In this document: positions 1 to 51,154 of the stretch, piece by piece
How the letters are laid out: the number at the start of each line of letters is the position of its first letter
How positions within the stretch are numbered: position 1 is the first letter of the stretch
Source: an uncultured Bacilli bacterium
Lineage (GTDB): Bacteria; Bacillota_I; Bacilli_A; RF39; UBA660
Assembly (NCBI GenBank): GCA_944329375.1
Contig: CALVIB010000006.1
Span: 1 to 51,154 of the forward strand
Length of the DNA: 51,154 nt
Direction: 5' to 3'
The notes under the pieces: generated by a model
The model's database searches: none
Seen by the model: the letters and a program-made list of their open reading frames with translations, nothing else
What the model was told of the DNA's origin: nothing
Program-made: the position numbers and the translations under genes

Positions 1-4
1 GCAC

Positions 5-31
5 AAAAAAATCAATCTTTTCAGATTGATT
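5..31 (-). terminator. Intrinsic terminator after tRNA-Gly
   Basis: An 8-bp stem (AATCAATC at 10-17 pairing with GATTGATT at 24-31, loop TTTTCA) is followed on the minus strand by a run of T (complement of the A run at 5-10). It lies about 40 bases downstream of the minus-strand tRNA and is the probable end of that transcript. Confidence 0.75.
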
Positions 32-70
32 TAATCAATAACGTCACATTGGTGCGACGATTTTACCTTA

Positions 71-144
71 TGGAGCGGATGAGGAGAATCGAACTCCCGT
101 AATCAGCTTGGAAGGCTGGGGTTCTACCATTGAACTACATCCGC
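71..144 (-). tRNA. tRNA-Gly, anticodon TCC, CCA encoded
   Basis: Read on the minus strand, the 74-nt sequence folds as a cloverleaf. The acceptor GCGGATG pairs with CATCCGC. The anticodon loop reads CTTCCAA, giving anticodon TCC for glycine GGA/GGG codons. The T-arm contains the GTTCGATTC signature. The 3' CCA is encoded in the gene (71-73). A hairpin terminator follows at 5-31. Confidence 0.95.
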
Positions 145-322
145 AATTAGTAGACAATATAAATTATACTATATTTTGAATATTTGTCAATAGACCCCCA
201 GCCTATTTTTTAAAAAAATCGTGAATTGTAAGATGTAAAACTAAATACAACCCTAAAAATAATAAGATTTTAAACCCATTATTTTTTTTGTTATAATATG
301 AAATATAAAAGAAGGTATCAAT

Positions 323-769
323 ATGAAAATAATTATACATAACAAAAATAATTTAAAAGAAACAGATATTACCGAAGTTGTTAAAAGAGTAAAGATATTA
401 ATCATTAATTCTAATAATGAAATTTTATTGGGGTATTCTCATAATGATTATCAGTTTCCAAGTGAACATGTCGAAAAAGGTGAAAATTTAGATCAAACGA
501 TCAAAAGAGAAATCAAAGAAGAAACAGGAATAATATTAAAAAACCAAAATTTTAAACCTTTAGTCAAGGTAATAAGTTATTATAAAAATTGGCCGGAAAA
601 AGGTAAAAATCGAAAAACAGAAATAAATTATTATGAACTTAAAACCGATGAAAAAACAAACCTAAATAATACCGAATATACAGAAAGTGAAAAAGATGGA
701 CATTTTGAATTAAAATATATTCCTTTAGAAAATGTCCAGAAAATATTAAAAGAAAATGCTAAAAAATAG
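323..769 (+). CDS. Nudix hydrolase
   Basis: Nudix-family protein of 148 aa, expected to hydrolyse a nucleoside diphosphate linked to another group; the substrate cannot be read from sequence. The Nudix box lies around residues 51-73, with the catalytic helix REIKEETG and the preceding Glu intact. The first Gly of the consensus box is replaced by Glu (SEHVEKGE where GGHVEKGE would be usual). The start follows an AAGG-type Shine-Dalgarno at 311-315, and a TATAAT at 292-297 sits upstream. The frame stays open for 21 further codons after the TAG at 767 (see 770-835), so the protein may have been shortened by a nonsense change. Cytosolic, apparently monocistronic. Confidence 0.85.
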   Translation: MKIIIHNKNNLKETDITEVVKRVKILIINSNNEILLGYSHNDYQFPSEHVEKGENLDQTIKREIKEETGIILKNQNFKPLVKVISYYKNWPEKGKNRKTEINYYELKTDEKTNLNNTEYTESEKDGHFELKYIPLENVQKILKENAKK

Positions 770-835
770 GGTGATAAAAAAGTCATTACCAAAGAAATGT
801 TAGAAATATTTAATCTTTATAAATCATTAAACTAA
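770..835 (+). other. In-frame extension beyond the Nudix stop codon
   Basis: After the TAG of the Nudix gene the same frame stays open for 21 sense codons to TAA at 833-835, encoding a plausible helical tail ending in EIFNLYKSLN. It has no Shine-Dalgarno or good start of its own. It may be the original C-terminus cut off by a nonsense mutation, or chance; 66 bp is too short to decide. Confidence 0.35.
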
Positions 836-983
836 GCGTAGAAATAACTAAAAGAATCAAAAAGGAATATTTTCTTGTTACTCACATTTATCTAAAAATA
901 TGGCTTATATTTTTTACATAACAAGATTAAAGCCACACAACTTTTTTGTAAATTTTTTCCAAAACCAAGAAAATTATTTAAAA

Positions 984-995
984 GAACATTTGTTC
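984..995 (+). promoter_or_regulatory. LexA/DinR-type SOS box
   Basis: GAACATTTGTTC is a 12-bp near-perfect dyad matching the core of the Gram-positive SOS box (GAAC-N4-GTTC). It lies 26 bp upstream of the polymerase start codon, with a TATAAT at 1005-1010 just after it. LexA bound here would block the promoter, giving DNA-damage induction of the polymerase-yolD pair. Confidence 0.85.
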
Positions 996-1021
996 GTGAT
1001 AAAATATAATTGGTGATATAA

Positions 1022-2509
1022 ATGAAAAAGACATATATATGTATAGATTTAAAAAGTTTTTATGCTTCAGTAGAATGTGTGGAAAGAGGACTAAACCCAT
1101 TAAAAACAAACTTAGTTGTTGCTGATGAAGAAAGAAGTGAAAAAACTATCTGCTTAGCCGTAAGTCCATCTTTAAAAAAATATGGAATAGGTGGTAGAGC
1201 TAGACTATTTGAAGTTAATGAGACAGTTAAAGAAATAAATAAAATAAGAAAAAAACAAAATAATTATAAACCGTTTATTAGTAAATCATTTAACGATGAT
1301 GAATTAAAAAAAGATAAAACAAAAAAACTATCTTTCATAATTGCCAAACCTAGAATGGCCCATTATATAGATGCCTCGGCTAAAATATACAGTATATATC
1401 TAAAATACCTATCAAGTGAAGATATTTTTGCCTATTCGATTGACGAGATTTTTGCTGATATAACTAACTATTTAAAATATTATAAATTATCACCCAAAGA
1501 ACTTACCGCCCAAATAATCAATGATGTCTATAAACAAACAGGCATCACAGCTACCGCCGGTATAGGCACTAATCTATTTCTAGCCAAAGTTGCTATGGAC
1601 ATTATTGCTAAACACACTAAGGAGGATAAATACGGAGTTAGAATCGCTGAACTTGACGAAATGACATATAGAAAACAAATATGGAATCATAAACCAATCA
1701 CCGATATATGGCGTGTAGGTAAAGGGATAGCTAGCAAATTAGAAAAATATGGTATTTATACCATGGGAGATATTGCAAAGTGCTCTATCAAAAACGAAGA
1801 TTTACTTTATAAATTATTTGGAATAAATGCTGAACTTTTAATCGACCATGCTTGGGGCTGGGAACCATGCACAATAAAATCCATCAAATCTTATACACCA
1901 GATAGTAAATGCATAACCTCCGGCCAAGTGCTAGACTATCCTTATGACTATCAAAAAACAAAATTAGTTATTCGTGAAATGGCCGATTTACTTGCTTTAG
2001 AACTGACTTCTAAAAATCTTGTCACAGGTAAATTAACCTTAACCATCGGCTATGACATTCAAAATATAAATAATAACTATCAAGGAGAAATAACTACCGA
2101 TTTCTATGGACGAAAAATTCCAAAGCACGCCCATGGCACCATTACCTTAAATCACAAAACATCATCTTCTAAAACAATCATGAAATCTTTAGTCAACCTT
2201 TATGATAAAATTATTAATCCTAAATTATTAACTAAAAGAATTAATTTAACGGCAGTTGATGTTACAAATGAAAAATTAGAAGAAGGAAAAGCAAGATATT
2301 ATCAGCTAGATTTATTTTTAGATGCTGAAAAACAAAATAATCTTTTAGAAGACTTAAAAAAAGAAGAAACAAAAGAAAGAAAACTTCAAGGCACACTTTT
2401 AAATATTAAAGAAAAATATGGAAAAAACTCTATCTTAAGATTAATGGATTTAGAAAAAGATGCCACTACTAAAAAAAGAAATGAACAAATAGGAGGCCAC
2501 CATGCATAA
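1022..2509 (+). CDS. Y-family DNA polymerase, UvrX/YqjW type
   Basis: Error-prone translesion polymerase of 495 aa. The palm motif ICIDLKSFYASVE places the first metal-binding Asp at residue 9. SIDEIF gives the second acidic pair at D141/E142. An HhH region follows around 225-260 and the little-finger domain occupies the C-terminal half. A beta-clamp-binding-like peptide, QLDLF, lies near residue 428. The segment around residues 40-62 (TICLAVSPSLKKYGI) matches the UvrX/YqjW branch of UmuC rather than DinB. An SOS box (984-995) precedes it and a YolD-like gene overlaps its 3' end by 8 bp, the arrangement seen in Bacillus UV-damage operons. Expected to be silent until DNA damage. Confidence 0.93.
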   Translation: MKKTYICIDLKSFYASVECVERGLNPLKTNLVVADEERSEKTICLAVSPSLKKYGIGGRARLFEVNETVKEINKIRKKQNNYKPFISKSFNDDELKKDKTKKLSFIIAKPRMAHYIDASAKIYSIYLKYLSSEDIFAYSIDEIFADITNYLKYYKLSPKELTAQIINDVYKQTGITATAGIGTNLFLAKVAMDIIAKHTKEDKYGVRIAELDEMTYRKQIWNHKPITDIWRVGKGIASKLEKYGIYTMGDIAKCSIKNEDLLYKLFGINAELLIDHAWGWEPCTIKSIKSYTPDSKCITSGQVLDYPYDYQKTKLVIREMADLLALELTSKNLVTGKLTLTIGYDIQNINNNYQGEITTDFYGRKIPKHAHGTITLNHKTSSSKTIMKSLVNLYDKIINPKLLTKRINLTAVDVTNEKLEEGKARYYQLDLFLDAEKQNNLLEDLKKEETKERKLQGTLLNIKEKYGKNSILRLMDLEKDATTKKRNEQIGGHHA

Positions 2510-2702
2510 CTATGAAGGTATTATAAACCTGCCTCATCATGTATCTAAAAAAAGAAAACCCATGTCATTAAAAAAGCGTTCCGCTCAGTTTGCTCCCTTT
2601 TCTGCTTTAAAAGGTTACCAAGAAAAAATAAACGAAATTAATAGATTAAATATCAAAAAAACAAACGAAAAACACTCACAAAACTCTCATCATAACATCT
2701 AA
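2502..2702 (+). CDS. YolD-like protein
   Basis: Small 66-aa protein with the family signature KRSAQFAPFSALKGY (about residues 25-39), which defines YolD-like proteins. These are typically encoded next to Y-family polymerases of the UvrX/UmuC type and are thought to partner them in SOS mutagenesis. It starts inside the end of the polymerase gene (8-bp overlap), preceded by AGGAGG, so the two are translationally coupled and share the SOS box. The function of the family is inferred from genomic association rather than well established. Confidence 0.88.
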   Translation: MHNYEGIINLPHHVSKKRKPMSLKKRSAQFAPFSALKGYQEKINEINRLNIKKTNEKHSQNSHHNI

Positions 2703-2786
2703 TATATAATCAAAAACTTGATATTTTTAACCACCAAACTTGAATCAAAATTATCAATAATATATAATTTTACTAGAGGTGATACT

Positions 2787-4109
2787 ATGTACGAACAATC
2801 ACTATTTGAAGTGCCTACAAACGAACCACTCGCATCCAGAATGCGTCCAAGAAACCTAACTGAATTTGTCGGCCAAACCCATTTAATCGGTGAAGGAAAA
2901 CTACTTAGAAAAATGATTGAATCAGATAATATATCTTCCATGATTTTCTGGGGCCCGCCAGGAGTTGGAAAAACCACATTAGCAAGAATAATTGCCCATG
3001 AAACAAAATCCAAATTTATTACCTTTTCAGCTGTAACCTCCGGCATCAAAGAAATCAAAAAAGTTATGGAAGATGCCGAAAATAATAAAAGACTAGGCAT
3101 TAGAACTATTCTCTTTGTCGATGAAATCCATAGATTTAATAAAGCCCAGCAAGACGCCTTCTTACCATTTGTTGAAAAAGGCTCAATCATTTTAATTGGC
3201 GCCACCACTGAAAATCCATCTTTTGAAATCAATAACGCCTTGCTCTCAAGATGCAGAGTCTTTGTCTTAAAAGAACTATCTACAGAAGATATTTTAATCT
3301 TACTAAAAAGAGCTATTAATGATGAAAGAGGCTTTGGTGAAGAAAAAATAAACATCAGTGAAGAAGACTTAAAAATAATAGCTCAATTTTCTAATGGTGA
3401 TGCTAGAAATGCCCTAACGACTTTAGATATGATAATCACTAATGGCGAGGAAGACAAAAACGGAATCATTCAAGTATCTAAAGATATTATCGAAAATTGT
3501 ATCTCTAAAAAAGCCTTGCTTTATGATAAAAATGGCGAGGAACACTACAACATCATCTCAGCCTTACATAAATCAATGAGAAATTCCGATCCTGATGCCG
3601 CCGTGTACTGGCTTGCTAGAATGTTAGAAGCCGGTGAAGATCCTCTTTATATAGCTAGAAGAATCACGAGATTTGCCTCAGAAGATATTGGCCTTGCTGA
3701 TACCAATGCCTTAAATGTCGCCATAAATGTCTATCAAGCTTGTCACTATATTGGTATGCCTGAATGTAATGTACACTTAACAGAAGCTGTTATTTATATG
3801 TCACTTGCCCCTAAATCAAACGCCTGTGATGTTGCTTATAGAATGGCTAGTTATGATGCTAAAAATACCTTAGCTGAACCAGTTCCTTTAGTAATAAGAA
3901 ATGCTCCAACTAAACTAATGAAAGAACTTAATTATGGTAAAGGTTACCAATTTGCTCATGACACCAAAGAAAAATTAACCTCTATGGAATGCTTGCCACC
4001 ATCTCTAAAAGATAAAGTATATTATAAGCCAGGCAATAAAGGAAACGAAATCAAATTTAAAGAAAGATTAGAAAAAATAAAAGCATGGAAAGCCACACAT
4101 AAAAGTTAA
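2787..4109 (+). CDS. rarA: Replication-associated recombination protein A (RarA/MgsA)
   Basis: AAA+ ATPase of the clamp-loader clade acting at stalled replication forks. Walker A GPPGVGKT lies at residues 56-63, Walker B LFVDEIHRF near 103-111, and sensor 1 GATTENP near 128. The C-terminal half is the RarA-specific tetramerisation region, and total length (440 aa) is normal. I chose the ATG at 2787 over upstream in-frame starts because it follows AGAGGTGAT and because the N-terminus MYEQSLFEVP with SRMRPRNLTEFVGQ is the usual RarA start. It lies behind the SOS polymerase pair in the same orientation, forming a DNA-damage-tolerance cluster. Confidence 0.95.
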   Translation: MYEQSLFEVPTNEPLASRMRPRNLTEFVGQTHLIGEGKLLRKMIESDNISSMIFWGPPGVGKTTLARIIAHETKSKFITFSAVTSGIKEIKKVMEDAENNKRLGIRTILFVDEIHRFNKAQQDAFLPFVEKGSIILIGATTENPSFEINNALLSRCRVFVLKELSTEDILILLKRAINDERGFGEEKINISEEDLKIIAQFSNGDARNALTTLDMIITNGEEDKNGIIQVSKDIIENCISKKALLYDKNGEEHYNIISALHKSMRNSDPDAAVYWLARMLEAGEDPLYIARRITRFASEDIGLADTNALNVAINVYQACHYIGMPECNVHLTEAVIYMSLAPKSNACDVAYRMASYDAKNTLAEPVPLVIRNAPTKLMKELNYGKGYQFAHDTKEKLTSMECLPPSLKDKVYYKPGNKGNEIKFKERLEKIKAWKATHKS

Positions 4110-4341
4110 ACCGTAAACCTTGGCAATGATTACGATATATTATAATTAAAGTAAAAGGTTAAAAGTTTGCGAGTAAGAGAAAATTATTTAAATAAATTAA
4201 TCTAAAGTAAAGGTTTAAATTTAATAAAAGTTATTATTGCATTAAAAAAGTGGGAAAAGTACTTTACTTTTAGAATATAAAAATGTCAACATTTGTCATA
4301 ACGTAACATATAAAAGCAGAAATATGATATAATTTGTTATA

Positions 4342-4366
4342 GAAAAAAAGATAGAAATTTCTATCT
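4342..4366 (-). terminator. Terminator of spoVS
   Basis: AGATAGAAATTTCTATCT (4349-4366) is a perfect palindrome. On the minus strand it is followed by a T run (complement of the A run 4342-4348). It overlaps the spoVS stop codon at 4361-4363 and fits an intrinsic terminator. The preceding 230 bp (4110-4341) are AT-rich and noncoding, with only a small hairpin at 4255-4271 (AAAAGTA/TACTTTT). Confidence 0.7.
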
Positions 4367-4621
4367 TGATTCAACAATTAATTTAATAGCTGTACGTTCC
4401 TCGCCATCGATTACAATATCGGTAAAGGCTGGAATACATATTAAATTTTTGCCACTAGGAGCGACAAAACCTCTCGCAATTGCAATTGCTTTAATAGCTT
4501 GATTCAAAGCTCCAGCTCCAATTGCTTGAATTTCCACAGTTCCTTTCTCGCGAAAAACATTAGCTAAAGCTCCAGCTACTGAATTAGGATTGCTTTTAGC
4601 GCGTACTTTAAGTGTTTCCAT
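4361..4621 (-). CDS. spoVS: Stage V sporulation protein S
   Basis: An 86-aa protein matching SpoVS along its whole length (start METLKVRAKSNPNSVAGALA, Gly/Ala-rich core IGAGALNQAIKAI, end IKLIVESR). SpoVS is a small Alba-like protein needed for late spore-coat and septation events in Bacillus, and the family is conserved in spore-formers. AAGGAGG lies just upstream of the ATG. Its presence, with yqfC/yqfD and the sporulation sigma factor in this window, supports an endospore-forming ancestry. Single gene with its own terminator. Confidence 0.96.
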   Translation of the reverse strand: METLKVRAKSNPNSVAGALANVFREKGTVEIQAIGAGALNQAIKAIAIARGFVAPSGKNLICIPAFTDIVIDGEERTAIKLIVESR

Positions 4622-4707
4622 GTTTATTTCCTCCTTTATACTTAAACTATATGAAAATAAACTTGGAAAATTACAAAAATTTATAAAACCAAAAGGGGGA
4701 TTTAGTT

Positions 4708-5400
4708 ATGCTAAAAAATATTAACATAGAAGACGACAAAGAAAGAAGTATTTATTTTCATGACATGGCTGAAGGTTCAAGATCTCTAGAACTTTTACTT
4801 CACACATGCTATAATAATGGAATTGTTCCATACCTAGCTAGTGTGGGACATAGTAAAAATAAAGTGGCCTACATTATCTTAAATGTTGATCATGCCCATT
4901 TAAATACTATTGGTAGACTAATTGACCTAACCTTAGAAGTGCCTGATAGTGAATTTAATATCAAATCTAGTAAAGGCAAAATATATGCTGAACTATCATG
5001 CGATAGCAAAGATGATGATCAACTATTCACAAGAGTTAAAGAAATTGTTGAAGAACAAGCAATTGAAACTAAAACTCACAATCTAACCTTAATGAATACC
5101 ATTTATAACATTGCTAAAATAATTAACAATATAATTGACGCAGATATTTTATTTGCAACTAATGAAACATTATATAGCCAAGGCAAATGCGGAGTATCAA
5201 TTTATAAAGATAAGCAGTTTAACAAATTAAACACTAAAAAATCAGATAACATATTAGATGTTATCAAAACACTAAAAGAAAAAGCTACTTTAAATTTGCC
5301 GACTATTTTCTTTTGCTCATTTGAACAGCTTAGAAACTTTTACTTTGAACTAGACGAAACAGTTTATGGAGAAAATGAAAACATAGAAGGTGATAATTAA
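4708..5400 (+). CDS. Hypothetical protein upstream of sufU
   Basis: A 230-aa soluble protein with no signal peptide or membrane segment, preceded by an AGGGGGAT Shine-Dalgarno. I do not recognise a family. The N-terminal half (to about residue 110) alternates strands and helices in the style of a small alpha/beta domain. The second half is helical and carries a single Cys near residue 158. It does not resemble SufC, SufD or SufS. Its stop overlaps the sufU start by one base (TAATG), so the two are co-transcribed and probably translationally coupled. That suggests, without proving, a link to Fe-S cluster assembly. Confidence 0.7.
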   Translation: MLKNINIEDDKERSIYFHDMAEGSRSLELLLHTCYNNGIVPYLASVGHSKNKVAYIILNVDHAHLNTIGRLIDLTLEVPDSEFNIKSSKGKIYAELSCDSKDDDQLFTRVKEIVEEQAIETKTHNLTLMNTIYNIAKIINNIIDADILFATNETLYSQGKCGVSIYKDKQFNKLNTKKSDNILDVIKTLKEKATLNLPTIFFCSFEQLRNFYFELDETVYGENENIEGDN

Positions 5401-5831
5401 TGGATAGTAATATCAAAAGGGAGATAATCTTAGAAAATTATCAAAATCCCAAAAATAAAGGATTACTCAACGATAAATCGTATATGAAGGTAAACATGAA
5501 TAACGAAAGCTGCATTGACGAAGTAAATCTAGAAGTTAAAATCGAAAATAATATTATTAAAGATATTCGCTTTGATGGTGAAGCCTGCGCCATAAGTACA
5601 TCCTCTACTTCAATTATGATATCAACTCTAATAGGTAAAACAGTTAAAGAAGCTGAAAACATCTTACAAAATTTTTTAAATATGCTTGATGAAAAACCAT
5701 ATGATAAGACCGTTTTAGAAGAAGCTATTGTCTATGACGATATCTATAAAAATCCAAATAGAAAAAAATGCGCCTTACTTTCATGGTGGGGTATTGAAAA
5801 AATATTAAATCAAATAAAAAATACTAAGTAA
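5400..5831 (+). CDS. sufU: Fe-S cluster assembly scaffold, SufU/IscU-like
   Basis: A 143-aa SufU-type protein. The three ligand cysteines are visible in NESCIDE (about C38), GEACAIS (about C62) and KKCALLSWW (about C126). The Asp after the first Cys is also present, but the usual Gly between them is Ile. SufU accepts persulfide sulfur from SufS and passes it to the SufB-containing scaffold. In many Bacillota sufU sits directly before sufB. Here sufB lies about 1.4 kb downstream, separated by an intrinsic terminator and insertion debris. Coupled to the upstream hypothetical gene by TAATG. Confidence 0.92.
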   Translation: MDSNIKREIILENYQNPKNKGLLNDKSYMKVNMNNESCIDEVNLEVKIENNIIKDIRFDGEACAISTSSTSIMISTLIGKTVKEAENILQNFLNMLDEKPYDKTVLEEAIVYDDIYKNPNRKKCALLSWWGIEKILNQIKNTK

Positions 5832-5847
5832 AAGCTTAGTTTTTTTC
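5823..5847 (+). terminator. Intrinsic terminator after sufU
   Basis: ACTAAG (5823-5828), loop TAAAAG, CTTAGT (5835-5840), then a T run to 5846. It overlaps the last codons of sufU, so transcription does not reach sufB from this operon. Confidence 0.8.
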
Positions 5848-5960
5848 ATATACTAGGAATTTGCTTTGCAAAACAAAAAAACAAACAAACGTTTGAAAAA
5901 CTATTTACAAATATAATTATTCGTAGTATATTGAATACATCAAAGATAGAAGGTGATGGC

Positions 5961-6140
5961 ATGAAAATATTAAAAGGTTATGTATTTAGGATGTATTCAA
6001 CCGAAGAGCAAGAAGAGCTAATTAATAAAACTTTTGGATGTTCAAGATTTATATATAATTATTTTTTAGATGATAAAATCAAAGAATATAAAGAAATAGG
6101 TAAAAGTAAAAGCGCATACAGATACAACAGCAACACTTAA
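5961..6140 (+). pseudogene. tnpB: 5' fragment of IS200/IS605-family tnpB
   Basis: The protein beginning at ATG 5961 (MKILKGYVFRMYSTEEQEEL, then CSRFIYNYFLDDKIKEYKE) is the typical N-terminal helix-turn-helix of TnpB, the RNA-guided nuclease of IS605-type transposons. A good AGAAGGTGAT Shine-Dalgarno precedes it. TnpB homology ends after about 53 residues at GKSKSAY; the remaining residues to the stop at 6140 come from an out-of-frame surface-protein gene. About 85% of TnpB, including the RuvC catalytic residues, is missing, so this is a dead remnant. It marks a transposon insertion followed by a deletion between sufU and sufB. Confidence 0.85.
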
Positions 6141-7181
6141 GACAAAATTAGTATTACCAAATGATACAATGCAATATGATATAACAGTATCTAATGAAGG
6201 AGATATAGATGCGAAGTTAGATAAGATAACTGTACCAGAAAGTAATAATCCAGCCATAGGATTTGAAGTAACAGGAATAAGAGAAGGGGCATTATTAAAA
6301 GCAGGTAATACAGCACTCTTAACAGTAATAGTAAAATATAATAATGTAACAGAGCAACCAGATAATTTAACAGCCGATTTTACAGTAACATTAGATTATA
6401 GTCAGGCACCAAATGGATATGTAGAGCCAACTTTACCAATGACACCAAATGATTTAAAATCCTTATCTGTAACAGAAGGAGATGGCTTATATAAAGATGA
6501 ATATGAAAGTGGGAAATATACATATAAAGGAGCAAATCCAAATAACTATATAACCTTCAATAATGAAATATGGAGAATAATAAGTATAGATTCTAATGGT
6601 TTAATCAAAATAATGCGAAATGAAAGTATAAGAGATAAAGCCTTTGATTCTGGAAATAGTAATGCATGGGAAACATCAGATATAAAACATATTTAAATGG
6701 AGAATATCTAGAAGCCATAACAACAAATCAAGATAAAATAGTACCTCACACTTGGAGTATAGGAGGAGTAACTGGTGATAATAATGATTTAGCTGGACAA
6801 ATAGCGTTAGAAAATGGAACTGAGTCACAAAACGTGAGTATTGGAATGATAACTGCAAGCGAATATTTAAGAGCAAATCCAAACACAGAACAATGTGGAA
6901 ATATGAGTATAAATAATACAAATTATTCAACATGTAAAACAACCAATTGGATTTATAATATTGTACCATTAGGTCGTGAAATTTGGACAATTTCACCTGA
7001 TGCTGATTATAGTACGGCGGTCTTCCTAGTGGAAGCTTTTGATACGTCCTTATATGCTGGCAAACTTAGAGCGTTTTATACAGGCTTTTTGCAGAGTGGC
7101 GTTTCCCCAACTCTCTATTTAAACTCTGATATTACCCTAACTGGAAAAGGAACAGAGAGTAATCCATACACAATAATGTAA
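6114..7181 (+). pseudogene. Truncated and frameshifted cell-surface protein
   Basis: In frame from about 6114 the sequence reads AHTDTTATLKTKLVLPNDT, then a beta-rich domain (DITVSNEGDIDAKLDKI), a PNGYVEP linker and a domain starting ITFNNEIWRIISID. The frame breaks near 6685 in the run ATAAAACATATTT. Adding one A restores DIKTYLNGEYLEAI and the remainder to TNPYTIM-like ends at 7181. The N-terminus (signal peptide) is lost by fusion to the tnpB fragment. Similar modules occur in secreted proteins of gut Bacillota. Two independent lesions make it a pseudogene; the single-base loss could also be a sequencing error. Confidence 0.8.
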
Positions 7182-7191
7182 TAACAACACA

Positions 7192-7218
7192 AAAAAGCTA
7201 TATCAAAAATAGCTTTTT
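7192..7218 (+). terminator. Intrinsic terminator before sufB
   Basis: AAAAAGCTAT (7192-7201), loop ATCAAAA, ATAGCTTTTT (7209-7218), followed by more T-rich sequence. It terminates the surface-protein transcript. A TATAAT at 7237-7242 immediately downstream gives sufB its own promoter with a very short leader. Confidence 0.85.
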
Positions 7219-7259
7219 ATTTTTAATAAAAAATAGTATAATGTTTATAGGTGAAAACA

Positions 7260-8573
7260 ATGAGTAAAGAACTTGGGTTAGATGAAAATAAAATAAAAGA
7301 AATATCAAAATTAAAAAAAGAACCAAAGTGGATGACAGAATTTAGATTAAAATCATATAAAGCCTTTAAAGAAATACCTAATCCAAACTTTGGGCCAGAA
7401 TTAAAAATAGATTTTGATAAGATAAATTATTATAAAAAAGTAACTGATAAAGTTGAAGATAATTGGGATAAGGTATCTTGCCCGATTAAAGATACTTTCG
7501 AAGAAGTTGGCCTAATTGATGCCGAAAAAAAATATTTAAATGGTGTTGGTGCCCAATTTGAAAGTGAAGTAGTATATCATAGTATGATTAAAGAATTAGA
7601 AGATAAAGGGGTAATTTTTTGTAGTACTGACGATGCTTTAAAAAATCATCCAGACTTATTTAAAAAATATTTTAACACTTTAGTCAAATATGATGAAAAT
7701 AAATATACAGCTTTAAATGGTGCGGTTTGGAGTGGAGGAACATTTATATATGTTCCAAAAGGAGTAACCATAGATAGACCACTTCAAAGTTATTTTAGAT
7801 TAAACACCAAACATATGGGACAGTTTGAAAGAACATTAATAATAGTTGATGAAGATAGTCACATACATTATATGGAAGGATGTACAGCAACCTATCATAC
7901 AGATAGCTCACTCCATGCAGCAGTTGTTGAAATATTTGTTGGAAAAAATGCTAGCTGTAGATATACGACAATTCAAAACTGGGCAAATAACATATATAAT
8001 TTAGTTACTAAAAGGGCCATAGTAGAAGAAAATGGAAAAATGGAATGGATAGATGGTAATATAGGGTCTAAAACAAACATGAAATATCCATCATGCATCT
8101 TAAAAGGAAAAGGTGCAGTAGGTAACTGTATATCTGTCGCTGTAGCATCTAAAAACCAAATTCAAGATGCAGGAGCAAAAATGATTCATCTAGCGCCCAA
8201 CACTATAAGCAACATAATAAGTAAATCGATAGCCGTAAACGGTGGAATAAGTAACTATAGAGGAACAGTGAGAATAAATAAAGATGCAAAAAATTCCAAA
8301 AGTACTGTAAAATGTGATACAATAATATTAGATGGTAAATCAAAAAGTGATACCATACCAAATAATATTGTAGAAAATTCATCATCTTATCTTGAGCACG
8401 AAGCCACTGTTTCCAAGCTAGATGAAGAAAAACTATTCTATCTAATGAGTAGGGGACTAGGTGAAGAAAAGGCTAAAGAATTATTAATAATTGGGTTTAT
8501 TGATGAATTTAGAGAAAACTTACCAATGGAATATGCTGTCGAATTAAATGCATTATTAAAAAATTATTTTTAA
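7260..8573 (+). CDS. sufB: Fe-S cluster assembly protein SufB
   Basis: A 437-aa SufB, the scaffold subunit of the SufBC(D) complex. The conserved C-terminal region is intact: a Cys in [16 protein letters not shown], the EHEATVSKL segment with His/Glu ligand candidates, and [15 protein letters not shown] use ATG 7260, not the GTG at 7251, because AGGTGA at 7249-7254 is then correctly spaced. SufC (ATPase), SufD and SufS are not in the window, so they must be encoded elsewhere. Separated from sufU by a tnpB/surface-protein scar; the -10 at 7237 gives independent expression. Confidence 0.95.
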
Positions 8574-8591
8574 AAGAAAGGGGAAAGTACT

Positions 8592-8927
8592 ATGAAAAAA
8601 GCAATTCCAATAATTATTTTAGTTATTTTGATTTTAGGAGGAGTAGGAATTTATTTTTATTTTCAAAGCGTTGATAATCAAAATGTTGAATTAGAAAATA
8701 AAATGGCTACAGCTAGTAAATCTTATTTTGAAAAATATGTGAGTGCCAATGACAGTGTAAACACATATAAAATAACCTTAGAAGATTTAGAAAACGCAAA
8801 TAAAAATGGAGAAAATTATGATTTAAAAGGATTAGAAAAATGCGATAAAACAAGAACCTTTTCCAATGTGACAATAAATTATAAAAATGGAAAAGCTAAA
8901 GATGCACAAGTTGAATTAAAATGTTAA
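8592..8927 (+). CDS. Small membrane-anchored extracytoplasmic protein
   Basis: A 111-aa protein with an N-terminal hydrophobic helix (about residues 5-24, IPIIILVILILGGVGIYFYF) after two lysines and no clear signal-peptidase site, so probably anchored with the rest outside. The outer part has two cysteines, C84 and the very last residue C111, a spacing that could form a disulfide as in minor-pilin-like proteins. No prepilin-peptidase motif is visible, so I do not call it a pilin. It starts 18 bp after sufB behind AAAGGGG and may be co-transcribed. Function unknown. Confidence 0.7.
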   Translation: MKKAIPIIILVILILGGVGIYFYFQSVDNQNVELENKMATASKSYFEKYVSANDSVNTYKITLEDLENANKNGENYDLKGLEKCDKTRTFSNVTINYKNGKAKDAQVELKC

Positions 8928-9093
8928 AAACTTGTGTTTTTTATTTTTAACTAATAAATTTATTTAAAAATATCTATTTTCTTTAATAGAAAACACCTAA
9001 ATTCCCTCAATATTTAAAATGAAATTTAAGTTTTACACTTTTGCATTAAATAAAAAATAAGCATATAGTAAACGACAAGAAAGGAGGAAATTA

Positions 9094-9420
9094 ATGTTGA
9101 ATCAAATAGTCTTAGTTGGTCGTTTAGCCAATGACCCAGAACTTTATGAAACAGAAGGTGGCAAAATAGTCGTAAGATTAGTTTTAGCTGTACCAAGGGC
9201 CTATAAAAATTCAAATGGTGAATACGAAACAGACTTTATCTATTGTAAATTATGGCAAGGTGTAGCTAAAAGAACTTACGAATATTGTAAAAAAGGAGAT
9301 TTAATTGGTATTAAAGGCCGTGTAGAAACATATAGTTATGATACTGAAAATGGCCGAAGATATATAACAGAAGTTATTGCCGATAAAGTAACGTTTTTAT
9401 CAAGCAAAAAACCAGAATAA
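9094..9420 (+). CDS. Single-stranded DNA-binding protein, short SsbB-like form
   Basis: A 108-aa OB-fold SSB: MLNQIVLVGRLANDPEL at the start and IKGRVETYSYDTENGRRY in the core. It ends right after the OB fold (TFLSSKKPE). The flexible acidic tail ending in DDDIPF-like residues, which recruits partner proteins in housekeeping SSBs, is absent. This resembles competence-type SsbB of Bacillus or a plasmid/phage SSB. AAGGAGG precedes the start. Preceding bases 8928-9093 hold only AT-rich sequence. Monocistronic; a hairpin AATCTTCC/GGAAGATT follows at 9421-9447 without a strong T run. Confidence 0.9.
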   Translation: MLNQIVLVGRLANDPELYETEGGKIVVRLVLAVPRAYKNSNGEYETDFIYCKLWQGVAKRTYEYCKKGDLIGIKGRVETYSYDTENGRRYITEVIADKVTFLSSKKPE

Positions 9421-9530
9421 AATCTTCCCTATAAAAAAAGGAAGATTCAAATTATTGATAAAGTAGATATTTAAATATTTACTTTTTTTAAGTGTTAAAA
9501 TTTTTTATAATCATGCTTATTTTGCTATAT

Positions 9531-9734
9531 TTAATTCATATTTTTAAATTCCTTGTAAAAAATATCATCAGGTTTTAAACCAAAAACTTTCGCAATCTTA
9601 ACGGCCATCTTGTATGAAAGTCGGCGTTTTCCATTTTCAATTTGCCAGTAAAAAGGTTTACTTATTTTTAAATGATTTGCCATATATTCACAAGTAAATT
9701 TGTTTTTCTTTCGAATCTCCTTTAATTCGTTCAT
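9531..9734 (-). CDS. Small XRE-family transcriptional regulator
   Basis: A 67-aa protein consisting almost only of an XRE-type helix-turn-helix: LKEIRKKNKFTCEYMANHL, then ISKPFYWQIENGKRRLSYK and a last helix ending in LKPDDIFYKEF. Proteins of this size usually act as dimeric repressors. It is transcribed away from the second XRE gene at 9892. The shared 157-bp region contains a 15-bp perfect palindrome (9787-9801), the likely operator. AGGAGG lies upstream of the ATG. Target beyond its own locus unknown. Confidence 0.85.
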   Translation of the reverse strand: MNELKEIRKKNKFTCEYMANHLKISKPFYWQIENGKRRLSYKMAVKIAKVFGLKPDDIFYKEFKNMN

Positions 9735-9786
9735 ATTCGACCTCCTAATTATATTAAAATGATGTATATCACATTTCCATTATATA

Positions 9787-9801
9787 TTAACTTTAAGTTA
9801 A
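9787..9801. promoter_or_regulatory. Palindromic operator between divergent XRE genes
   Basis: TTAACTTTAAGTTAA is a perfect palindrome around a central T. A further half-site AAAGTTA lies at 9822-9828. It sits between the two divergent XRE regulators, just upstream of an extended -10 (TGATATAAT, 9855-9863) for the plus-strand gene. This fits an operator for one or both regulators. Confidence 0.6.
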
Positions 9802-9891
9802 TTACAAGAAAAATATAACACAAAGTTAGAAATAATGTAATGTTTGCTAAATGCTGATATAATTTATGTTAACGAAAGGATAACGATAATT

Positions 9892-10263
9892 ATGGTATCA
9901 GGACAAAGATTAAGAGAGGCTAGAAAAAGAGCAAATTTAACACAACAAGAATTAGCAAGCATTATAGGTGTAAAGGCCGCAGAGATTTCTCAATATGAAT
10001 CTAACAAAAGAACACCTCGTTGGCCAGTATTTAATAAACTATTAGATACATTAAAAATATCAGCCGATGAAGTGTTAGGTAGGGAAATAACCGTTCATGA
10101 TGATGAAGATTATGAAATAAAATTAGCTAAAGAAGACTTACAAATATTATCTAACATCAAAGCGAATCCAAAACTTTATAAAACTCTTTTAGCTAATCCA
10201 GAAAGAACTGTTCAGGTAATAAGTAATAACCTAAAGAAAGTTTTGCCTGAAATAAATGATTAA
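9892..10263 (+). CDS. XRE-family transcriptional regulator with C-terminal extension
   Basis: A 124-aa protein: XRE helix-turn-helix at residues 3-58 (GQRLREARKRANLTQQELA, then AAEISQYESNKRTP) followed by a helical tail of about 60 aa with no recognised domain. The ATG at 9892 is chosen because GAAAGGA lies at 9874-9880 and homology begins there; the frame is open upstream but that part overlaps the -10 TATAAT (9858-9863). It is divergent from the small XRE gene at 9531. A strong terminator follows at 10262-10302. Target unknown. Confidence 0.85.
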   Translation: MVSGQRLREARKRANLTQQELASIIGVKAAEISQYESNKRTPRWPVFNKLLDTLKISADEVLGREITVHDDEDYEIKLAKEDLQILSNIKANPKLYKTLLANPERTVQVISNNLKKVLPEIND

Positions 10264-10302
10264 ATAGTTTGTAATAAATGAAACAAACTATTTTTCTTTT
10301 TT
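10262..10302 (+). terminator. Intrinsic terminator
   Basis: AATAGTTTGT and ACAAACTATT form a 10-bp-plus stem starting at 10262, followed by TTTTTCTTTTTT. It closes the XRE gene and isolates it from the phosphorylase gene. Confidence 0.88.
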
Positions 10303-10338
10303 CAAAAATTTAGTAAAATATAATTAGGAGGAAAATAT

Positions 10339-11607
10339 ATGAATGTACTAGATATATTAGATAAAAAAGAAAAAGGAGAAAAACTTACTAAAGAACAGTT
10401 ACAGTATGTTATCGATAACTATTTAAATGGAAATATCAAAGATTATCAAATGTCAGCTTTCTTAACTGAAATTGATTTGTTAGGACTATCAGAAGAAGAA
10501 ACCATAGATTTAACAGATATTATGCTAAAAAGTGGTGAAACTTTAAATTTAGGTTTTGATAACCTTGCAGATAAACATTCAACAGGTGGAGTGGGTGATA
10601 AAACCACTATTGTTTTAGCTCCATTAGTTGCATCATTAGGTGTCAAAATAGCTAAAATGAGTGGCCGAGGATTAGGACATACAGGCGGAACTATTGATAA
10701 ACTAGAATCAATTAAAGGATTTAAAACATCCATGACCTTAGAAGAATTTAAAAATCAAGTAGATAAAATAGGCCTAGCCTTAGTAGGCCAAATGGGTAAT
10801 CTAGTTCCAGCTGATAAAAAAATATATGCCTTAAGAGATGTTACTGGAACGGTCGACTCTATTCCCTTAATTGCTTCAAGCATCATGAGCAAAAAATTAG
10901 CTAGCGGTGCTAAAAATATAGTTATTGATTTAAAAGTTGGTAGTGGTGCTCTAGTAAACAATTTAAAAGAAGCTAAAGAATTAGCTAACTTAATGGTTGA
11001 AATAGGTAAAAAAAATGATAAAAATATAGCTTGCGTTTTAACCGATATGGATGAGCCACTAGGAAACACTATTGGTAACTCTTTAGAAGTAATAGAAGCC
11101 ATAGATACTTTAAAAGGAAATGGACCAAAAGATTTAACAGATTTAGTTATAAAATTAGGTTCCCTAATGGTTTCGATGAGTTTAAATGTTGATGAAAAAG
11201 CAGCTTTAGAAAAATTAAAAGAAAATTTAGCTAATGGTAAGGCTTATCAAAAATTTAAGCAGTGGGTCCAAGCTCAAGGTGGCGATATAAATGATATACC
11301 ATATTCTAAACATAAAAAAGAAATAAAATCAAATAAAGAAGGATTTATAAGTCATATTGATGCTTTAGAAATAGGCAAATTATCTAGAAAATTAGGCGCG
11401 GGAAGACTAAATAAAGATGATATTATAGATTTGTCAGTGGGAATTTGTTTAAATTATAAAGTAGGAGATTATGTTCATAAAGGAGATACACTTGCCACTA
11501 TTTATTATAATGAAAAAGAAATAACTGATGAAGAATTCCTTTCAAGTTATAAATTTAGTCAAGAAAAAATAGAAAAGTCCAAATTAATTATTGATGTTAT
11601 TAAATAA
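10339..11607 (+). CDS. pdp: Pyrimidine-nucleoside phosphorylase
   Basis: A 422-aa member of the thymidine/pyrimidine-nucleoside phosphorylase family, cleaving (deoxy)uridine or thymidine with phosphate to base plus (deoxy)ribose-1-phosphate. The family signature lies around residues 80-120: DKHSTGGVGDKTT (phosphate site) followed by KMSGRGLGHTGGT. The C-terminal barrel-sandwich domain is present (residues 340-410, including ISHIDALEIGKLSRKLGAG). The Lys-rich IDLKVGSGA segment matches the bacterial enzyme that accepts both uridine and thymidine, but specificity is inferred. AGGAGG precedes the ATG. Monocistronic salvage gene with its own terminator. Confidence 0.93.
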   Translation: MNVLDILDKKEKGEKLTKEQLQYVIDNYLNGNIKDYQMSAFLTEIDLLGLSEEETIDLTDIMLKSGETLNLGFDNLADKHSTGGVGDKTTIVLAPLVASLGVKIAKMSGRGLGHTGGTIDKLESIKGFKTSMTLEEFKNQVDKIGLALVGQMGNLVPADKKIYALRDVTGTVDSIPLIASSIMSKKLASGAKNIVIDLKVGSGALVNNLKEAKELANLMVEIGKKNDKNIACVLTDMDEPLGNTIGNSLEVIEAIDTLKGNGPKDLTDLVIKLGSLMVSMSLNVDEKAALEKLKENLANGKAYQKFKQWVQAQGGDINDIPYSKHKKEIKSNKEGFISHIDALEIGKLSRKLGAGRLNKDDIIDLSVGICLNYKVGDYVHKGDTLATIYYNEKEITDEEFLSSYKFSQEKIEKSKLIIDVIK

Positions 11608-11628
11608 GTTGCTTAAAGTAACTTTTTT
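11606..11628 (+). terminator. Terminator after pyrimidine-nucleoside phosphorylase
   Basis: AAGTT and AACTT with an inner CTT/AAG pairing form a small hairpin directly after the stop codon, followed by TTTTTT. Confidence 0.65.
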
Positions 11629-11684
11629 AATTTTTTGAAAAAATAAAAAGGAAATGTACCAAAAATGTCGTATAATTAATATAG

Positions 11685-11789
11685 AAATAAAAAAGGAACA
11701 GTTCTTTATAAAAGACTGTTCCAAATAAAAGAATAAAAAGGGGCTGGCTAGTTTACACTAGCGCCAATTCAACTAAAATTGAATTGGTG
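11685..11789 (-). ncRNA. Candidate small RNA A, upstream of and divergent from recG
   Basis: On the minus strand a promoter (11796-11823) starts an RNA at about 11789. It would contain a 9-bp hairpin (CCAATTCAA pairing with TTGAATTGG, 11788-11763), a second hairpin with GCTAGT/ACTAGC (around 11762-11747), an unpaired C-rich stretch CCAGCCCC, and a strong terminator. The terminator has a 12-bp stem with one bulge (GGAACAGT/ACTGTTCC outer pairing) and a T tract (11694-11685). No credible reading frame lies inside. The fully matched promoter and terminator argue for a real transcript of about 105 nt. I do not recognise an RNA family. Confidence 0.6.
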
Positions 11790-11795
11790 TTATAT

Positions 11796-11823
11796 ATAAT
11801 ATCAGAAAAATAAAATATGTCAA
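11796..11823 (-). promoter_or_regulatory. Promoter of candidate small RNA A
   Basis: Minus strand: TTGACA (complement of 11818-11823), 16-bp spacer, TATTAT (complement of 11796-11801). It points away from recG toward the hairpin-rich segment 11685-11789. Confidence 0.6.
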
Positions 11824-11859
11824 TAGATTTTCTTAAAAAAATCAAAAAGGAGGAAAATA

Positions 11860-13842
11860 ATGAACTTAGAAGATATCAAAGGAATCGGAAAAACAACCAT
11901 AAAATATTTAAACGAACTGGGAATAAATAATGTAGATGATTTAATAAATTATTATCCATATAGATATGAGGTAATTGAAAACTCTGATATTGATAATCTA
12001 AATGATAAAGATAAAGTAGTAATTGGTGGCATTATAGAAAACATTCCAAACATTGTTCATTTTAATCGAAAATTAAATAAAATGAGTTTTCATTTAAATA
12101 CTGGTAACTTCATCGCAAACATAACCATATTTAATAGGGCTTTCTTAAAAGATAAATTAAATATTGGTAACCAAATAACTGTGATTGGTAAATATGATAA
12201 AAAACATAATAGCATTACCGCTAGTGATATAAAATTTGGATTAATCGAAGAAACTTTAATCGAACCAATTTATCATTCATCTTTTAAAATAAGTAGTTTA
12301 AAAATATCAAAAATAATTAAGTCAGTATTAAATCACATAAATCAAAAAGATTATATTCCAGATAGTATAATAAAAAAATATAATTTTATAGATAAAAATA
12401 AAGCCATACAAATAATTCATAATCCTCAAAACAAAGAAGAATTAAATAAAGCCTTAAAAAGATTAAAATATGAAGAACTATTTGTATATATGCTTAAAAT
12501 TAATCATTTAAAAAAATCTAAAAACCAAGAAAATGGACTAAGTAGGAATGTTTCTTTTGACCAAATACAAAAAGTAATTGAAAACTTACCATTTGAACTA
12601 ACAGTAGACCAACAAAAATCAGTTAAAGATATATATGATGATTTAATAAGTAAAAATAGAATGAATAGACTTCTTCAAGGTGATGTTGGAAGTGGTAAAA
12701 CAATTGTCTCATTTTTAGCTTTATATATAAATTATTTATCAGGTTATCAAGGAGCTCTAATGGCTCCAACCGAAATATTAGCTTCTCAGCACTTCATAAA
12801 CTTTAAAAAACTTTTTCCTGATATAAATGTCATATTACTAACTGGAAAATTAAAAGCCAAAGAAAAAAGAGAGGTTAAATCTCAAATAGAAAATGGTGAA
12901 GCAAATATAATTATAGGAACACATGCTTTAATAAGTGAAGATGTAAAATATAATAATTTAGGTCTAGTTATCACCGATGAGCAACACCGCTTTGGTGTTA
13001 CTCAAAGAGGTAATTTAAAAAACAAAGGTATAACTCCAGATATCTTATATATGAGTGCAACCCCAATTCCAAGAACCTATGCTCTAACACTTTATGGAGA
13101 TATGGATATCTCCAGCATTAGAACAATGCCAAATGGTAGAAAGCCAGTCAAAACATACGTAAAAACAAATAAAGAAATCAAAGATGTTTTATATATGATG
13201 TTAGACCAAATAAAAGCTCATCATCAAATATATGTAATTGCCCCACTAATAGAAGAAAGTGACAAAATAGATTTAGAAGATGTCTATAAATTAGAAGAAA
13301 AAATGAAAAAAGCTTTCGGAAAAATATGTAATGTCGGAATAATGCATGGAAAAATGAATAATAAAGAAAAAGAAGAAATAATGAATGAATTTAAACAAAA
13401 TAAAATTCAAATACTTATAAGCACCACCGTTATTGAAGTAGGTGTTGATGTAGCTAATGCCACCATGATAGTTATATTTGATAGTTATAGATTTGGCTTA
13501 TCGGCTCTCCATCAACTTAGAGGCAGAGTAGGCCGAAATGATTTAGATAGTTACTGTATATTAATTAGCGATAAAGAAACCAAAAGATTAGGAGTCCTAA
13601 CCAAAACAAATGATGGTTTTAAAGTAAGTGAAGAAGATTTCAAATTAAGAGGTGGAGGAGATATATTTGGAGTAAGGCAAAGTGGTGATATGAACTTTAA
13701 ATTAGCTGATATAAAAAATGATTATGATATGATTTTAAAAGCTAAAGAAGATAGTGAAACATTTATAAAAAGCAAAGAATCCCAAAGTGTAAAATATAAT
13801 TTTATCAGAAATGAAATTATGCCACTAGCTAACTTGGATTAA
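11860..13842 (+). CDS. recG: ATP-dependent DNA helicase RecG
   Basis: A 660-aa branched-DNA helicase that reverses stalled forks and processes Holliday junctions. It has an N-terminal wedge/OB region, Walker A LLQGDVGSGKT near residue 275, DEQH-type motif II (ITDEQHRFG), motif III MSATPIPRT, motif VI LHQLRGRVGRND, and a C-terminal TRG-like region. Slightly shorter than Bacillus RecG (682 aa) through a compact N-terminus. AAGGAGG lies just before the ATG. Candidate small RNAs flank it on both sides, and the mobile element lies shortly downstream. Confidence 0.96.
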   Translation: MNLEDIKGIGKTTIKYLNELGINNVDDLINYYPYRYEVIENSDIDNLNDKDKVVIGGIIENIPNIVHFNRKLNKMSFHLNTGNFIANITIFNRAFLKDKLNIGNQITVIGKYDKKHNSITASDIKFGLIEETLIEPIYHSSFKISSLKISKIIKSVLNHINQKDYIPDSIIKKYNFIDKNKAIQIIHNPQNKEELNKALKRLKYEELFVYMLKINHLKKSKNQENGLSRNVSFDQIQKVIENLPFELTVDQQKSVKDIYDDLISKNRMNRLLQGDVGSGKTIVSFLALYINYLSGYQGALMAPTEILASQHFINFKKLFPDINVILLTGKLKAKEKREVKSQIENGEANIIIGTHALISEDVKYNNLGLVITDEQHRFGVTQRGNLKNKGITPDILYMSATPIPRTYALTLYGDMDISSIRTMPNGRKPVKTYVKTNKEIKDVLYMMLDQIKAHHQIYVIAPLIEESDKIDLEDVYKLEEKMKKAFGKICNVGIMHGKMNNKEKEEIMNEFKQNKIQILISTTVIEVGVDVANATMIVIFDSYRFGLSALHQLRGRVGRNDLDSYCILISDKETKRLGVLTKTNDGFKVSEEDFKLRGGGDIFGVRQSGDMNFKLADIKNDYDMILKAKEDSETFIKSKESQSVKYNFIRNEIMPLANLD

Positions 13843-13876
13843 ATGTGTAAAGTATACAAAAATGCCAAAAATTGCA

Positions 13877-13905
13877 TTGACATTCAAAATCAAATAAATT
13901 ATACT
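13877..13905 (+). promoter_or_regulatory. Promoter of candidate small RNA B
   Basis: TTGACA (13877-13882), 17-bp spacer, TATACT (13900-13905). Matches the sigma-A consensus almost fully and is followed 7 bp later by a G that opens a perfect hairpin. Confidence 0.78.
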
Positions 13906-13911
13906 TTTTAT

Positions 13912-13997
13912 GCATAGAATAATTCTATGCGGTTCTACTTACGGTCAGATGTGAGTAGTTAACCAACCCCCTGAAGAGAGCGAAAGCTCTCATTTTT
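13912..13997 (+). ncRNA. Candidate small RNA B, downstream of recG
   Basis: Predicted transcript of about 86 nt starting exactly at a hairpin: GCATAGAA/TTCTATGC (13912-13930). A second stem follows, CTACTTAC with GTGAGTAG plus GGTT with AACC (13931-13962). Then comes unpaired CCCCCTGAAG and a terminator GAGAGC-GAAA-GCTCTC with ATTTTTG. A consensus promoter precedes it. There is no open reading frame with a ribosome-binding site. The C-rich single-stranded patch before the terminator resembles the seed style of Gram-positive regulatory RNAs that pair with G-rich ribosome-binding sites. Related hairpin-CCTGAAG-stem copies lie at 14030-14057 and 25915-25956. Not a family I recognise. Confidence 0.65.
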
Positions 13998-14029
13998 GTT
14001 TGAAAAGTGCGATAAAATAAGGAATTTAA

Positions 14030-14057
14030 GAGTTCTACAGAACTCCCTGAAGAGAGC
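14030..14057 (+). ncRNA. Partial copy of the small RNA B 3' module, cut by the mobile element
   Basis: Hairpin GAGTTC-TACA-GAACTC (14030-14045) is followed directly by CCTGAAGAGAGC. The 13-mer CCCTGAAGAGAGC is identical to that in small RNA B (13969-13981). The second half of the terminator stem (GCTCTC) is missing because the repeat of the element boundary begins at 14058. It appears to be a truncated paralogue of the RNA. Confidence 0.5.
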
Positions 14058-14076
14058 TAGGTACCGTTTAGGTACC
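14058..14076. repeat. Left attachment site (attL) of the mobile element
   Basis: The 19-mer TAGGTACCGTTTAGGTACC recurs at 25798-25816 with one difference (G to A). It contains two GGTACC palindromes around a 5-bp centre (GTTTA here, ATTTA at the right end), the form of a tyrosine-recombinase core site. The integrase gene begins its 3' end 460 bp away, as expected. Between 14077 and 14167 there is only AT-rich sequence with an extended -10 (TGATATAAT, 14123-14131). Confidence 0.75.
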
Positions 14077-14167
14077 GTTTTATACATTTTTATAATTTTT
14101 GAACAATCATTTTAATAAAGTATGATATAATATTATCAAATATTTTTGAATGAAAGGTGATGATAAA

Positions 14168-14509
14168 ATGACATTAGAAGAATATTTAGAAAAGTACACT
14201 GTGAATATGAATCAGAATGAAATATCAGAAATTAGCGATTCTAATATAAGAAATATTAAAATGAAATATTGGGATAAAAAACATAAAGCCTTTTTAAATG
14301 AGAGAGAAATAAAAGATACTGAACTTGGAAATGAATTTGATAGAATAGAAGAATTAGAAAAGAAAGAATTAGAAGATTATTATAGCGAATATAAAATGCG
14401 ACATACTAATCCAAAACACGCAATTGTAGAACAAGAAACTGAAATGATGGAAGATATGACTGAGGGGCAATTGGCTGAATATTTAGCTGAAAAATTTAAT
14501 GATTATTAA
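14168..14509 (+). CDS. Hypothetical protein at the left edge of the element
   Basis: A 113-aa acidic, strongly helical soluble protein with no recognised domain. A Glu-rich helix spans roughly residues 50-70 and the end is acidic (MMEDMTEGQLAEYLAEKF). ATG 14168 is preferred because AAAGGTGAT lies at 14153-14161; an ATG at 14150 would put that sequence inside the gene. An extended -10 (14123-14131) lies upstream. It is the only gene between attL and the integrase and is convergent with it, sharing a bidirectional terminator. Its position suggests cargo, but no function can be assigned. Confidence 0.65.
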   Translation: MTLEEYLEKYTVNMNQNEISEISDSNIRNIKMKYWDKKHKAFLNEREIKDTELGNEFDRIEELEKKELEDYYSEYKMRHTNPKHAIVEQETEMMEDMTEGQLAEYLAEKFNDY

Positions 14510-14512
14510 AAT

Positions 14513-14538
14513 AGCTAGGAGAAATCCTAACTTTTTTT
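14513..14538. terminator. Terminator between the edge gene and the integrase
   Basis: AGCTAGGA-GAAA-TCCTAACT forms a stem with one mismatch, followed by a T run on the plus strand (14533-14538). It lies between two convergent genes and can serve the plus-strand gene. Confidence 0.75.
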
Positions 14539-15649
14539 ATTCTAATTTATCAATTAAATCAACAACTTCGTTTAAAGCAGAATTAAATAGATGAGTGTAA
14601 GTATTTAAAGTTTCTTCAATTTTAGTGTGTCCAAGATATTTAGCAACAACAGTTATATTAGCACCATTATTAACAAGTAGAGATGCACAAGAGTGCCTGA
14701 AGTCATGGATCCTAATTTGAGGTACACCAGCAAGTTCGCAGTTACGATTTTTTTTTGATGTAATGGTATTGCTAGCTACAGGAAAAGCATCACCAATAAC
14801 AAAATAATCATCATTGAATCCATACTCTTTAGATACCTCTTCTTTGAGCATTTTAAGGTCATTTAAGAGTACTTTATTGAGTGGTAGGGTTCTTATACTA
14901 CTTTTAGTCTTAGGAGTGGAAAATTGGAACTCTTTAACAGAACCACCACGATCAGTAATCTGCTTTTTTATTGATAAAGTTTTATTTACAAGATCAATAT
15001 TTTTCCAAGTTAATCCTCTAAGTTCTCCTTTTCTTAAACCACAGTAATATAATATCTCAAACATAACCTTTTTTTGTAATTCAGTTTCAACAGAAATAAA
15101 TTGTTTCCATTGGTCATAAGTAAAATACATCATCTCTTTAGGTATATCAGAAGAATTACTAAATTTAGTCATCTTAGAATAAACCTTATTTAAATTGAAA
15201 TCATACCATGTCATAGCAAAGTTCAATACTGACTTCAAAAACTTTAATATGTCATTTTTATATCGAGTTGATATATTTGATTCATTCATTTCTTTTTTCC
15301 AATTGTCATAGTGATTTATATTAAAATCTTTTAATTTAACATTTAATAAACATTTTAAATAATTCTTTTTATTACCATAGTTATAAAGAGTAGTAGGTTT
15401 AACTTCTATTGTTGATGTTCTATTTTCTACAAAAAGGTCAATCATTTCATCTATGGTTATTTTATCCATATTTTCATGTTTATGTATTTTTAATCTAAAT
15501 TCAAGCTCGGCTTCTTCTGCTTCTTTTTTTGTGGCATATTTTCCTGATTTATATTGTTTGTTCCTACCATCCATATCTTGATATCTTAATTTATAGAACC
15601 AGATACGGCCATCTTTAGTTTTGCCTTCTTTGGCTTTATATACTCCCAT
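14537..15649 (-). CDS. int: Tyrosine recombinase (phage-type integrase)
   Basis: A 370-aa integrase of the lambda/Tn916-like class. It has an N-terminal arm-binding domain with KLRYQDMDGRNKQYKSG (about residues 20-36), a SAM-like core-binding domain (about 65-165) and a catalytic domain. The catalytic set is complete: Arg in GLRKGELRG, Lys in TPKTKSS, HDFRHS giving His and Arg, LGHTKIEETL giving His, and Tyr in the NTYTHLF segment. It should integrate and excise the element at the GGTACC-N5-GGTACC core. Transcribed toward attL; the next minus-strand gene upstream is the repressor, with a plus-strand small RNA in between. Confidence 0.96.
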   Translation of the reverse strand: MGVYKAKEGKTKDGRIWFYKLRYQDMDGRNKQYKSGKYATKKEAEEAELEFRLKIHKHENMDKITIDEMIDLFVENRTSTIEVKPTTLYNYGNKKNYLKCLLNVKLKDFNINHYDNWKKEMNESNISTRYKNDILKFLKSVLNFAMTWYDFNLNKVYSKMTKFSNSSDIPKEMMYFTYDQWKQFISVETELQKKVMFEILYYCGLRKGELRGLTWKNIDLVNKTLSIKKQITDRGGSVKEFQFSTPKTKSSIRTLPLNKVLLNDLKMLKEEVSKEYGFNDDYFVIGDAFPVASNTITSKKNRNCELAGVPQIRIHDFRHSCASLLVNNGANITVVAKYLGHTKIEETLNTYTHLFNSALNEVVDLIDKLE

Positions 15650-15663
15650 TATATCGTCCTTTC

Positions 15664-15692
15664 TTGTATGATTTTCAATAAAGTGATATAAT
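15664..15692 (+). promoter_or_regulatory. Promoter of candidate antisense RNA C
   Basis: TTGTAT (15664-15669), 17-bp spacer ending in TGA, TATAAT (15687-15692): a near-consensus sigma-A promoter with an extended -10. It fires on the plus strand into the gap between the integrase and repressor genes, where no plus-strand gene exists. Confidence 0.75.
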
Positions 15693-15698
15693 GTAAAA

Positions 15699-15796
15699 GG
15701 AAACTCAATTACATTATTATCTAATAGTGTTTAAAGTTTGCTAGACTTTGTGGTTATCCAATTTGACTTACTGTTGGCGCAGTAGGTCTTTTTTTT
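15699..15796 (+). ncRNA. Candidate antisense immunity RNA C
   Basis: A transcript of about 98 nt runs from the promoter at 15664-15692 to a terminator at 15766-15796 (ACTTACTG-TTGGCG-CAGTAGGT, then C and eight T). Bases 15714-15748 are complementary, 33 of 35 positions, to 16660-16694 on the same (plus) strand. That target is the leader of the early operon, right up to its Shine-Dalgarno. So one plus-strand RNA could base-pair in trans with another plus-strand RNA and block translation or cause early termination. No reading frame with a ribosome-binding site lies inside. The idea parallels phage P4 and similar RNA-based immunity, but no family match is claimed. Confidence 0.68.
15714..15748 (+). 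repeat. Left arm of a 35-bp inverted repeat flanking the repressor region
   Basis: Inverted relative to 16660-16694 with two mismatches over 35 bp. Homology stops abruptly on both sides. It lies inside the predicted small RNA C. Confidence 0.92.
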
Positions 15797-16466
15797 ATTC
15801 TGCTTTACCAATTATTTCATAATCAGCACTTAAGTTAAATGTATGATATGGTTCATAATTGTTTTCTTCATTATAAACAGGAATCATAACATAATATATA
15901 ATTTCACGATCATCATTTTCATCATCTTCAACTATAAAAGGTGGCTCTTGGTCCTCATAGATTCTTACTATTTCTGCATCATGTCCTTTTCTTCTAATTA
16001 AGTAATCGCAATCATAATCTGAAACAAAGCTTGTAAGTTTAAAAGAAACAGGTTCACCTTTAGCATAACGAGGTTGCATAGGATTACATTCATGAGTAAT
16101 TGTTAATCCATAATGATTAGGTACTTGTTTTACATGTTGAATAACTCCCCAACCAGAGAAAAATTCGTCAGATGCTTGTTCTAATGTATAGCCATCAGGT
16201 ATTTTAGTTACAAAAGGATATTTATATACCAATACTTCAGCATTTGGATCCTCTAATAATCTGGATGAAGTTGTATTAAAGTAATTAGCAACTATTTCCA
16301 TTTTATCTGCACGTGGTAACATTGTACCTTTTAACCATTCACATATCGTAGAATATTTAATATTAATATCTTCAGATAATTTCTTTCTGCTAACATTTCT
16401 TAATTCCATGTATCTTTTAAGATTAGTAGCAAAACAAATTTTAGGATCAGTATTTTTATTATTCAT
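15795..16466 (-). CDS. CI-like repressor: XRE helix-turn-helix plus degenerate S24-like domain
   Basis: A 223-aa protein. Residues about 12-60 form an XRE helix-turn-helix (LKRYMELRNVSRKKLSEDI, then YSTICEWLKGTMLPRADK). The C-terminal half has the fold pattern of LexA/CI S24 domains, with GLTITHECNPMQPRYAKGE aligned to the active-site segment. The position of the nucleophile Ser (usually DSM) reads NPM, so self-cleavage looks impossible. It is transcribed from its own consensus promoter (16487-16515), divergent from the early operon, with repeated TTACA/TGTAA sites between. Expected to maintain the integrated state. Induction would then need an antirepressor or the small RNA rather than RecA. 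Confidence 0.88.
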   Translation of the reverse strand: MNNKNTDPKICFATNLKRYMELRNVSRKKLSEDINIKYSTICEWLKGTMLPRADKMEIVANYFNTTSSRLLEDPNAEVLVYKYPFVTKIPDGYTLEQASDEFFSGWGVIQHVKQVPNHYGLTITHECNPMQPRYAKGEPVSFKLTSFVSDYDCDYLIRRKGHDAEIVRIYEDQEPPFIVEDDENDDREIIYYVMIPVYNEENNYEPYHTFNLSADYEIIGKAE

Positions 16467-16486
16467 TACTTATCACCTCTGTTACC

Positions 16487-16515
16487 AATATACACCGATA
16501 TTTCCCTAAAGTCAA
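16487..16515 (-). promoter_or_regulatory. Repressor promoter
   Basis: On the minus strand: TTGACT (complement of 16510-16515), 17-bp spacer, TATATT (complement of 16487-16492). AGAGGTGA precedes the repressor ATG at 16466. Confidence 0.8.
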
Positions 16516-16521
16516 CTAAAA

Positions 16522-16594
16522 TTACATTTAAACTGTAAAAAATAAATTAAATTTATCAAAAACTATTTACAATATTCCATTTAAAATGTAAAAT
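16522..16594. promoter_or_regulatory. Operator region and early (divergent) promoter
   Basis: TTACA-N7-TGTAA at 16522-16538 lies just upstream of the repressor -35. The early promoter TTTACA (16566-16571), 17-bp spacer, TAAAAT (16589-16594) carries the same TTACA at its -35 and TGTAA at its -10. These shared half-sites are the probable binding sites of the CI-like repressor. Confidence 0.65.
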
Positions 16595-16629
16595 GTAGTT
16601 ATTAAAGGTAGAAAGTAGGTGGTTTATAT

Positions 16630-16659
16630 ATGATTATTTCCAATATAAATTGTAATTAG
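16630..16659 (+). CDS. Candidate 9-aa leader peptide of the early operon
   Basis: ATG at 16630, nine codons (MIISNINCN), TAG at 16657-16659. AGGTGG lies 7 bases before the ATG, a well-spaced ribosome-binding site. The stop is immediately followed by the right arm of the inverted repeat (16660). Ribosomes terminating here would compete with the antisense RNA for the leader. The peptide is too short to judge by composition; spacing and position are the evidence. Confidence 0.45.
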   Translation: MIISNINCN

Positions 16660-16694
16660 AAGTCTAGCAAAGTTTAAACACTATTAAATAATAA
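16660..16694 (+). repeat. Right arm of the 35-bp inverted repeat, in the early-operon leader
   Basis: Complementary (33/35) to 15714-15748 within small RNA C. It occupies the untranslated leader between the mini-ORF stop (16659) and the Shine-Dalgarno AAGGAG of the next gene (16693-16698), overlapping the first bases of that site. Confidence 0.92.
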
Positions 16695-16708
16695 GGAGAG
16701 TGATAAAT

Positions 16709-16966
16709 ATGAACAGTGAAAAACTATCTGCTGAACAATTATTACAAGTAGTATCAAGCCAATGGGCATCAGCGACTGATATTATGAAAATAGGCAGTGT
16801 TGGAAGAAATAAAGCATATGCCATTAGAAGTGAAATAGCCATATCCTTATATGGAGATGATTCTAAAGTTCGTAATAGAGGTTTGGTGCCTATGGTTGAA
16901 GTTTTAAAATATTTCAATATAGATATTAATTATCTAAAAGAGGTTTCCGTTTATGAGAAACAATAA
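16709..16966 (+). CDS. Small DNA-binding protein, excisionase/early-regulator type
   Basis: An 85-aa basic protein with a helix-turn-helix-like core (WASATDIMKIGSVGRNKAYA) and a second motif NRGLVPMVEVLKYF, the pattern seen in small ICE/phage accessory proteins such as DUF3173 or excisionases. ATG 16709 is chosen because AAGGAG lies at 16693-16698; the in-frame GTG at 16700 is too close. First gene of the early operon, directly controlled by the leader carrying the inverted repeat. A role in excision or in activating replication is inferred from position and fold only. Confidence 0.7.
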   Translation: MNSEKLSAEQLLQVVSSQWASATDIMKIGSVGRNKAYAIRSEIAISLYGDDSKVRNRGLVPMVEVLKYFNIDINYLKEVSVYEKQ

Positions 16967-17004
16967 TTGCAGTTTTATTTCATCTATATCAAAAGGAAAT
17001 AATT

Positions 17005-17874
17005 GTGGCTCAAAAAAGAATGTTTGATAAGGTTGTTACAACAAGTGACGACTTTTTAGAACTATCTGCTGAAGCTCAATGCTTATATTTTCATATGGGT
17101 ATGTTAGCAGATGATGATGGGCTAGCTAAAAATTATAGATCTTATATGAAGCTCATTGGAGCAACTGATGAAGATCTGCAATCTTTAATAGACAAATCTT
17201 TTATTTATAAATTTGATTCTGATGTGATCGCCATAAAACATTGGAAAATAAATAATACTGTTAGAAGCGATAGATATAGGCCTACTATTTTTCAAAATGA
17301 ATTTAGTAGGTTAGATATTGCTGAAAATAATGAATATATTATATTGGATACCAATGGTATACCAGATGGAAACCAAATAGATACCAAGAATAGTATAGAT
17401 AAGAATAGTATAGATAAGAATAGTAAAGATAAGTTAAGTAAAGAAAAGAATAGTTTAGAAAAGAAAAGAGAAGAAAAGAATAATATAGTGGAGAAGAGAG
17501 AAGATATAACTATCCTGTCTGGCAATGATGTTGTCGTAAAAGATGTTATTGATTATTTAAATAAGAAAATTAATTCTTCATACAATTGGGAAAACGAAAA
17601 GATAAAAGGACTTATTAATAATTGGATAGAAAATGGATACAAGATACTCGACTTTCAAATAGTTATTGATAAGAAGTTTGATGAATGGAAAGATACTAAA
17701 ATGGTAGTTCATTTAAATCCATACACATTATTTGGAGATAAATTTGAGAACTATTATAATCAGCCTGTAAAAAAGAAAACATTAAATGATATTTCTATGA
17801 AAGAATTAGAGGAAATGATTGAAGCAAGACAAAATGGAGAAGAAAATGAAAATGACCCATTTAGCTTTTATTAA
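17005..17874 (+). CDS. Phage-type replication initiator (DnaD-like N-terminus, phage C-terminal domain)
   Basis: A 289-aa replication protein. The N-terminal part (about 1-115; FDKVVTTSDDFLELSAEAQ, then LADDDGLAKN) is the winged-helix replisome-organiser module of Gram-positive phages. The C-terminal part (about 175-255; VIDYLNKKINSSYNWENEKI, ending NPYTLFGDKFENY) matches the conserved phage C-terminal domain found behind such modules. Between them is a Lys/Asp/Asn linker built of 5-residue repeats from seven 15-bp DNA units (17386-17490), a likely origin. GTG start after AAAAGGA. It gives the element autonomous replication. Confidence 0.88.
   Translation: MAQKRMFDKVVTTSDDFLELSAEAQCLYFHMGMLADDDGLAKNYRSYMKLIGATDEDLQSLIDKSFIYKFDSDVIAIKHWKINNTVRSDRYRPTIFQNEFSRLDIAENNEYIILDTNGIPDGNQIDTKNSIDKNSIDKNSKDKLSKEKNSLEKKREEKNNIVEKREDITILSGNDVVVKDVIDYLNKKINSSYNWENEKIKGLINNWIENGYKILDFQIVIDKKFDEWKDTKMVVHLNPYTLFGDKFENYYNQPVKKKTLNDISMKELEEMIEARQNGEENENDPFSFY
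17386..17490 (+). repeat. Seven 15-bp iteron-like repeats inside the replication gene
   Basis: Consecutive 15-bp units based on AAGAATAGTATAGAT: two exact copies (17386-17415), a third with one change, then four more diverged copies to 17490. They encode KNSID-like pentads in the linker of the initiator protein. In several phages the replication origin lies in the linker-coding part of the initiator gene, so these may be the initiator's binding sites. Confidence 0.75.
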
Positions 17875-18292
17875 GTGTATGAAATATCTAAATGCTTGTT
17901 ATTCTAAGAATATGGATCAAGAACAATTAGAAAGCTGGTTTGAATATTTTAGTGGTGTTTCTTATTCAACATTAAATAATGCAATAAAGGAAATAGTATC
18001 AGAATCAAAATACTTTCCTACAATTTCACAACTAAAAGATAAGTGCAAAGAAGTAAATAAAAAGTATATTATTTTGATTATAGATAAAATGAAAGAAAGT
18101 GGATACTTTAAAAAAGGAGTAGAGGAATTGACTGATTCTCATGCTAGTAATAGTTATTTTAAAACTCTTATGTGGTTAGAAGAGGAAAATCTACCAGAAT
18201 TTGTAGAAAACGATATTAAAGAATTTATTAAACAAAATAAACAACTAAACCAAAAGGACAAAAAAATATTAAGCAATGTTAAAAACTTGTAG
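17846..18292 (+). CDS. Helicase-loader-like protein (G39P family resemblance)
   Basis: A 148-aa helical protein. The N-terminal region (about 1-65; LESWFEYFSGVSYSTLNNAI, then ESKYFPTISQLKDKCKEV) has the spacing of the phage SPP1 G39P family, which brings the replicative helicase to the initiator-bound origin. ATG 17846 (or 17852) follows GGAGAAG and overlaps the initiator gene by 29 bp, as expected for a coupled replication operon. The remainder is a Lys-rich helical tail without a known domain. Assignment rests on pattern and context. Confidence 0.65.
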   Translation: MKMTHLAFIKCMKYLNACYSKNMDQEQLESWFEYFSGVSYSTLNNAIKEIVSESKYFPTISQLKDKCKEVNKKYIILIIDKMKESGYFKKGVEELTDSHASNSYFKTLMWLEEENLPEFVENDIKEFIKQNKQLNQKDKKILSNVKNL

Positions 18293-18644
18293 TATATGTG
18301 GGAAGATACATGATTTTAATATCGTTTGTAAAAGACCATATAGGTATAAAAAGAGTAGTAAGAGTGATAGATTCAGGAGTACATATGAATGGAAACAAAA
18401 AAGAGAAGAGGTTAAGAAAAGAGATGAGTATTTATGTCAGGCGTGTATAAATGGATATGAGGGATCACCATTTTTATTTAATTATAAAGACTTACAAGTA
18501 CATCATATAGTATCCATAGATGAAGATTATTCTAAACGATTAGATAGTACAAATCTAATAACATTATGTCCTATGCATCATAAAAGAGCTGAACAGGGAA
18601 TAATAACTAAAGAAGAATTATTAAAGATGATTGAAAAACAATAG
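18276..18644 (+). CDS. HNH endonuclease, phage packaging type
   Basis: A 122-aa HNH nuclease. An N-terminal zinc-like CSICGKIHDF lies at residues 5-14, a second Cys pair CQAC near 54-57, and the HNH core LQVHHIVSIDEDYS with NLITLCPMHHKRAE at about 70-105. Such proteins lie next to cos and the terminase genes in many siphophages and help cleave cos. Here nothing of a terminase follows, only a C-run (CCCCCC, 18650-18655) and a terminator. Overlaps the loader-like gene by 17 bp. Either the last packaging gene of a shrunken prophage or a helper-dependent packaging function of a satellite. Confidence 0.88.
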   Translation: MLKTCSICGKIHDFNIVCKRPYRYKKSSKSDRFRSTYEWKQKREEVKKRDEYLCQACINGYEGSPFLFNYKDLQVHHIVSIDEDYSKRLDSTNLITLCPMHHKRAEQGIITKEELLKMIEKQ

Positions 18645-18774
18645 ATATCCCCCCTAGGGTAGTGATAGTGAAAATTTATTTTTTTCTCCACCCACAGCCC
18701 ACTCAAATTCACACAATTTTAAGTTTTCCGTGAGTTTTTTGGAAAATAGAGTATTTGATAAAGATGAAATAATT
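18645..18774 (+). other. Possible cos-like region behind the HNH gene
   Basis: ATATCCCCCCTAGGGTAGTG directly follows the HNH stop and is unusually C/G-rich for this genome; a second C-rich patch (CTCCACCCACAGCCCACTC) follows near 18690. In HNH-encoding phages cos lies right after this gene. No cleavage site can be proven from sequence alone. Confidence 0.35.
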
Positions 18775-18796
18775 GGCTCGAATATGAGCCTTTTTT
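18775..18796 (+). terminator. Terminator of the early/replication operon
   Basis: GGCTC-GAATAT-GAGCC (18775-18790) followed by TTTTTT (18791-18796). It ends the run of plus-strand genes from 16709 to 18644. Confidence 0.85.
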
Positions 18797-18804
18797 AGTG
18801 CAAT

Positions 18805-18830
18805 AAAAAAGCATTAGCAAATACTAATAC
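18805..18830 (-). terminator. Minus-strand terminator of the frameshifted hypothetical gene
   Basis: GTATTAG and CTAATGC on the minus strand (18830-18811) form a 7-bp stem with a short loop, followed by a T run (complement of 18805-18810). It overlaps the restored stop codon at 18824-18826. Confidence 0.6.
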
Positions 18831-19146
18831 TTGATTATTTTAAAATCTAAAGGATCTTCGTTAATTATTTCTAATGAGTATTTTAACTTAAGCAATTTAA
18901 TGACTTCATCTTTAGTTTTTTATAATTTTTGCATATCAGATTAAAAGTATCAAATGCAGAATTAAAATGTTGTTTAAAAGTCGCTTCCCACATAGCATTT
19001 CTATAGAATGAACTGGCAATATAAAATGCTATAACTTCGGGAACAACATATTTTTCTAGATAACTATCATAGTTTTCATAAAAAGGATCAATGATCTTTT
19101 CACATTCTTCATCACTTATATCTTCATCAGTACATTTTCTTAGCAT
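18824..19146 (-). pseudogene. Hypothetical protein with a homopolymer frameshift
   Basis: From ATG 19146 (behind GGAGG) the frame encodes an acidic helical protein beginning MLRKCTDEDISDEECEKI. It runs into a stop at 18883 after an A6 run (plus-strand T6 at about 18916-18921). With one more A the reading continues as KTKDEVIKLLKLKYSLEIIN and reaches a stop at 18824, exactly at the terminator. I therefore read it as a gene of about 107 codons broken by a single-base loss, or a sequencing error. Family not recognised. It is convergent with the replication operon and may be a cargo gene. Confidence 0.7.
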
Positions 19147-19242
19147 AAACACCTCCGTGTAGTATATATCACTTATTATTAAAAAAATGTCAAATAAAAA
19201 AGGAAATATGCAAAAAAAAGATAATAATATTAGTAGAGGTAG

Positions 19243-19272
19243 TTGAAATGTGCTAAGAATTTATGATATAAT
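19243..19272 (+). promoter_or_regulatory. Promoter of the restriction-modification operon
   Basis: TTGAAA (19243-19248), 18-bp spacer, TATAAT (19267-19272) with an extended TG. It precedes the XRE controller gene at 19311. Confidence 0.7.
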
Positions 19273-19310
19273 ATAAACATGTAAGCAGATATGTTGATAG
19301 AGGTGTTAAT

Positions 19311-19655
19311 ATGAATAATAAATTGGGTAATTATATTGTAAATTTAAGAAATAAAAAGATGAATAAAATATCATCTCGACAAGTAGCAAAATTGCTGGAT
19401 ATTACACCACAATATATGTGTGATATTGAAAATGGTAGCAGAATTCCTTCGGCACAATTATTAGATAAAATAGTAAAAGTATTTAAGTTAAAGGATGAAG
19501 AGAAAAATAAATTATATGACTATGCAGCAACATCATCTAAGAATAATAAAGTCCCTGCAGATATAGCAAACTTTATCATTAATAATGACGAGGCTAAAAT
19601 TGTTATAAGACAAATGATGAATGAACAAAATATGGGGGGAGGTATAAATTTATGA
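19311..19655 (+). CDS. XRE-family controller of the restriction-modification locus
   Basis: A 114-aa protein with an XRE helix-turn-helix in residues 5-62 (ISSRQVAKLLDITPQYMCDI, then ENGSRIPSAQ) and a helical tail. Its stop overlaps the methyltransferase start by 4 bp, behind a GGGGGAGGT ribosome-binding site, so it is expressed with the methyltransferases. This arrangement suggests a controller protein that times methyltransferase and nuclease expression after entry into a new host. Canonical C-proteins are shorter (about 80 aa), and I see no obvious C-box. It could equally be an ordinary repressor. Confidence 0.8.
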   Translation: MNNKLGNYIVNLRNKKMNKISSRQVAKLLDITPQYMCDIENGSRIPSAQLLDKIVKVFKLKDEEKNKLYDYAATSSKNNKVPADIANFIINNDEAKIVIRQMMNEQNMGGGINL

Positions 19656-20644
19656 AAAAATATACATACATTGATTTATTTGCAGGAGCGGGTGGATTAT
19701 CGTTAGGATTTGATAATGCAGGATTTAAAAATTTATTTTCTGTAGAATTTGACAAAACTTATGCAAATACATATATGAAAAATTTTCCAGATCATAATAT
19801 GATAGTTGATGATATAAAAAATATAGATGACAAAAAAATAGAAAGTTTAGTTGGAAAGAATAAAGTTGATATTATAATTGGAGGTCCACCATGTCAAGGA
19901 TTTTCAATAGCAGGAAATATAGGTAGAAATTTTATTGATGATGATAGAAATAGACTTTTTAAAGAGTTTGTTAGGTTTGTAAAATTATTGCAACCAAGAA
20001 TGTTTATTATGGAAAATGTTGCTGCAATGGAAAGACATAATAAAGGAAAAACTATTAAAGAGATATCTGAAGAATTCAAAAAATGTGGTTATGACATAAA
20101 ACATAAAGTATTGCTTGCTTCAGATTATTCAGTGCCTCAAGAAAGAAGAAGAATATTTATTGTTGGAACAAAAAAAGATAATTCATTCCAATTTCCAAAA
20201 AAATGTAGTAAAATAGTAACTATAAAGGATGCTATAGATGATTTACCTAGGTTGGAAAGTGGAGAAATTAGTGATATTCCAAACCATGTTGCAATGAAAC
20301 ACTCTAAACAGATGTTAGAAAAAATGAGTTATATTAAAGATGGTGGAAATAGAATGGATATACCAGAAGATTTAAGACCTAAATCAGGAGATCCAAGAAA
20401 ATATATTAGATATGATAGTAAAAAGCCATCATATTGTGTAACTGGCGATATGAGAAAAATATTCCACTATTCTCAAAATAGGGCCCTAACATGTAGAGAA
20501 TTAGCTCGTATACAAACTTTCCCAGATACATTTATCTTCTATGGTAATTCTGGCCAAATTCAGCAACAAATTGGTAATGCTGTTCCACCATTGCTTGCTG
20601 AGAAGATGGCTATACAGGCAAAGGAGGTATTAGATAATGAGTAA
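19652..20644 (+). CDS. DNA (cytosine-5) methyltransferase
   Basis: A 330-aa C5 methyltransferase with motifs in standard order: motif I DLFAGAGGLSLGF (about 9-21), motif IV GGPPCQGFS with the catalytic Cys near residue 80, motif VI MENVAAME, motif VIII QERRRIFIVG, target-recognition region about 180-265, then motif IX RELARIQTFPDTF and motif X GNAVPPLLAEKMA. Complete and presumably active. It overlaps the following adenine methyltransferase by 8 bp. Pairing with an adenine methyltransferase suggests protection of the two strands of one asymmetric site, as in the HphI system. Recognition sequence cannot be read. Confidence 0.95.
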   Translation: MKKYTYIDLFAGAGGLSLGFDNAGFKNLFSVEFDKTYANTYMKNFPDHNMIVDDIKNIDDKKIESLVGKNKVDIIIGGPPCQGFSIAGNIGRNFIDDDRNRLFKEFVRFVKLLQPRMFIMENVAAMERHNKGKTIKEISEEFKKCGYDIKHKVLLASDYSVPQERRRIFIVGTKKDNSFQFPKKCSKIVTIKDAIDDLPRLESGEISDIPNHVAMKHSKQMLEKMSYIKDGGNRMDIPEDLRPKSGDPRKYIRYDSKKPSYCVTGDMRKIFHYSQNRALTCRELARIQTFPDTFIFYGNSGQIQQQIGNAVPPLLAEKMAIQAKEVLDNE

Positions 20645-21659
20645 GTATCCAAAAATTAATTACATTGGTAATAAAGCAAAATTAGTTGATTGGATAATAG
20701 AAAATCTTCCTTTGAAACGTGGAAAAGTATTGGATATATTTTCTGGCGGAAGTTCTGTATCATATGCATTAAAAGAAAATAATTATGAAGTAATATCTAA
20801 TGATGTTTTATACTCAAATTATGTAATTAGTAAGGCTATAATTGAAAATAGCTCCTTAAAATTAAATAATGAAATTATTGAAAAAGATATACCGACAAAT
20901 CTTATAGAGAAAAAATATGAGAAAATAAAGTTTTTATCTAATAGATTATATTTTGATGATGAAGTAAAAGAATTAGCAAAACTAATATGTATTTCTGAAT
21001 CTTTAGATGGTTATGAAAAATATATGTTTCTAGCTTTATTGCGAAGAGCAATGATAAGAAAATTACCATATTCAAGAATGAATGTGCCATGGAATCAAAT
21101 AGTTAAACTTCGTGATGAAGATTATAGTTATATGAAATATAAAAGAAAAAGAGCATATCATAATCTATCATTCAAACAACATATGTTTGATAACTTAAAT
21201 AATTATAATGAATCTGTATTTGACAATGGTAAAAATAATTTATCATATAATTTAGATTCATTTGAAATGTTAAAGAAAGTTAAAGATCCATTAGATATTA
21301 TTTATATGGATCCTCCATATCCTAAGACGATGAATAAATATGGAGAATTTTATGGACTTTTTGATACTGTATTTGAAGAAGAAAAAGAATATATAGATTT
21401 CTCAGCAAATGATAAGTTCATGCAAAACATGGAAAAGCTAGTTCAGAAGTGTATTAATAAAACAAAATACATAGTTATTAGTCTTAATAATAAGACATCT
21501 CCAAGTGCAGAAGAACTAAAGCAAATGTTAGAAAAATATGGTAATGTTTCAATCAAATATAAAGATTTTCAATATAAAGTTACTGGAAAAGAAAATAAAA
21601 ATACAACGGTTGAAATACTAATTATTGTTAAACTAAAAAACGAGAATAATTTGAAGTGA
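20637..21659 (+). CDS. DNA N6-adenine methyltransferase, D12 class
   Basis: A 340-aa Dam-like enzyme. An N-terminal SAM-binding segment YPKINYIGNKAKLVDWI with DIFSGGSSVSYAL (about residues 4-48) is followed by the catalytic DPPYPKTMNKYG near 225. Class alpha (D12) order: SAM motif before DPPY. The stop codon TGA (21657-21659) lies inside the left end of the IS3 element that begins at 21652. The last two residues therefore come from the insertion, and the original C-terminus may be slightly altered. Coupled to the C5 methyltransferase; both modify the host against the nuclease encoded beyond the IS. Confidence 0.93.
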   Translation: MSKYPKINYIGNKAKLVDWIIENLPLKRGKVLDIFSGGSSVSYALKENNYEVISNDVLYSNYVISKAIIENSSLKLNNEIIEKDIPTNLIEKKYEKIKFLSNRLYFDDEVKELAKLICISESLDGYEKYMFLALLRRAMIRKLPYSRMNVPWNQIVKLRDEDYSYMKYKRKRAYHNLSFKQHMFDNLNNYNESVFDNGKNNLSYNLDSFEMLKKVKDPLDIIYMDPPYPKTMNKYGEFYGLFDTVFEEEKEYIDFSANDKFMQNMEKLVQKCINKTKYIVISLNNKTSPSAEELKQMLEKYGNVSIKYKDFQYKVTGKENKNTTVEILIIVKLKNENNLK

Positions 21660-21734
21660 ACCCCATTTTTGACACTTTGAAAAAAGAGAATAATAATATA
21701 AAATAGTATCTCAAAGAAAGGAGATACTATTTTT

Positions 21735-22007
21735 ATGGGTAAACATTATTCTAAAGAACTAAAGGAAGAAGTTGTAAAAAAATACCTTAATGGTGAAGGT
21801 ACCTTAAATTCATTACAAAAAGAATATAATATTTCTCTTAAAACAATATATCATTGGTTAGAAAAAGAAAGATTATATCATACACAAGAAAATGATATTC
21901 ATCATAAAAGAGGTAGAACTAAAGAAGAAAATATTGACTACAAAGAAAGATATGAAATATTAAAAAAATACCAAGCCTTCCTAAAGGCACAACGAGAGAG
22001 AAAGTAA
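21735..22007 (+). CDS. IS3-family transposase OrfA
   Basis: A 90-aa helix-turn-helix protein (YSKELKEEVVKKYLNGEGTL, then KEYNISLKTIYHWLEK) that binds the transposon ends; the tail is a leucine-zipper-like helix. It ends QRERK-stop. The orfB frame is -1, and slipping back one base at the final AAAG joins it to VTFINLYINRYKLSNMC, the usual OrfAB fusion point. AAAGGAGATACT precedes the ATG. Confidence 0.9.
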   Translation: MGKHYSKELKEEVVKKYLNGEGTLNSLQKEYNISLKTIYHWLEKERLYHTQENDIHHKRGRTKEENIDYKERYEILKKYQAFLKAQRERK

Positions 22008-22048
22008 CTTTTATTAATTTATATATTAATAGGTATAAACTTTCTAAT

Positions 22049-22810
22049 ATGTGTGCCGTTCTAGAAATAAGTAGAAGAACTTATTATAAATATAGGAATA
22101 CTGATGATCCAGATTATTTAGATTATTTAATGATAAAAAATATATTTAATAAGTCTAAAGGCACATATGGATATCGTAGGATAACTGAAGGCTTAAAGAT
22201 TGAATATGGTGTAATATTCAATCATAAAAAGGTCGCTAGAATAATGAAAAAATATTATTTGAAGCCAGAATATGTAAAAAGAACTAGACCACATACTTAC
22301 AAAAGGATTGAAGAAAATGTTCAACCTAATATATTAAAAAGAAATTTTAAAGCTGATAAACCTAATCAAAAATGGACAACTGATATAACATATTTAATAT
22401 TTAAAAATAAGCGATTATATTTATCAACTATATTAGATTTATATGACAGAAAAGTTGTTGCTTATAAAATATCAAAATTTAATAATAATCAACTTGTTAT
22501 GGATACATTAAATGATGCAATATCCAAAAGAAAAGATGTACATGGACTTATCATTCATAGTGATCAAGGATTCCAATATACATCTTTCGAATACAAATCC
22601 ATTTGTAAATCTAACGGAATTACTATTTCAATGTCCCGAAAAGGTACTCCAATAGATGATTCACCAATGGAAAGCTGGCATGGTATCCTTAAAAAGGAAA
22701 CCTTGCATAACAATAATATCACATCTTTACAAGAATACCAAAAACTTGTAGAAGATTGGATACTATTTTACAACACAGATAGATTAAAGTCAAAAAAACT
22801 CAAGAAATAA
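22049..22810 (+). CDS. IS3-family transposase OrfB, C-terminally truncated
   Basis: A 253-aa DDE integrase-core protein. HTH_21-like segment GTYGYRRITEGLKIEYG; catalytic Asp in TTDITYL, Asp in IHSDQGFQYT, Glu in SPMESWHGILKKE. It normally ends with a segment like ERIQLKL-SPxxYR; here it stops at DRLKSKKLKK, roughly 12-15 residues early, consistent with loss of the right end of the IS. The -1 frame is open upstream of ATG 22049 to the orfA stop, so the natural product is the OrfAB fusion. Probably inactive for transposition without the right end. Confidence 0.88.
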   Translation: MCAVLEISRRTYYKYRNTDDPDYLDYLMIKNIFNKSKGTYGYRRITEGLKIEYGVIFNHKKVARIMKKYYLKPEYVKRTRPHTYKRIEENVQPNILKRNFKADKPNQKWTTDITYLIFKNKRLYLSTILDLYDRKVVAYKISKFNNNQLVMDTLNDAISKRKDVHGLIIHSDQGFQYTSFEYKSICKSNGITISMSRKGTPIDDSPMESWHGILKKETLHNNNITSLQEYQKLVEDWILFYNTDRLKSKKLKK

Positions 22811-22826
22811 AATCTTGAGTTCTCTT
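22797..22826. terminator. Terminator between the IS remnant and the restriction nuclease gene
   Basis: AACTCAAG (22797-22804) and CTTGAGTT (22814-22821) form an 8-bp stem followed by CTCTTTTT on the plus strand; the opposite strand also has an A/T-rich flank. It separates two convergent transcripts. Confidence 0.75.
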
Positions 22827-22827
22827 T

Positions 22828-23889
22828 TTATTTAAAAACAAATTCTCTATTATAATGTAGATATTCTAATCTTTGTTCATTGAGAACAATTGGATCTAAT
22901 GAATAATTCTTTAAGTGTTCTTTTACATCTTCTGAAAGTCTGTCAGATAGAATTATAGTTCCATCGTCATTAAATGAAATATAACCTTTATCAAATAAAG
23001 CGTCCATACCTCTACTTAATAAAAGACCATTATTCTTATCATATTGTTCACTTGGATTACTCTTTTTAAAAGGCTTTATATGTGATGCTACCAATGATGG
23101 ATAATCTAATTTTTCAAGATAACATATTTCTTTATCAAATAATTGAACTGATTCTTCTTTTAAAGTTGATTTATATAGTCTATGTAAATATGGATCTCTT
23201 TTTTCTAATTCTTCAATATCATCAGGTATGTCATCTTCAGTTAAATAAAGAGTTTTGTTGTTATCTAAGAAAACATCGGATAGTTTTCCTAAAAGATTTG
23301 TAAAATGATCAATTTGATTGTATTTTCTCTCTTTAAAGTCTATTATCTCTGCATATCTTTTCTTTTCCTCCAGTTCATCTCTTGTTAAAAAATCTCTTGT
23401 TGTTCTGGATAAATCTGTCAACATTAGAGCGATTCTATCATCTTCTGTTAGTGGGCCACTGTAAGCTAATGTTTTTAATAAAAAATTCATTGGCTTCTGA
23501 TTATCGTTATATTCTGTTACATCTCTTTTAAAGTTTGAACTTTGATAAACAATTTTAGAAAAAATAATCTGTTTTTCTTCATTAGAAGAAGAAGCTAAAA
23601 ATTTTCTTGCATCTGGATGATAACCAGCTAATTTATAATTAACAAATCCCAGTTTTACATATTGATTGATTATCTTTCTAATGCTTATTTCATTCATCTT
23701 ATAAACCGAATTAAGTCTTTGCTGTAATTGATTGTACAAATCATCATTATAATTATCTAAAGTAATATTATTCTGATCAATAAAATCTAATATAAGTTTT
23801 AGTGAAGTATGAAATTTTTCTCCATAAATATTTGTATATGCAAATGTTATTGACCAATAATCCTCATATACTTGATTTTCTCTTGGCAT
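22828..23889 (-). CDS. Restriction endonuclease with C-terminal HNH domain
   Basis: A 353-aa protein. The C-terminal third carries an HNH_2-type nuclease motif: SLVASHIKPFKKSNPSEQYD (His near residue 270), then NNGLLLSRGMDALFD and GYISFNDDGTI, as in many type II and modification-dependent restriction enzymes. The N-terminal two thirds have no recognised fold and would hold the DNA-recognition part. Encoded opposite to the two methyltransferases and beside them, with an IS3 remnant between. Its promoter has an extended -10 (TGATATAAT on the minus strand, around 23905-23913). Most likely the cutting partner of the C5/N6A pair; it could instead be a separate methyl-dependent nuclease. Confidence 0.82.
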   Translation of the reverse strand: MPRENQVYEDYWSITFAYTNIYGEKFHTSLKLILDFIDQNNITLDNYNDDLYNQLQQRLNSVYKMNEISIRKIINQYVKLGFVNYKLAGYHPDARKFLASSSNEEKQIIFSKIVYQSSNFKRDVTEYNDNQKPMNFLLKTLAYSGPLTEDDRIALMLTDLSRTTRDFLTRDELEEKKRYAEIIDFKERKYNQIDHFTNLLGKLSDVFLDNNKTLYLTEDDIPDDIEELEKRDPYLHRLYKSTLKEESVQLFDKEICYLEKLDYPSLVASHIKPFKKSNPSEQYDKNNGLLLSRGMDALFDKGYISFNDDGTIILSDRLSEDVKEHLKNYSLDPIVLNEQRLEYLHYNREFVFK

Positions 23890-24055
23890 ACTACTACCTC
23901 CAAATAAATTATATCAATTTTTTAAAAAATAGTAAATTAAGCTAATTAAATTTTGAAAAAACATATTTCTAAAACTTTGTTTATTAATTGATATAAGCTA
24001 ACCAACTAATTAGAATTTAATATGGTATAATAAATACTTAAAGGAGGTAATCTTT

Positions 24056-25783
24056 ATGAATGAATTTGTATTTGATTTAGAACAAAATGTTAATATGGGA
24101 AAAATATCAGAAAATGATTTTAAAGAAAGTAAATCTATAGGACTAATAAAGGAATTATTGGAAAAAAATAATAAGATTAAGGTTAGAACAACTGAGGAAG
24201 ATAAAATTCCTGATTTGGATGGAAGAATAAGTATACTTGATAAAAACAACCATGATAGACTCCTAATAGAGGTTCAAAGTAAAACCCTGCCAGAAGAGTA
24301 TAATGAATCAGCACCTTATCATTATGATTGTGATACAAAAGTATTAAATGTAGTTAAATATAATAAATCTTTCAATCCAGTAGTATTATTTATGAGCGAT
24401 ATAAATAATAAAAAATTATACTATAAACTTATATCAACAGAATATCTTGAAAAGATAAAGTTTCAAAATCAAGATACAAAAAGAATAAAATTTAGTGATG
24501 ATGATTTATATGAAGAAGAAAAATTTATAGATGAAATGATAGAATATGCTAAATTAAAAACAATAATAATAAAAAAAGGCAATGATTCTTTGGTTACATC
24601 ATATGTTAATGGACCAAATAAATATTATCATATAATGCAGGAAGAAATAGATAAATTAAATTATAGATTTGATCATGAGTTAAAAGTAATAAAGGATACT
24701 TTGTTTCCATATGTTTGGAAGTTTGGCATTGCATATAATAAAACGGATTATGGATTTATTTTAGGAATATATAAAATATATAAAGGAACTAATGATACTT
24801 TGGTAAAAAATTTTGATATAAGGAATGGCAATTATATGTTTGCTGAGTTTTCTAAACTTAACGAAAGTATTTCTATAGTTTTAAATAAATGGATTAAACA
24901 ATGCATAAATGAGTTTTATAATGTATATTGGTTACATCCACAATATTGTTCTGATGAAGTACTATCAGAAATCGTATTTACTTTTTTAGATAATATTACA
25001 TATCTTTCCAATAAATTCAAAGATATTAAAAGCAGTAATTATTATAAGGATGAAGAGTCTGTAGAAGTAATTCATTCCTATATTAATGGTTTATCAAATT
25101 TTTATATTACAATATGGAAGAACAAAGATAAGTATGAAGATGCCAAAATTTTAGAACCATATTATAAAGCTTGTGGGAAATTTCTGATTTTTAATCCGTT
25201 TGTAAATTTTCATAATAGCAGGGAGCTTCTTGAAAAATATTTATTCAAAAAAGATCTTGCACCATTTAAAAATAATATTTTTTCCAATAATGATTTAAAC
25301 ATGGATTTAATTATGCTATCTGTTATAGAGCTGGAAAAAAGAAAAATAAAAAATGTAAAAAGAATACATTCGAGAAAAGATAGTAATATAATACAAAAAG
25401 TATTCTCAGACTTGAACCAATCTTATTTATATACAAAGAATCAATTAAATTTAGATACTAAACAAGCTATATCTGGAAAATATACTATATACTATTTTAA
25501 GGATATGGATGGGATCTATTGTGTTGATTACTCTAAAAGTGATAAGTTAAATATTGATTTTAAAAATGAAATTAGTGATAAATATGATGAAACATTAGCA
25601 AAATCAGTACAAACAGGAAAACTGAAAGACATTCAAAGAATAAAAATGCCATTATATAATTTAACAAGATTGTTAATTAATAAGGGCTGTATGGAAGCGC
25701 AGGGAGAAAAGTTTGAATTTAAATCAGAGTCACTTAACATATTTGGATTGAAAGATTTTCCTGTTTTAACTATAAATAAATAA
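24056..25783 (+). CDS. DUF4365-like PD-(D/E)XK nuclease-fold protein, probable defence gene
   Basis: A 575-aa protein. Residues about 20-150 look like DUF4365: ENDFKESKSIGLIKELLEKN, then PDLDGRISI with the putative catalytic Asp, followed by LLIEVQSKTLP giving the E/Q-x-K element of a PD-(D/E)XK fold. The remaining roughly 420 aa have no recognised domain and are rich in aromatic and charged residues. It has its own extended -10 promoter (TGGTATAAT, 24023-24031) and AAGGAGG, so it is independent of the methyltransferases. It is the last gene before attR, the usual place for cargo. A defence role is inference from fold and location. Confidence 0.68.
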   Translation: MNEFVFDLEQNVNMGKISENDFKESKSIGLIKELLEKNNKIKVRTTEEDKIPDLDGRISILDKNNHDRLLIEVQSKTLPEEYNESAPYHYDCDTKVLNVVKYNKSFNPVVLFMSDINNKKLYYKLISTEYLEKIKFQNQDTKRIKFSDDDLYEEEKFIDEMIEYAKLKTIIIKKGNDSLVTSYVNGPNKYYHIMQEEIDKLNYRFDHELKVIKDTLFPYVWKFGIAYNKTDYGFILGIYKIYKGTNDTLVKNFDIRNGNYMFAEFSKLNESISIVLNKWIKQCINEFYNVYWLHPQYCSDEVLSEIVFTFLDNITYLSNKFKDIKSSNYYKDEESVEVIHSYINGLSNFYITIWKNKDKYEDAKILEPYYKACGKFLIFNPFVNFHNSRELLEKYLFKKDLAPFKNNIFSNNDLNMDLIMLSVIELEKRKIKNVKRIHSRKDSNIIQKVFSDLNQSYLYTKNQLNLDTKQAISGKYTIYYFKDMDGIYCVDYSKSDKLNIDFKNEISDKYDETLAKSVQTGKLKDIQRIKMPLYNLTRLLINKGCMEAQGEKFEFKSESLNIFGLKDFPVLTINK

Positions 25784-25797
25784 ATAAATAAATATTT

Positions 25798-25816
25798 TAG
25801 GTACCATTTAGGTACC
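25798..25816. repeat. Right attachment site (attR) of the mobile element
   Basis: TAGGTACCATTTAGGTACC, 18 of 19 identical to attL at 14058-14076, in the same orientation. It starts 14 bp after the stop codon of the last cargo gene. The single difference falls in the 5-bp centre between the two GGTACC palindromes. Confidence 0.75.
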
Positions 25817-25861
25817 AACAGACTAATAAATAACAAATTTTAAAGGTTATTTCAAAAATAT

Positions 25862-25884
25862 AACGGTCATAAAAGGCCGTTTTT
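25862..25884 (+). terminator. Terminator just outside attR
   Basis: AACGGTC (25862-25868), loop ATAAAA, GGCCGTT (25875-25881), followed by TTT. Probably ends transcription leaving the element. Confidence 0.75.
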
Positions 25885-25914
25885 AAAAGGAATTAAGACA
25901 CATAACAATTATAT

Positions 25915-25956
25915 GGGCGAGCCCCCTGAAGGCTACTGAAAGGTAGCCGTTTTTTG
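25915..25956 (+). ncRNA. Third copy of the hairpin-CCTGAAG-terminator module
   Basis: Short stem GGG/CCC around CGAG (25915-25924), CCTGAAG, then GGCTAC-TGAAAG-GTAGCC (25931-25948) and a T run. It has the architecture of the 3' half of small RNA B but different stem sequences with compensating bases. No clear promoter is visible directly upstream. The stretch 25784-26106 has no gene: it holds attR, this module, a terminator and the csoR promoter/operator. Confidence 0.5.
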
Positions 25957-26061
25957 TTTATTTAAATTATATAACATTTTAATAATATACTATATTCATC
26001 AATACAATTAAGCTCTCATTAAATCATTGGATATTTGAAAAAAATTGTCAAATAAAATTGA

Positions 26062-26090
26062 TTGACATATACCCCTATGGAGTATATACT
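26062..26090 (+). promoter_or_regulatory. csoR promoter with an internal operator
   Basis: TTGACA (26062-26067), 17-bp spacer, TATACT (26085-26090). The spacer is filled by a dyad ATATACCCCTATGGAGTATAT-like sequence (26067-26087; arms ATATAC and GTATAT, inner CCC/GGA). This resembles CsoR/RcnR-type C/G-tract operators. The regulator would block its own promoter until it binds ligand. Confidence 0.8.
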
Positions 26091-26106
26091 TAAAATGGTG
26101 AAGAAT

Positions 26107-26403
26107 ATGAAAGAAAAAAAGAACAATCATAAAATAAAATATAAAAATCCAGAAGATAAAGCAAAAATAATTAAAAGACTAGCAATCATTGAAGGACAAA
26201 TAAGAGGTATATCTGAAATGATAAATCAAGATAAATATTGTAGTGATATATTAATACAAATAAGGTCTGCCGAAAAAGCATTAATAAGTTTGTCTAATAT
26301 TATTTTAGAAAATCATATGCGAACATGTATAACAGATGAAATAAAAAAAGGAAATTTATCCGCAGTAGATGAAATAATGGGTATTATTAAAAGAAACCAA
26401 TAA
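26107..26403 (+). CDS. CsoR-family (DUF156) metal- or sulfur-sensing repressor
   Basis: A 98-aa all-helical repressor: KIIKRLAIIEGQIRGISEMI, then KYCSDILIQIRSAEKAL and ENHMRTCITDEIKKG. The Cys, His, Cys ligand set of copper-sensing CsoR (C-x-H-C arrangement) is present. I use ATG 26107; a frame open from 26062 would start inside the -35 box. Its operator lies in its own promoter. The only co-transcribed gene is a B3/B4 protein 10 bp downstream, not a copper ATPase or a sulfurtransferase, so the physiological ligand is unclear; copper is the first guess from the ligands. Confidence 0.88.
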   Translation: MKEKKNNHKIKYKNPEDKAKIIKRLAIIEGQIRGISEMINQDKYCSDILIQIRSAEKALISLSNIILENHMRTCITDEIKKGNLSAVDEIMGIIKRNQ

Positions 26404-26412
26404 GGAGGTATT

Positions 26413-27072
26413 ATGACATTTACACCAACTCGTGAAGTTTTAGATTTAGGACTAAAAGTAATCTGTTTACAAATTACTGATTTAAATAACAAATCAGAAA
26501 CGAAAAAATTTTTAGCTTTTAAAGAAAAAGCCTATAAAGCTTTAAAACAAAAATATCAAGAGTTTGATATAGAAACTGATTTAATTTTAAAAGGTTTTCA
26601 TGAATTACATAAAAAACTAAATATAAAAAGAAGAAAAAACACTCCAATTAGTGAAAACATATTAAAAAGGTTTTTAAAAGAAGAAAAATTAAATGAAGAC
26701 AATAAATTACTGACCTTATATAATATATTTACTTTAGATTCTAGATTATCAATTGGTATGTATGATATGGATAAAATAAAAGGTAATATTACTTTAAAAA
26801 TAGATGATAAATCTTCATATATATCATTAGATGGTACCATTAAAAAATTAAATCAAAAACAATATGTTTATAAAGATGAAAACTATATTATATCTAGATT
26901 AGAAGTAACCCAAAATCCTAAAACAATCGTTGACAAAAATACCAAAAACATATTGATAACCATTGAGGGAAATGAAGCTACAAGTGCAGAATATATTATG
27001 GAAGTAGCGAGTGAAATTATCGATTTAATTACAACTTACTGTGGCGGTAAAGCTCAAATAATCTATAAATAG
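26413..27072 (+). CDS. B3/B4 domain protein (PheRS-beta-like tRNA-editing fold)
   Basis: A 219-aa protein whose later two thirds (LSIGMYDMDKIKGNITLKID, then DENYIISRLEVTQNPKT, then LITIEGNEATSAEYI) match the free-standing B3/B4 domain found in the beta subunit of phenylalanyl-tRNA synthetase, where it edits mischarged tRNA. Stand-alone versions have unproven substrates. AAGGAGGT precedes the ATG, 10 bp after csoR, so it should be co-transcribed and de-repressed with it. That pairing is unusual. Confidence 0.82.
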   Translation: MTFTPTREVLDLGLKVICLQITDLNNKSETKKFLAFKEKAYKALKQKYQEFDIETDLILKGFHELHKKLNIKRRKNTPISENILKRFLKEEKLNEDNKLLTLYNIFTLDSRLSIGMYDMDKIKGNITLKIDDKSSYISLDGTIKKLNQKQYVYKDENYIISRLEVTQNPKTIVDKNTKNILITIEGNEATSAEYIMEVASEIIDLITTYCGGKAQIIYK

Positions 27073-27115
27073 AAAATGAAAATGTCTAAAAAAGTAAATT
27101 AATTTACAAAAAAAG

Positions 27116-27144
27116 TTGTAAACTTTAAAGGTGTATGCTATAAT
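27116..27144 (+). promoter_or_regulatory. Promoter of the DUF1292 gene
   Basis: TTGTAA (27116-27121), 17-bp spacer, TATAAT (27139-27144), 26 bp before the ATG at 27171. Confidence 0.75.
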
Positions 27145-27170
27145 CATTAATAGAATAGGAGGGGTTTTCC

Positions 27171-27434
27171 ATGGAAAAATTACAAAAAATTAAAGTAAAA
27201 AAATCAAACGGGGAAGAAACCGAAGCAGAAGTATTATTATGTTTTGAATTAGAAAAAACAGGTAAAAAATATATTCTTTATACAATAGGCCGCAAAAATG
27301 ACCAAGAAATGATTACTATAAATGCAGCTGAATTAAAAGAAAAAGATAAAGGGTATGAACTAAATACAATTTCAGATGATGAATGGAAAGAAGTAAAAGA
27401 AGTAATGCGTGAAATTATTAGGAATGAGGAGTGA
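27171..27434 (+). CDS. DUF1292 protein (YrzB-like)
   Basis: An 87-aa acidic protein with the DUF1292 pattern: EAEVLLCFELEKTGKKYILY, then ELNTISDDEWKEVKEVM at the end. Widespread in Bacillota, function unknown, often encoded near alaS/yrrK-type genes. Here it has its own consensus promoter and precedes a coiled-coil protein gene, whose start codon lies 6 bp after its stop; the two form a small operon. Ribosome-binding site AGGAGGGG at 27156-27163. Confidence 0.85.
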   Translation: MEKLQKIKVKKSNGEETEAEVLLCFELEKTGKKYILYTIGRKNDQEMITINAAELKEKDKGYELNTISDDEWKEVKEVMREIIRNEE

Positions 27435-27439
27435 TAAAG

Positions 27440-28834
27440 ATGGCTAAAGAAATACAAATAATTGATAAAAAAACAATATCTGTTAATGAAAATTATAAAC
27501 CAAAACAAGTTAAAATAACTGATAAAATGTTTAAAAAGTTATTTGGCTTTATACGTAAAGTAGTTGATGGATTAAAGACAGTTCCATATGTACCAGGTGC
27601 AATATTCCAGTTAGCTAAACTTCACAAAGAAACAGAAAAAAAAGAATTAAAAACAGAATCCATTCCAAAAACGGAAGATAAAGAAAATAATATGAAAACA
27701 CCTGAAAAAAGCTTTGCAGAAAGAGTTGCTGAACAAGTTCAAAAAGTTGTAGAAAAATCCGACAGGAAAAGAAAAGAAGCAGCAAAAAGCAAAGCAAAAC
27801 CAATTAAAACAATTGAACCAAAAAAAATTAATGGAGTATTAAATTCAAAAGAAGAAAAAGAAAATGAACCCGCAACTCCCGTAGAAATTCCAATATCTAA
27901 AACTGATGAAGAATCAAAAGTAAAAAAAGAAAAAAAGAATCTAAAAGATTTAACTGTATTTGATACATATAAAGATTATAAATTTGCTTATTTTTGGAAT
28001 TATAAATTTAACGAATATGAGGCAGATGTTTTAGAAAAGATAGCAAACGATTTAGCCAAATTTGCTGATGTAAATCAATTTAGGACCTTGCTTACAGAAG
28101 CTGATTTTAATAAGAAAAAAGCAAGTCAAATTAAAGCCAAAGAAATCTCTGAATTAACTAAAGCACATAAAGAAGAATTGGCTCAAGCTGAAGAAAGACG
28201 CAAAACTGATGTTCAAGCAGCAATAGATGAAAGGCAAGAAGAAGTCGAAACATTACAAAGAAAATTAGATGATGCTAGAAGCGAAAAACGCATTATAAAT
28301 TCTAAATTAAAAGTAGTTACAGAAGCTCTTGGTGGAATACAAGAAAAAGCCGATTTAGTAGGAATTACAGCAATTAGTGATATTATTGAACGAGCTAATA
28401 AAAAAGTTCAAGGAATTGATGAACGTGCTAAAGAAAAAGCCGAGGTAAAAGAAACATCAACTCATGAAAAAATTGCAGAAACAAATTCTAGCAAACAAGA
28501 GAAAATAGAAACTCAAACAGATGAAATAATGAAACAAATAAATGCTGAAGTTTATGGTCAAGATGAAGAAAATGAATCAAAACAAGCAGAAGAATCACAA
28601 CATAGTGATAGTAAAGAAGAAAACCCATTAATGAAGGAATTGGAGAATTTTGGTAATAGTGAAATAGAAAATCCTCAGATTTTCAGTTCAACAAACCCAG
28701 ATTATTCAGGAACCATAACATTAGACAAAGAAAAGGGTGTTAGTGCAAATTGGAACTTATCACCATTAACAGATGCAAGTATTTTTGATAATTTAGCAAC
28801 TCCAGAACCAGCACAAAAAGCACGAACTAGATAA
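27440..28834 (+). CDS. Large coiled-coil protein, function unknown
   Basis: A 464-aa hydrophilic, Lys/Glu-rich protein with no membrane segment. An N-terminal basic region of about 60 aa (MFKKLFGFIRKVVDGLKTVP) may contact membrane or nucleic acid. A disordered stretch follows (about 65-165), then a structured region around 170-225 (VFDTYKDYKFAYFWNYKFNE), a long coiled coil at about 225-305 (KEELAQAEERRKTDVQAAID) and an acidic tail. ATG 27440 follows GAGGAG at correct spacing. Co-transcribed with the DUF1292 gene; a strong terminator follows. I do not recognise a family. Confidence 0.75.
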   Translation: MAKEIQIIDKKTISVNENYKPKQVKITDKMFKKLFGFIRKVVDGLKTVPYVPGAIFQLAKLHKETEKKELKTESIPKTEDKENNMKTPEKSFAERVAEQVQKVVEKSDRKRKEAAKSKAKPIKTIEPKKINGVLNSKEEKENEPATPVEIPISKTDEESKVKKEKKNLKDLTVFDTYKDYKFAYFWNYKFNEYEADVLEKIANDLAKFADVNQFRTLLTEADFNKKKASQIKAKEISELTKAHKEELAQAEERRKTDVQAAIDERQEEVETLQRKLDDARSEKRIINSKLKVVTEALGGIQEKADLVGITAISDIIERANKKVQGIDERAKEKAEVKETSTHEKIAETNSSKQEKIETQTDEIMKQINAEVYGQDEENESKQAEESQHSDSKEENPLMKELENFGNSEIENPQIFSSTNPDYSGTITLDKEKGVSANWNLSPLTDASIFDNLATPEPAQKARTR

Positions 28835-28851
28835 TTTTACGCAAAGATTTC

Positions 28852-28879
28852 AAAGCGCCAAAAAATTCTTGGTGCTTTT
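28852..28879 (+). terminator. Terminator after the coiled-coil gene
   Basis: AAAGCGCCAA (28852-28861) pairs with TTGGTGCTTT (28869-28878) with one G-T pair, and the T run continues. Confidence 0.82.
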
Positions 28880-28932
28880 ATTGTAATTTAAAATTCACTA
28901 TGTTATACTATTATTTGTAGGAGGGGATAACT

Positions 28933-29361
28933 TTGGAACAATGGTTAGTTTGGTTAATTATTGTAATTTTACTTACTTTAATAGAAATTGCAACTATCAA
29001 TTTAACAACAATTTGGTTTGTTGTAAGTGGTATTGTCGCACTCATAACATCATTATTCATAGATAATTATATTTTACAGTTTGGAATATTTGTAATATTA
29101 GGAGTTATTTTATTGATTACTACAAAACCTTTTTTAACAAAATTTATTAAAGAACATAAAGTTAAAACAAACATTGATAGAATAATAGGTATGACAGGCA
29201 TTGTAACTGAAAAAATTGGTAAAAATGAAGACGGCGAAGTAAAAGTGGATGGTAAAAGATGGACTGCTTATGCCGATGAAAAAATAAAAAAAGATGAGTT
29301 AGTTAAAGTGTTAGAAATTAAAGGAGTAAAAATAAAAGTAGAGAAAGAAGGAAATAAATAA
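28933..29361 (+). CDS. NfeD-family membrane protein
   Basis: A 142-aa protein with about three hydrophobic helices in residues 5-80 (WLVWLIIVILLTLIEIA at the start), then a soluble OB-fold-like C-terminal domain (IGMTGIVTEKIGKNEDGEVK, then VLEIKGVKIKVE). This is the short NfeD form that accompanies SPFH proteins in membrane microdomains. It starts with TTG behind AGGAGGGG. Its stop overlaps the start of the SPFH gene by one base (TAATG), confirming the pair as one functional unit. Confidence 0.9.
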   Translation: MEQWLVWLIIVILLTLIEIATINLTTIWFVVSGIVALITSLFIDNYILQFGIFVILGVILLITTKPFLTKFIKEHKVKTNIDRIIGMTGIVTEKIGKNEDGEVKVDGKRWTAYADEKIKKDELVKVLEIKGVKIKVEKEGNK

Positions 29362-30248
29362 TGTCAATTTTAATTGTTATTTTAGTATTAGTTTTAATAA
29401 TTATTGTCCCTAATGTAAAAATAGTTCCACAATCAATGTGTTATATAATTGAAAGATTAGGCTCTTATTATGCAACTTGGACAAATGGCCTACATTTTAA
29501 AATACCATTTATTGATAGAGTTGCTGGAGTAATAAGTTTAAAAGAAAAAGTAAAAGACTTCCCACCACAGCCAGTTATTACTAAAGATAATGTAACCATG
29601 CAAATAGATACTGTTGTATATTATCAAATAACCGACCCAAAATTATATACTTATGGTGTAGAAAATCCAGTAAATGCTATCGAAAACCTAACTGCTACAA
29701 CCCTAAGAAATATAATAGGAGAATTAGAACTAGACCAAACCCTAACATCTAGAGACATAATCAATTCTAAAATGAGGTCAATCTTAGATGAAGCAACTAA
29801 CCCATGGGGTATAAAAATAAATCGTGTCGAAGTAAAAAACATTTTACCTCCACGCGATATTCAAGATGCCATGGAAAAACAAATGAGAGCTGAAAGAGAA
29901 AGAAGAGAAAAAATTTTACAAGCCGAGGGCGAAAAGAAATCAAGTGTTTTAATTGCCGAAGGTAATAAAGAAAGTTTAATCTTACAAGCAGAGGCAGCAA
30001 AAGAAGCACAAATTAAAAAAGCTGAAGGAGAAGCTGAAGCCATATTAAAAAGAAGTGAAGCCGAAGCTGAAGCCATAAAAAAACTAAAAGAAGCTGGAGC
30101 TGATCAATCTGTTTTAACTTTGAGAAGTTTCGATGCTTTAGCTAATATGGCCAATGGTCAAGCTACAAAGATAATTGTTCCATCTAACTTGCAAGATCTT
30201 GCAACCCTAGGAACAACACTTTCTGAAATGTTTAAAGATAAAAAATAA
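29361..30248 (+). CDS. SPFH/Band 7 protein, paraslipin-like
   Basis: A 295-aa stomatin/paraslipin-like protein. An N-terminal membrane hairpin (LIVILVLVLIIIVPNVKIV, residues 3-21) precedes the SPFH domain (about 20-190; SMCYIIERLGSYYATW, then VTMQIDTVVYYQITDP). A long Ala/Glu/Lys coiled coil (about 175-250; ERREKILQAEGEKKSSVLIA) follows, and the end is like other paraslipins. Scaffolds lipid microdomains and pairs with NfeD. Coupled to nfeD upstream and 11 bp from the PHP gene downstream. Confidence 0.93.
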   Translation: MSILIVILVLVLIIIVPNVKIVPQSMCYIIERLGSYYATWTNGLHFKIPFIDRVAGVISLKEKVKDFPPQPVITKDNVTMQIDTVVYYQITDPKLYTYGVENPVNAIENLTATTLRNIIGELELDQTLTSRDIINSKMRSILDEATNPWGIKINRVEVKNILPPRDIQDAMEKQMRAERERREKILQAEGEKKSSVLIAEGNKESLILQAEAAKEAQIKKAEGEAEAILKRSEAEAEAIKKLKEAGADQSVLTLRSFDALANMANGQATKIIVPSNLQDLATLGTTLSEMFKDKK

Positions 30249-30259
30249 GGAGGACAAAT

Positions 30260-31147
30260 ATGTTAAGCACTTTGGATTTGCACATGCATTCTAACCATTC
30301 ATTAGATGGTAAATTAGATGTTAATACTATATTAGATAAATGCGCTGAAAAAGGTCTTAAAGTAGTTTCAATAACCGACCACGATTCATGTGATGCAGTT
30401 TTAGATATTGATAAAACAAAATTTGAAGGTACAGTTATATATGGCATGGAAGCTGATGCTTTAGTTGGTAAATTAACTTATGACATCCTATGTTATGACT
30501 TTGATTTAGAACCAGTTAGAAAATGGGCTCATGGTCAGTATGGTACTTGTGAAAGTAGACAAACAAAAATATTTGATAAGCTATGTGAAATCTGTGATAA
30601 ACTAGGTCTTAAAAGAGATGAAACTCATCCTTATCAAGCTGAAAGTGAATATGCTCATGCTGCTTTATTCAGAATGCTTTCTGCTATTCCTGAAAGCAAA
30701 GAATATTTAGATAATTTAAATATTAAAACTGTTACAGATTTATACCGCGAAGGAACAATCAATGAAAACTTTCCTCTATATATCGATATGCATCTAGTGT
30801 GGCCAAGTATTGAAGAAGTTCGTGATATTATTCATGAAAATGGTGGTAAAATCTTTTTAGCTCACCCATTTAAATATGGAAAAGATACAAATGCTGTAGA
30901 CATACTAAATGCTTGCTTACCTTATATTGATGGAGTGGAAATTTGTAACGAAAGCACTGAAGAGCAAGTACAGTTCTTATATGACTTTGCTAAAAAGAAT
31001 AACTTGTTAATGTCAGCCGGTAATGACTTTCATGGTAGTGAAAAACATTCAGAGCTAGGTGTCACAAACATCACCAAAGAAATGGAAGACGAAATATATA
31101 CATGGGTTAATCAAACAAAACATAAAACATTAGTTAAAAGCAAATAA
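30260..31147 (+). CDS. PHP-domain metal-dependent phosphoesterase
   Basis: A 295-aa PHP protein. Metal ligands are visible in LDLHMHSNHSLDG (residues 4-16), SITDHDSCDAV (about 38-48), the LAHPFKYGKD segment near 213 and the NDFHGSEKHSELGV end. The order matches TrpH/YciV-like enzymes (RNase AM family in Proteobacteria), but substrate cannot be assigned here. AAGGAGG precedes it and it lies 11 bp after the SPFH gene in the same direction, so it is probably read with it. A strong terminator follows at 31136-31167. Confidence 0.88.
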   Translation: MLSTLDLHMHSNHSLDGKLDVNTILDKCAEKGLKVVSITDHDSCDAVLDIDKTKFEGTVIYGMEADALVGKLTYDILCYDFDLEPVRKWAHGQYGTCESRQTKIFDKLCEICDKLGLKRDETHPYQAESEYAHAALFRMLSAIPESKEYLDNLNIKTVTDLYREGTINENFPLYIDMHLVWPSIEEVRDIIHENGGKIFLAHPFKYGKDTNAVDILNACLPYIDGVEICNESTEEQVQFLYDFAKKNNLLMSAGNDFHGSEKHSELGVTNITKEMEDEIYTWVNQTKHKTLVKSK

Positions 31148-31167
31148 TTAAACTATTTGCTTTTTTT
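31136..31167 (+). terminator. Terminator after the PHP gene
   Basis: AAAAGCAAATA (31136-31146), loop ATTAAAC, TATTTGCTTTT (31154-31164) and further T to 31167: an 11-bp stem with a long T tract. Confidence 0.9.
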
Positions 31168-31276
31168 GACATTTTTTACGCACCCACTATTTTAAAATAT
31201 TTATAGGTGATTGAAATGACTTATAAATATCATATTTATGATGAAGTAATAACTATTTATTAGTATATTTAAAAGC

Positions 31277-31304
31277 TATCACCCATAAAATTATATGGGT
31301 GATA
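31277..31304 (+). promoter_or_regulatory. Hairpin that hides the yqfC ribosome-binding site
   Basis: TATCACCCATA (31277-31287) and TATGGGTGATA (31294-31304) form a perfect 11-bp stem with a 6-nt loop. The 3' arm contains GGGTGAT, the Shine-Dalgarno of yqfC (ATG 31307). Translation would be low unless the stem is opened or transcription starts within it. Confidence 0.65.
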
Positions 31305-31306
31305 TC

Positions 31307-31540
31307 ATGCTGAAGGATTTGCGCACATACATTCTTGAAAATGAATTTAAAATAACAATATTAACTAAAAAAGTAGACATTGTAAATTATTTAGAAATAG
31401 ACCATTTTGATGATACTAAAATAATTGTGAGATATGATAAAGGTATAGTTAAAATAAAAGGAGAAAATTTAACAATCTCTAAATTGCTTAATGATGAACT
31501 ATTAATTTTAGGAAAGATAAAAGTGGTTGAATTTGAATAA
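31307..31540 (+). CDS. yqfC: Sporulation protein YqfC (YabP/YqfC family)
   Basis: A 77-aa protein of the YabP/YqfC fold: LENEFKITILTKKVDIVNYL, then IIVRYDKGIVKIKGENL and a final strand pair. Found almost only in spore-formers, next to yqfD. ATG 31307 is chosen because GGGTGAT at 31297-31303 is then in place; ATG 31295 would include that site in the gene. It overlaps yqfD by 14 bp. Its ribosome-binding site is within a perfect 11-bp stem. Confidence 0.9.
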   Translation: MLKDLRTYILENEFKITILTKKVDIVNYLEIDHFDDTKIIVRYDKGIVKIKGENLTISKLLNDELLILGKIKVVEFE

Positions 31541-32678
31541 ATTAGTTAGTAGAATTTCCTTAAATATAAAAGGAAAAAACATAAATAGATTCATCAAAAA
31601 ACTGAGAACTCGTAAAATAGAAATTTTATCTATAAAATATAAAAATCAAAACGAAGCCGATATCATCATCTATAAAAAAGATTATGAAACAGTTTTAAAA
31701 ATAAAAAGTATATATGAAATAACCGAATTAGATGTCTTTGGATTAATAAAAATAAAAAGAAAAATAAAACTAACCAAACATTTAATAATTATAATTATAG
31801 TCGCCTTCGCACTATTCATGTTATTTACCAATATAATCTTCAAAGTAGAAGTCATACATTCAAATAAAGAAATTAGAAATTTGTTATTAAAAGAATTAGA
31901 AAAAGAAGGTATAAAAAAATATTCCTTAAAAAAATCATATAACGAAATAACTAAAATTAAAGAACAAATATTAAACAAATACCCAGATAAAATTGAATGG
32001 TTAGAAATTGAAAATAGCGGCACCAAATATACCGTTAGAGTAGAAGAAAGAGAAATTGTAAAAAAAGAAGAAAATAATAACCCAAGACACATAATAGCCA
32101 AAAAAGATGGCGTTTTAAAAAAAGTAATTGCCGAAAAAGGCGATATCGTTAAAGACATGAATGATTATGTAAAAAAAGGCGATTTAATAGTAACTGGCGA
32201 ACTAATCTTTAATGAAAAAGTTAAAGGTAAAGTCAGAGCCGAAGGTAAAGCCTATGCTGAAGTATGGTATGTTACCAAAACAGAATACCCCTATGCCATG
32301 TATAAAGAAACCGAAACAGGAAAAGAAAAAGACATCTATGCCATAAAATTCTTAAATCACACCTTAGAATTAACCTTAAATAAATATAAAACCAAAAATA
32401 TAAAAGAAGAAGAAATAATCAAACATAACCTAATTCCCTTAAAACTAGTCAAACAAAATCAAAAAGAAACCAAAGTAACAGATATAATTTTAACCAAAGA
32501 AGAAGCCATATCCAAAGCCAAAGAAAAAGCAACTAAAGATATAGAAAAAAAACTATCCAAAAACGAATACATCATCAGAAGTAAATATTTGAAAAGTACC
32601 GTCAAAGAGAGTATAGTAGAAGTAGAAATGTTTTTTGCGGTATATGAAGATATTACCGATTATGTAGAATTTAGGTGA
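31527..32678 (+). CDS. yqfD: Sporulation protein YqfD
   Basis: A 383-aa protein of the YqfD family. An N-terminal cytoplasmic domain of about 85 aa is followed by one membrane helix (KHLIIIIIVAFALFMLFTNI, about residues 88-107) and a large outer domain with the family motif around 180-245 (RHIIAKKDGVLKKVIAEKGD, then VKKGDLIVTG). In Bacillus it belongs to the sigma-E regulon and contributes to spore formation. It overlaps yqfC and is followed within 4-6 bp by a VanZ-like gene, so the cluster yqfC-yqfD-vanZ-ybeY-dgkA-era-yqzL-recO may be one transcript. phoH, often between yqfD and ybeY, is absent. Confidence 0.93.
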   Translation: MNLNKLVSRISLNIKGKNINRFIKKLRTRKIEILSIKYKNQNEADIIIYKKDYETVLKIKSIYEITELDVFGLIKIKRKIKLTKHLIIIIIVAFALFMLFTNIIFKVEVIHSNKEIRNLLLKELEKEGIKKYSLKKSYNEITKIKEQILNKYPDKIEWLEIENSGTKYTVRVEEREIVKKEENNNPRHIIAKKDGVLKKVIAEKGDIVKDMNDYVKKGDLIVTGELIFNEKVKGKVRAEGKAYAEVWYVTKTEYPYAMYKETETGKEKDIYAIKFLNHTLELTLNKYKTKNIKEEEIIKHNLIPLKLVKQNQKETKVTDIILTKEEAISKAKEKATKDIEKKLSKNEYIIRSKYLKSTVKESIVEVEMFFAVYEDITDYVEFR

Positions 32679-32683
32679 TGTAT

Positions 32684-33295
32684 TTGATAAGACAAAGTAT
32701 TATAGAAATATTAGGTCAAACCTGGCCAACCATATTAATCAGTAGTGTGATTGCCATAAGCATGCGTTTAGTATATTTAATCAAAAACAAACAAAAAATA
32801 ATATTTTATAAAGAACTCCTTGCCTTAATATTTATCATCTATGTTTTGTGTTTGTTCTATGTTGTAACCTTTGGAGATGTCAGCTGGTCAAATTCAAATT
32901 TTATTCCATTCAAAGAAATGTTTAGATATTCCTTTGGAAGCAATCTATTTATCAAAAATGTGTTAGGAAATATCATAATGTTTATCCCATATGGATTTTT
33001 TATCTCATATTATTTAAAACTAAAAAAACCATTATCCGCATTTTTATTAATTTTATTAGTATCCGCATCCATTGAAACCACTCAATTACTAATTGGCAGA
33101 GTATTTGATATAGATGATATAACCTTAAATGTCATAGGAGGAATGCTTGGTTTTCTAATCTATAAATTAATAGACCTAATCAATGACCACCTTCCACCAG
33201 TATTGAAAAATCCCATAGTTTATAATATAATTATATTGTTATGTACAGCCCTAATGGCCTTGTATATGTTTAACTTAATAGAAGTGGGAGTATAG
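32684..33295 (+). CDS. VanZ-like membrane protein
   Basis: About 204 aa with five hydrophobic helices and the VanZ-family core: NFIPFKEMFRYS, then GNIIMFIPYGFFISYY and ASIETTQLLIGRVFDIDDI, with TLNVIGGMLGFL. VanZ proteins lower teicoplanin susceptibility in some hosts; here it is simply a member of the family and resistance should not be assumed. TTG 32684 fits the AGGTGA at 32672-32677; GTG 32675 or ATG 32678 are alternatives. It occupies the place between yqfD and ybeY where phoH is common. Confidence 0.85.
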   Translation: MIRQSIIEILGQTWPTILISSVIAISMRLVYLIKNKQKIIFYKELLALIFIIYVLCLFYVVTFGDVSWSNSNFIPFKEMFRYSFGSNLFIKNVLGNIIMFIPYGFFISYYLKLKKPLSAFLLILLVSASIETTQLLIGRVFDIDDITLNVIGGMLGFLIYKLIDLINDHLPPVLKNPIVYNIIILLCTALMALYMFNLIEVGV

Positions 33296-33296
33296 T

Positions 33297-33743
33297 ATGA
33301 ATAATTTTGAAATATTTAATGAAACAAATGAAGAAGTAGATTTAAAAGAAGAAAAAAACATAATAGACTTTGCCTTAAAACATGAAAATCTAACCAACGT
33401 TACTTTTAATGTCATATTTGTAGATAGTGATAAAATAAGAGAGTTAAATAAAACTTATAGAAATATTGATAGAGAAACAGATGTCATAAGTTTTGCCTTA
33501 GAAGATGGCGAAGCTAATATAAATTTTGAATTTGGTAGACTATTAGGAGATATTTATATATGTGTACCTAAAATGAAAGCTCAAGCTAAAGAATATGGAC
33601 ATAGTATCGCAAGAGAAATGGGATTTTTAACTATACATGGATTACTACATTTACTAGGATATGACCACATGACTAAAGAAGAAGAAAAAATAATGTTTGC
33701 TAAACAGGAGGAGATATTAAATGCCTACGGTCTCAAGAGATGA
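33297..33743 (+). CDS. ybeY: Endoribonuclease YbeY, rRNA maturation factor
   Basis: A 148-aa metalloprotein with the zinc-binding signature HGLLHLLGYDH (about residues 114-124) and the upstream segments NKTYRNIDRETDVISFALED and FGRLLGDIYI. It takes part in 16S rRNA 3'-end maturation and ribosome quality control. It starts one base after the VanZ stop and overlaps dgkA by 23 bp, so translation is coupled across ybeY-dgkA-era. Confidence 0.96.
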   Translation: MNNFEIFNETNEEVDLKEEKNIIDFALKHENLTNVTFNVIFVDSDKIRELNKTYRNIDRETDVISFALEDGEANINFEFGRLLGDIYICVPKMKAQAKEYGHSIAREMGFLTIHGLLHLLGYDHMTKEEEKIMFAKQEEILNAYGLKR

Positions 33744-34122
33744 TTTAAAAAAGAAAGGCTTTAAAAGACTATTTAAAAGCTTTAAATATGCCTTTGATGG
33801 TCTAAAATACGCCTTTAAATATGAACAAAATATCCTAGTTCATACATTAGCTACCATATTAGTAGTAATAGCAGGAATTTATTTCAAAATATCTCAAATA
33901 GAGTGGCTTGCTATAATTCTAATTATCGGTTTAGTAATAGCCACTGAACTAATAAACACAAGTATTGAAGCCACCATAGACTTAGTAACTAAAGAAACTC
34001 ATCCACTAGCTAAAATAGCAAAAGATACTGCCGCTGCCGCTGTATTAGTCTTTGGTCTAACCGCCATCATCATAGGATTTATCATATTTGTTCCAAAAAT
34101 AATCACACTAATAGGAGGATAA
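33721..34122 (+). CDS. dgkA: Undecaprenol/diacylglycerol kinase
   Basis: A 133-aa small membrane kinase with three helices. The family pattern is intact: FKYAFDGLKYAFKYEQN with NILVHTLAT (helix 1), ELINTSIEATIDLVT (catalytic Glu and Asn-x-x-x-E) and HPLAKIAKDTAAAAVLV. In Gram-positives this enzyme phosphorylates undecaprenol to supply the lipid carrier for cell-wall synthesis. ATG 33721 follows AGGAGGAG inside the end of ybeY. A conserved ybeY-dgkA-era order supports the call. Confidence 0.94.
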   Translation: MPTVSRDDLKKKGFKRLFKSFKYAFDGLKYAFKYEQNILVHTLATILVVIAGIYFKISQIEWLAIILIIGLVIATELINTSIEATIDLVTKETHPLAKIAKDTAAAAVLVFGLTAIIIGFIIFVPKIITLIGG

Positions 34123-34125
34123 AAA

Positions 34126-35013
34126 ATGCACACAGGATTTGTCAGTTTTGTTGGAAGACCTAACGTTGGAAAATCAACCCTAATAAATAAACTAGTTAAA
34201 ACTAAAATAGCCATTACCTCAGATAAACCAGGAACGACTAGAAACATCATTCAAGGAATATACAATGATGAAGATTCACAAATAGTCTTTGTCGATACTC
34301 CAGGTATCCATAAACCAGTCAATAAACTGGGTAAAATCTTAAACAAAGGAGCCTATTATAGTATAGAAGATGTCGATATAGTATGTTTCTTAGTAGATGC
34401 CAAAGCAGGACTTGGTAAAGGCGATAAATACGTTATAGAAAAATTAAAAGATATAAATAAACCAGTAATTTTAATCATAAATAAAATAGATGGCTTATCA
34501 AAAGATGAAATATTTTTAAAAATAAACGAATATAAAAACTTATATGATTTTAAAGAAATAGTTCCCATATCAGCTTTAAAAAATAAAAACATAAATGAAT
34601 TAATAAAAGTAATTAAACAGTATTTACCAGATAACATAAAATACTTTGATGATAATATAGTTACAAATAGAAGTATGCAATTTATGATATCAGAAATAGT
34701 TAGAGAAAAAATATTATGGTTAACCAAAGAAGAAGTCCCTCATTCAGTAACTTGTCTAACTGAAAAAATCATCAAAGATAAAGATAAAAACATCATAAAT
34801 GTCGCCATTATAGTTGATAGAGATGCTCTAAAAAGAATAATCATTGGAAAAAACGGTCAAATGATAAAAAAAATAGGCACCTTAGCTAGAAAAGATTTAG
34901 AAGAAATATTAAACACTAAAGTATACTTAGAATTATATGTTAAAACAATTGAAAAATGGCGTGATAGAGAAAAATATCTATCAGAATTTAACTTTGGTGA
35001 TTTTACTGAATAA
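34126..35013 (+). CDS. era: GTPase Era
   Basis: A 295-aa GTPase for 30S ribosome assembly. G1 GRPNVGKST (about 9-17), G2 region GTTRNI, G3 DTPGIHKP (about 62-69), G4 NKID (about 124-127), G5 SALK (about 154-157), then the C-terminal KH domain (RIIIGKNGQMIKKIG) that binds the 3' end of 16S rRNA. It starts 3 bp after dgkA and sits just before yqzL and recO, as in Bacillus. Confidence 0.97.
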   Translation: MHTGFVSFVGRPNVGKSTLINKLVKTKIAITSDKPGTTRNIIQGIYNDEDSQIVFVDTPGIHKPVNKLGKILNKGAYYSIEDVDIVCFLVDAKAGLGKGDKYVIEKLKDINKPVILIINKIDGLSKDEIFLKINEYKNLYDFKEIVPISALKNKNINELIKVIKQYLPDNIKYFDDNIVTNRSMQFMISEIVREKILWLTKEEVPHSVTCLTEKIIKDKDKNIINVAIIVDRDALKRIIIGKNGQMIKKIGTLARKDLEEILNTKVYLELYVKTIEKWRDREKYLSEFNFGDFTE

Positions 35014-35025
35014 AAATAATAAAAA

Positions 35026-35049
35026 ATCACCAAAATATAAATAGGTGAT
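35026..35049 (+). promoter_or_regulatory. Small hairpin covering the yqzL ribosome-binding site
   Basis: ATCACC (35026-35031) pairs with GGTGAT (35044-35049), the Shine-Dalgarno of yqzL. A 6-bp stem with a 12-nt AT loop, weaker than the one before yqfC but of the same kind. Confidence 0.4.
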
Positions 35050-35053
35050 AAAA

Positions 35054-35173
35054 ATGAATAAAAAAAACTTATGGAACTTATTTAGATTGACAGGTAAAAT
35101 CGAATACTATTTAAAATATAAAGAAGAGGATAAAAATGAACTTAGAAGAAGTAACGGGGATAATAGTAAATGA
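35054..35173 (+). CDS. yqzL: YqzL-family small protein
   Basis: A 39-aa protein beginning MNKKNLWNLFRLTGKIEYYL, which fits the YqzL pattern (W-x-x-F-x-x-TG-x-x-x-x-YL-x-YKE). In Bacillus yqzL lies between era and recO, as here. AGGTGAT precedes the ATG. The last 37 bp overlap recO, whose start is at 35136. Function unknown. Confidence 0.85.
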   Translation: MNKKNLWNLFRLTGKIEYYLKYKEEDKNELRRSNGDNSK

Positions 35174-35876
35174 AACAAGCTATGGAGAAACAAGTAAAAT
35201 ATTAAATGTTATAACCAAAGAAAAAGGACTAATTTCCATGATGGCCAAAGGGTGTAAAAACTTAAAAAGCCCTTTAAGAAGTGTCTCATCTAAATTAACC
35301 TATGGAAAATTTATAATTTACTATAAAGAAAATAAAATATCTACATTAAAAGAAGTAAGCGTTTTAGATAACTTTAAAAACCTAAAAAAAGACATAACTT
35401 CTATCAGTTATTCTGCTTACATGTTAGAATTAAGTGAAGGTGTCATTAAACAAAATAATAATCCTCATATATTTGATTTACTAATACAAAGCTTAAAAAA
35501 AATAGATGAAGGATTTGACCCTTTAATAATCATGAATATATTAGAATTAAAATACTTAGAATTCTTGGGTGTCATGCCCATAATTGATTCATGTGCCATA
35601 TGTGGAAAAAAAACAGGCATTGTAACCTTATCAAGTTATCGTGGGGGCTATGTCTGTAAAAACTGTTATACTAATGAATTTATGGTCTCAGATAAAACAA
35701 TTAAATTAATCAGAATGTTTTACTATGTCGATATAAGCAAAATATCTAAATTAGACATCAGTCCAAAATCCAAAAACGAAATAAATCTATTTTTAGATGA
35801 TTATTATTCAAGATATACAGGACTATACTTAAAAAGTAAAAGCTTTATTAAAAATTTACAAAAATTAACAAATTAA
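35136..35876 (+). CDS. recO: DNA repair protein RecO
   Basis: A 246-aa RecO, which loads RecA on SSB-coated DNA in the RecFOR pathway. The N-terminal OB fold is ETSYGETSKILNVITKEKGL and SMMAKGCKNLKSPLRSV; the zinc-binding Cys set follows in CAICGKKTG and VCKNCYTN (about residues 145-170), then a helical C-terminal part. AAGAGGAT precedes the ATG, inside yqzL. A T-box leader for glyS starts almost immediately after its stop. Confidence 0.95.
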   Translation: MNLEEVTGIIVNETSYGETSKILNVITKEKGLISMMAKGCKNLKSPLRSVSSKLTYGKFIIYYKENKISTLKEVSVLDNFKNLKKDITSISYSAYMLELSEGVIKQNNNPHIFDLLIQSLKKIDEGFDPLIIMNILELKYLEFLGVMPIIDSCAICGKKTGIVTLSSYRGGYVCKNCYTNEFMVSDKTIKLIRMFYYVDISKISKLDISPKSKNEINLFLDDYYSRYTGLYLKSKSFIKNLQKLTN

Positions 35877-35878
35877 CT

Positions 35879-36026
35879 TGACTAAGTTAAAAGAAAAACA
35901 TAAAATTAATATTGAAAGGCGAAGATCTGCGTGGAAAACAGGGAGTCATATATTAGAAAGTGATTCTTCTAGAATAAATAAGGTGGAACCGCGGGCAACC
36001 GTCCTTATATTTCTAGGAGAATTTTT
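35879..36026 (+). promoter_or_regulatory. Glycyl T-box leader, unusually compact
   Basis: The 14-nt T-box AGGTGGAACCGCGG is at 35981-35994. The terminator pairs TTCTTCTAGAATAAATAAGG (35964-35983) with CCTTATATTTCTAGGAGAA (36003-36021), followed by a T tract, so the T-box and terminator are mutually exclusive as usual. A possible base of stem I is TGACT (35879-35883) with AGTCA (35944-35948). Only about 100 nt lie between the recO stop and the T-box, too few for a standard stem I with its distal loops. GGC at 35918-35920 is a possible glycine specifier. A promoter TTGACT-N17-TAAAAT (35878-35906) overlaps the 5' part. Confidence 0.8.
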
Positions 36027-36042
36027 ATTTAGGGAGGTAATT

Positions 36043-37413
36043 ATGGAAAAATTAACAATGGAAAAATTAGTAAGTATTTGTAAACAATATGGTTTCGTAT
36101 TTCAAGGTAGTGAAATCTATGGTGGACTTGCCAACACTTGGGATTATGGACCACTAGGAGTAGAACTTAAAAATAACTTAAAAAAAGCCTGGTGGAAGAA
36201 ATTTATAGAAGAAAGTATTCATAGTTATGGAGTTGACGCTGCTATTTTAATGAATCCAAAAGTATGGGAAGCTTCAGGTCATGTTCAAAACTTTTCAGAC
36301 CCATTAATCGACTGTAAGGAATGTAAGTCAAGACATAGAGCCGATAAACTAGTTGAAGCCGTAAATCCAGAAATAGATGGAGACTCTTTAACTGATGATG
36401 AATTATATGATTATATAATTAAAAATCATATCAAATGTCCAAAATGTGGTAAATCAAATTGGACTAAAATCAGACAGTTTAACCTTTTATTCGAAACAAG
36501 TAGGGGAGTTATCAAAGATGATTCATCAAAAGTATATTTAAGAGGAGAAACCGCTCAAGGAGAATTTGTCAATTTCTTAAACGTTCAAAAATCTATGAGA
36601 GCCAAACTTCCATTTGGAATAGGTCAAATAGGTAAAGCCTTTAGAAATGAAATTACCCCAGGAAACTTTACCTTTAGAACAATAGAGTTTGAACAGATGG
36701 AGCACCAGCTTTTCTGTAAAGAAGAAGATTCAATGAATTTTTATGAAAATTATAAACAAAAAGCTTGGAAATTCTTAATAGATTTAGGAATTAAAGAAGA
36801 AAATATCAGATTTAAAGACCATGAAAAATTAGTCTTTTACTGTAAGGCCGCATGTGATATTCAGTATAAATTTCCATTTGGCTTTGATGAACTCTGGGGA
36901 ACTCATCATAGAGGAACTTATGACTTATCAAGACATGAAGAATACTCTGGAAATCAAATGAGATATCTAGACCCAGATACTAATGAAAAAATATTACCAA
37001 CCATTGTCGAATCAAGTGTAGGAGCAGACCGTCTTGCATTAGCTATATTGTGTAACGCCTATGAAGAAGAAACGCTAGAAGATGGCACTACTAGAGAGGT
37101 CATGCATTTCCATCCTTTTATAGCTCCTTATAAAGCCGCTATTCTACCACTTGTCAAAAAGCATCATAAAGATAAAGCTTTAGAAATATATAATAAATTA
37201 TCTAAAACATTTATGATAACTTATGATGAAACAGGAAATATTGGTAAAAGGTATCGAAGACAAGATATTGCAGGAACGCCTTTTTGTATAACCGTTGATG
37301 ATGATACCATTAATAATAATACCATTACAGTTAGAAATAGAGATACTATGAAACAAGATGTAGTTAAAGTAGATGAATTAGAAAACTATTTAAATGAAAA
37401 AATAAAATTTTAA
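36043..37413 (+). CDS. glyS: Glycyl-tRNA synthetase, dimeric class II type
   Basis: A 456-aa alpha2-type GlyRS (the eukaryote/archaea-like form, not the GlyQ/GlyS tetramer). N-terminal catalytic part with YGGLANTWDYGPLGVELKNN (about 25-44). The insertion with Cys pairs (CKECKSRH, CPKCGKSN) probably binds zinc. Motif 2 FRNEITPGNFTFRTIEFEQ, motif 3 near GADRLALAIL, and a C-terminal anticodon-binding domain. The true start is ATG 36043 behind AGGGAGGT; in-frame codons upstream belong to the T-box leader. Controlled by uncharged tRNA-Gly through the T-box; tRNA-Gly itself is encoded at the left edge of the window. Confidence 0.96.
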   Translation: MEKLTMEKLVSICKQYGFVFQGSEIYGGLANTWDYGPLGVELKNNLKKAWWKKFIEESIHSYGVDAAILMNPKVWEASGHVQNFSDPLIDCKECKSRHRADKLVEAVNPEIDGDSLTDDELYDYIIKNHIKCPKCGKSNWTKIRQFNLLFETSRGVIKDDSSKVYLRGETAQGEFVNFLNVQKSMRAKLPFGIGQIGKAFRNEITPGNFTFRTIEFEQMEHQLFCKEEDSMNFYENYKQKAWKFLIDLGIKEENIRFKDHEKLVFYCKAACDIQYKFPFGFDELWGTHHRGTYDLSRHEEYSGNQMRYLDPDTNEKILPTIVESSVGADRLALAILCNAYEEETLEDGTTREVMHFHPFIAPYKAAILPLVKKHHKDKALEIYNKLSKTFMITYDETGNIGKRYRRQDIAGTPFCITVDDDTINNNTITVRNRDTMKQDVVKVDELENYLNEKIKF

Positions 37414-37431
37414 TTTAAATGGAGAAAACTT

Positions 37432-38184
37432 ATGATAAAACTAGTCAAAATAAACTTTCAAAAATTATTTTTAAAAACAAACATAAACATTAAAGAAAGA
37501 AGTTTAACCATTTCCAAAACATCTAAAAAAACAAGTTTTATAAAATATCATATTGAATATGAAAGAAATTCATATGATATTTTAGTATTAATATTAAATA
37601 AAAAATTATTAGATTTATTAACAGAAGGTTCATCAGGTGGAGTAGCTAATACTATAATAGGTAAAAAAGTAAATAAGATAAATACTATATCTATTAGTGA
37701 ACAAAAAACACTATTTGGTAAAATTGTCGTAATCACACCTAATATTCCTAAAAGAACTAAAATAATCATTAATGCATCCAAACAAACAAAAAAACTTAAA
37801 GTTGAAAAAATAATTAAACCTCTAATTCAAAATAAAGAAAAACAAAAAATAATAATAAAACCAAAAACAGAAATAAAAAAAGAAAAACCAAATACTAAAC
37901 AAAAAGTAGAAAAGCATAAAAAAACTAATAAACAACTCCAAATAAAAGCACAAGTAAAAAATACTAATATAAATAATAAACCCAAATATAAATTGCAAAA
38001 GAAAAATTCAAAGTTAGTTGCTATCTTTAGTACTTTTACAGCTTCTATCCTTTTTGGTATTGCTCTAGCAGCCATCACTACTAAAAAACTAATTCATGGA
38101 TTGTTTGTCGCACCAGTTTTTGCCTTATTAAATCATAGAAAAAATAAAACTAACAAAACCTTAGTAAAAAAATACCAGAATTAA
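37432..38184 (+). CDS. Lys-rich membrane-associated hypothetical protein
   Basis: A 250-aa very basic protein. Residues about 1-115 form a structured N-terminal part (KKTSFIKYHIEYERNSYDIL, then GKIVVITPNIPKRTKI). A Lys/Gln/Asn-rich linker follows (about 120-190), with one or two membrane helices at about 196-235 (LVAIFSTFTASILFGIALAA). Likely anchored in the membrane with the basic part inside. No family recognised; start after TGGAGAAAACTT. It may be read through from glyS. Convergent with the amidase gene over a shared terminator. Confidence 0.65.
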   Translation: MIKLVKINFQKLFLKTNINIKERSLTISKTSKKTSFIKYHIEYERNSYDILVLILNKKLLDLLTEGSSGGVANTIIGKKVNKINTISISEQKTLFGKIVVITPNIPKRTKIIINASKQTKKLKVEKIIKPLIQNKEKQKIIIKPKTEIKKEKPNTKQKVEKHKKTNKQLQIKAQVKNTNINNKPKYKLQKKNSKLVAIFSTFTASILFGIALAAITTKKLIHGLFVAPVFALLNHRKNKTNKTLVKKYQN

Positions 38185-38199
38185 TCACTGGTATTTTTT
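38166..38199. terminator. Bidirectional terminator
   Basis: AAAAATACCAG (38168-38178) and CTGGTATTTTT (38188-38198) form an 11-bp stem with T runs on both strands, overlapping the ends of two convergent genes. Confidence 0.88.
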
Positions 38200-39455
38200 A
38201 AATATTCATCCAAACCTAAAGCAATTCCTCTCGCATAATCATTTGGGTTATCTATTATATTTTTAAGTTCTTTAACATTATCAATATATCCTAGTTCAAG
38301 TAAATAACTCTCAGCTGTATTATTGGAATTATAATAAGGATTCGCATCATATTTAGTATTACTTCCATCAACATAAGCATGAGTCGCTATGCCTCCAACT
38401 TCTCTAATCATATAATAGTAAGGTGTAATTCCATCATCAGAAAATCTCTGATAAATCCCATCTTCTGTTTTAAATTCTTCTTTAGTAGATGTACTGATAT
38501 TGGCCTTTTTAGTTATGTTCTTAACAAAAGACTTAGCTAAATCAAACTTACTATTATCAGCTACATAAACTTCTAAACCATAAGTACTGCTCATGCCACC
38601 AGGCACATTAGAAGAATTATGATGAAGAGCTAAATTGAACTTAGATTTAACTGTATTAGCTGTAGTACCACTTCCCATTTTACCATAAGTAGGTAACTTA
38701 GAATTTTTACTATCTCTAGTCAATTTTACCTTATAACCTAGTTTTTCTAACTCATCCTTTAAAGCCTTAGAAACTGTAAAATTTAAATCAGATTCTTTAT
38801 AAGCCTTACTGTTTGAACATTCTCCCAAATAATTAGGAACATCTCCATTCGCACATACTATCATACCTGCATCACTTCCATCATGACCAGGGTCGATAGT
38901 AATATCATAAACATCATCTGGCAATTTAGTGTTTTTAATATCAAACTTTAAAATCTCATTTTCTAGATATTTATCCCAGATAATATCAATTTTCTTATCA
39001 GCACCAGTTAAAGTGTAATACTCTAAATCCTTATATTCTGTCTTATTTACTAAAGGAAAATAAATATCTTCATCATCATTACTAACTTTAATCAATAAAT
39101 AATATGTTCCAGTATTAAGTCTTTCTAAATTAATCCCATCATTAATATACTCGCTAGTTTTAAAACTATATTCATCATCATGTTTATCCAAATCCCAATT
39201 TATAATCATTTCCTTAATCCCATCAGTTAAGACTAGTTTAGGATTACTATATCCAGATAATTTAAAATTACCTTCAAAATTCATATGAATACCATAAATA
39301 TCATAATAAGTAATATTACCTTTTTGACTATAATCAACCTTATCTAGAAATCTTTCTTTATATATAAAAGTAAATAATAAAATTAGGATAGTTATAATCA
39401 ATAAAACTATAAAAAATTTAAAACTTCTTCTTTTTTTCTGACACTTTTTAACCAT
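38181..39455 (-). CDS. N-acetylmuramoyl-L-alanine amidase (Amidase_3, CwlD/LytC type) with membrane anchor
   Basis: A 424-aa enzyme. Short basic N-terminus and one membrane helix (FFIVLLIITILILLFTFIY, about 14-32), then a beta-rich segment of about 140 aa, then the catalytic Amidase_3 domain. Zinc ligands: His in ITIDPGHDGSD and His in LALHHNSSN, with the Glu ligand position after PGH less clear. Catalytic Glu in YLLELGYIDN. An extra Cys pair lies between the first His and KESDLNFTVS. Cleaves the amide between MurNAc and the stem peptide outside the membrane. Encoded alone, opposite to sepF; could act in division or in spore cortex processing. Confidence 0.92.
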   Translation of the reverse strand: MVKKCQKKRRSFKFFIVLLIITILILLFTFIYKERFLDKVDYSQKGNITYYDIYGIHMNFEGNFKLSGYSNPKLVLTDGIKEMIINWDLDKHDDEYSFKTSEYINDGINLERLNTGTYYLLIKVSNDDEDIYFPLVNKTEYKDLEYYTLTGADKKIDIIWDKYLENEILKFDIKNTKLPDDVYDITIDPGHDGSDAGMIVCANGDVPNYLGECSNSKAYKESDLNFTVSKALKDELEKLGYKVKLTRDSKNSKLPTYGKMGSGTTANTVKSKFNLALHHNSSNVPGGMSSTYGLEVYVADNSKFDLAKSFVKNITKKANISTSTKEEFKTEDGIYQRFSDDGITPYYYMIREVGGIATHAYVDGSNTKYDANPYYNSNNTAESYLLELGYIDNVKELKNIIDNPNDYARGIALGLDEYLKNTSD

Positions 39456-39607
39456 AAATCAAACTTCCTTTAAAATAATTATATCAAAATAAATCAAAAA
39501 TTGAATAAATAAGTCGTATATATGTCTTACTTTACACAAAATAATAAAAGTATAAGCAAAAAGCATTTTCTTTTTCCAAAATCTATGATAAAATTAAGTA
39601 TAGCAAA

Positions 39608-39621
39608 GTGAATATATTCAC
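39608..39621. promoter_or_regulatory. Palindrome before sepF
   Basis: GTGAATATATTCAC is a perfect 14-bp palindrome 19 bp upstream of the sepF ATG, between a candidate -10 (TAAAAT near 39589) and AAGGAGG. It may be an operator. The rest of 39456-39607 shows nothing but AT-rich sequence. Confidence 0.4.
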
Positions 39622-39639
39622 ACACTAAGGAGGATAAAT

Positions 39640-40044
39640 ATGGGTTTGATAAAGAAAATCATGGGTGAAGAAGAAGATGTCTTTGCTGCACCATCAAACG
39701 ATCAATATTATGATTTAAAAGCAGAAGAAGCATTAACTGAAGAAGGCGGAGCAAAAATGATATTGCTTGAGCCTAGAGCTTATTCTGAGTCCCAGCAAAT
39801 AGCTGACCATTTAAAGAAAAGAAATACCGTAGTTGTCAACTTAAAAAGGGTTACCCCTGAACAAGCTAAAAGAATAGTTGATTTTCTAAGTGGAACAATA
39901 TATGCGATAGGTGGAGATTTACAAAAAATAGGTGGAGGAATCTTCCTATGTACACCAAATAACGTTAGTGTTCAAGGAAAAATAACAAACGATACCGAAG
40001 GCAAAGGTATTCATGATAATAATAATATAGATATAGAGTGGTAA
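39640..40044 (+). CDS. sepF: Cell division protein SepF
   Basis: A 134-aa protein. Amphipathic membrane-targeting start MGLIKKIMG, acidic linker, then the SepF domain (about 40-122) with [18 protein letters not shown], then [20 protein letters not shown] and [18 protein letters not shown]. SepF anchors FtsZ filaments to the membrane and orders them at the septum. AAGGAGG precedes the ATG. It stands 40 bp upstream of divIVA, a normal arrangement; ylmG/ylmH, often between them, are absent. Confidence 0.95.
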
Positions 40045-40084
40045 AAGAATATAGGGCGTATATCGCCGAGGTGAGGTCGAGTAT

Positions 40085-40564
40085 ATGGAAAAATTTACAA
40101 GAGTCATGCGTGGTTATGATCCAGATGAAGTAAATAACTTTTTAGATCAGGTTATCAAAAGAGTAGAAAAAATGATAGCCGATATAGATGCGAAAAATAA
40201 ACTAATTGTCGATAAAAATGATGAAATCAGAAAATTAAAATTAAAATTAGAAGAAACAACCGCACTAAAAGAAAAATTAGAACAATATGAACGCATGGAA
40301 AACACTTTAAATAGAGCCATAATCATGGCCCAAAAAACCTCAGACCAATTAAAAATAGCCGCTCATCATGAAAGCGAAATAATCTTAGATGATGCGAAGA
40401 AAAACGCTAGTAGAATAGTAAATGATGCATTAATCAAAGCTGAAAAAATAGAAAATGATGCTGAAATGACTAAAAGAAATATTAATGTTTTAAAACGTAG
40501 ACTTAAAAGCATCATTGAATCACAATTAGATATAATTAATGATATAGACAAATTAGATATATAA
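40085..40564 (+). CDS. divIVA: Division/polarity protein DivIVA
   Basis: A 159-aa coiled-coil protein. The N-terminal membrane-curvature module is slightly reduced (FTRVMRGYDPDEVNNFLDQV at about 4-23). A long coiled coil spans about 25-80 and a second one in the C-terminal half. DivIVA marks septa and poles. The start at 40085 follows GAGGTGAGG with a spacing of about 8. It is followed by the isoleucine T-box leader, the classical divIVA-(T-box)-ileS neighbourhood. Confidence 0.92.
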   Translation: MEKFTRVMRGYDPDEVNNFLDQVIKRVEKMIADIDAKNKLIVDKNDEIRKLKLKLEETTALKEKLEQYERMENTLNRAIIMAQKTSDQLKIAAHHESEIILDDAKKNASRIVNDALIKAEKIENDAEMTKRNINVLKRRLKSIIESQLDIINDIDKLDI

Positions 40565-40571
40565 AAACATA

Positions 40572-40777
40572 TGATAGAGAGCGTATATTAAAAAAGTTTA
40601 AAGAGAGTTAGTGAATGGTGGAAACTAATAACGATTTTAATATATAAATCACTCTTGATGTTTCTTTTTGAATAAAGTAGATAAGAACGGTAACGCGTTA
40701 TAGTTATTGAGAGTATTTAAAAAATAAAATAAGGTGGTACCGCGGGAAAACTCGTCCTTAACTAAGGACGTTTTTTT
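40572..40777 (+). promoter_or_regulatory. Isoleucyl T-box leader
   Basis: Canonical T-box: AGAGAGCG near 40576-40583, GGTGG at 40617-40621 in the distal stem I loop, specifier AUC at 40648-40650 (isoleucine), T-box AGGTGGTACCGCGG at 40732-40745, and terminator CGTCCTT-AACT-AAGGACG (40753-40770) with seven T. The first gene behind it is a hydrolase; ileS is the fourth, so the whole run hydrolase-murF-ddl-ileS should respond to uncharged tRNA-Ile. Confidence 0.93.
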
Positions 40778-40825
40778 ATTGTTGAAATATGGTATGTATG
40801 TTATAATAAAAAGAAGGTGAAAGAA

Positions 40826-41557
40826 ATGTTTAAATATAAAGATATTAATATAAATTATATTAGATATGGAAATATAAATAATCAAACAGTTGTTTTGTTA
40901 CACGGCTGGGGTCAAAACATCCAAATGATGAAACCAGTCGGCGATAGCTTAACTGATAATGATGTTATAATAATTGACCTACCTGGTCATGGACAAAGTG
41001 AAGAGCCTAAAGAAGTATGGTTATTAACCGATTTTGTCCAAATGATTCACGAATTATTAACCTCATTAAATATAGAAAATCCTATATTAATTGGTCATTC
41101 ATTTGGCGGTAAAATAAGTTTGTTATATGCAAGCATGTATAAAGTAAAAAAATTAATCTTGTTTGGAAGCCCATTTAAAGTCAAGAAAAATCCAAACAGT
41201 TTAAAAGTAAGAGCTTTAAAAAAATTAAAAACTATGCCAGGTTTAAATAAACTAGCTGAAACCATGAAAAAACATATGGGCTCAGAAGATTATAGAAAAG
41301 CCTCCCCAATGATGCGAGATATATTAGTAAAACATGTAAATACTGACATAACCGAAAACGTAAAAAAAATAACCTGTCCAACTATAATTATATGGGGAAC
41401 TAATGATGCCGCAGTCCCAATCGCTGATGCCTACGAATTAGAAACATTAATCAAAGATTCAGCTGTAATTTCTTATGAAGGATGTACTCATTATGCTTAT
41501 CTAGAAAGATTAGGCCAAACCAATTCTATCATTAAAAATTTTATAAAGGAGAATTAA
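40826..41557 (+). CDS. Alpha/beta hydrolase
   Basis: A 243-aa serine hydrolase. Oxyanion region VLLHGWGQN (about 21-29), DLPGHGQSE, nucleophile elbow GHSFGGK with Ser near residue 93, acid residue in IIWGTNDAAVP, and His in GCTHYAYLE near 230. The catalytic triad is complete, substrate unknown. ATG 40826 is preferred to GTG 40817 because AGAAGGTGA then has normal spacing. First gene after the isoleucine T-box and one base apart from the MurF-like gene. Confidence 0.9.
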   Translation: MFKYKDININYIRYGNINNQTVVLLHGWGQNIQMMKPVGDSLTDNDVIIIDLPGHGQSEEPKEVWLLTDFVQMIHELLTSLNIENPILIGHSFGGKISLLYASMYKVKKLILFGSPFKVKKNPNSLKVRALKKLKTMPGLNKLAETMKKHMGSEDYRKASPMMRDILVKHVNTDITENVKKITCPTIIIWGTNDAAVPIADAYELETLIKDSAVISYEGCTHYAYLERLGQTNSIIKNFIKEN

Positions 41558-41558
41558 C

Positions 41559-43157
41559 ATGACTAAAATATTTTTAATAACAGTTATTATCTATTTTATT
41601 TATACATTTTTAAAAAGCCAAGATTCTATGCACATGCTTCAGCAAAATAAATATAATAGAAAAAAAACATATCTAAAATGGCTAAAGAAAAATCCTAAAA
41701 AAGCTTTCAAAGATTATAGTATATTATTTATAGTCCTAAGCATATTTATTTTTTATGATAACTTAATATTATTAATGTTATGTTTTAACGTACTATATCT
41801 AATATTAACTGTAAACTTATTATTAGAAAGAAAAAAATCTCAAAACAAACTACCTCTTAAATATACAGCTAGAGTAAAAAGACTAACATTTACAAACATC
41901 TTAACCCACCTAATTCCAATCATCATTATGAGCTTATTTGTAGATGAGACAAATATAATTTACTTTTATTTAATCTTAGGTCTAATTGCATATTTAAATA
42001 ACCTATATATTTTAGTGGCTCTATTAATAAATACCCCAGTTGAATCATTAGTCGGTTATTATTTTAAAAGAAAAGCAATAAATAAAATAAAAAGCATGAA
42101 AACCTTAAAAGTAGTTGGTATTACAGGCAGTTATGGTAAAACAAGTAGTAAAAATATTTTAAATGATATTTTGAATATTAAATATAATTCCATGCCAACC
42201 CCTAAAAATTTCAACACCCCATTTGGTCTAATGATTACCATAAATAATTATCTAGATAAATTTACTGATGTCTTTATAGCAGAAATGGGTGCTTGCCAAG
42301 AAGGAGATATTAAAGAATTATGTGATTTAGTTCATCCGAAATACGGTATAATCACTAAAATAGGTGTTGCTCATCTTGCTACCTTTGGTTCAAGGGAAAA
42401 CATTCAAAAAACAAAATTTGAACTAATCGAATCTTTACCAAGTGATGGAATAGGTATATTAAATAAAGATGATGAGTGGCAAAGAAATTATAAAATAAAA
42501 AATAACTGTAAAATAAAATGGATAGGTATAGATAGTTTAGATGCTGACGTCATAGCTAAAAACATAACCCTAAGTCCTAAAGGAACAACCTTTGATGTTT
42601 ATTTTAAAAATGATGATAAACCTTATAAATTTGAAACAAAACTATTGGGATACGCTAACGTGTATAATATTCTAGCCGCCATTGCCTTAGGCATAGAATT
42701 TGGCATGAATATAGAACAGTTAAAAGCCGGAGTTGCCAAAGTAAAACCTGTTGAACACCGCCTAGAATTAAAGAAAAATGGCGATATAAATATAATTGAT
42801 GATGCCTATAACTCAAATCCAACAGGAGCTAAAATGGCTTTAGATGTTTTAAAAATGATGCCTGGAAAACATATAGTAGTAACCCCAGGTATGATTGAGT
42901 TAGGTAATGAAGAATATGAAAAAAATAAAATATTTGGAACACAAATTGCTGATAGTGCCGACGAAGTAATATTAGTCGGTGCAGAAAAAACAAAACCAAT
43001 ATATGAAGGCTTAAAAGAAAAACATTATGATGAAAATAAAATTCATATTATAAATGATGTTTTAAAAGCTTTCCCATTAATTCAAACATTAAAAGAAAAT
43101 GAAACATATGTCTTATTAGAAAATGATTTACCAGACATATTTAACGAAAAGGAGTGA
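41559..43157 (+). CDS. murF: MurF-like Mur ligase with an N-terminal membrane domain
   Basis: A 532-aa protein. Residues 1 to about 165 hold four or five hydrophobic helices in place of the usual soluble MurF N-terminal domain. Then follows a complete Mur ligase core: P-loop GITGSYGKTSSKN (about 188-200), AEMGACQEGDIKELC, NKDDEW, and the C-terminal domain with EHRLELKKNGDINIIDDAYN and GMIELG. It is expected to add D-Ala-D-Ala to the UDP-MurNAc peptide, and ddl just downstream supports that. The missing MurF substrate-binding domain means a related Mur-ligase reaction cannot be excluded. Under T-box control. Confidence 0.88.
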   Translation: MTKIFLITVIIYFIYTFLKSQDSMHMLQQNKYNRKKTYLKWLKKNPKKAFKDYSILFIVLSIFIFYDNLILLMLCFNVLYLILTVNLLLERKKSQNKLPLKYTARVKRLTFTNILTHLIPIIIMSLFVDETNIIYFYLILGLIAYLNNLYILVALLINTPVESLVGYYFKRKAINKIKSMKTLKVVGITGSYGKTSSKNILNDILNIKYNSMPTPKNFNTPFGLMITINNYLDKFTDVFIAEMGACQEGDIKELCDLVHPKYGIITKIGVAHLATFGSRENIQKTKFELIESLPSDGIGILNKDDEWQRNYKIKNNCKIKWIGIDSLDADVIAKNITLSPKGTTFDVYFKNDDKPYKFETKLLGYANVYNILAAIALGIEFGMNIEQLKAGVAKVKPVEHRLELKKNGDINIIDDAYNSNPTGAKMALDVLKMMPGKHIVVTPGMIELGNEEYEKNKIFGTQIADSADEVILVGAEKTKPIYEGLKEKHYDENKIHIINDVLKAFPLIQTLKENETYVLLENDLPDIFNEKE

Positions 43158-43162
43158 TTTAA

Positions 43163-44347
43163 ATGATTAAAGTTGGAGTTATTTTTGGTGGAGATTCAGT
43201 TGAACACGAAGTAAGTATCATTTCAGCACTGCAAGCTATGGAAAATATTGATGAAGAAAAATATGAAATTATACCTATCTATATCAGTAAAGATAGACAC
43301 TTTTATACAGGTGCGGCTTTAAGAGATATGGATACATATAAATACTTTGATAACATGAAAAAATTTGTCAAAGAAATAACCATTTGCCGAAAAGGTAACG
43401 AAATTATCCTACAAAAAATAAAAGGATTATTTGGTAGAAATGTTAATACCATAGATGTCGCTTTTCCAATAGTTCATGGTAAAGGAGTAGAAGATGGCTC
43501 TTTAGCTGGATATTTAGAAACATTAGGTTTGCCAGTTGTTGGTCCATCAGTACTAGGTGCTGCTTTAGGACAAGATAAAGTCGTATTAAAACAAGTTTTA
43601 GAAGCCAATAATATTAAAACACCAAAATATATTTGGTTTTACGACTTTGAATATAATATGAATAAAGATGAAATAATAGAAAAAGTAGAAAGCTTAAACT
43701 ATCCTGTAATTGTCAAACCCGCAAACTTAGGAAGTACTATTGGAATAAGTACCGCCCATAATAAAGAAGAATTAATCAAAGCGATAGAAGAAGCTTTAGA
43801 ATATGAAAAGAAAATCATTGTTGAACAAATGATTCCCAACTTACAAGAATTAAACTGTGCTGTCTGTGGTAACTATGAATATATGGAAACTAGTTTCATT
43901 GCCGAAATGAAAATGAAACATGAACTTTTAACCTTTGAAGATAAATATCTAGGAGCCTCAAAAGGAAAAGGTATGAAAAATTCTAAAATGCCTTCTTCTA
44001 TGTCGACAAGCGAATTTGATATCCCCGCTAAAATATCAGAAGAAATGACAAATCAAATATATGAAATATCTAAAAAAGTATTTAGAGTATTAAATTTAAA
44101 AGGTGTTTGCCGAATAGATTATCTAGTAAATAAAGAAACAAATGAAATATACGTTAATGAGCCAAATACAATACCAGGCTCACTCGCATTTTATCTATAT
44201 AAACCAAAAGGAAAAGACTATAAAACCTTAACTGATGAATTAATTAAATCAGCTATCAAAGATTATAAAAATGAAATGCGTAAAACATCAAGTTTTACAT
44301 CTAATATATTAAGTGAATATAATGGAACAAAAGGAATTAAAAAATAA
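43163..44347 (+). CDS. ddl: D-alanine--D-alanine ligase
   Basis: A 394-aa ATP-grasp ligase. N-terminal IFGGDSVEHEVSIISALQAM (about 8-27), PVVGPSVLGAALGQDKVVLK, ATP-binding VIVKPANLGSTIGISTA, and metal-binding end RIDYLVNKETNEIYVNEPNT-like with NEPNTIPGSLAFYLY. Slightly longer than typical (350-370 aa), through a C-terminal tail. It makes the D-Ala-D-Ala used by the adjacent MurF-like ligase. The order murF-ddl is the reverse of Bacillus, and both lie under an isoleucine T-box. Confidence 0.95.
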   Translation: MIKVGVIFGGDSVEHEVSIISALQAMENIDEEKYEIIPIYISKDRHFYTGAALRDMDTYKYFDNMKKFVKEITICRKGNEIILQKIKGLFGRNVNTIDVAFPIVHGKGVEDGSLAGYLETLGLPVVGPSVLGAALGQDKVVLKQVLEANNIKTPKYIWFYDFEYNMNKDEIIEKVESLNYPVIVKPANLGSTIGISTAHNKEELIKAIEEALEYEKKIIVEQMIPNLQELNCAVCGNYEYMETSFIAEMKMKHELLTFEDKYLGASKGKGMKNSKMPSSMSTSEFDIPAKISEEMTNQIYEISKKVFRVLNLKGVCRIDYLVNKETNEIYVNEPNTIPGSLAFYLYKPKGKDYKTLTDELIKSAIKDYKNEMRKTSSFTSNILSEYNGTKGIKK

Positions 44348-44361
44348 AGGAGATATAATTT

Positions 44362-47091
44362 ATGGATTATAAAGATACATTATTAATGCCAAAAACAGAA
44401 TTTAAAATGAGGGGCAACTTAGCAGAAAATGAAGTTAAACAACGTAAAGAATGGGATGAAATGGATTTATATAATCTAATCAAAAACAAAAATAAAAACA
44501 ATAAACCATTCATCTTACACGACGGACCACCTTATGCGAATGGTAATATTCATCTAGGTCATTCATTAAATAAAATATTAAAAGATTTTATCAACCGTTC
44601 TAAAATGATGGAAGGCTACTATGTAGAATATATTCCAGGTTGGGATACTCATGGACTGCCTATCGAACAAGCTGTTACCAATAGTGGTGTAGATAGAAAA
44701 AAAATGTCCATTGCCGAATTTAGAGAATACTGTAAAGAATATGCCTTAAAACAAGTAGAAACCCAAATGGAAGACTTCAAAAGACTAAATGTTATAGCCG
44801 ATTGGGATAACCCATATATAACCTTAAATCCAGAATATGAAGCAAGACAAATTGAAGTATTTGCTAAAATGGCTGAAAAAGGTTTAATATTCCAAGGATT
44901 AAAACCAGTTTATTGGTCTCCAAGTAGTGAAACCGCATTAGCTGAAGCTGAAATCGAATATAAAGATAAAACTGACCCATCAATCTATGTTGCTTTTACT
45001 ATTGTAGAAGGAAATGATTATGTAGATAAAGGAGATAAATTAGTCATTTGGACAACAACACCTTGGACCTTACCTGGAAATATGGGTGTCTGTGCTGGCC
45101 CAGAATTTGAATATTCTAAAGTAAAAGTAGATGATAATAACTATATTGTCGCAAGTAATCTATTAGAAGACTTAATGAAAGAATTTGAATTTGAAAACTA
45201 TGAAGTATTATCAACCTTTAAAGGAAAAGATTTAGAAAATGTTATCTATAAACATCCATTTATGGATAGAACATCCCCAGTTGTAACCGCAGACCATGTA
45301 ACTTTAGATACTGGAACAGGTTTAGTTCATACCGCTCCTTCATATGGTGAAGATGATTTCAACGTTGGAAAAAAATACAACTTAGGTATGGTAAATGGAG
45401 TAAATGATAACGGTGTTTTAAATGAAGAATCTGGAATGTTTGCAGGATTAACAGTTGAAGAAGCTAATAAAAAAATCCCAGAATGGTTAAAAGAAAACGG
45501 TTATTTATTAAAATTAAAGAAAATAACTCACTCATATCCTCATGACTGGCGAACAAAAAAACCAATCATCTTTAGAGCTACCAAACAATGGTTTTGTAGT
45601 GTAGATAAAATAAGAGATGAAATTTTAAAAGAATTAGATACCAATGTTAAATTCCATACAGACTGGGGTAAAACTAGAATATATAACATGATTAAAGATA
45701 GGGGAGACTGGTGTATTTCAAGACAAAGAGCTTGGGGTGTACCAATTCCAATCTTCTATAATGAAGATGGCTCAGCTATTGTTGATTATAATGTTATGAT
45801 GCATGTAGCTTCATTATTTAGAAAATATGGCTCAAACATTTGGTTTGAAAAAGACGCTAAAGAATTACTTCCAAAAGGATATACTAACCCCGCTAGCCCA
45901 AATGGTAACTTCACTAAAGAAACAGATATCATGGATGTATGGTTTGACTCAGGAACATCTTGGGCTGGAACCTTATTAGAAAGAAAATTACCTTATCCAG
46001 CTGATGTTTACTTAGAAGGCTCAGACCAATACCGTGGTTGGTTTAATTCATCATTAATTTGTAGTATGGCTTATAGTGGTCATAGTCCTTATAAAGAATT
46101 AGTTTCCGCAGGCTTTGTCTTAGATGGTAAAGGCTTTAAAATGAGTAAAAGTATTGGTAACATTGTAAGACCAATGGATGTTGTTGGTAAACAAGGTGCG
46201 GATATCTTAAGACTATGGGTAGCCAGCGTTGACTATACTGAAGATGTTAGATTTAGTGATGAACTATTAGCTGGAGTTAAAGAATCATATAGAAAAATAA
46301 GAAATACATATAGATTTATGTTAGGTAACTTATTTGACTTTAATCCAGATAAAGATAAAATACCTTATGATAAATTACCTATATCTGATAAATATATGTT
46401 ATTAGAATTAAATGATATCATTGAAAAAGTAATCAAAGAATACGATAATTATAACTTTGATGAAATTTATAAATTAATTAATAATTATGTCAATTCATTA
46501 TCTAATTTCTACTTAGATTATACTAAAGATATTTTATATATTGAAAAATATGATAGTGATGAAAGAAGAAGTGTTCAAACCGTTTTATATGAAATCTTAA
46601 CTTCATTAATTAAATTAATGGCTCCAATTTTACCTTATACATCAGAAGAAGTTTATAAATTACTTCCAGGCAAAAAAGAAAAGAGTGTTCATCTAGAAAA
46701 CTTCCCAGAAGCAAAAACATATAAAGATGAAGTAGAAATAAAAGAAATATTCGAATTATTCTTCGAAATTAAAAACGATGTTTATAAAGCCTTAGAAGAA
46801 GCTAGAAACGAAAAAATAATCGGTAAATCTTTAGAAGCTAAAGTATTCTTAAATTTACGCGACGAAGATAAAGAAACATTAAAACCAATTTTAACAAAAT
46901 TAAAACAATTATTCATTGTATCAGATGTCATCTTAACTCCAGATGAACTTCCAAAATATGAATACTGTGAAGTTAAAGTCCAAAAATTTGATGGCGAAAG
47001 ATGTGAAAGATGTTGGAATTACTTTAATGAAATTGACTTAACAGAACATCTATGTCCAAGATGTCATGAAATTATAAACGAAGAAAACTAA
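44362..47091 (+). CDS. ileS: Isoleucyl-tRNA synthetase
   Basis: A 909-aa class I synthetase. HIGH motif GNIHLGHS near residues 60-67, KMSKS at 593-597, the CP1 editing domain in between (WTTTPWTLPGN, then DTGTGLVHTAPSYGEDD), and a C-terminal zinc finger CERCW with CPRCHE. The short form with both zinc Cys pairs is the bacterial IleRS1 type. AAAGGAGAT precedes the ATG. The gene is 3.6 kb from its T-box, with three genes in between. Confidence 0.97.
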   Translation: MDYKDTLLMPKTEFKMRGNLAENEVKQRKEWDEMDLYNLIKNKNKNNKPFILHDGPPYANGNIHLGHSLNKILKDFINRSKMMEGYYVEYIPGWDTHGLPIEQAVTNSGVDRKKMSIAEFREYCKEYALKQVETQMEDFKRLNVIADWDNPYITLNPEYEARQIEVFAKMAEKGLIFQGLKPVYWSPSSETALAEAEIEYKDKTDPSIYVAFTIVEGNDYVDKGDKLVIWTTTPWTLPGNMGVCAGPEFEYSKVKVDDNNYIVASNLLEDLMKEFEFENYEVLSTFKGKDLENVIYKHPFMDRTSPVVTADHVTLDTGTGLVHTAPSYGEDDFNVGKKYNLGMVNGVNDNGVLNEESGMFAGLTVEEANKKIPEWLKENGYLLKLKKITHSYPHDWRTKKPIIFRATKQWFCSVDKIRDEILKELDTNVKFHTDWGKTRIYNMIKDRGDWCISRQRAWGVPIPIFYNEDGSAIVDYNVMMHVASLFRKYGSNIWFEKDAKELLPKGYTNPASPNGNFTKETDIMDVWFDSGTSWAGTLLERKLPYPADVYLEGSDQYRGWFNSSLICSMAYSGHSPYKELVSAGFVLDGKGFKMSKSIGNIVRPMDVVGKQGADILRLWVASVDYTEDVRFSDELLAGVKESYRKIRNTYRFMLGNLFDFNPDKDKIPYDKLPISDKYMLLELNDIIEKVIKEYDNYNFDEIYKLINNYVNSLSNFYLDYTKDILYIEKYDSDERRSVQTVLYEILTSLIKLMAPILPYTSEEVYKLLPGKKEKSVHLENFPEAKTYKDEVEIKEIFELFFEIKNDVYKALEEARNEKIIGKSLEAKVFLNLRDEDKETLKPILTKLKQLFIVSDVILTPDELPKYEYCEVKVQKFDGERCERCWNYFNEIDLTEHLCPRCHEIINEEN

Positions 47092-47117
47092 TTTAAAACT
47101 AGTTTTTTCTATTTCTC

Positions 47118-47135
47118 AAAAACGTGTCTAGACAC
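47118..47135 (-). terminator. Probable terminator of the sigma-factor gene
   Basis: GTGTCTAGACAC (47124-47135) is a perfect palindrome. On the minus strand it is followed by a T run (complement of 47118-47122). A second palindrome, AAAACTAGTTTT (47096-47107) with extra T, may stop the ileS transcript from the other side. Confidence 0.6.
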
Positions 47136-47147
47136 ACTTTTGGAAAA

Positions 47148-47840
47148 TTAACTATTTTTATTCTTAATAAATTCCCTAAGCATCTTAGTTAAAGCTCTTT
47201 TTTCAATTCTAGAAACATAACTTCTAGAAATACCCATTTCTTTCGCAATTTCCTTTTGAGTTATCTCATCTTTACCATCTAAACCATATCTTTTAATAAT
47301 AATTTCTTTTTCTCTATCAGTCAAAACATTAAAATATTTTTTTAGTAATTTCACATTATTTTGTATATGTATATCTAAAGCAAAATCAGGTTTATCGGTT
47401 TTCAAAATATCTAAAAAAGTAATTGCATTTCCTTCTTTATCAAAACCAATAGGCTCATCTATACTTATATTTTTATTATTTTTCTTATCTGACCTAAAAA
47501 ACATTAAAATCTCATTTTCAATGCATCTCGCACAGTAAGTAGTAAGTCTAGTTTTATATTTAAAAGAATAGCTATCAACCCCTTTAATTAAACCAATAGT
47601 CCCAATACTAATTAAATCATCAGACATATCAGACCCATGGTCATATTTTTTCACAATATGAGCAACCAATCTTAAATTATGTTCTATAAGTTTATTTCTT
47701 GCTTCCATATCTCCCATATTGGCTAATTTAATATATTTTTCTTCATCTTCCTTAGAAAGTGGGTCAGGAAAAACATTATTAGAATAAGAAGCTGTAAAAA
47801 GATAAAAATCTTTAAATAGTTTCTTCAAAAAATCAAACAT
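47148..47840 (-). CDS. sigK: Sporulation sigma factor, SigK-like
   Basis: A 230-aa sigma-70 family factor. N-terminal pro-like stretch with hydrophobic FYLFTASYSN (about 12-21), then PDPLSKEDEEKYI and the region 2 core NLRLVAHIVKKYD with SIGTIGLIKGVDSY and RLTTYCARCIENEILMFFR. Region 4 is VLTDREKEIIIKRYGLDG and KEIAKEMGISRSYVSRIEK. It matches SigK (and closely SigE), the late mother-cell factors made as precursors. The gene is intact with no skin-type interruption. Single gene; the ribosome-binding site AGAGGTGTG lies just before the ATG. Confidence 0.88.
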   Translation of the reverse strand: MFDFLKKLFKDFYLFTASYSNNVFPDPLSKEDEEKYIKLANMGDMEARNKLIEHNLRLVAHIVKKYDHGSDMSDDLISIGTIGLIKGVDSYSFKYKTRLTTYCARCIENEILMFFRSDKKNNKNISIDEPIGFDKEGNAITFLDILKTDKPDFALDIHIQNNVKLLKKYFNVLTDREKEIIIKRYGLDGKDEITQKEIAKEMGISRSYVSRIEKRALTKMLREFIKNKNS

Positions 47841-47912
47841 ATCACACCTCTAATAAAATTATATGTGATAAAAAAATTATAATACAAAAAAAACTAAGGA
47901 ATAATCCTTAAT

Positions 47913-48482
47913 TTATATATGATTTATTATATTCATTAAAAAGACAAATCCCATAGAAGCAGTAACAAAACATAAAACCACACAATCTAAAAATGTTCTA
48001 GTTAAACTTCCGTTAGAAAAAGCAATACCTTGTTTAGTAGCTTTAGTTAAAGATTTTCCTTTACTTTGACTAGGAGAATTACTTTCTAAATCAGGCTTTG
48101 TATCTTCATCATATATTCTATGAAGTTCTGCTTGAATAGCTTTTAATTCAGCTAAATCAACACTGTCAATTTCTCTAGTTTTATCTAACTCATCATTACC
48201 TTCCGCACTATAATTAGTTTGATTTGAATTAGTAGAATCTTTTAACCCAGTATCATATCTTTTCTTATCGTGTAATAGTTCTTCATAAAATGAACTATTA
48301 GAATATGGCTCACTCACACTAGAATCACTTGTCACATAACCCATATCATCAGAAGTAGTTCTATCATCATCCCATTCTTCAAACAATCTTTCAATAGCTT
48401 CTAAATTTTGACTAGTTTTCACTTCTGGATTAACATCAGACATATGGTCATCCTGACCAAAATTATTCATTTTATCGTTCAT
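47913..48482 (-). CDS. Tail-anchored hypothetical protein
   Basis: A 189-aa acidic, Ser/Asn/Asp-rich and probably disordered protein with a single hydrophobic helix at its C-terminus (TFLDCVVLCFVTASMGFVFL, about 163-182). A short helix region lies at DLAELKAIQAELHRIYDED. ATG 48482 is chosen because AGGAGG lies 8 bases before it; the frame extends upstream without a ribosome-binding site. The bulk should face the cytoplasm. Located between sigK and the padR operon, with no recognised family. Confidence 0.7.
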   Translation of the reverse strand: MNDKMNNFGQDDHMSDVNPEVKTSQNLEAIERLFEEWDDDRTTSDDMGYVTSDSSVSEPYSNSSFYEELLHDKKRYDTGLKDSTNSNQTNYSAEGNDELDKTREIDSVDLAELKAIQAELHRIYDEDTKPDLESNSPSQSKGKSLTKATKQGIAFSNGSLTRTFLDCVVLCFVTASMGFVFLMNIINHI

Positions 48483-48548
48483 CTTATGGCCTCCTATTAA
48501 AATAAGTATACTACAAATATAAACTATTTTCAATAAAAATACCATTAG

Positions 48549-48613
48549 TTGACAAACGCCTAACTACTTTTTATAATTTAGTACTTGACAATGCAAGGTA
48601 GTTGGAATATAAT
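48549..48613 (+). promoter_or_regulatory. Two tandem consensus promoters with PadR-type operator halves
   Basis: P1: TTGACA (48549-48554), 17 bp, TATAAT (48572-48577). P2: TTGACA (48585-48590), 17 bp, TATAAT (48608-48613). Both match the sigma-A consensus at all 12 positions. AACTACTT (48562-48569) in the P1 spacer and AAGGTAGTT (48596-48604) in the P2 spacer form an inverted pair, a likely operator for the PadR protein encoded downstream. Confidence 0.85.
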
Positions 48614-48632
48614 GTCAATAAAGAGGTGATTT

Positions 48633-48950
48633 ATGAACTCACAATTTAAAAAAGGCGTTTTAGAACTTATTGTTTTAGTATCTGTAAATAAAAAAGATAT
48701 GTATGGTTATGAATTAGTACTTGAAGTTTCTAAGGTAGTTGATGTAAATGAAGGAACAATTTATCCATTACTTAAAAGACTGACTAATGAAAATTATTTT
48801 GAAACATATATGCAAGAATCTACCGAAGGACCATCTAGAAAATATTATAAAATAACAGTATTAGGTAAAAGTAGACTAAAAGAATTAAAAAAAGCATGGC
48901 AAGAATTTAGTGATTCGGTTAATGAATTTATTAGAAAGAGTGATTGTTGA
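48633..48950 (+). CDS. PadR-family transcriptional repressor
   Basis: A 105-aa winged-helix protein: FKKGVLELIVLVSVNKKDMY, then GYELVLEVSKVVDVNEGTIY and PLLKRLTNENYFE with the GPSRKYYKIT wing. It lacks the C-terminal dimerisation helix of the larger PadR class (subfamily 2, about 110 aa). Its stop overlaps the DUF1700 gene start (TGATG), the standard pairing for this subfamily, in which the repressor controls its membrane partner. Autoregulation through the two operator halves is likely. Confidence 0.93.
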   Translation: MNSQFKKGVLELIVLVSVNKKDMYGYELVLEVSKVVDVNEGTIYPLLKRLTNENYFETYMQESTEGPSRKYYKITVLGKSRLKELKKAWQEFSDSVNEFIRKSDC

Positions 48951-50371
48951 TGAATAAAAAAGAATTTTTAAACAAATTAGAAAAAGCACTGGCAATATTA
49001 AATGAAAAAGAAAGAAAAGATATTATCGATGAATACAAAGCTACCATTGAAGAAAAAGTAAAACATGGACAAACAGAAGAAGAAGCAGTAGAAGATTTTG
49101 GAAATATAGATGAATTAGTAAGCGGTATATTAGATGCTTATAAAATAGACCCAGACTATAATCACAAAGAAGGAAATTTAAGTAAGTTTACTGAAGAAGG
49201 AGAAAGATTAATAAAAAAAGGTGCGAATAAATTAGCTGATATGACACGAGAATTTGCAGATAACATTAAAGATAATGATGCCGAAATGAATTTAAATCTT
49301 GCCTTTGAAATAATAATCAAAATATTTTTCGCATTAATTATTTTAGCTATAATAACAATTCCTTTAAGATTTATAGGAAGTATAGGATTTTCTTTGGCTG
49401 AAACATTCTTTGAGCCATTTAGCTTTATAATAAAAATAATTATCTTTATCCTTTTTATCGCTCTTTATTTAAGTATAGGATTCTTGATAATTATAAATTT
49501 ATTTAAACAATATTTTAAAAAGGAAAATAAAACATTAGAATCAAAAGATAAAATAGATAAGCAAAATGGTATTCATAATTTAAAAAAAGATGAAACAAAA
49601 GCTAAGGAAGTTAAAATAATTCAAAGGACTGGTCCCACCGTTGGCTCCGTATTCTTATTAATCTTAAAAATATGGGTAATTATATTTATTTTGTTGCCAT
49701 TATTTTGTATTGATATTTTTTCTTCATTAGGTCTAATACTTTCTATATTTTATTGGATAAAAGGTATCAATTTACTAGGTTTAACTTTATTGATGTTAGG
49801 TATATCATTATTATTTATATGGTTTACTATTATTATATTTAATTTAACATTTTCTAAAGGAAAAACAACTATAATTCCATTTTTTGTAGGCTTAATAATA
49901 ACTGTATTTGGAGCGCTTTTCTTTATTGATATGGTAACAAATATCGAGTATATTAATGAAGCACCATTATATAAAAAAGAAATTATAACAAAAAATTTTA
50001 CTTCAGATAATCCATATTATATAAATAGCACTTTAAACGGAAATATTACTAAAAAAATAGACAATACCATGAAAGATAATGAATTAATACTTAAAATTAC
50101 TTACCATAAAGATGATACAATCATTGATATATATAATGAATCAGAATATGTTTTTTCTGATGATACTTGCACCTATAATAATACTTGTGAAAAAAACTAT
50201 AACTACATATCTTTAAATTATGATTATAGTAATAATTATGAAAAAAATAGATATAACGAATTTATTGATAATTTAAAAGAAAATAAAATATATAATTATT
50301 CTAAATTAAATGAAGCAAACATAGCAATAATAGCAAATGAAAATACAATGAAATCAATTAAAATAAATTAA
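48950..50371 (+). CDS. DUF1700/HAAS-domain membrane protein
   Basis: A 473-aa membrane protein. The N-terminal HAAS/DUF1700 signature (EFLNKLEKALAILNEKERKD, then EEEAVEDFGNIDELVSGILD) covers residues 3-65. About six hydrophobic helices lie in two groups (about 120-185 and 225-325), and an outer domain of about 135 aa with two cysteines (C395-C401 region) completes it. Such proteins accompany PadR regulators and are thought to respond to envelope stress. ATG 48950 overlaps the padR stop. It is longer than typical DUF1700 proteins (about 200 aa) because of the outer part. Confidence 0.88.
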   Translation: MNKKEFLNKLEKALAILNEKERKDIIDEYKATIEEKVKHGQTEEEAVEDFGNIDELVSGILDAYKIDPDYNHKEGNLSKFTEEGERLIKKGANKLADMTREFADNIKDNDAEMNLNLAFEIIIKIFFALIILAIITIPLRFIGSIGFSLAETFFEPFSFIIKIIIFILFIALYLSIGFLIIINLFKQYFKKENKTLESKDKIDKQNGIHNLKKDETKAKEVKIIQRTGPTVGSVFLLILKIWVIIFILLPLFCIDIFSSLGLILSIFYWIKGINLLGLTLLMLGISLLFIWFTIIIFNLTFSKGKTTIIPFFVGLIITVFGALFFIDMVTNIEYINEAPLYKKEIITKNFTSDNPYYINSTLNGNITKKIDNTMKDNELILKITYHKDDTIIDIYNESEYVFSDDTCTYNNTCEKNYNYISLNYDYSNNYEKNRYNEFIDNLKENKIYNYSKLNEANIAIIANENTMKSIKIN

Positions 50372-50516
50372 AAAACGCTTTAAATTATAATGCTATTTAA
50401 TAAATATCATTTATGAAATACATCGCATATAGTAAACAATAAAAAATATTATACTAAAAAAATATATTAAAGTAGTATAAATGTACTTAATTATAAATTA
50501 ATTAGTGTAACCAATT

Positions 50517-50539
50517 AAGGGCTAAAAGCTCTTTTTTTC
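50517..50539 (+). terminator. Terminator in the intergenic region before the last gene
   Basis: AAGGGCT (50517-50523), loop AAA, AGCTCTT (50527-50533) and a T run to 50539. The rest of 50372-50585 is AT-rich, with the 13-mer GCATATAGTAAAC at 50425-50437 also found before the SSB gene (9061-9073). Confidence 0.75.
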
Positions 50540-50585
50540 ATACCTAAAATTTGTTATAATATTAATAATAGAAAAGGGGAAAAAT

Positions 50586-51083
50586 ATGACAAATGAAGAT
50601 GTATTAAATCAAAGGTTAAAATTAGAATTTTTAAACCCAGTTTATGATATTTTAGATGATGCAATAAAATATACTAAAGATAAATATAATTATCAAAAAT
50701 ATGACTTAGTAAAATTAATTATGATGATATATAACAAAGATTATTCATTTATAAGTAATTATAATGATTATAGAACTCAGTTTAAACTATTAAATGAATA
50801 TTTTAGAAAAGAATTTAACCATAGTGTAATAACATTTTTGATGATAAAAACCGTTTTAAAATATAAAGGAACAGATAAATATGATATTATAACTTCCGAT
50901 ATAGCCCAAATAGAAACAATATTAAGAACAAAAAAGAAATCAAAACCAAAAGATTTATGTATTTTTTCATACCCAATCGAAAATGAAAAATATAATGATT
51001 TAATGATGGATATAGAAGCTAATGATAATTTTAAATATGCACTTGCCATCACATATGATAAAATCCAAAATACAAGAGATTAA
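50586..51083 (+). CDS. Hypothetical protein
   Basis: A 165-aa mostly helical soluble protein rich in Tyr, Asn and Lys, with no Cys-rich or membrane region apart from one Cys (KDLCIFSYP). It starts after AAAGGGG, with a TATAAT-like -10 (50555-50560 region). I do not recognise a family. The gene is complete within the window and stands alone, followed by AT-rich sequence to the end at 51154. Confidence 0.7.
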   Translation: MTNEDVLNQRLKLEFLNPVYDILDDAIKYTKDKYNYQKYDLVKLIMMIYNKDYSFISNYNDYRTQFKLLNEYFRKEFNHSVITFLMIKTVLKYKGTDKYDIITSDIAQIETILRTKKKSKPKDLCIFSYPIENEKYNDLMMDIEANDNFKYALAITYDKIQNTRD

Positions 51084-51154
51084 ATTTAATACTTAATGCA
51101 CGCAGATAGATTATAAATTAATTTAATGACTTAATGCCCACAATTTTTACATAA

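Follow-up and report, generated by a model that had tools for sequence, protein, structure and literature searches.

Phage immunity based on an RNA is known from a small number of enterobacterial elements. The CI RNA of the satellite phage P4 originates in the leader of the operon under its control and works through termination, and the c4 RNA of phages P1 and P7 is processed from a transcript common to its target. The c4 RNA (Citron & Schuster 1990, cited in PMC12197685; Rfam C4) is a phage antisense RNA acting on the ant leader in lysogens. The sar and sas RNAs of P22 and the OOP RNA of lambda are antisense RNAs with their own promoter and terminator, used in lysogeny-related control (PMC12197685, PMC7067206). 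In the plasmid copy-control RNAs CopA, ColE1 RNAI and pMV158 RNAII, recognition through the loop sets the specificity group (PMC4485353).

We analysed a stretch of 51,154 nucleotides (hereafter, the window; GC 27%) from the genome of an uncultured Bacilli bacterium (1.19 Mb in 48 contigs), in which an earlier note had proposed an antisense RNA directed against the leader of a phage early operon. With a probability of about 0.8, the RNA represents a new family of trans-acting antisense RNAs, whose pairing with the leader, starting from a loop, would silence an excisionase-type gene and the early operon, so that the element stays integrated. Such a family would work in the manner of phage antisense immunity RNAs and plasmid loop-recognition RNAs.

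The RNA would resemble P1/P7 c4 and its P22 counterpart as a small structured phage antisense RNA against the leader of a lysogeny-breaking gene, beside a protein repressor. It also has the extended leader complementarity, kept by co-variation, of trans-acting phage antisense RNAs. It differs from c4 in its separate promoter and terminator, its location beyond the repressor gene, its target gene and the lack of an Rfam match; Rfam C4 gave no match at the gathering threshold over the window, nor at E values up to 5 over 15600-15850. Co-transcription with the target, a feature of C4, was not found, as the RNA lies upstream of the divergent early promoter with the repressor gene between. Because RNA and target are separate transcription units split by this gene, the RNA must act in trans. 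Like P4 CI, it would direct RNA-based immunity at the early operon of the element that carries it, but it has an independent gene, and no intrinsic terminator occurs at the target above chance. Unlike P22 sar and sas and lambda OOP, which are transcribed across their targets, it is encoded about 0.3-3 kb from the target site. The predicted hairpin-loop recognition and the pairing of a repressor with an antisense RNA are reminiscent of the plasmid copy-control RNAs; those are encoded opposite their targets, whereas this RNA is trans-encoded, occurs in integrating phages and has no evident role in replication control. A literature search, with most subscription papers outside its coverage, found no description of such an RNA.

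The predicted RNA gene and its target in the window

The plus-strand RNA gene lies between the integrase and repressor genes, both on the minus strand, and the divergent plus-strand early operon begins at 16709 (Table 1). The coordinates and the 33/35 complementarity of the two arms, as claimed in the earlier note, were both exact on recomputation. With a score of 29, the arm pair is the top inverted match of the window; the next outside local hairpins scored 20, and the best scores in 20 Markov-1 simulations of the 51-kb window were 14-19.

Table 1. Features of the RNA locus and its neighbours in the window
Feature	Positions	Strand	Basis
Putative antisense RNA promoter, TTGTAT-17-TATAAT with extended TG	15664..15692	+	Sequence; extended -10 recurs in 40/49 relatives
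Predicted gene of an antisense RNA (about 98 nt) with three-way junction and terminator	15699..15796	+	Covariance model, fold z, helix covariation
Pairing arm A of the RNA	15714..15748	+	33/35 complementary to 16660-16694
Specificity hairpin AAAGT-TTGCTAG-ACTTT, loop 15739-15745	15734..15750	+	Near-constant stem, loop variable among relatives
Intrinsic terminator of the RNA	15765..15796	+	Terminator scan; kept in relatives
Arm B, target in the leader of the early operon; complement of the loop, CTAGCAA, 16664-16670	16660..16694	+	Complementarity to arm A
Early-operon promoter-like site TTTACA-17-TAAAAT	16566..16594	+	10/12 match; number not above chance expectation
First gene of the early operon (85 aa), presumably encoding a directionality factor or regulator; Shine-Dalgarno GGAGA 16695-16699	16709..16966	+	
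Phage repressor, Cro/C1-type HTH	15795..16466	-	Family matches
Tyrosine integrase	14537..15649	-	PF00589, E 1e-27; about 50 nt separate its start codon from the 5' end of the RNA

The proposed promoter sequence with its extended TG was confirmed, and the same element recurs in relatives (see below); a generic promoter scan missed it because its -35 element is too weak. For the terminator expected after an RNA of about 98 nt, a scan found 15765-15788 followed by a U-run (1 found, 0.5 expected). The window RNA has a fold of -24.1 kcal/mol (z = -3.2 against shuffles), and the covariance model described below matched 15698-15798 with 88.1 bits, the window being a training sequence of that model. 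The target arm had been described as ending at the Shine-Dalgarno sequence. Its position in the leader stands, and its end was corrected, since the arm stops directly before GGAGA. The first early gene probably starts at ATG 16709 rather than at GTG 16700.

The element containing the RNA (region 14537-22810) encodes, besides integrase and repressor, a DnaD-like helicase loader, an HNH endonuclease, DNA methyltransferases and a transposase; chromosomal-type genes follow. No virion genes were recognised among its scanned proteins, and the element has the appearance of a prophage remnant or of a small and defective element. As it seemingly has no virion genes, its own function could be lost. The window also contains a tRNA-Gly(TCC) gene close to its start (71-144) and a T-box leader at 40562-40762 (111.8 bits). 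Two candidates were discarded: a minus-strand match to RatA (27.4 bits, gathering 49, E 0.085) as an AT-rich chance alignment, and a second place in the same genome (C8) as a chance match beside capsule genes.

An RNA family with a conserved junction, next to phage recombinases

A DNA search of 293 related genomes gave three clear cognates of the window RNA. One of them (G087) has an arm sequence related to that of the window, and the other two (G046 and G053) have the layout of the window with arms that differ in sequence, the two arms of each element matching one another at 26/26 and 27/27 positions. A pattern search of viral and genome contigs with the common terminator yielded about 20 matched-arm loci, some of which represent one element more than once. 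A covariance model of the three-way junction, containing no target information, was built from 14 aligned sequences. The fold consists of a closing stem P1, P2 and the specificity hairpin P3, followed by the terminator. The junction structure was given by hand for the alignment; RNAalifold did not recover it from the raw MAFFT alignment, because RNA types were misaligned there. The helices show compensatory changes, with pairs kept in 92% of the cells of the 14-sequence alignment, and the observed helix values were reached by at most 1/500 shuffles on any measure.

Model matches were obtained in 35 of the 386 genomes of the host family and in 3 additional genomes of a sister family in the class sample. 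No further host group came from the phylum sample, and none of the INPHARED phages searched shows the RNA. The relatives number dozens and lie in prophages of small-genome uncultured Bacilli-type bacteria. A -10 element, mostly 5-6 nt 5' of the RNA, is present in 45/49 relatives, and the extended TG in 40/49; the promoter region was outside the search model, so this recurrence is independent of it.

A recombinase adjoins the RNA in 46 of 48 loci (31 tyrosine, Phage_integrase; 15 serine, Resolvase). Its start codon, on the opposite strand, lies 28-74 nt from the RNA in nearly every element, whichever type it belongs to. This proximity could suggest that the RNA, transcribed against the repressor-integrase transcript and fully antisense to the int 5' region, chiefly regulates the integrase, the early leader being a decoy that titrates the RNA when the operon is on. 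We consider this improbable because the early-operon arm stays just 5' of the ribosome-binding site whatever gene follows, a position that a mere decoy would not need. With the early leader as the main target, an extra effect on Int is still possible, since the RNA is antisense to any repressor-integrase read-through transcript.

Co-variation of the RNA with the early leader

The earlier note had set the behaviour of the two arms in relatives as a test that could refute its reading, and the arms passed it. For each RNA, with the terminator excluded, the best complement was sought within 4 kb, and its p value was determined against shuffled RNAs. A complement downstream on the same strand was significant (p<=0.01) in 36 of the 46 non-redundant elements with enough sequence, as compared with 0/46, 2/45 and 1/45 for the three control combinations of strand and direction. 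About 10 model matches have no significant arm; some of them lie near a contig end, and others simply have none. One RNA (L109) has no target because the early operon is missing from its contig.

The specificity of the pairing was evaluated with a 28 x 28 matrix of RNAs and targets from elements selected for an own score of >=19. The mean score was 25.1 for own targets and 9.2 for others, and the own target was strictly best in 26 of the 28 rows; the two other rows come from pairs of elements whose loops are identical. As these elements were preselected by own score, the test with 46 elements is less biased. The stem of P3 is near-constant (TTTAGT/ACTAAA or AAAGT/ACTTT), and its loop of 6-8 nt has about 20 sequence variants, each of which is complementary to the target of its own element. 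In those hairpins of canonical form that could be aligned with their targets, mismatches sit in the stem and none in the loop. This pattern fits loop-first recognition, in which the initial contact would be a kissing interaction. At the level of sequence, RNA-RNA pairing is well established by the co-variation.

A second set of loci was chosen by protein, namely six loci on viral contigs with relatives of the window's target protein. Five of these (L216-L220, several of them near-identical to one another) have the RNA, as found by the model, together with a matching arm, and TTCGCAG and TTGGTAG are new among their loops; in the sixth (L215), both RNA and arm are absent. Relatives of the window target protein are always preceded by the target arm where the RNA is present, and a matched arm is present as well at an Xis-type locus (L168). 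No arms were found with more distant Xis homologues from other bacteria, which argues that the system belongs to a single group of phages. Arms are likewise absent from four loci with related Xis (Butyrivibrio, Fusobacterium and faecal phage). Three genomes have two model matches each, and the arms differ in both genomes where both matches have a candidate target; this is compatible with specificity groups without proving them.

Individual loci deviate from the common layout. In L216, the target sequence is in tandem duplicate in the leader (about 2500-2580, GTTAGTCTACCAAACTAAA repeated). In L131 (3985-4383), the gap between RNA and target is only 286 nt with no repressor ORF found in it, so that the arms are kept and the repressor is seemingly lost. 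L159 has a 49-nt inverted match (score 34) between an arm at about 2682 and the region before an Xis-like gene at 4501; it appears in HTH coding sequence on both sides and is probably due to related repressor and cro genes, not to an RNA.

The inverted arms flank the repressor in a recombinase-bearing element, and it could be supposed that they act as DNA sites, either as repeats bounding an immunity segment that can invert or as sites for a DNA-binding protein. This is very improbable: the promoter, junction structure and terminator occur at one arm only, and the compensatory changes in the RNA helices speak against DNA sites. The orientation is constant in all significant cases and the arm core varies among elements, unlike a recombination site, and an invertible segment was rejected on these grounds. 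The antisense-RNA reading is strongly supported by the conserved promoter, structure and terminator, the co-varying arms and the mostly constant spacing to the start codon.

Target genes and a possible mode of action

The target mostly ends 11-31 nt 5' of the start codon of the next gene and often overlaps the cro stop codon. It appears to be the leader of whichever gene comes first behind P_R or cro, a gene that would be excisionase-like or lead into one. The family of this gene tracks that of the recombinase. The 347-aa MKLPN-type tyrosine integrases pair with a phrog_6058 protein, those of about 370 aa with an HTH-like protein of the window type, directly or behind a small membrane protein (the first gene in some elements), and the serine recombinases with several tiny protein families.

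Those targets that resemble anything known resemble an excisionase. The best Foldseek match of the phrog_6058 protein was Xis of mycobacteriophage Pukovnik (probability 0.99, but E 0.047), a likeness of predicted fold that is suggestive only. This target type also has weak matches to the phrog_2655 excisionase (E 0.043) and TIGR01764 (E 0.15, below cut-off), and a homologue is annotated as putative Xis in phage Idris. The window target protein had no match in family and profile searches. Its predicted structure (pLDDT 81, fair) gave many unrelated matches and, among them, weak ones to BldC, winged-helix proteins and RdfS; these are uninformative, and an excisionase fold was not assigned. An excisionase or directionality factor is thus reasonably supported as the target for one family, and would by inference be the target in the remaining ones.

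In eight serine elements (L045, L117, L135, L121, L052, L113, L125 and L127), tiny proteins are encoded directly behind the target, such as KLKVIVTNPP..., LLxKLxELYEKQE... and MCIVKTQKI...; these are candidates for new recombination directionality factors. Four elements (L126, L128, L137 and L139) have small lipoprotein-like ORFs between RNA and repressor, possibly superinfection-exclusion genes.

We propose that the RNA of about 98 nt would be transcribed independently from its own promoter, and that its specificity hairpin would first contact the complementary loop sequence of the leader by loop-loop kissing. Pairing would then spread over about 20-35 bp just 5' of the ribosome-binding site, and would block ribosome loading and/or make the mRNA accessible to RNase III. 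In this way both the excisionase-type gene and the downstream part of the early operon would stay off, and the element would remain integrated.

The RNA might instead work chiefly by ending transcription of the early operon prematurely, as described for P4 CI RNA. In many elements the target lies between cro and the remaining early operon, and this location is constant while the first gene varies, as such a mechanism could explain. We regard it as unlikely, since an intrinsic terminator hairpin at or behind the target is missing in 30 of the 32 scanned elements, and the 2 found compare with 0.8 expected by chance. The attenuation suggested in the earlier note as one outcome of pairing is not borne out in its intrinsic-terminator form, which makes classical attenuation less likely than a block of ribosome access or cleavage by RNase III; Rho-dependent termination once translation is lost is conceivable.

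If the antisense RNA is present in lysogens, superinfection immunity follows logically: as it acts in trans, incoming phages with the same leader loop should be silenced too, and phages with a common loop are predicted to cross-silence. More tentatively, and at somewhat less than even odds, the loop would be an immunity label, where a near-constant scaffold carries at least 20 exchangeable loops that choose the phages to be silenced, with or without a repressor, and where the RNA is coupled to a recombinase, tyrosine or serine, and its cognate directionality factor.

The sequence evidence by itself indicates that phages of uncultured Bacilli carry a widespread and self-consistent family of RNAs tied to the excision decision. 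The natural loop-target pairs offer a ready set for studies of RNA-RNA recognition, and, if the proposal is true, immunity groups of these phages would be predictable from a loop sequence of 6-8 nt.
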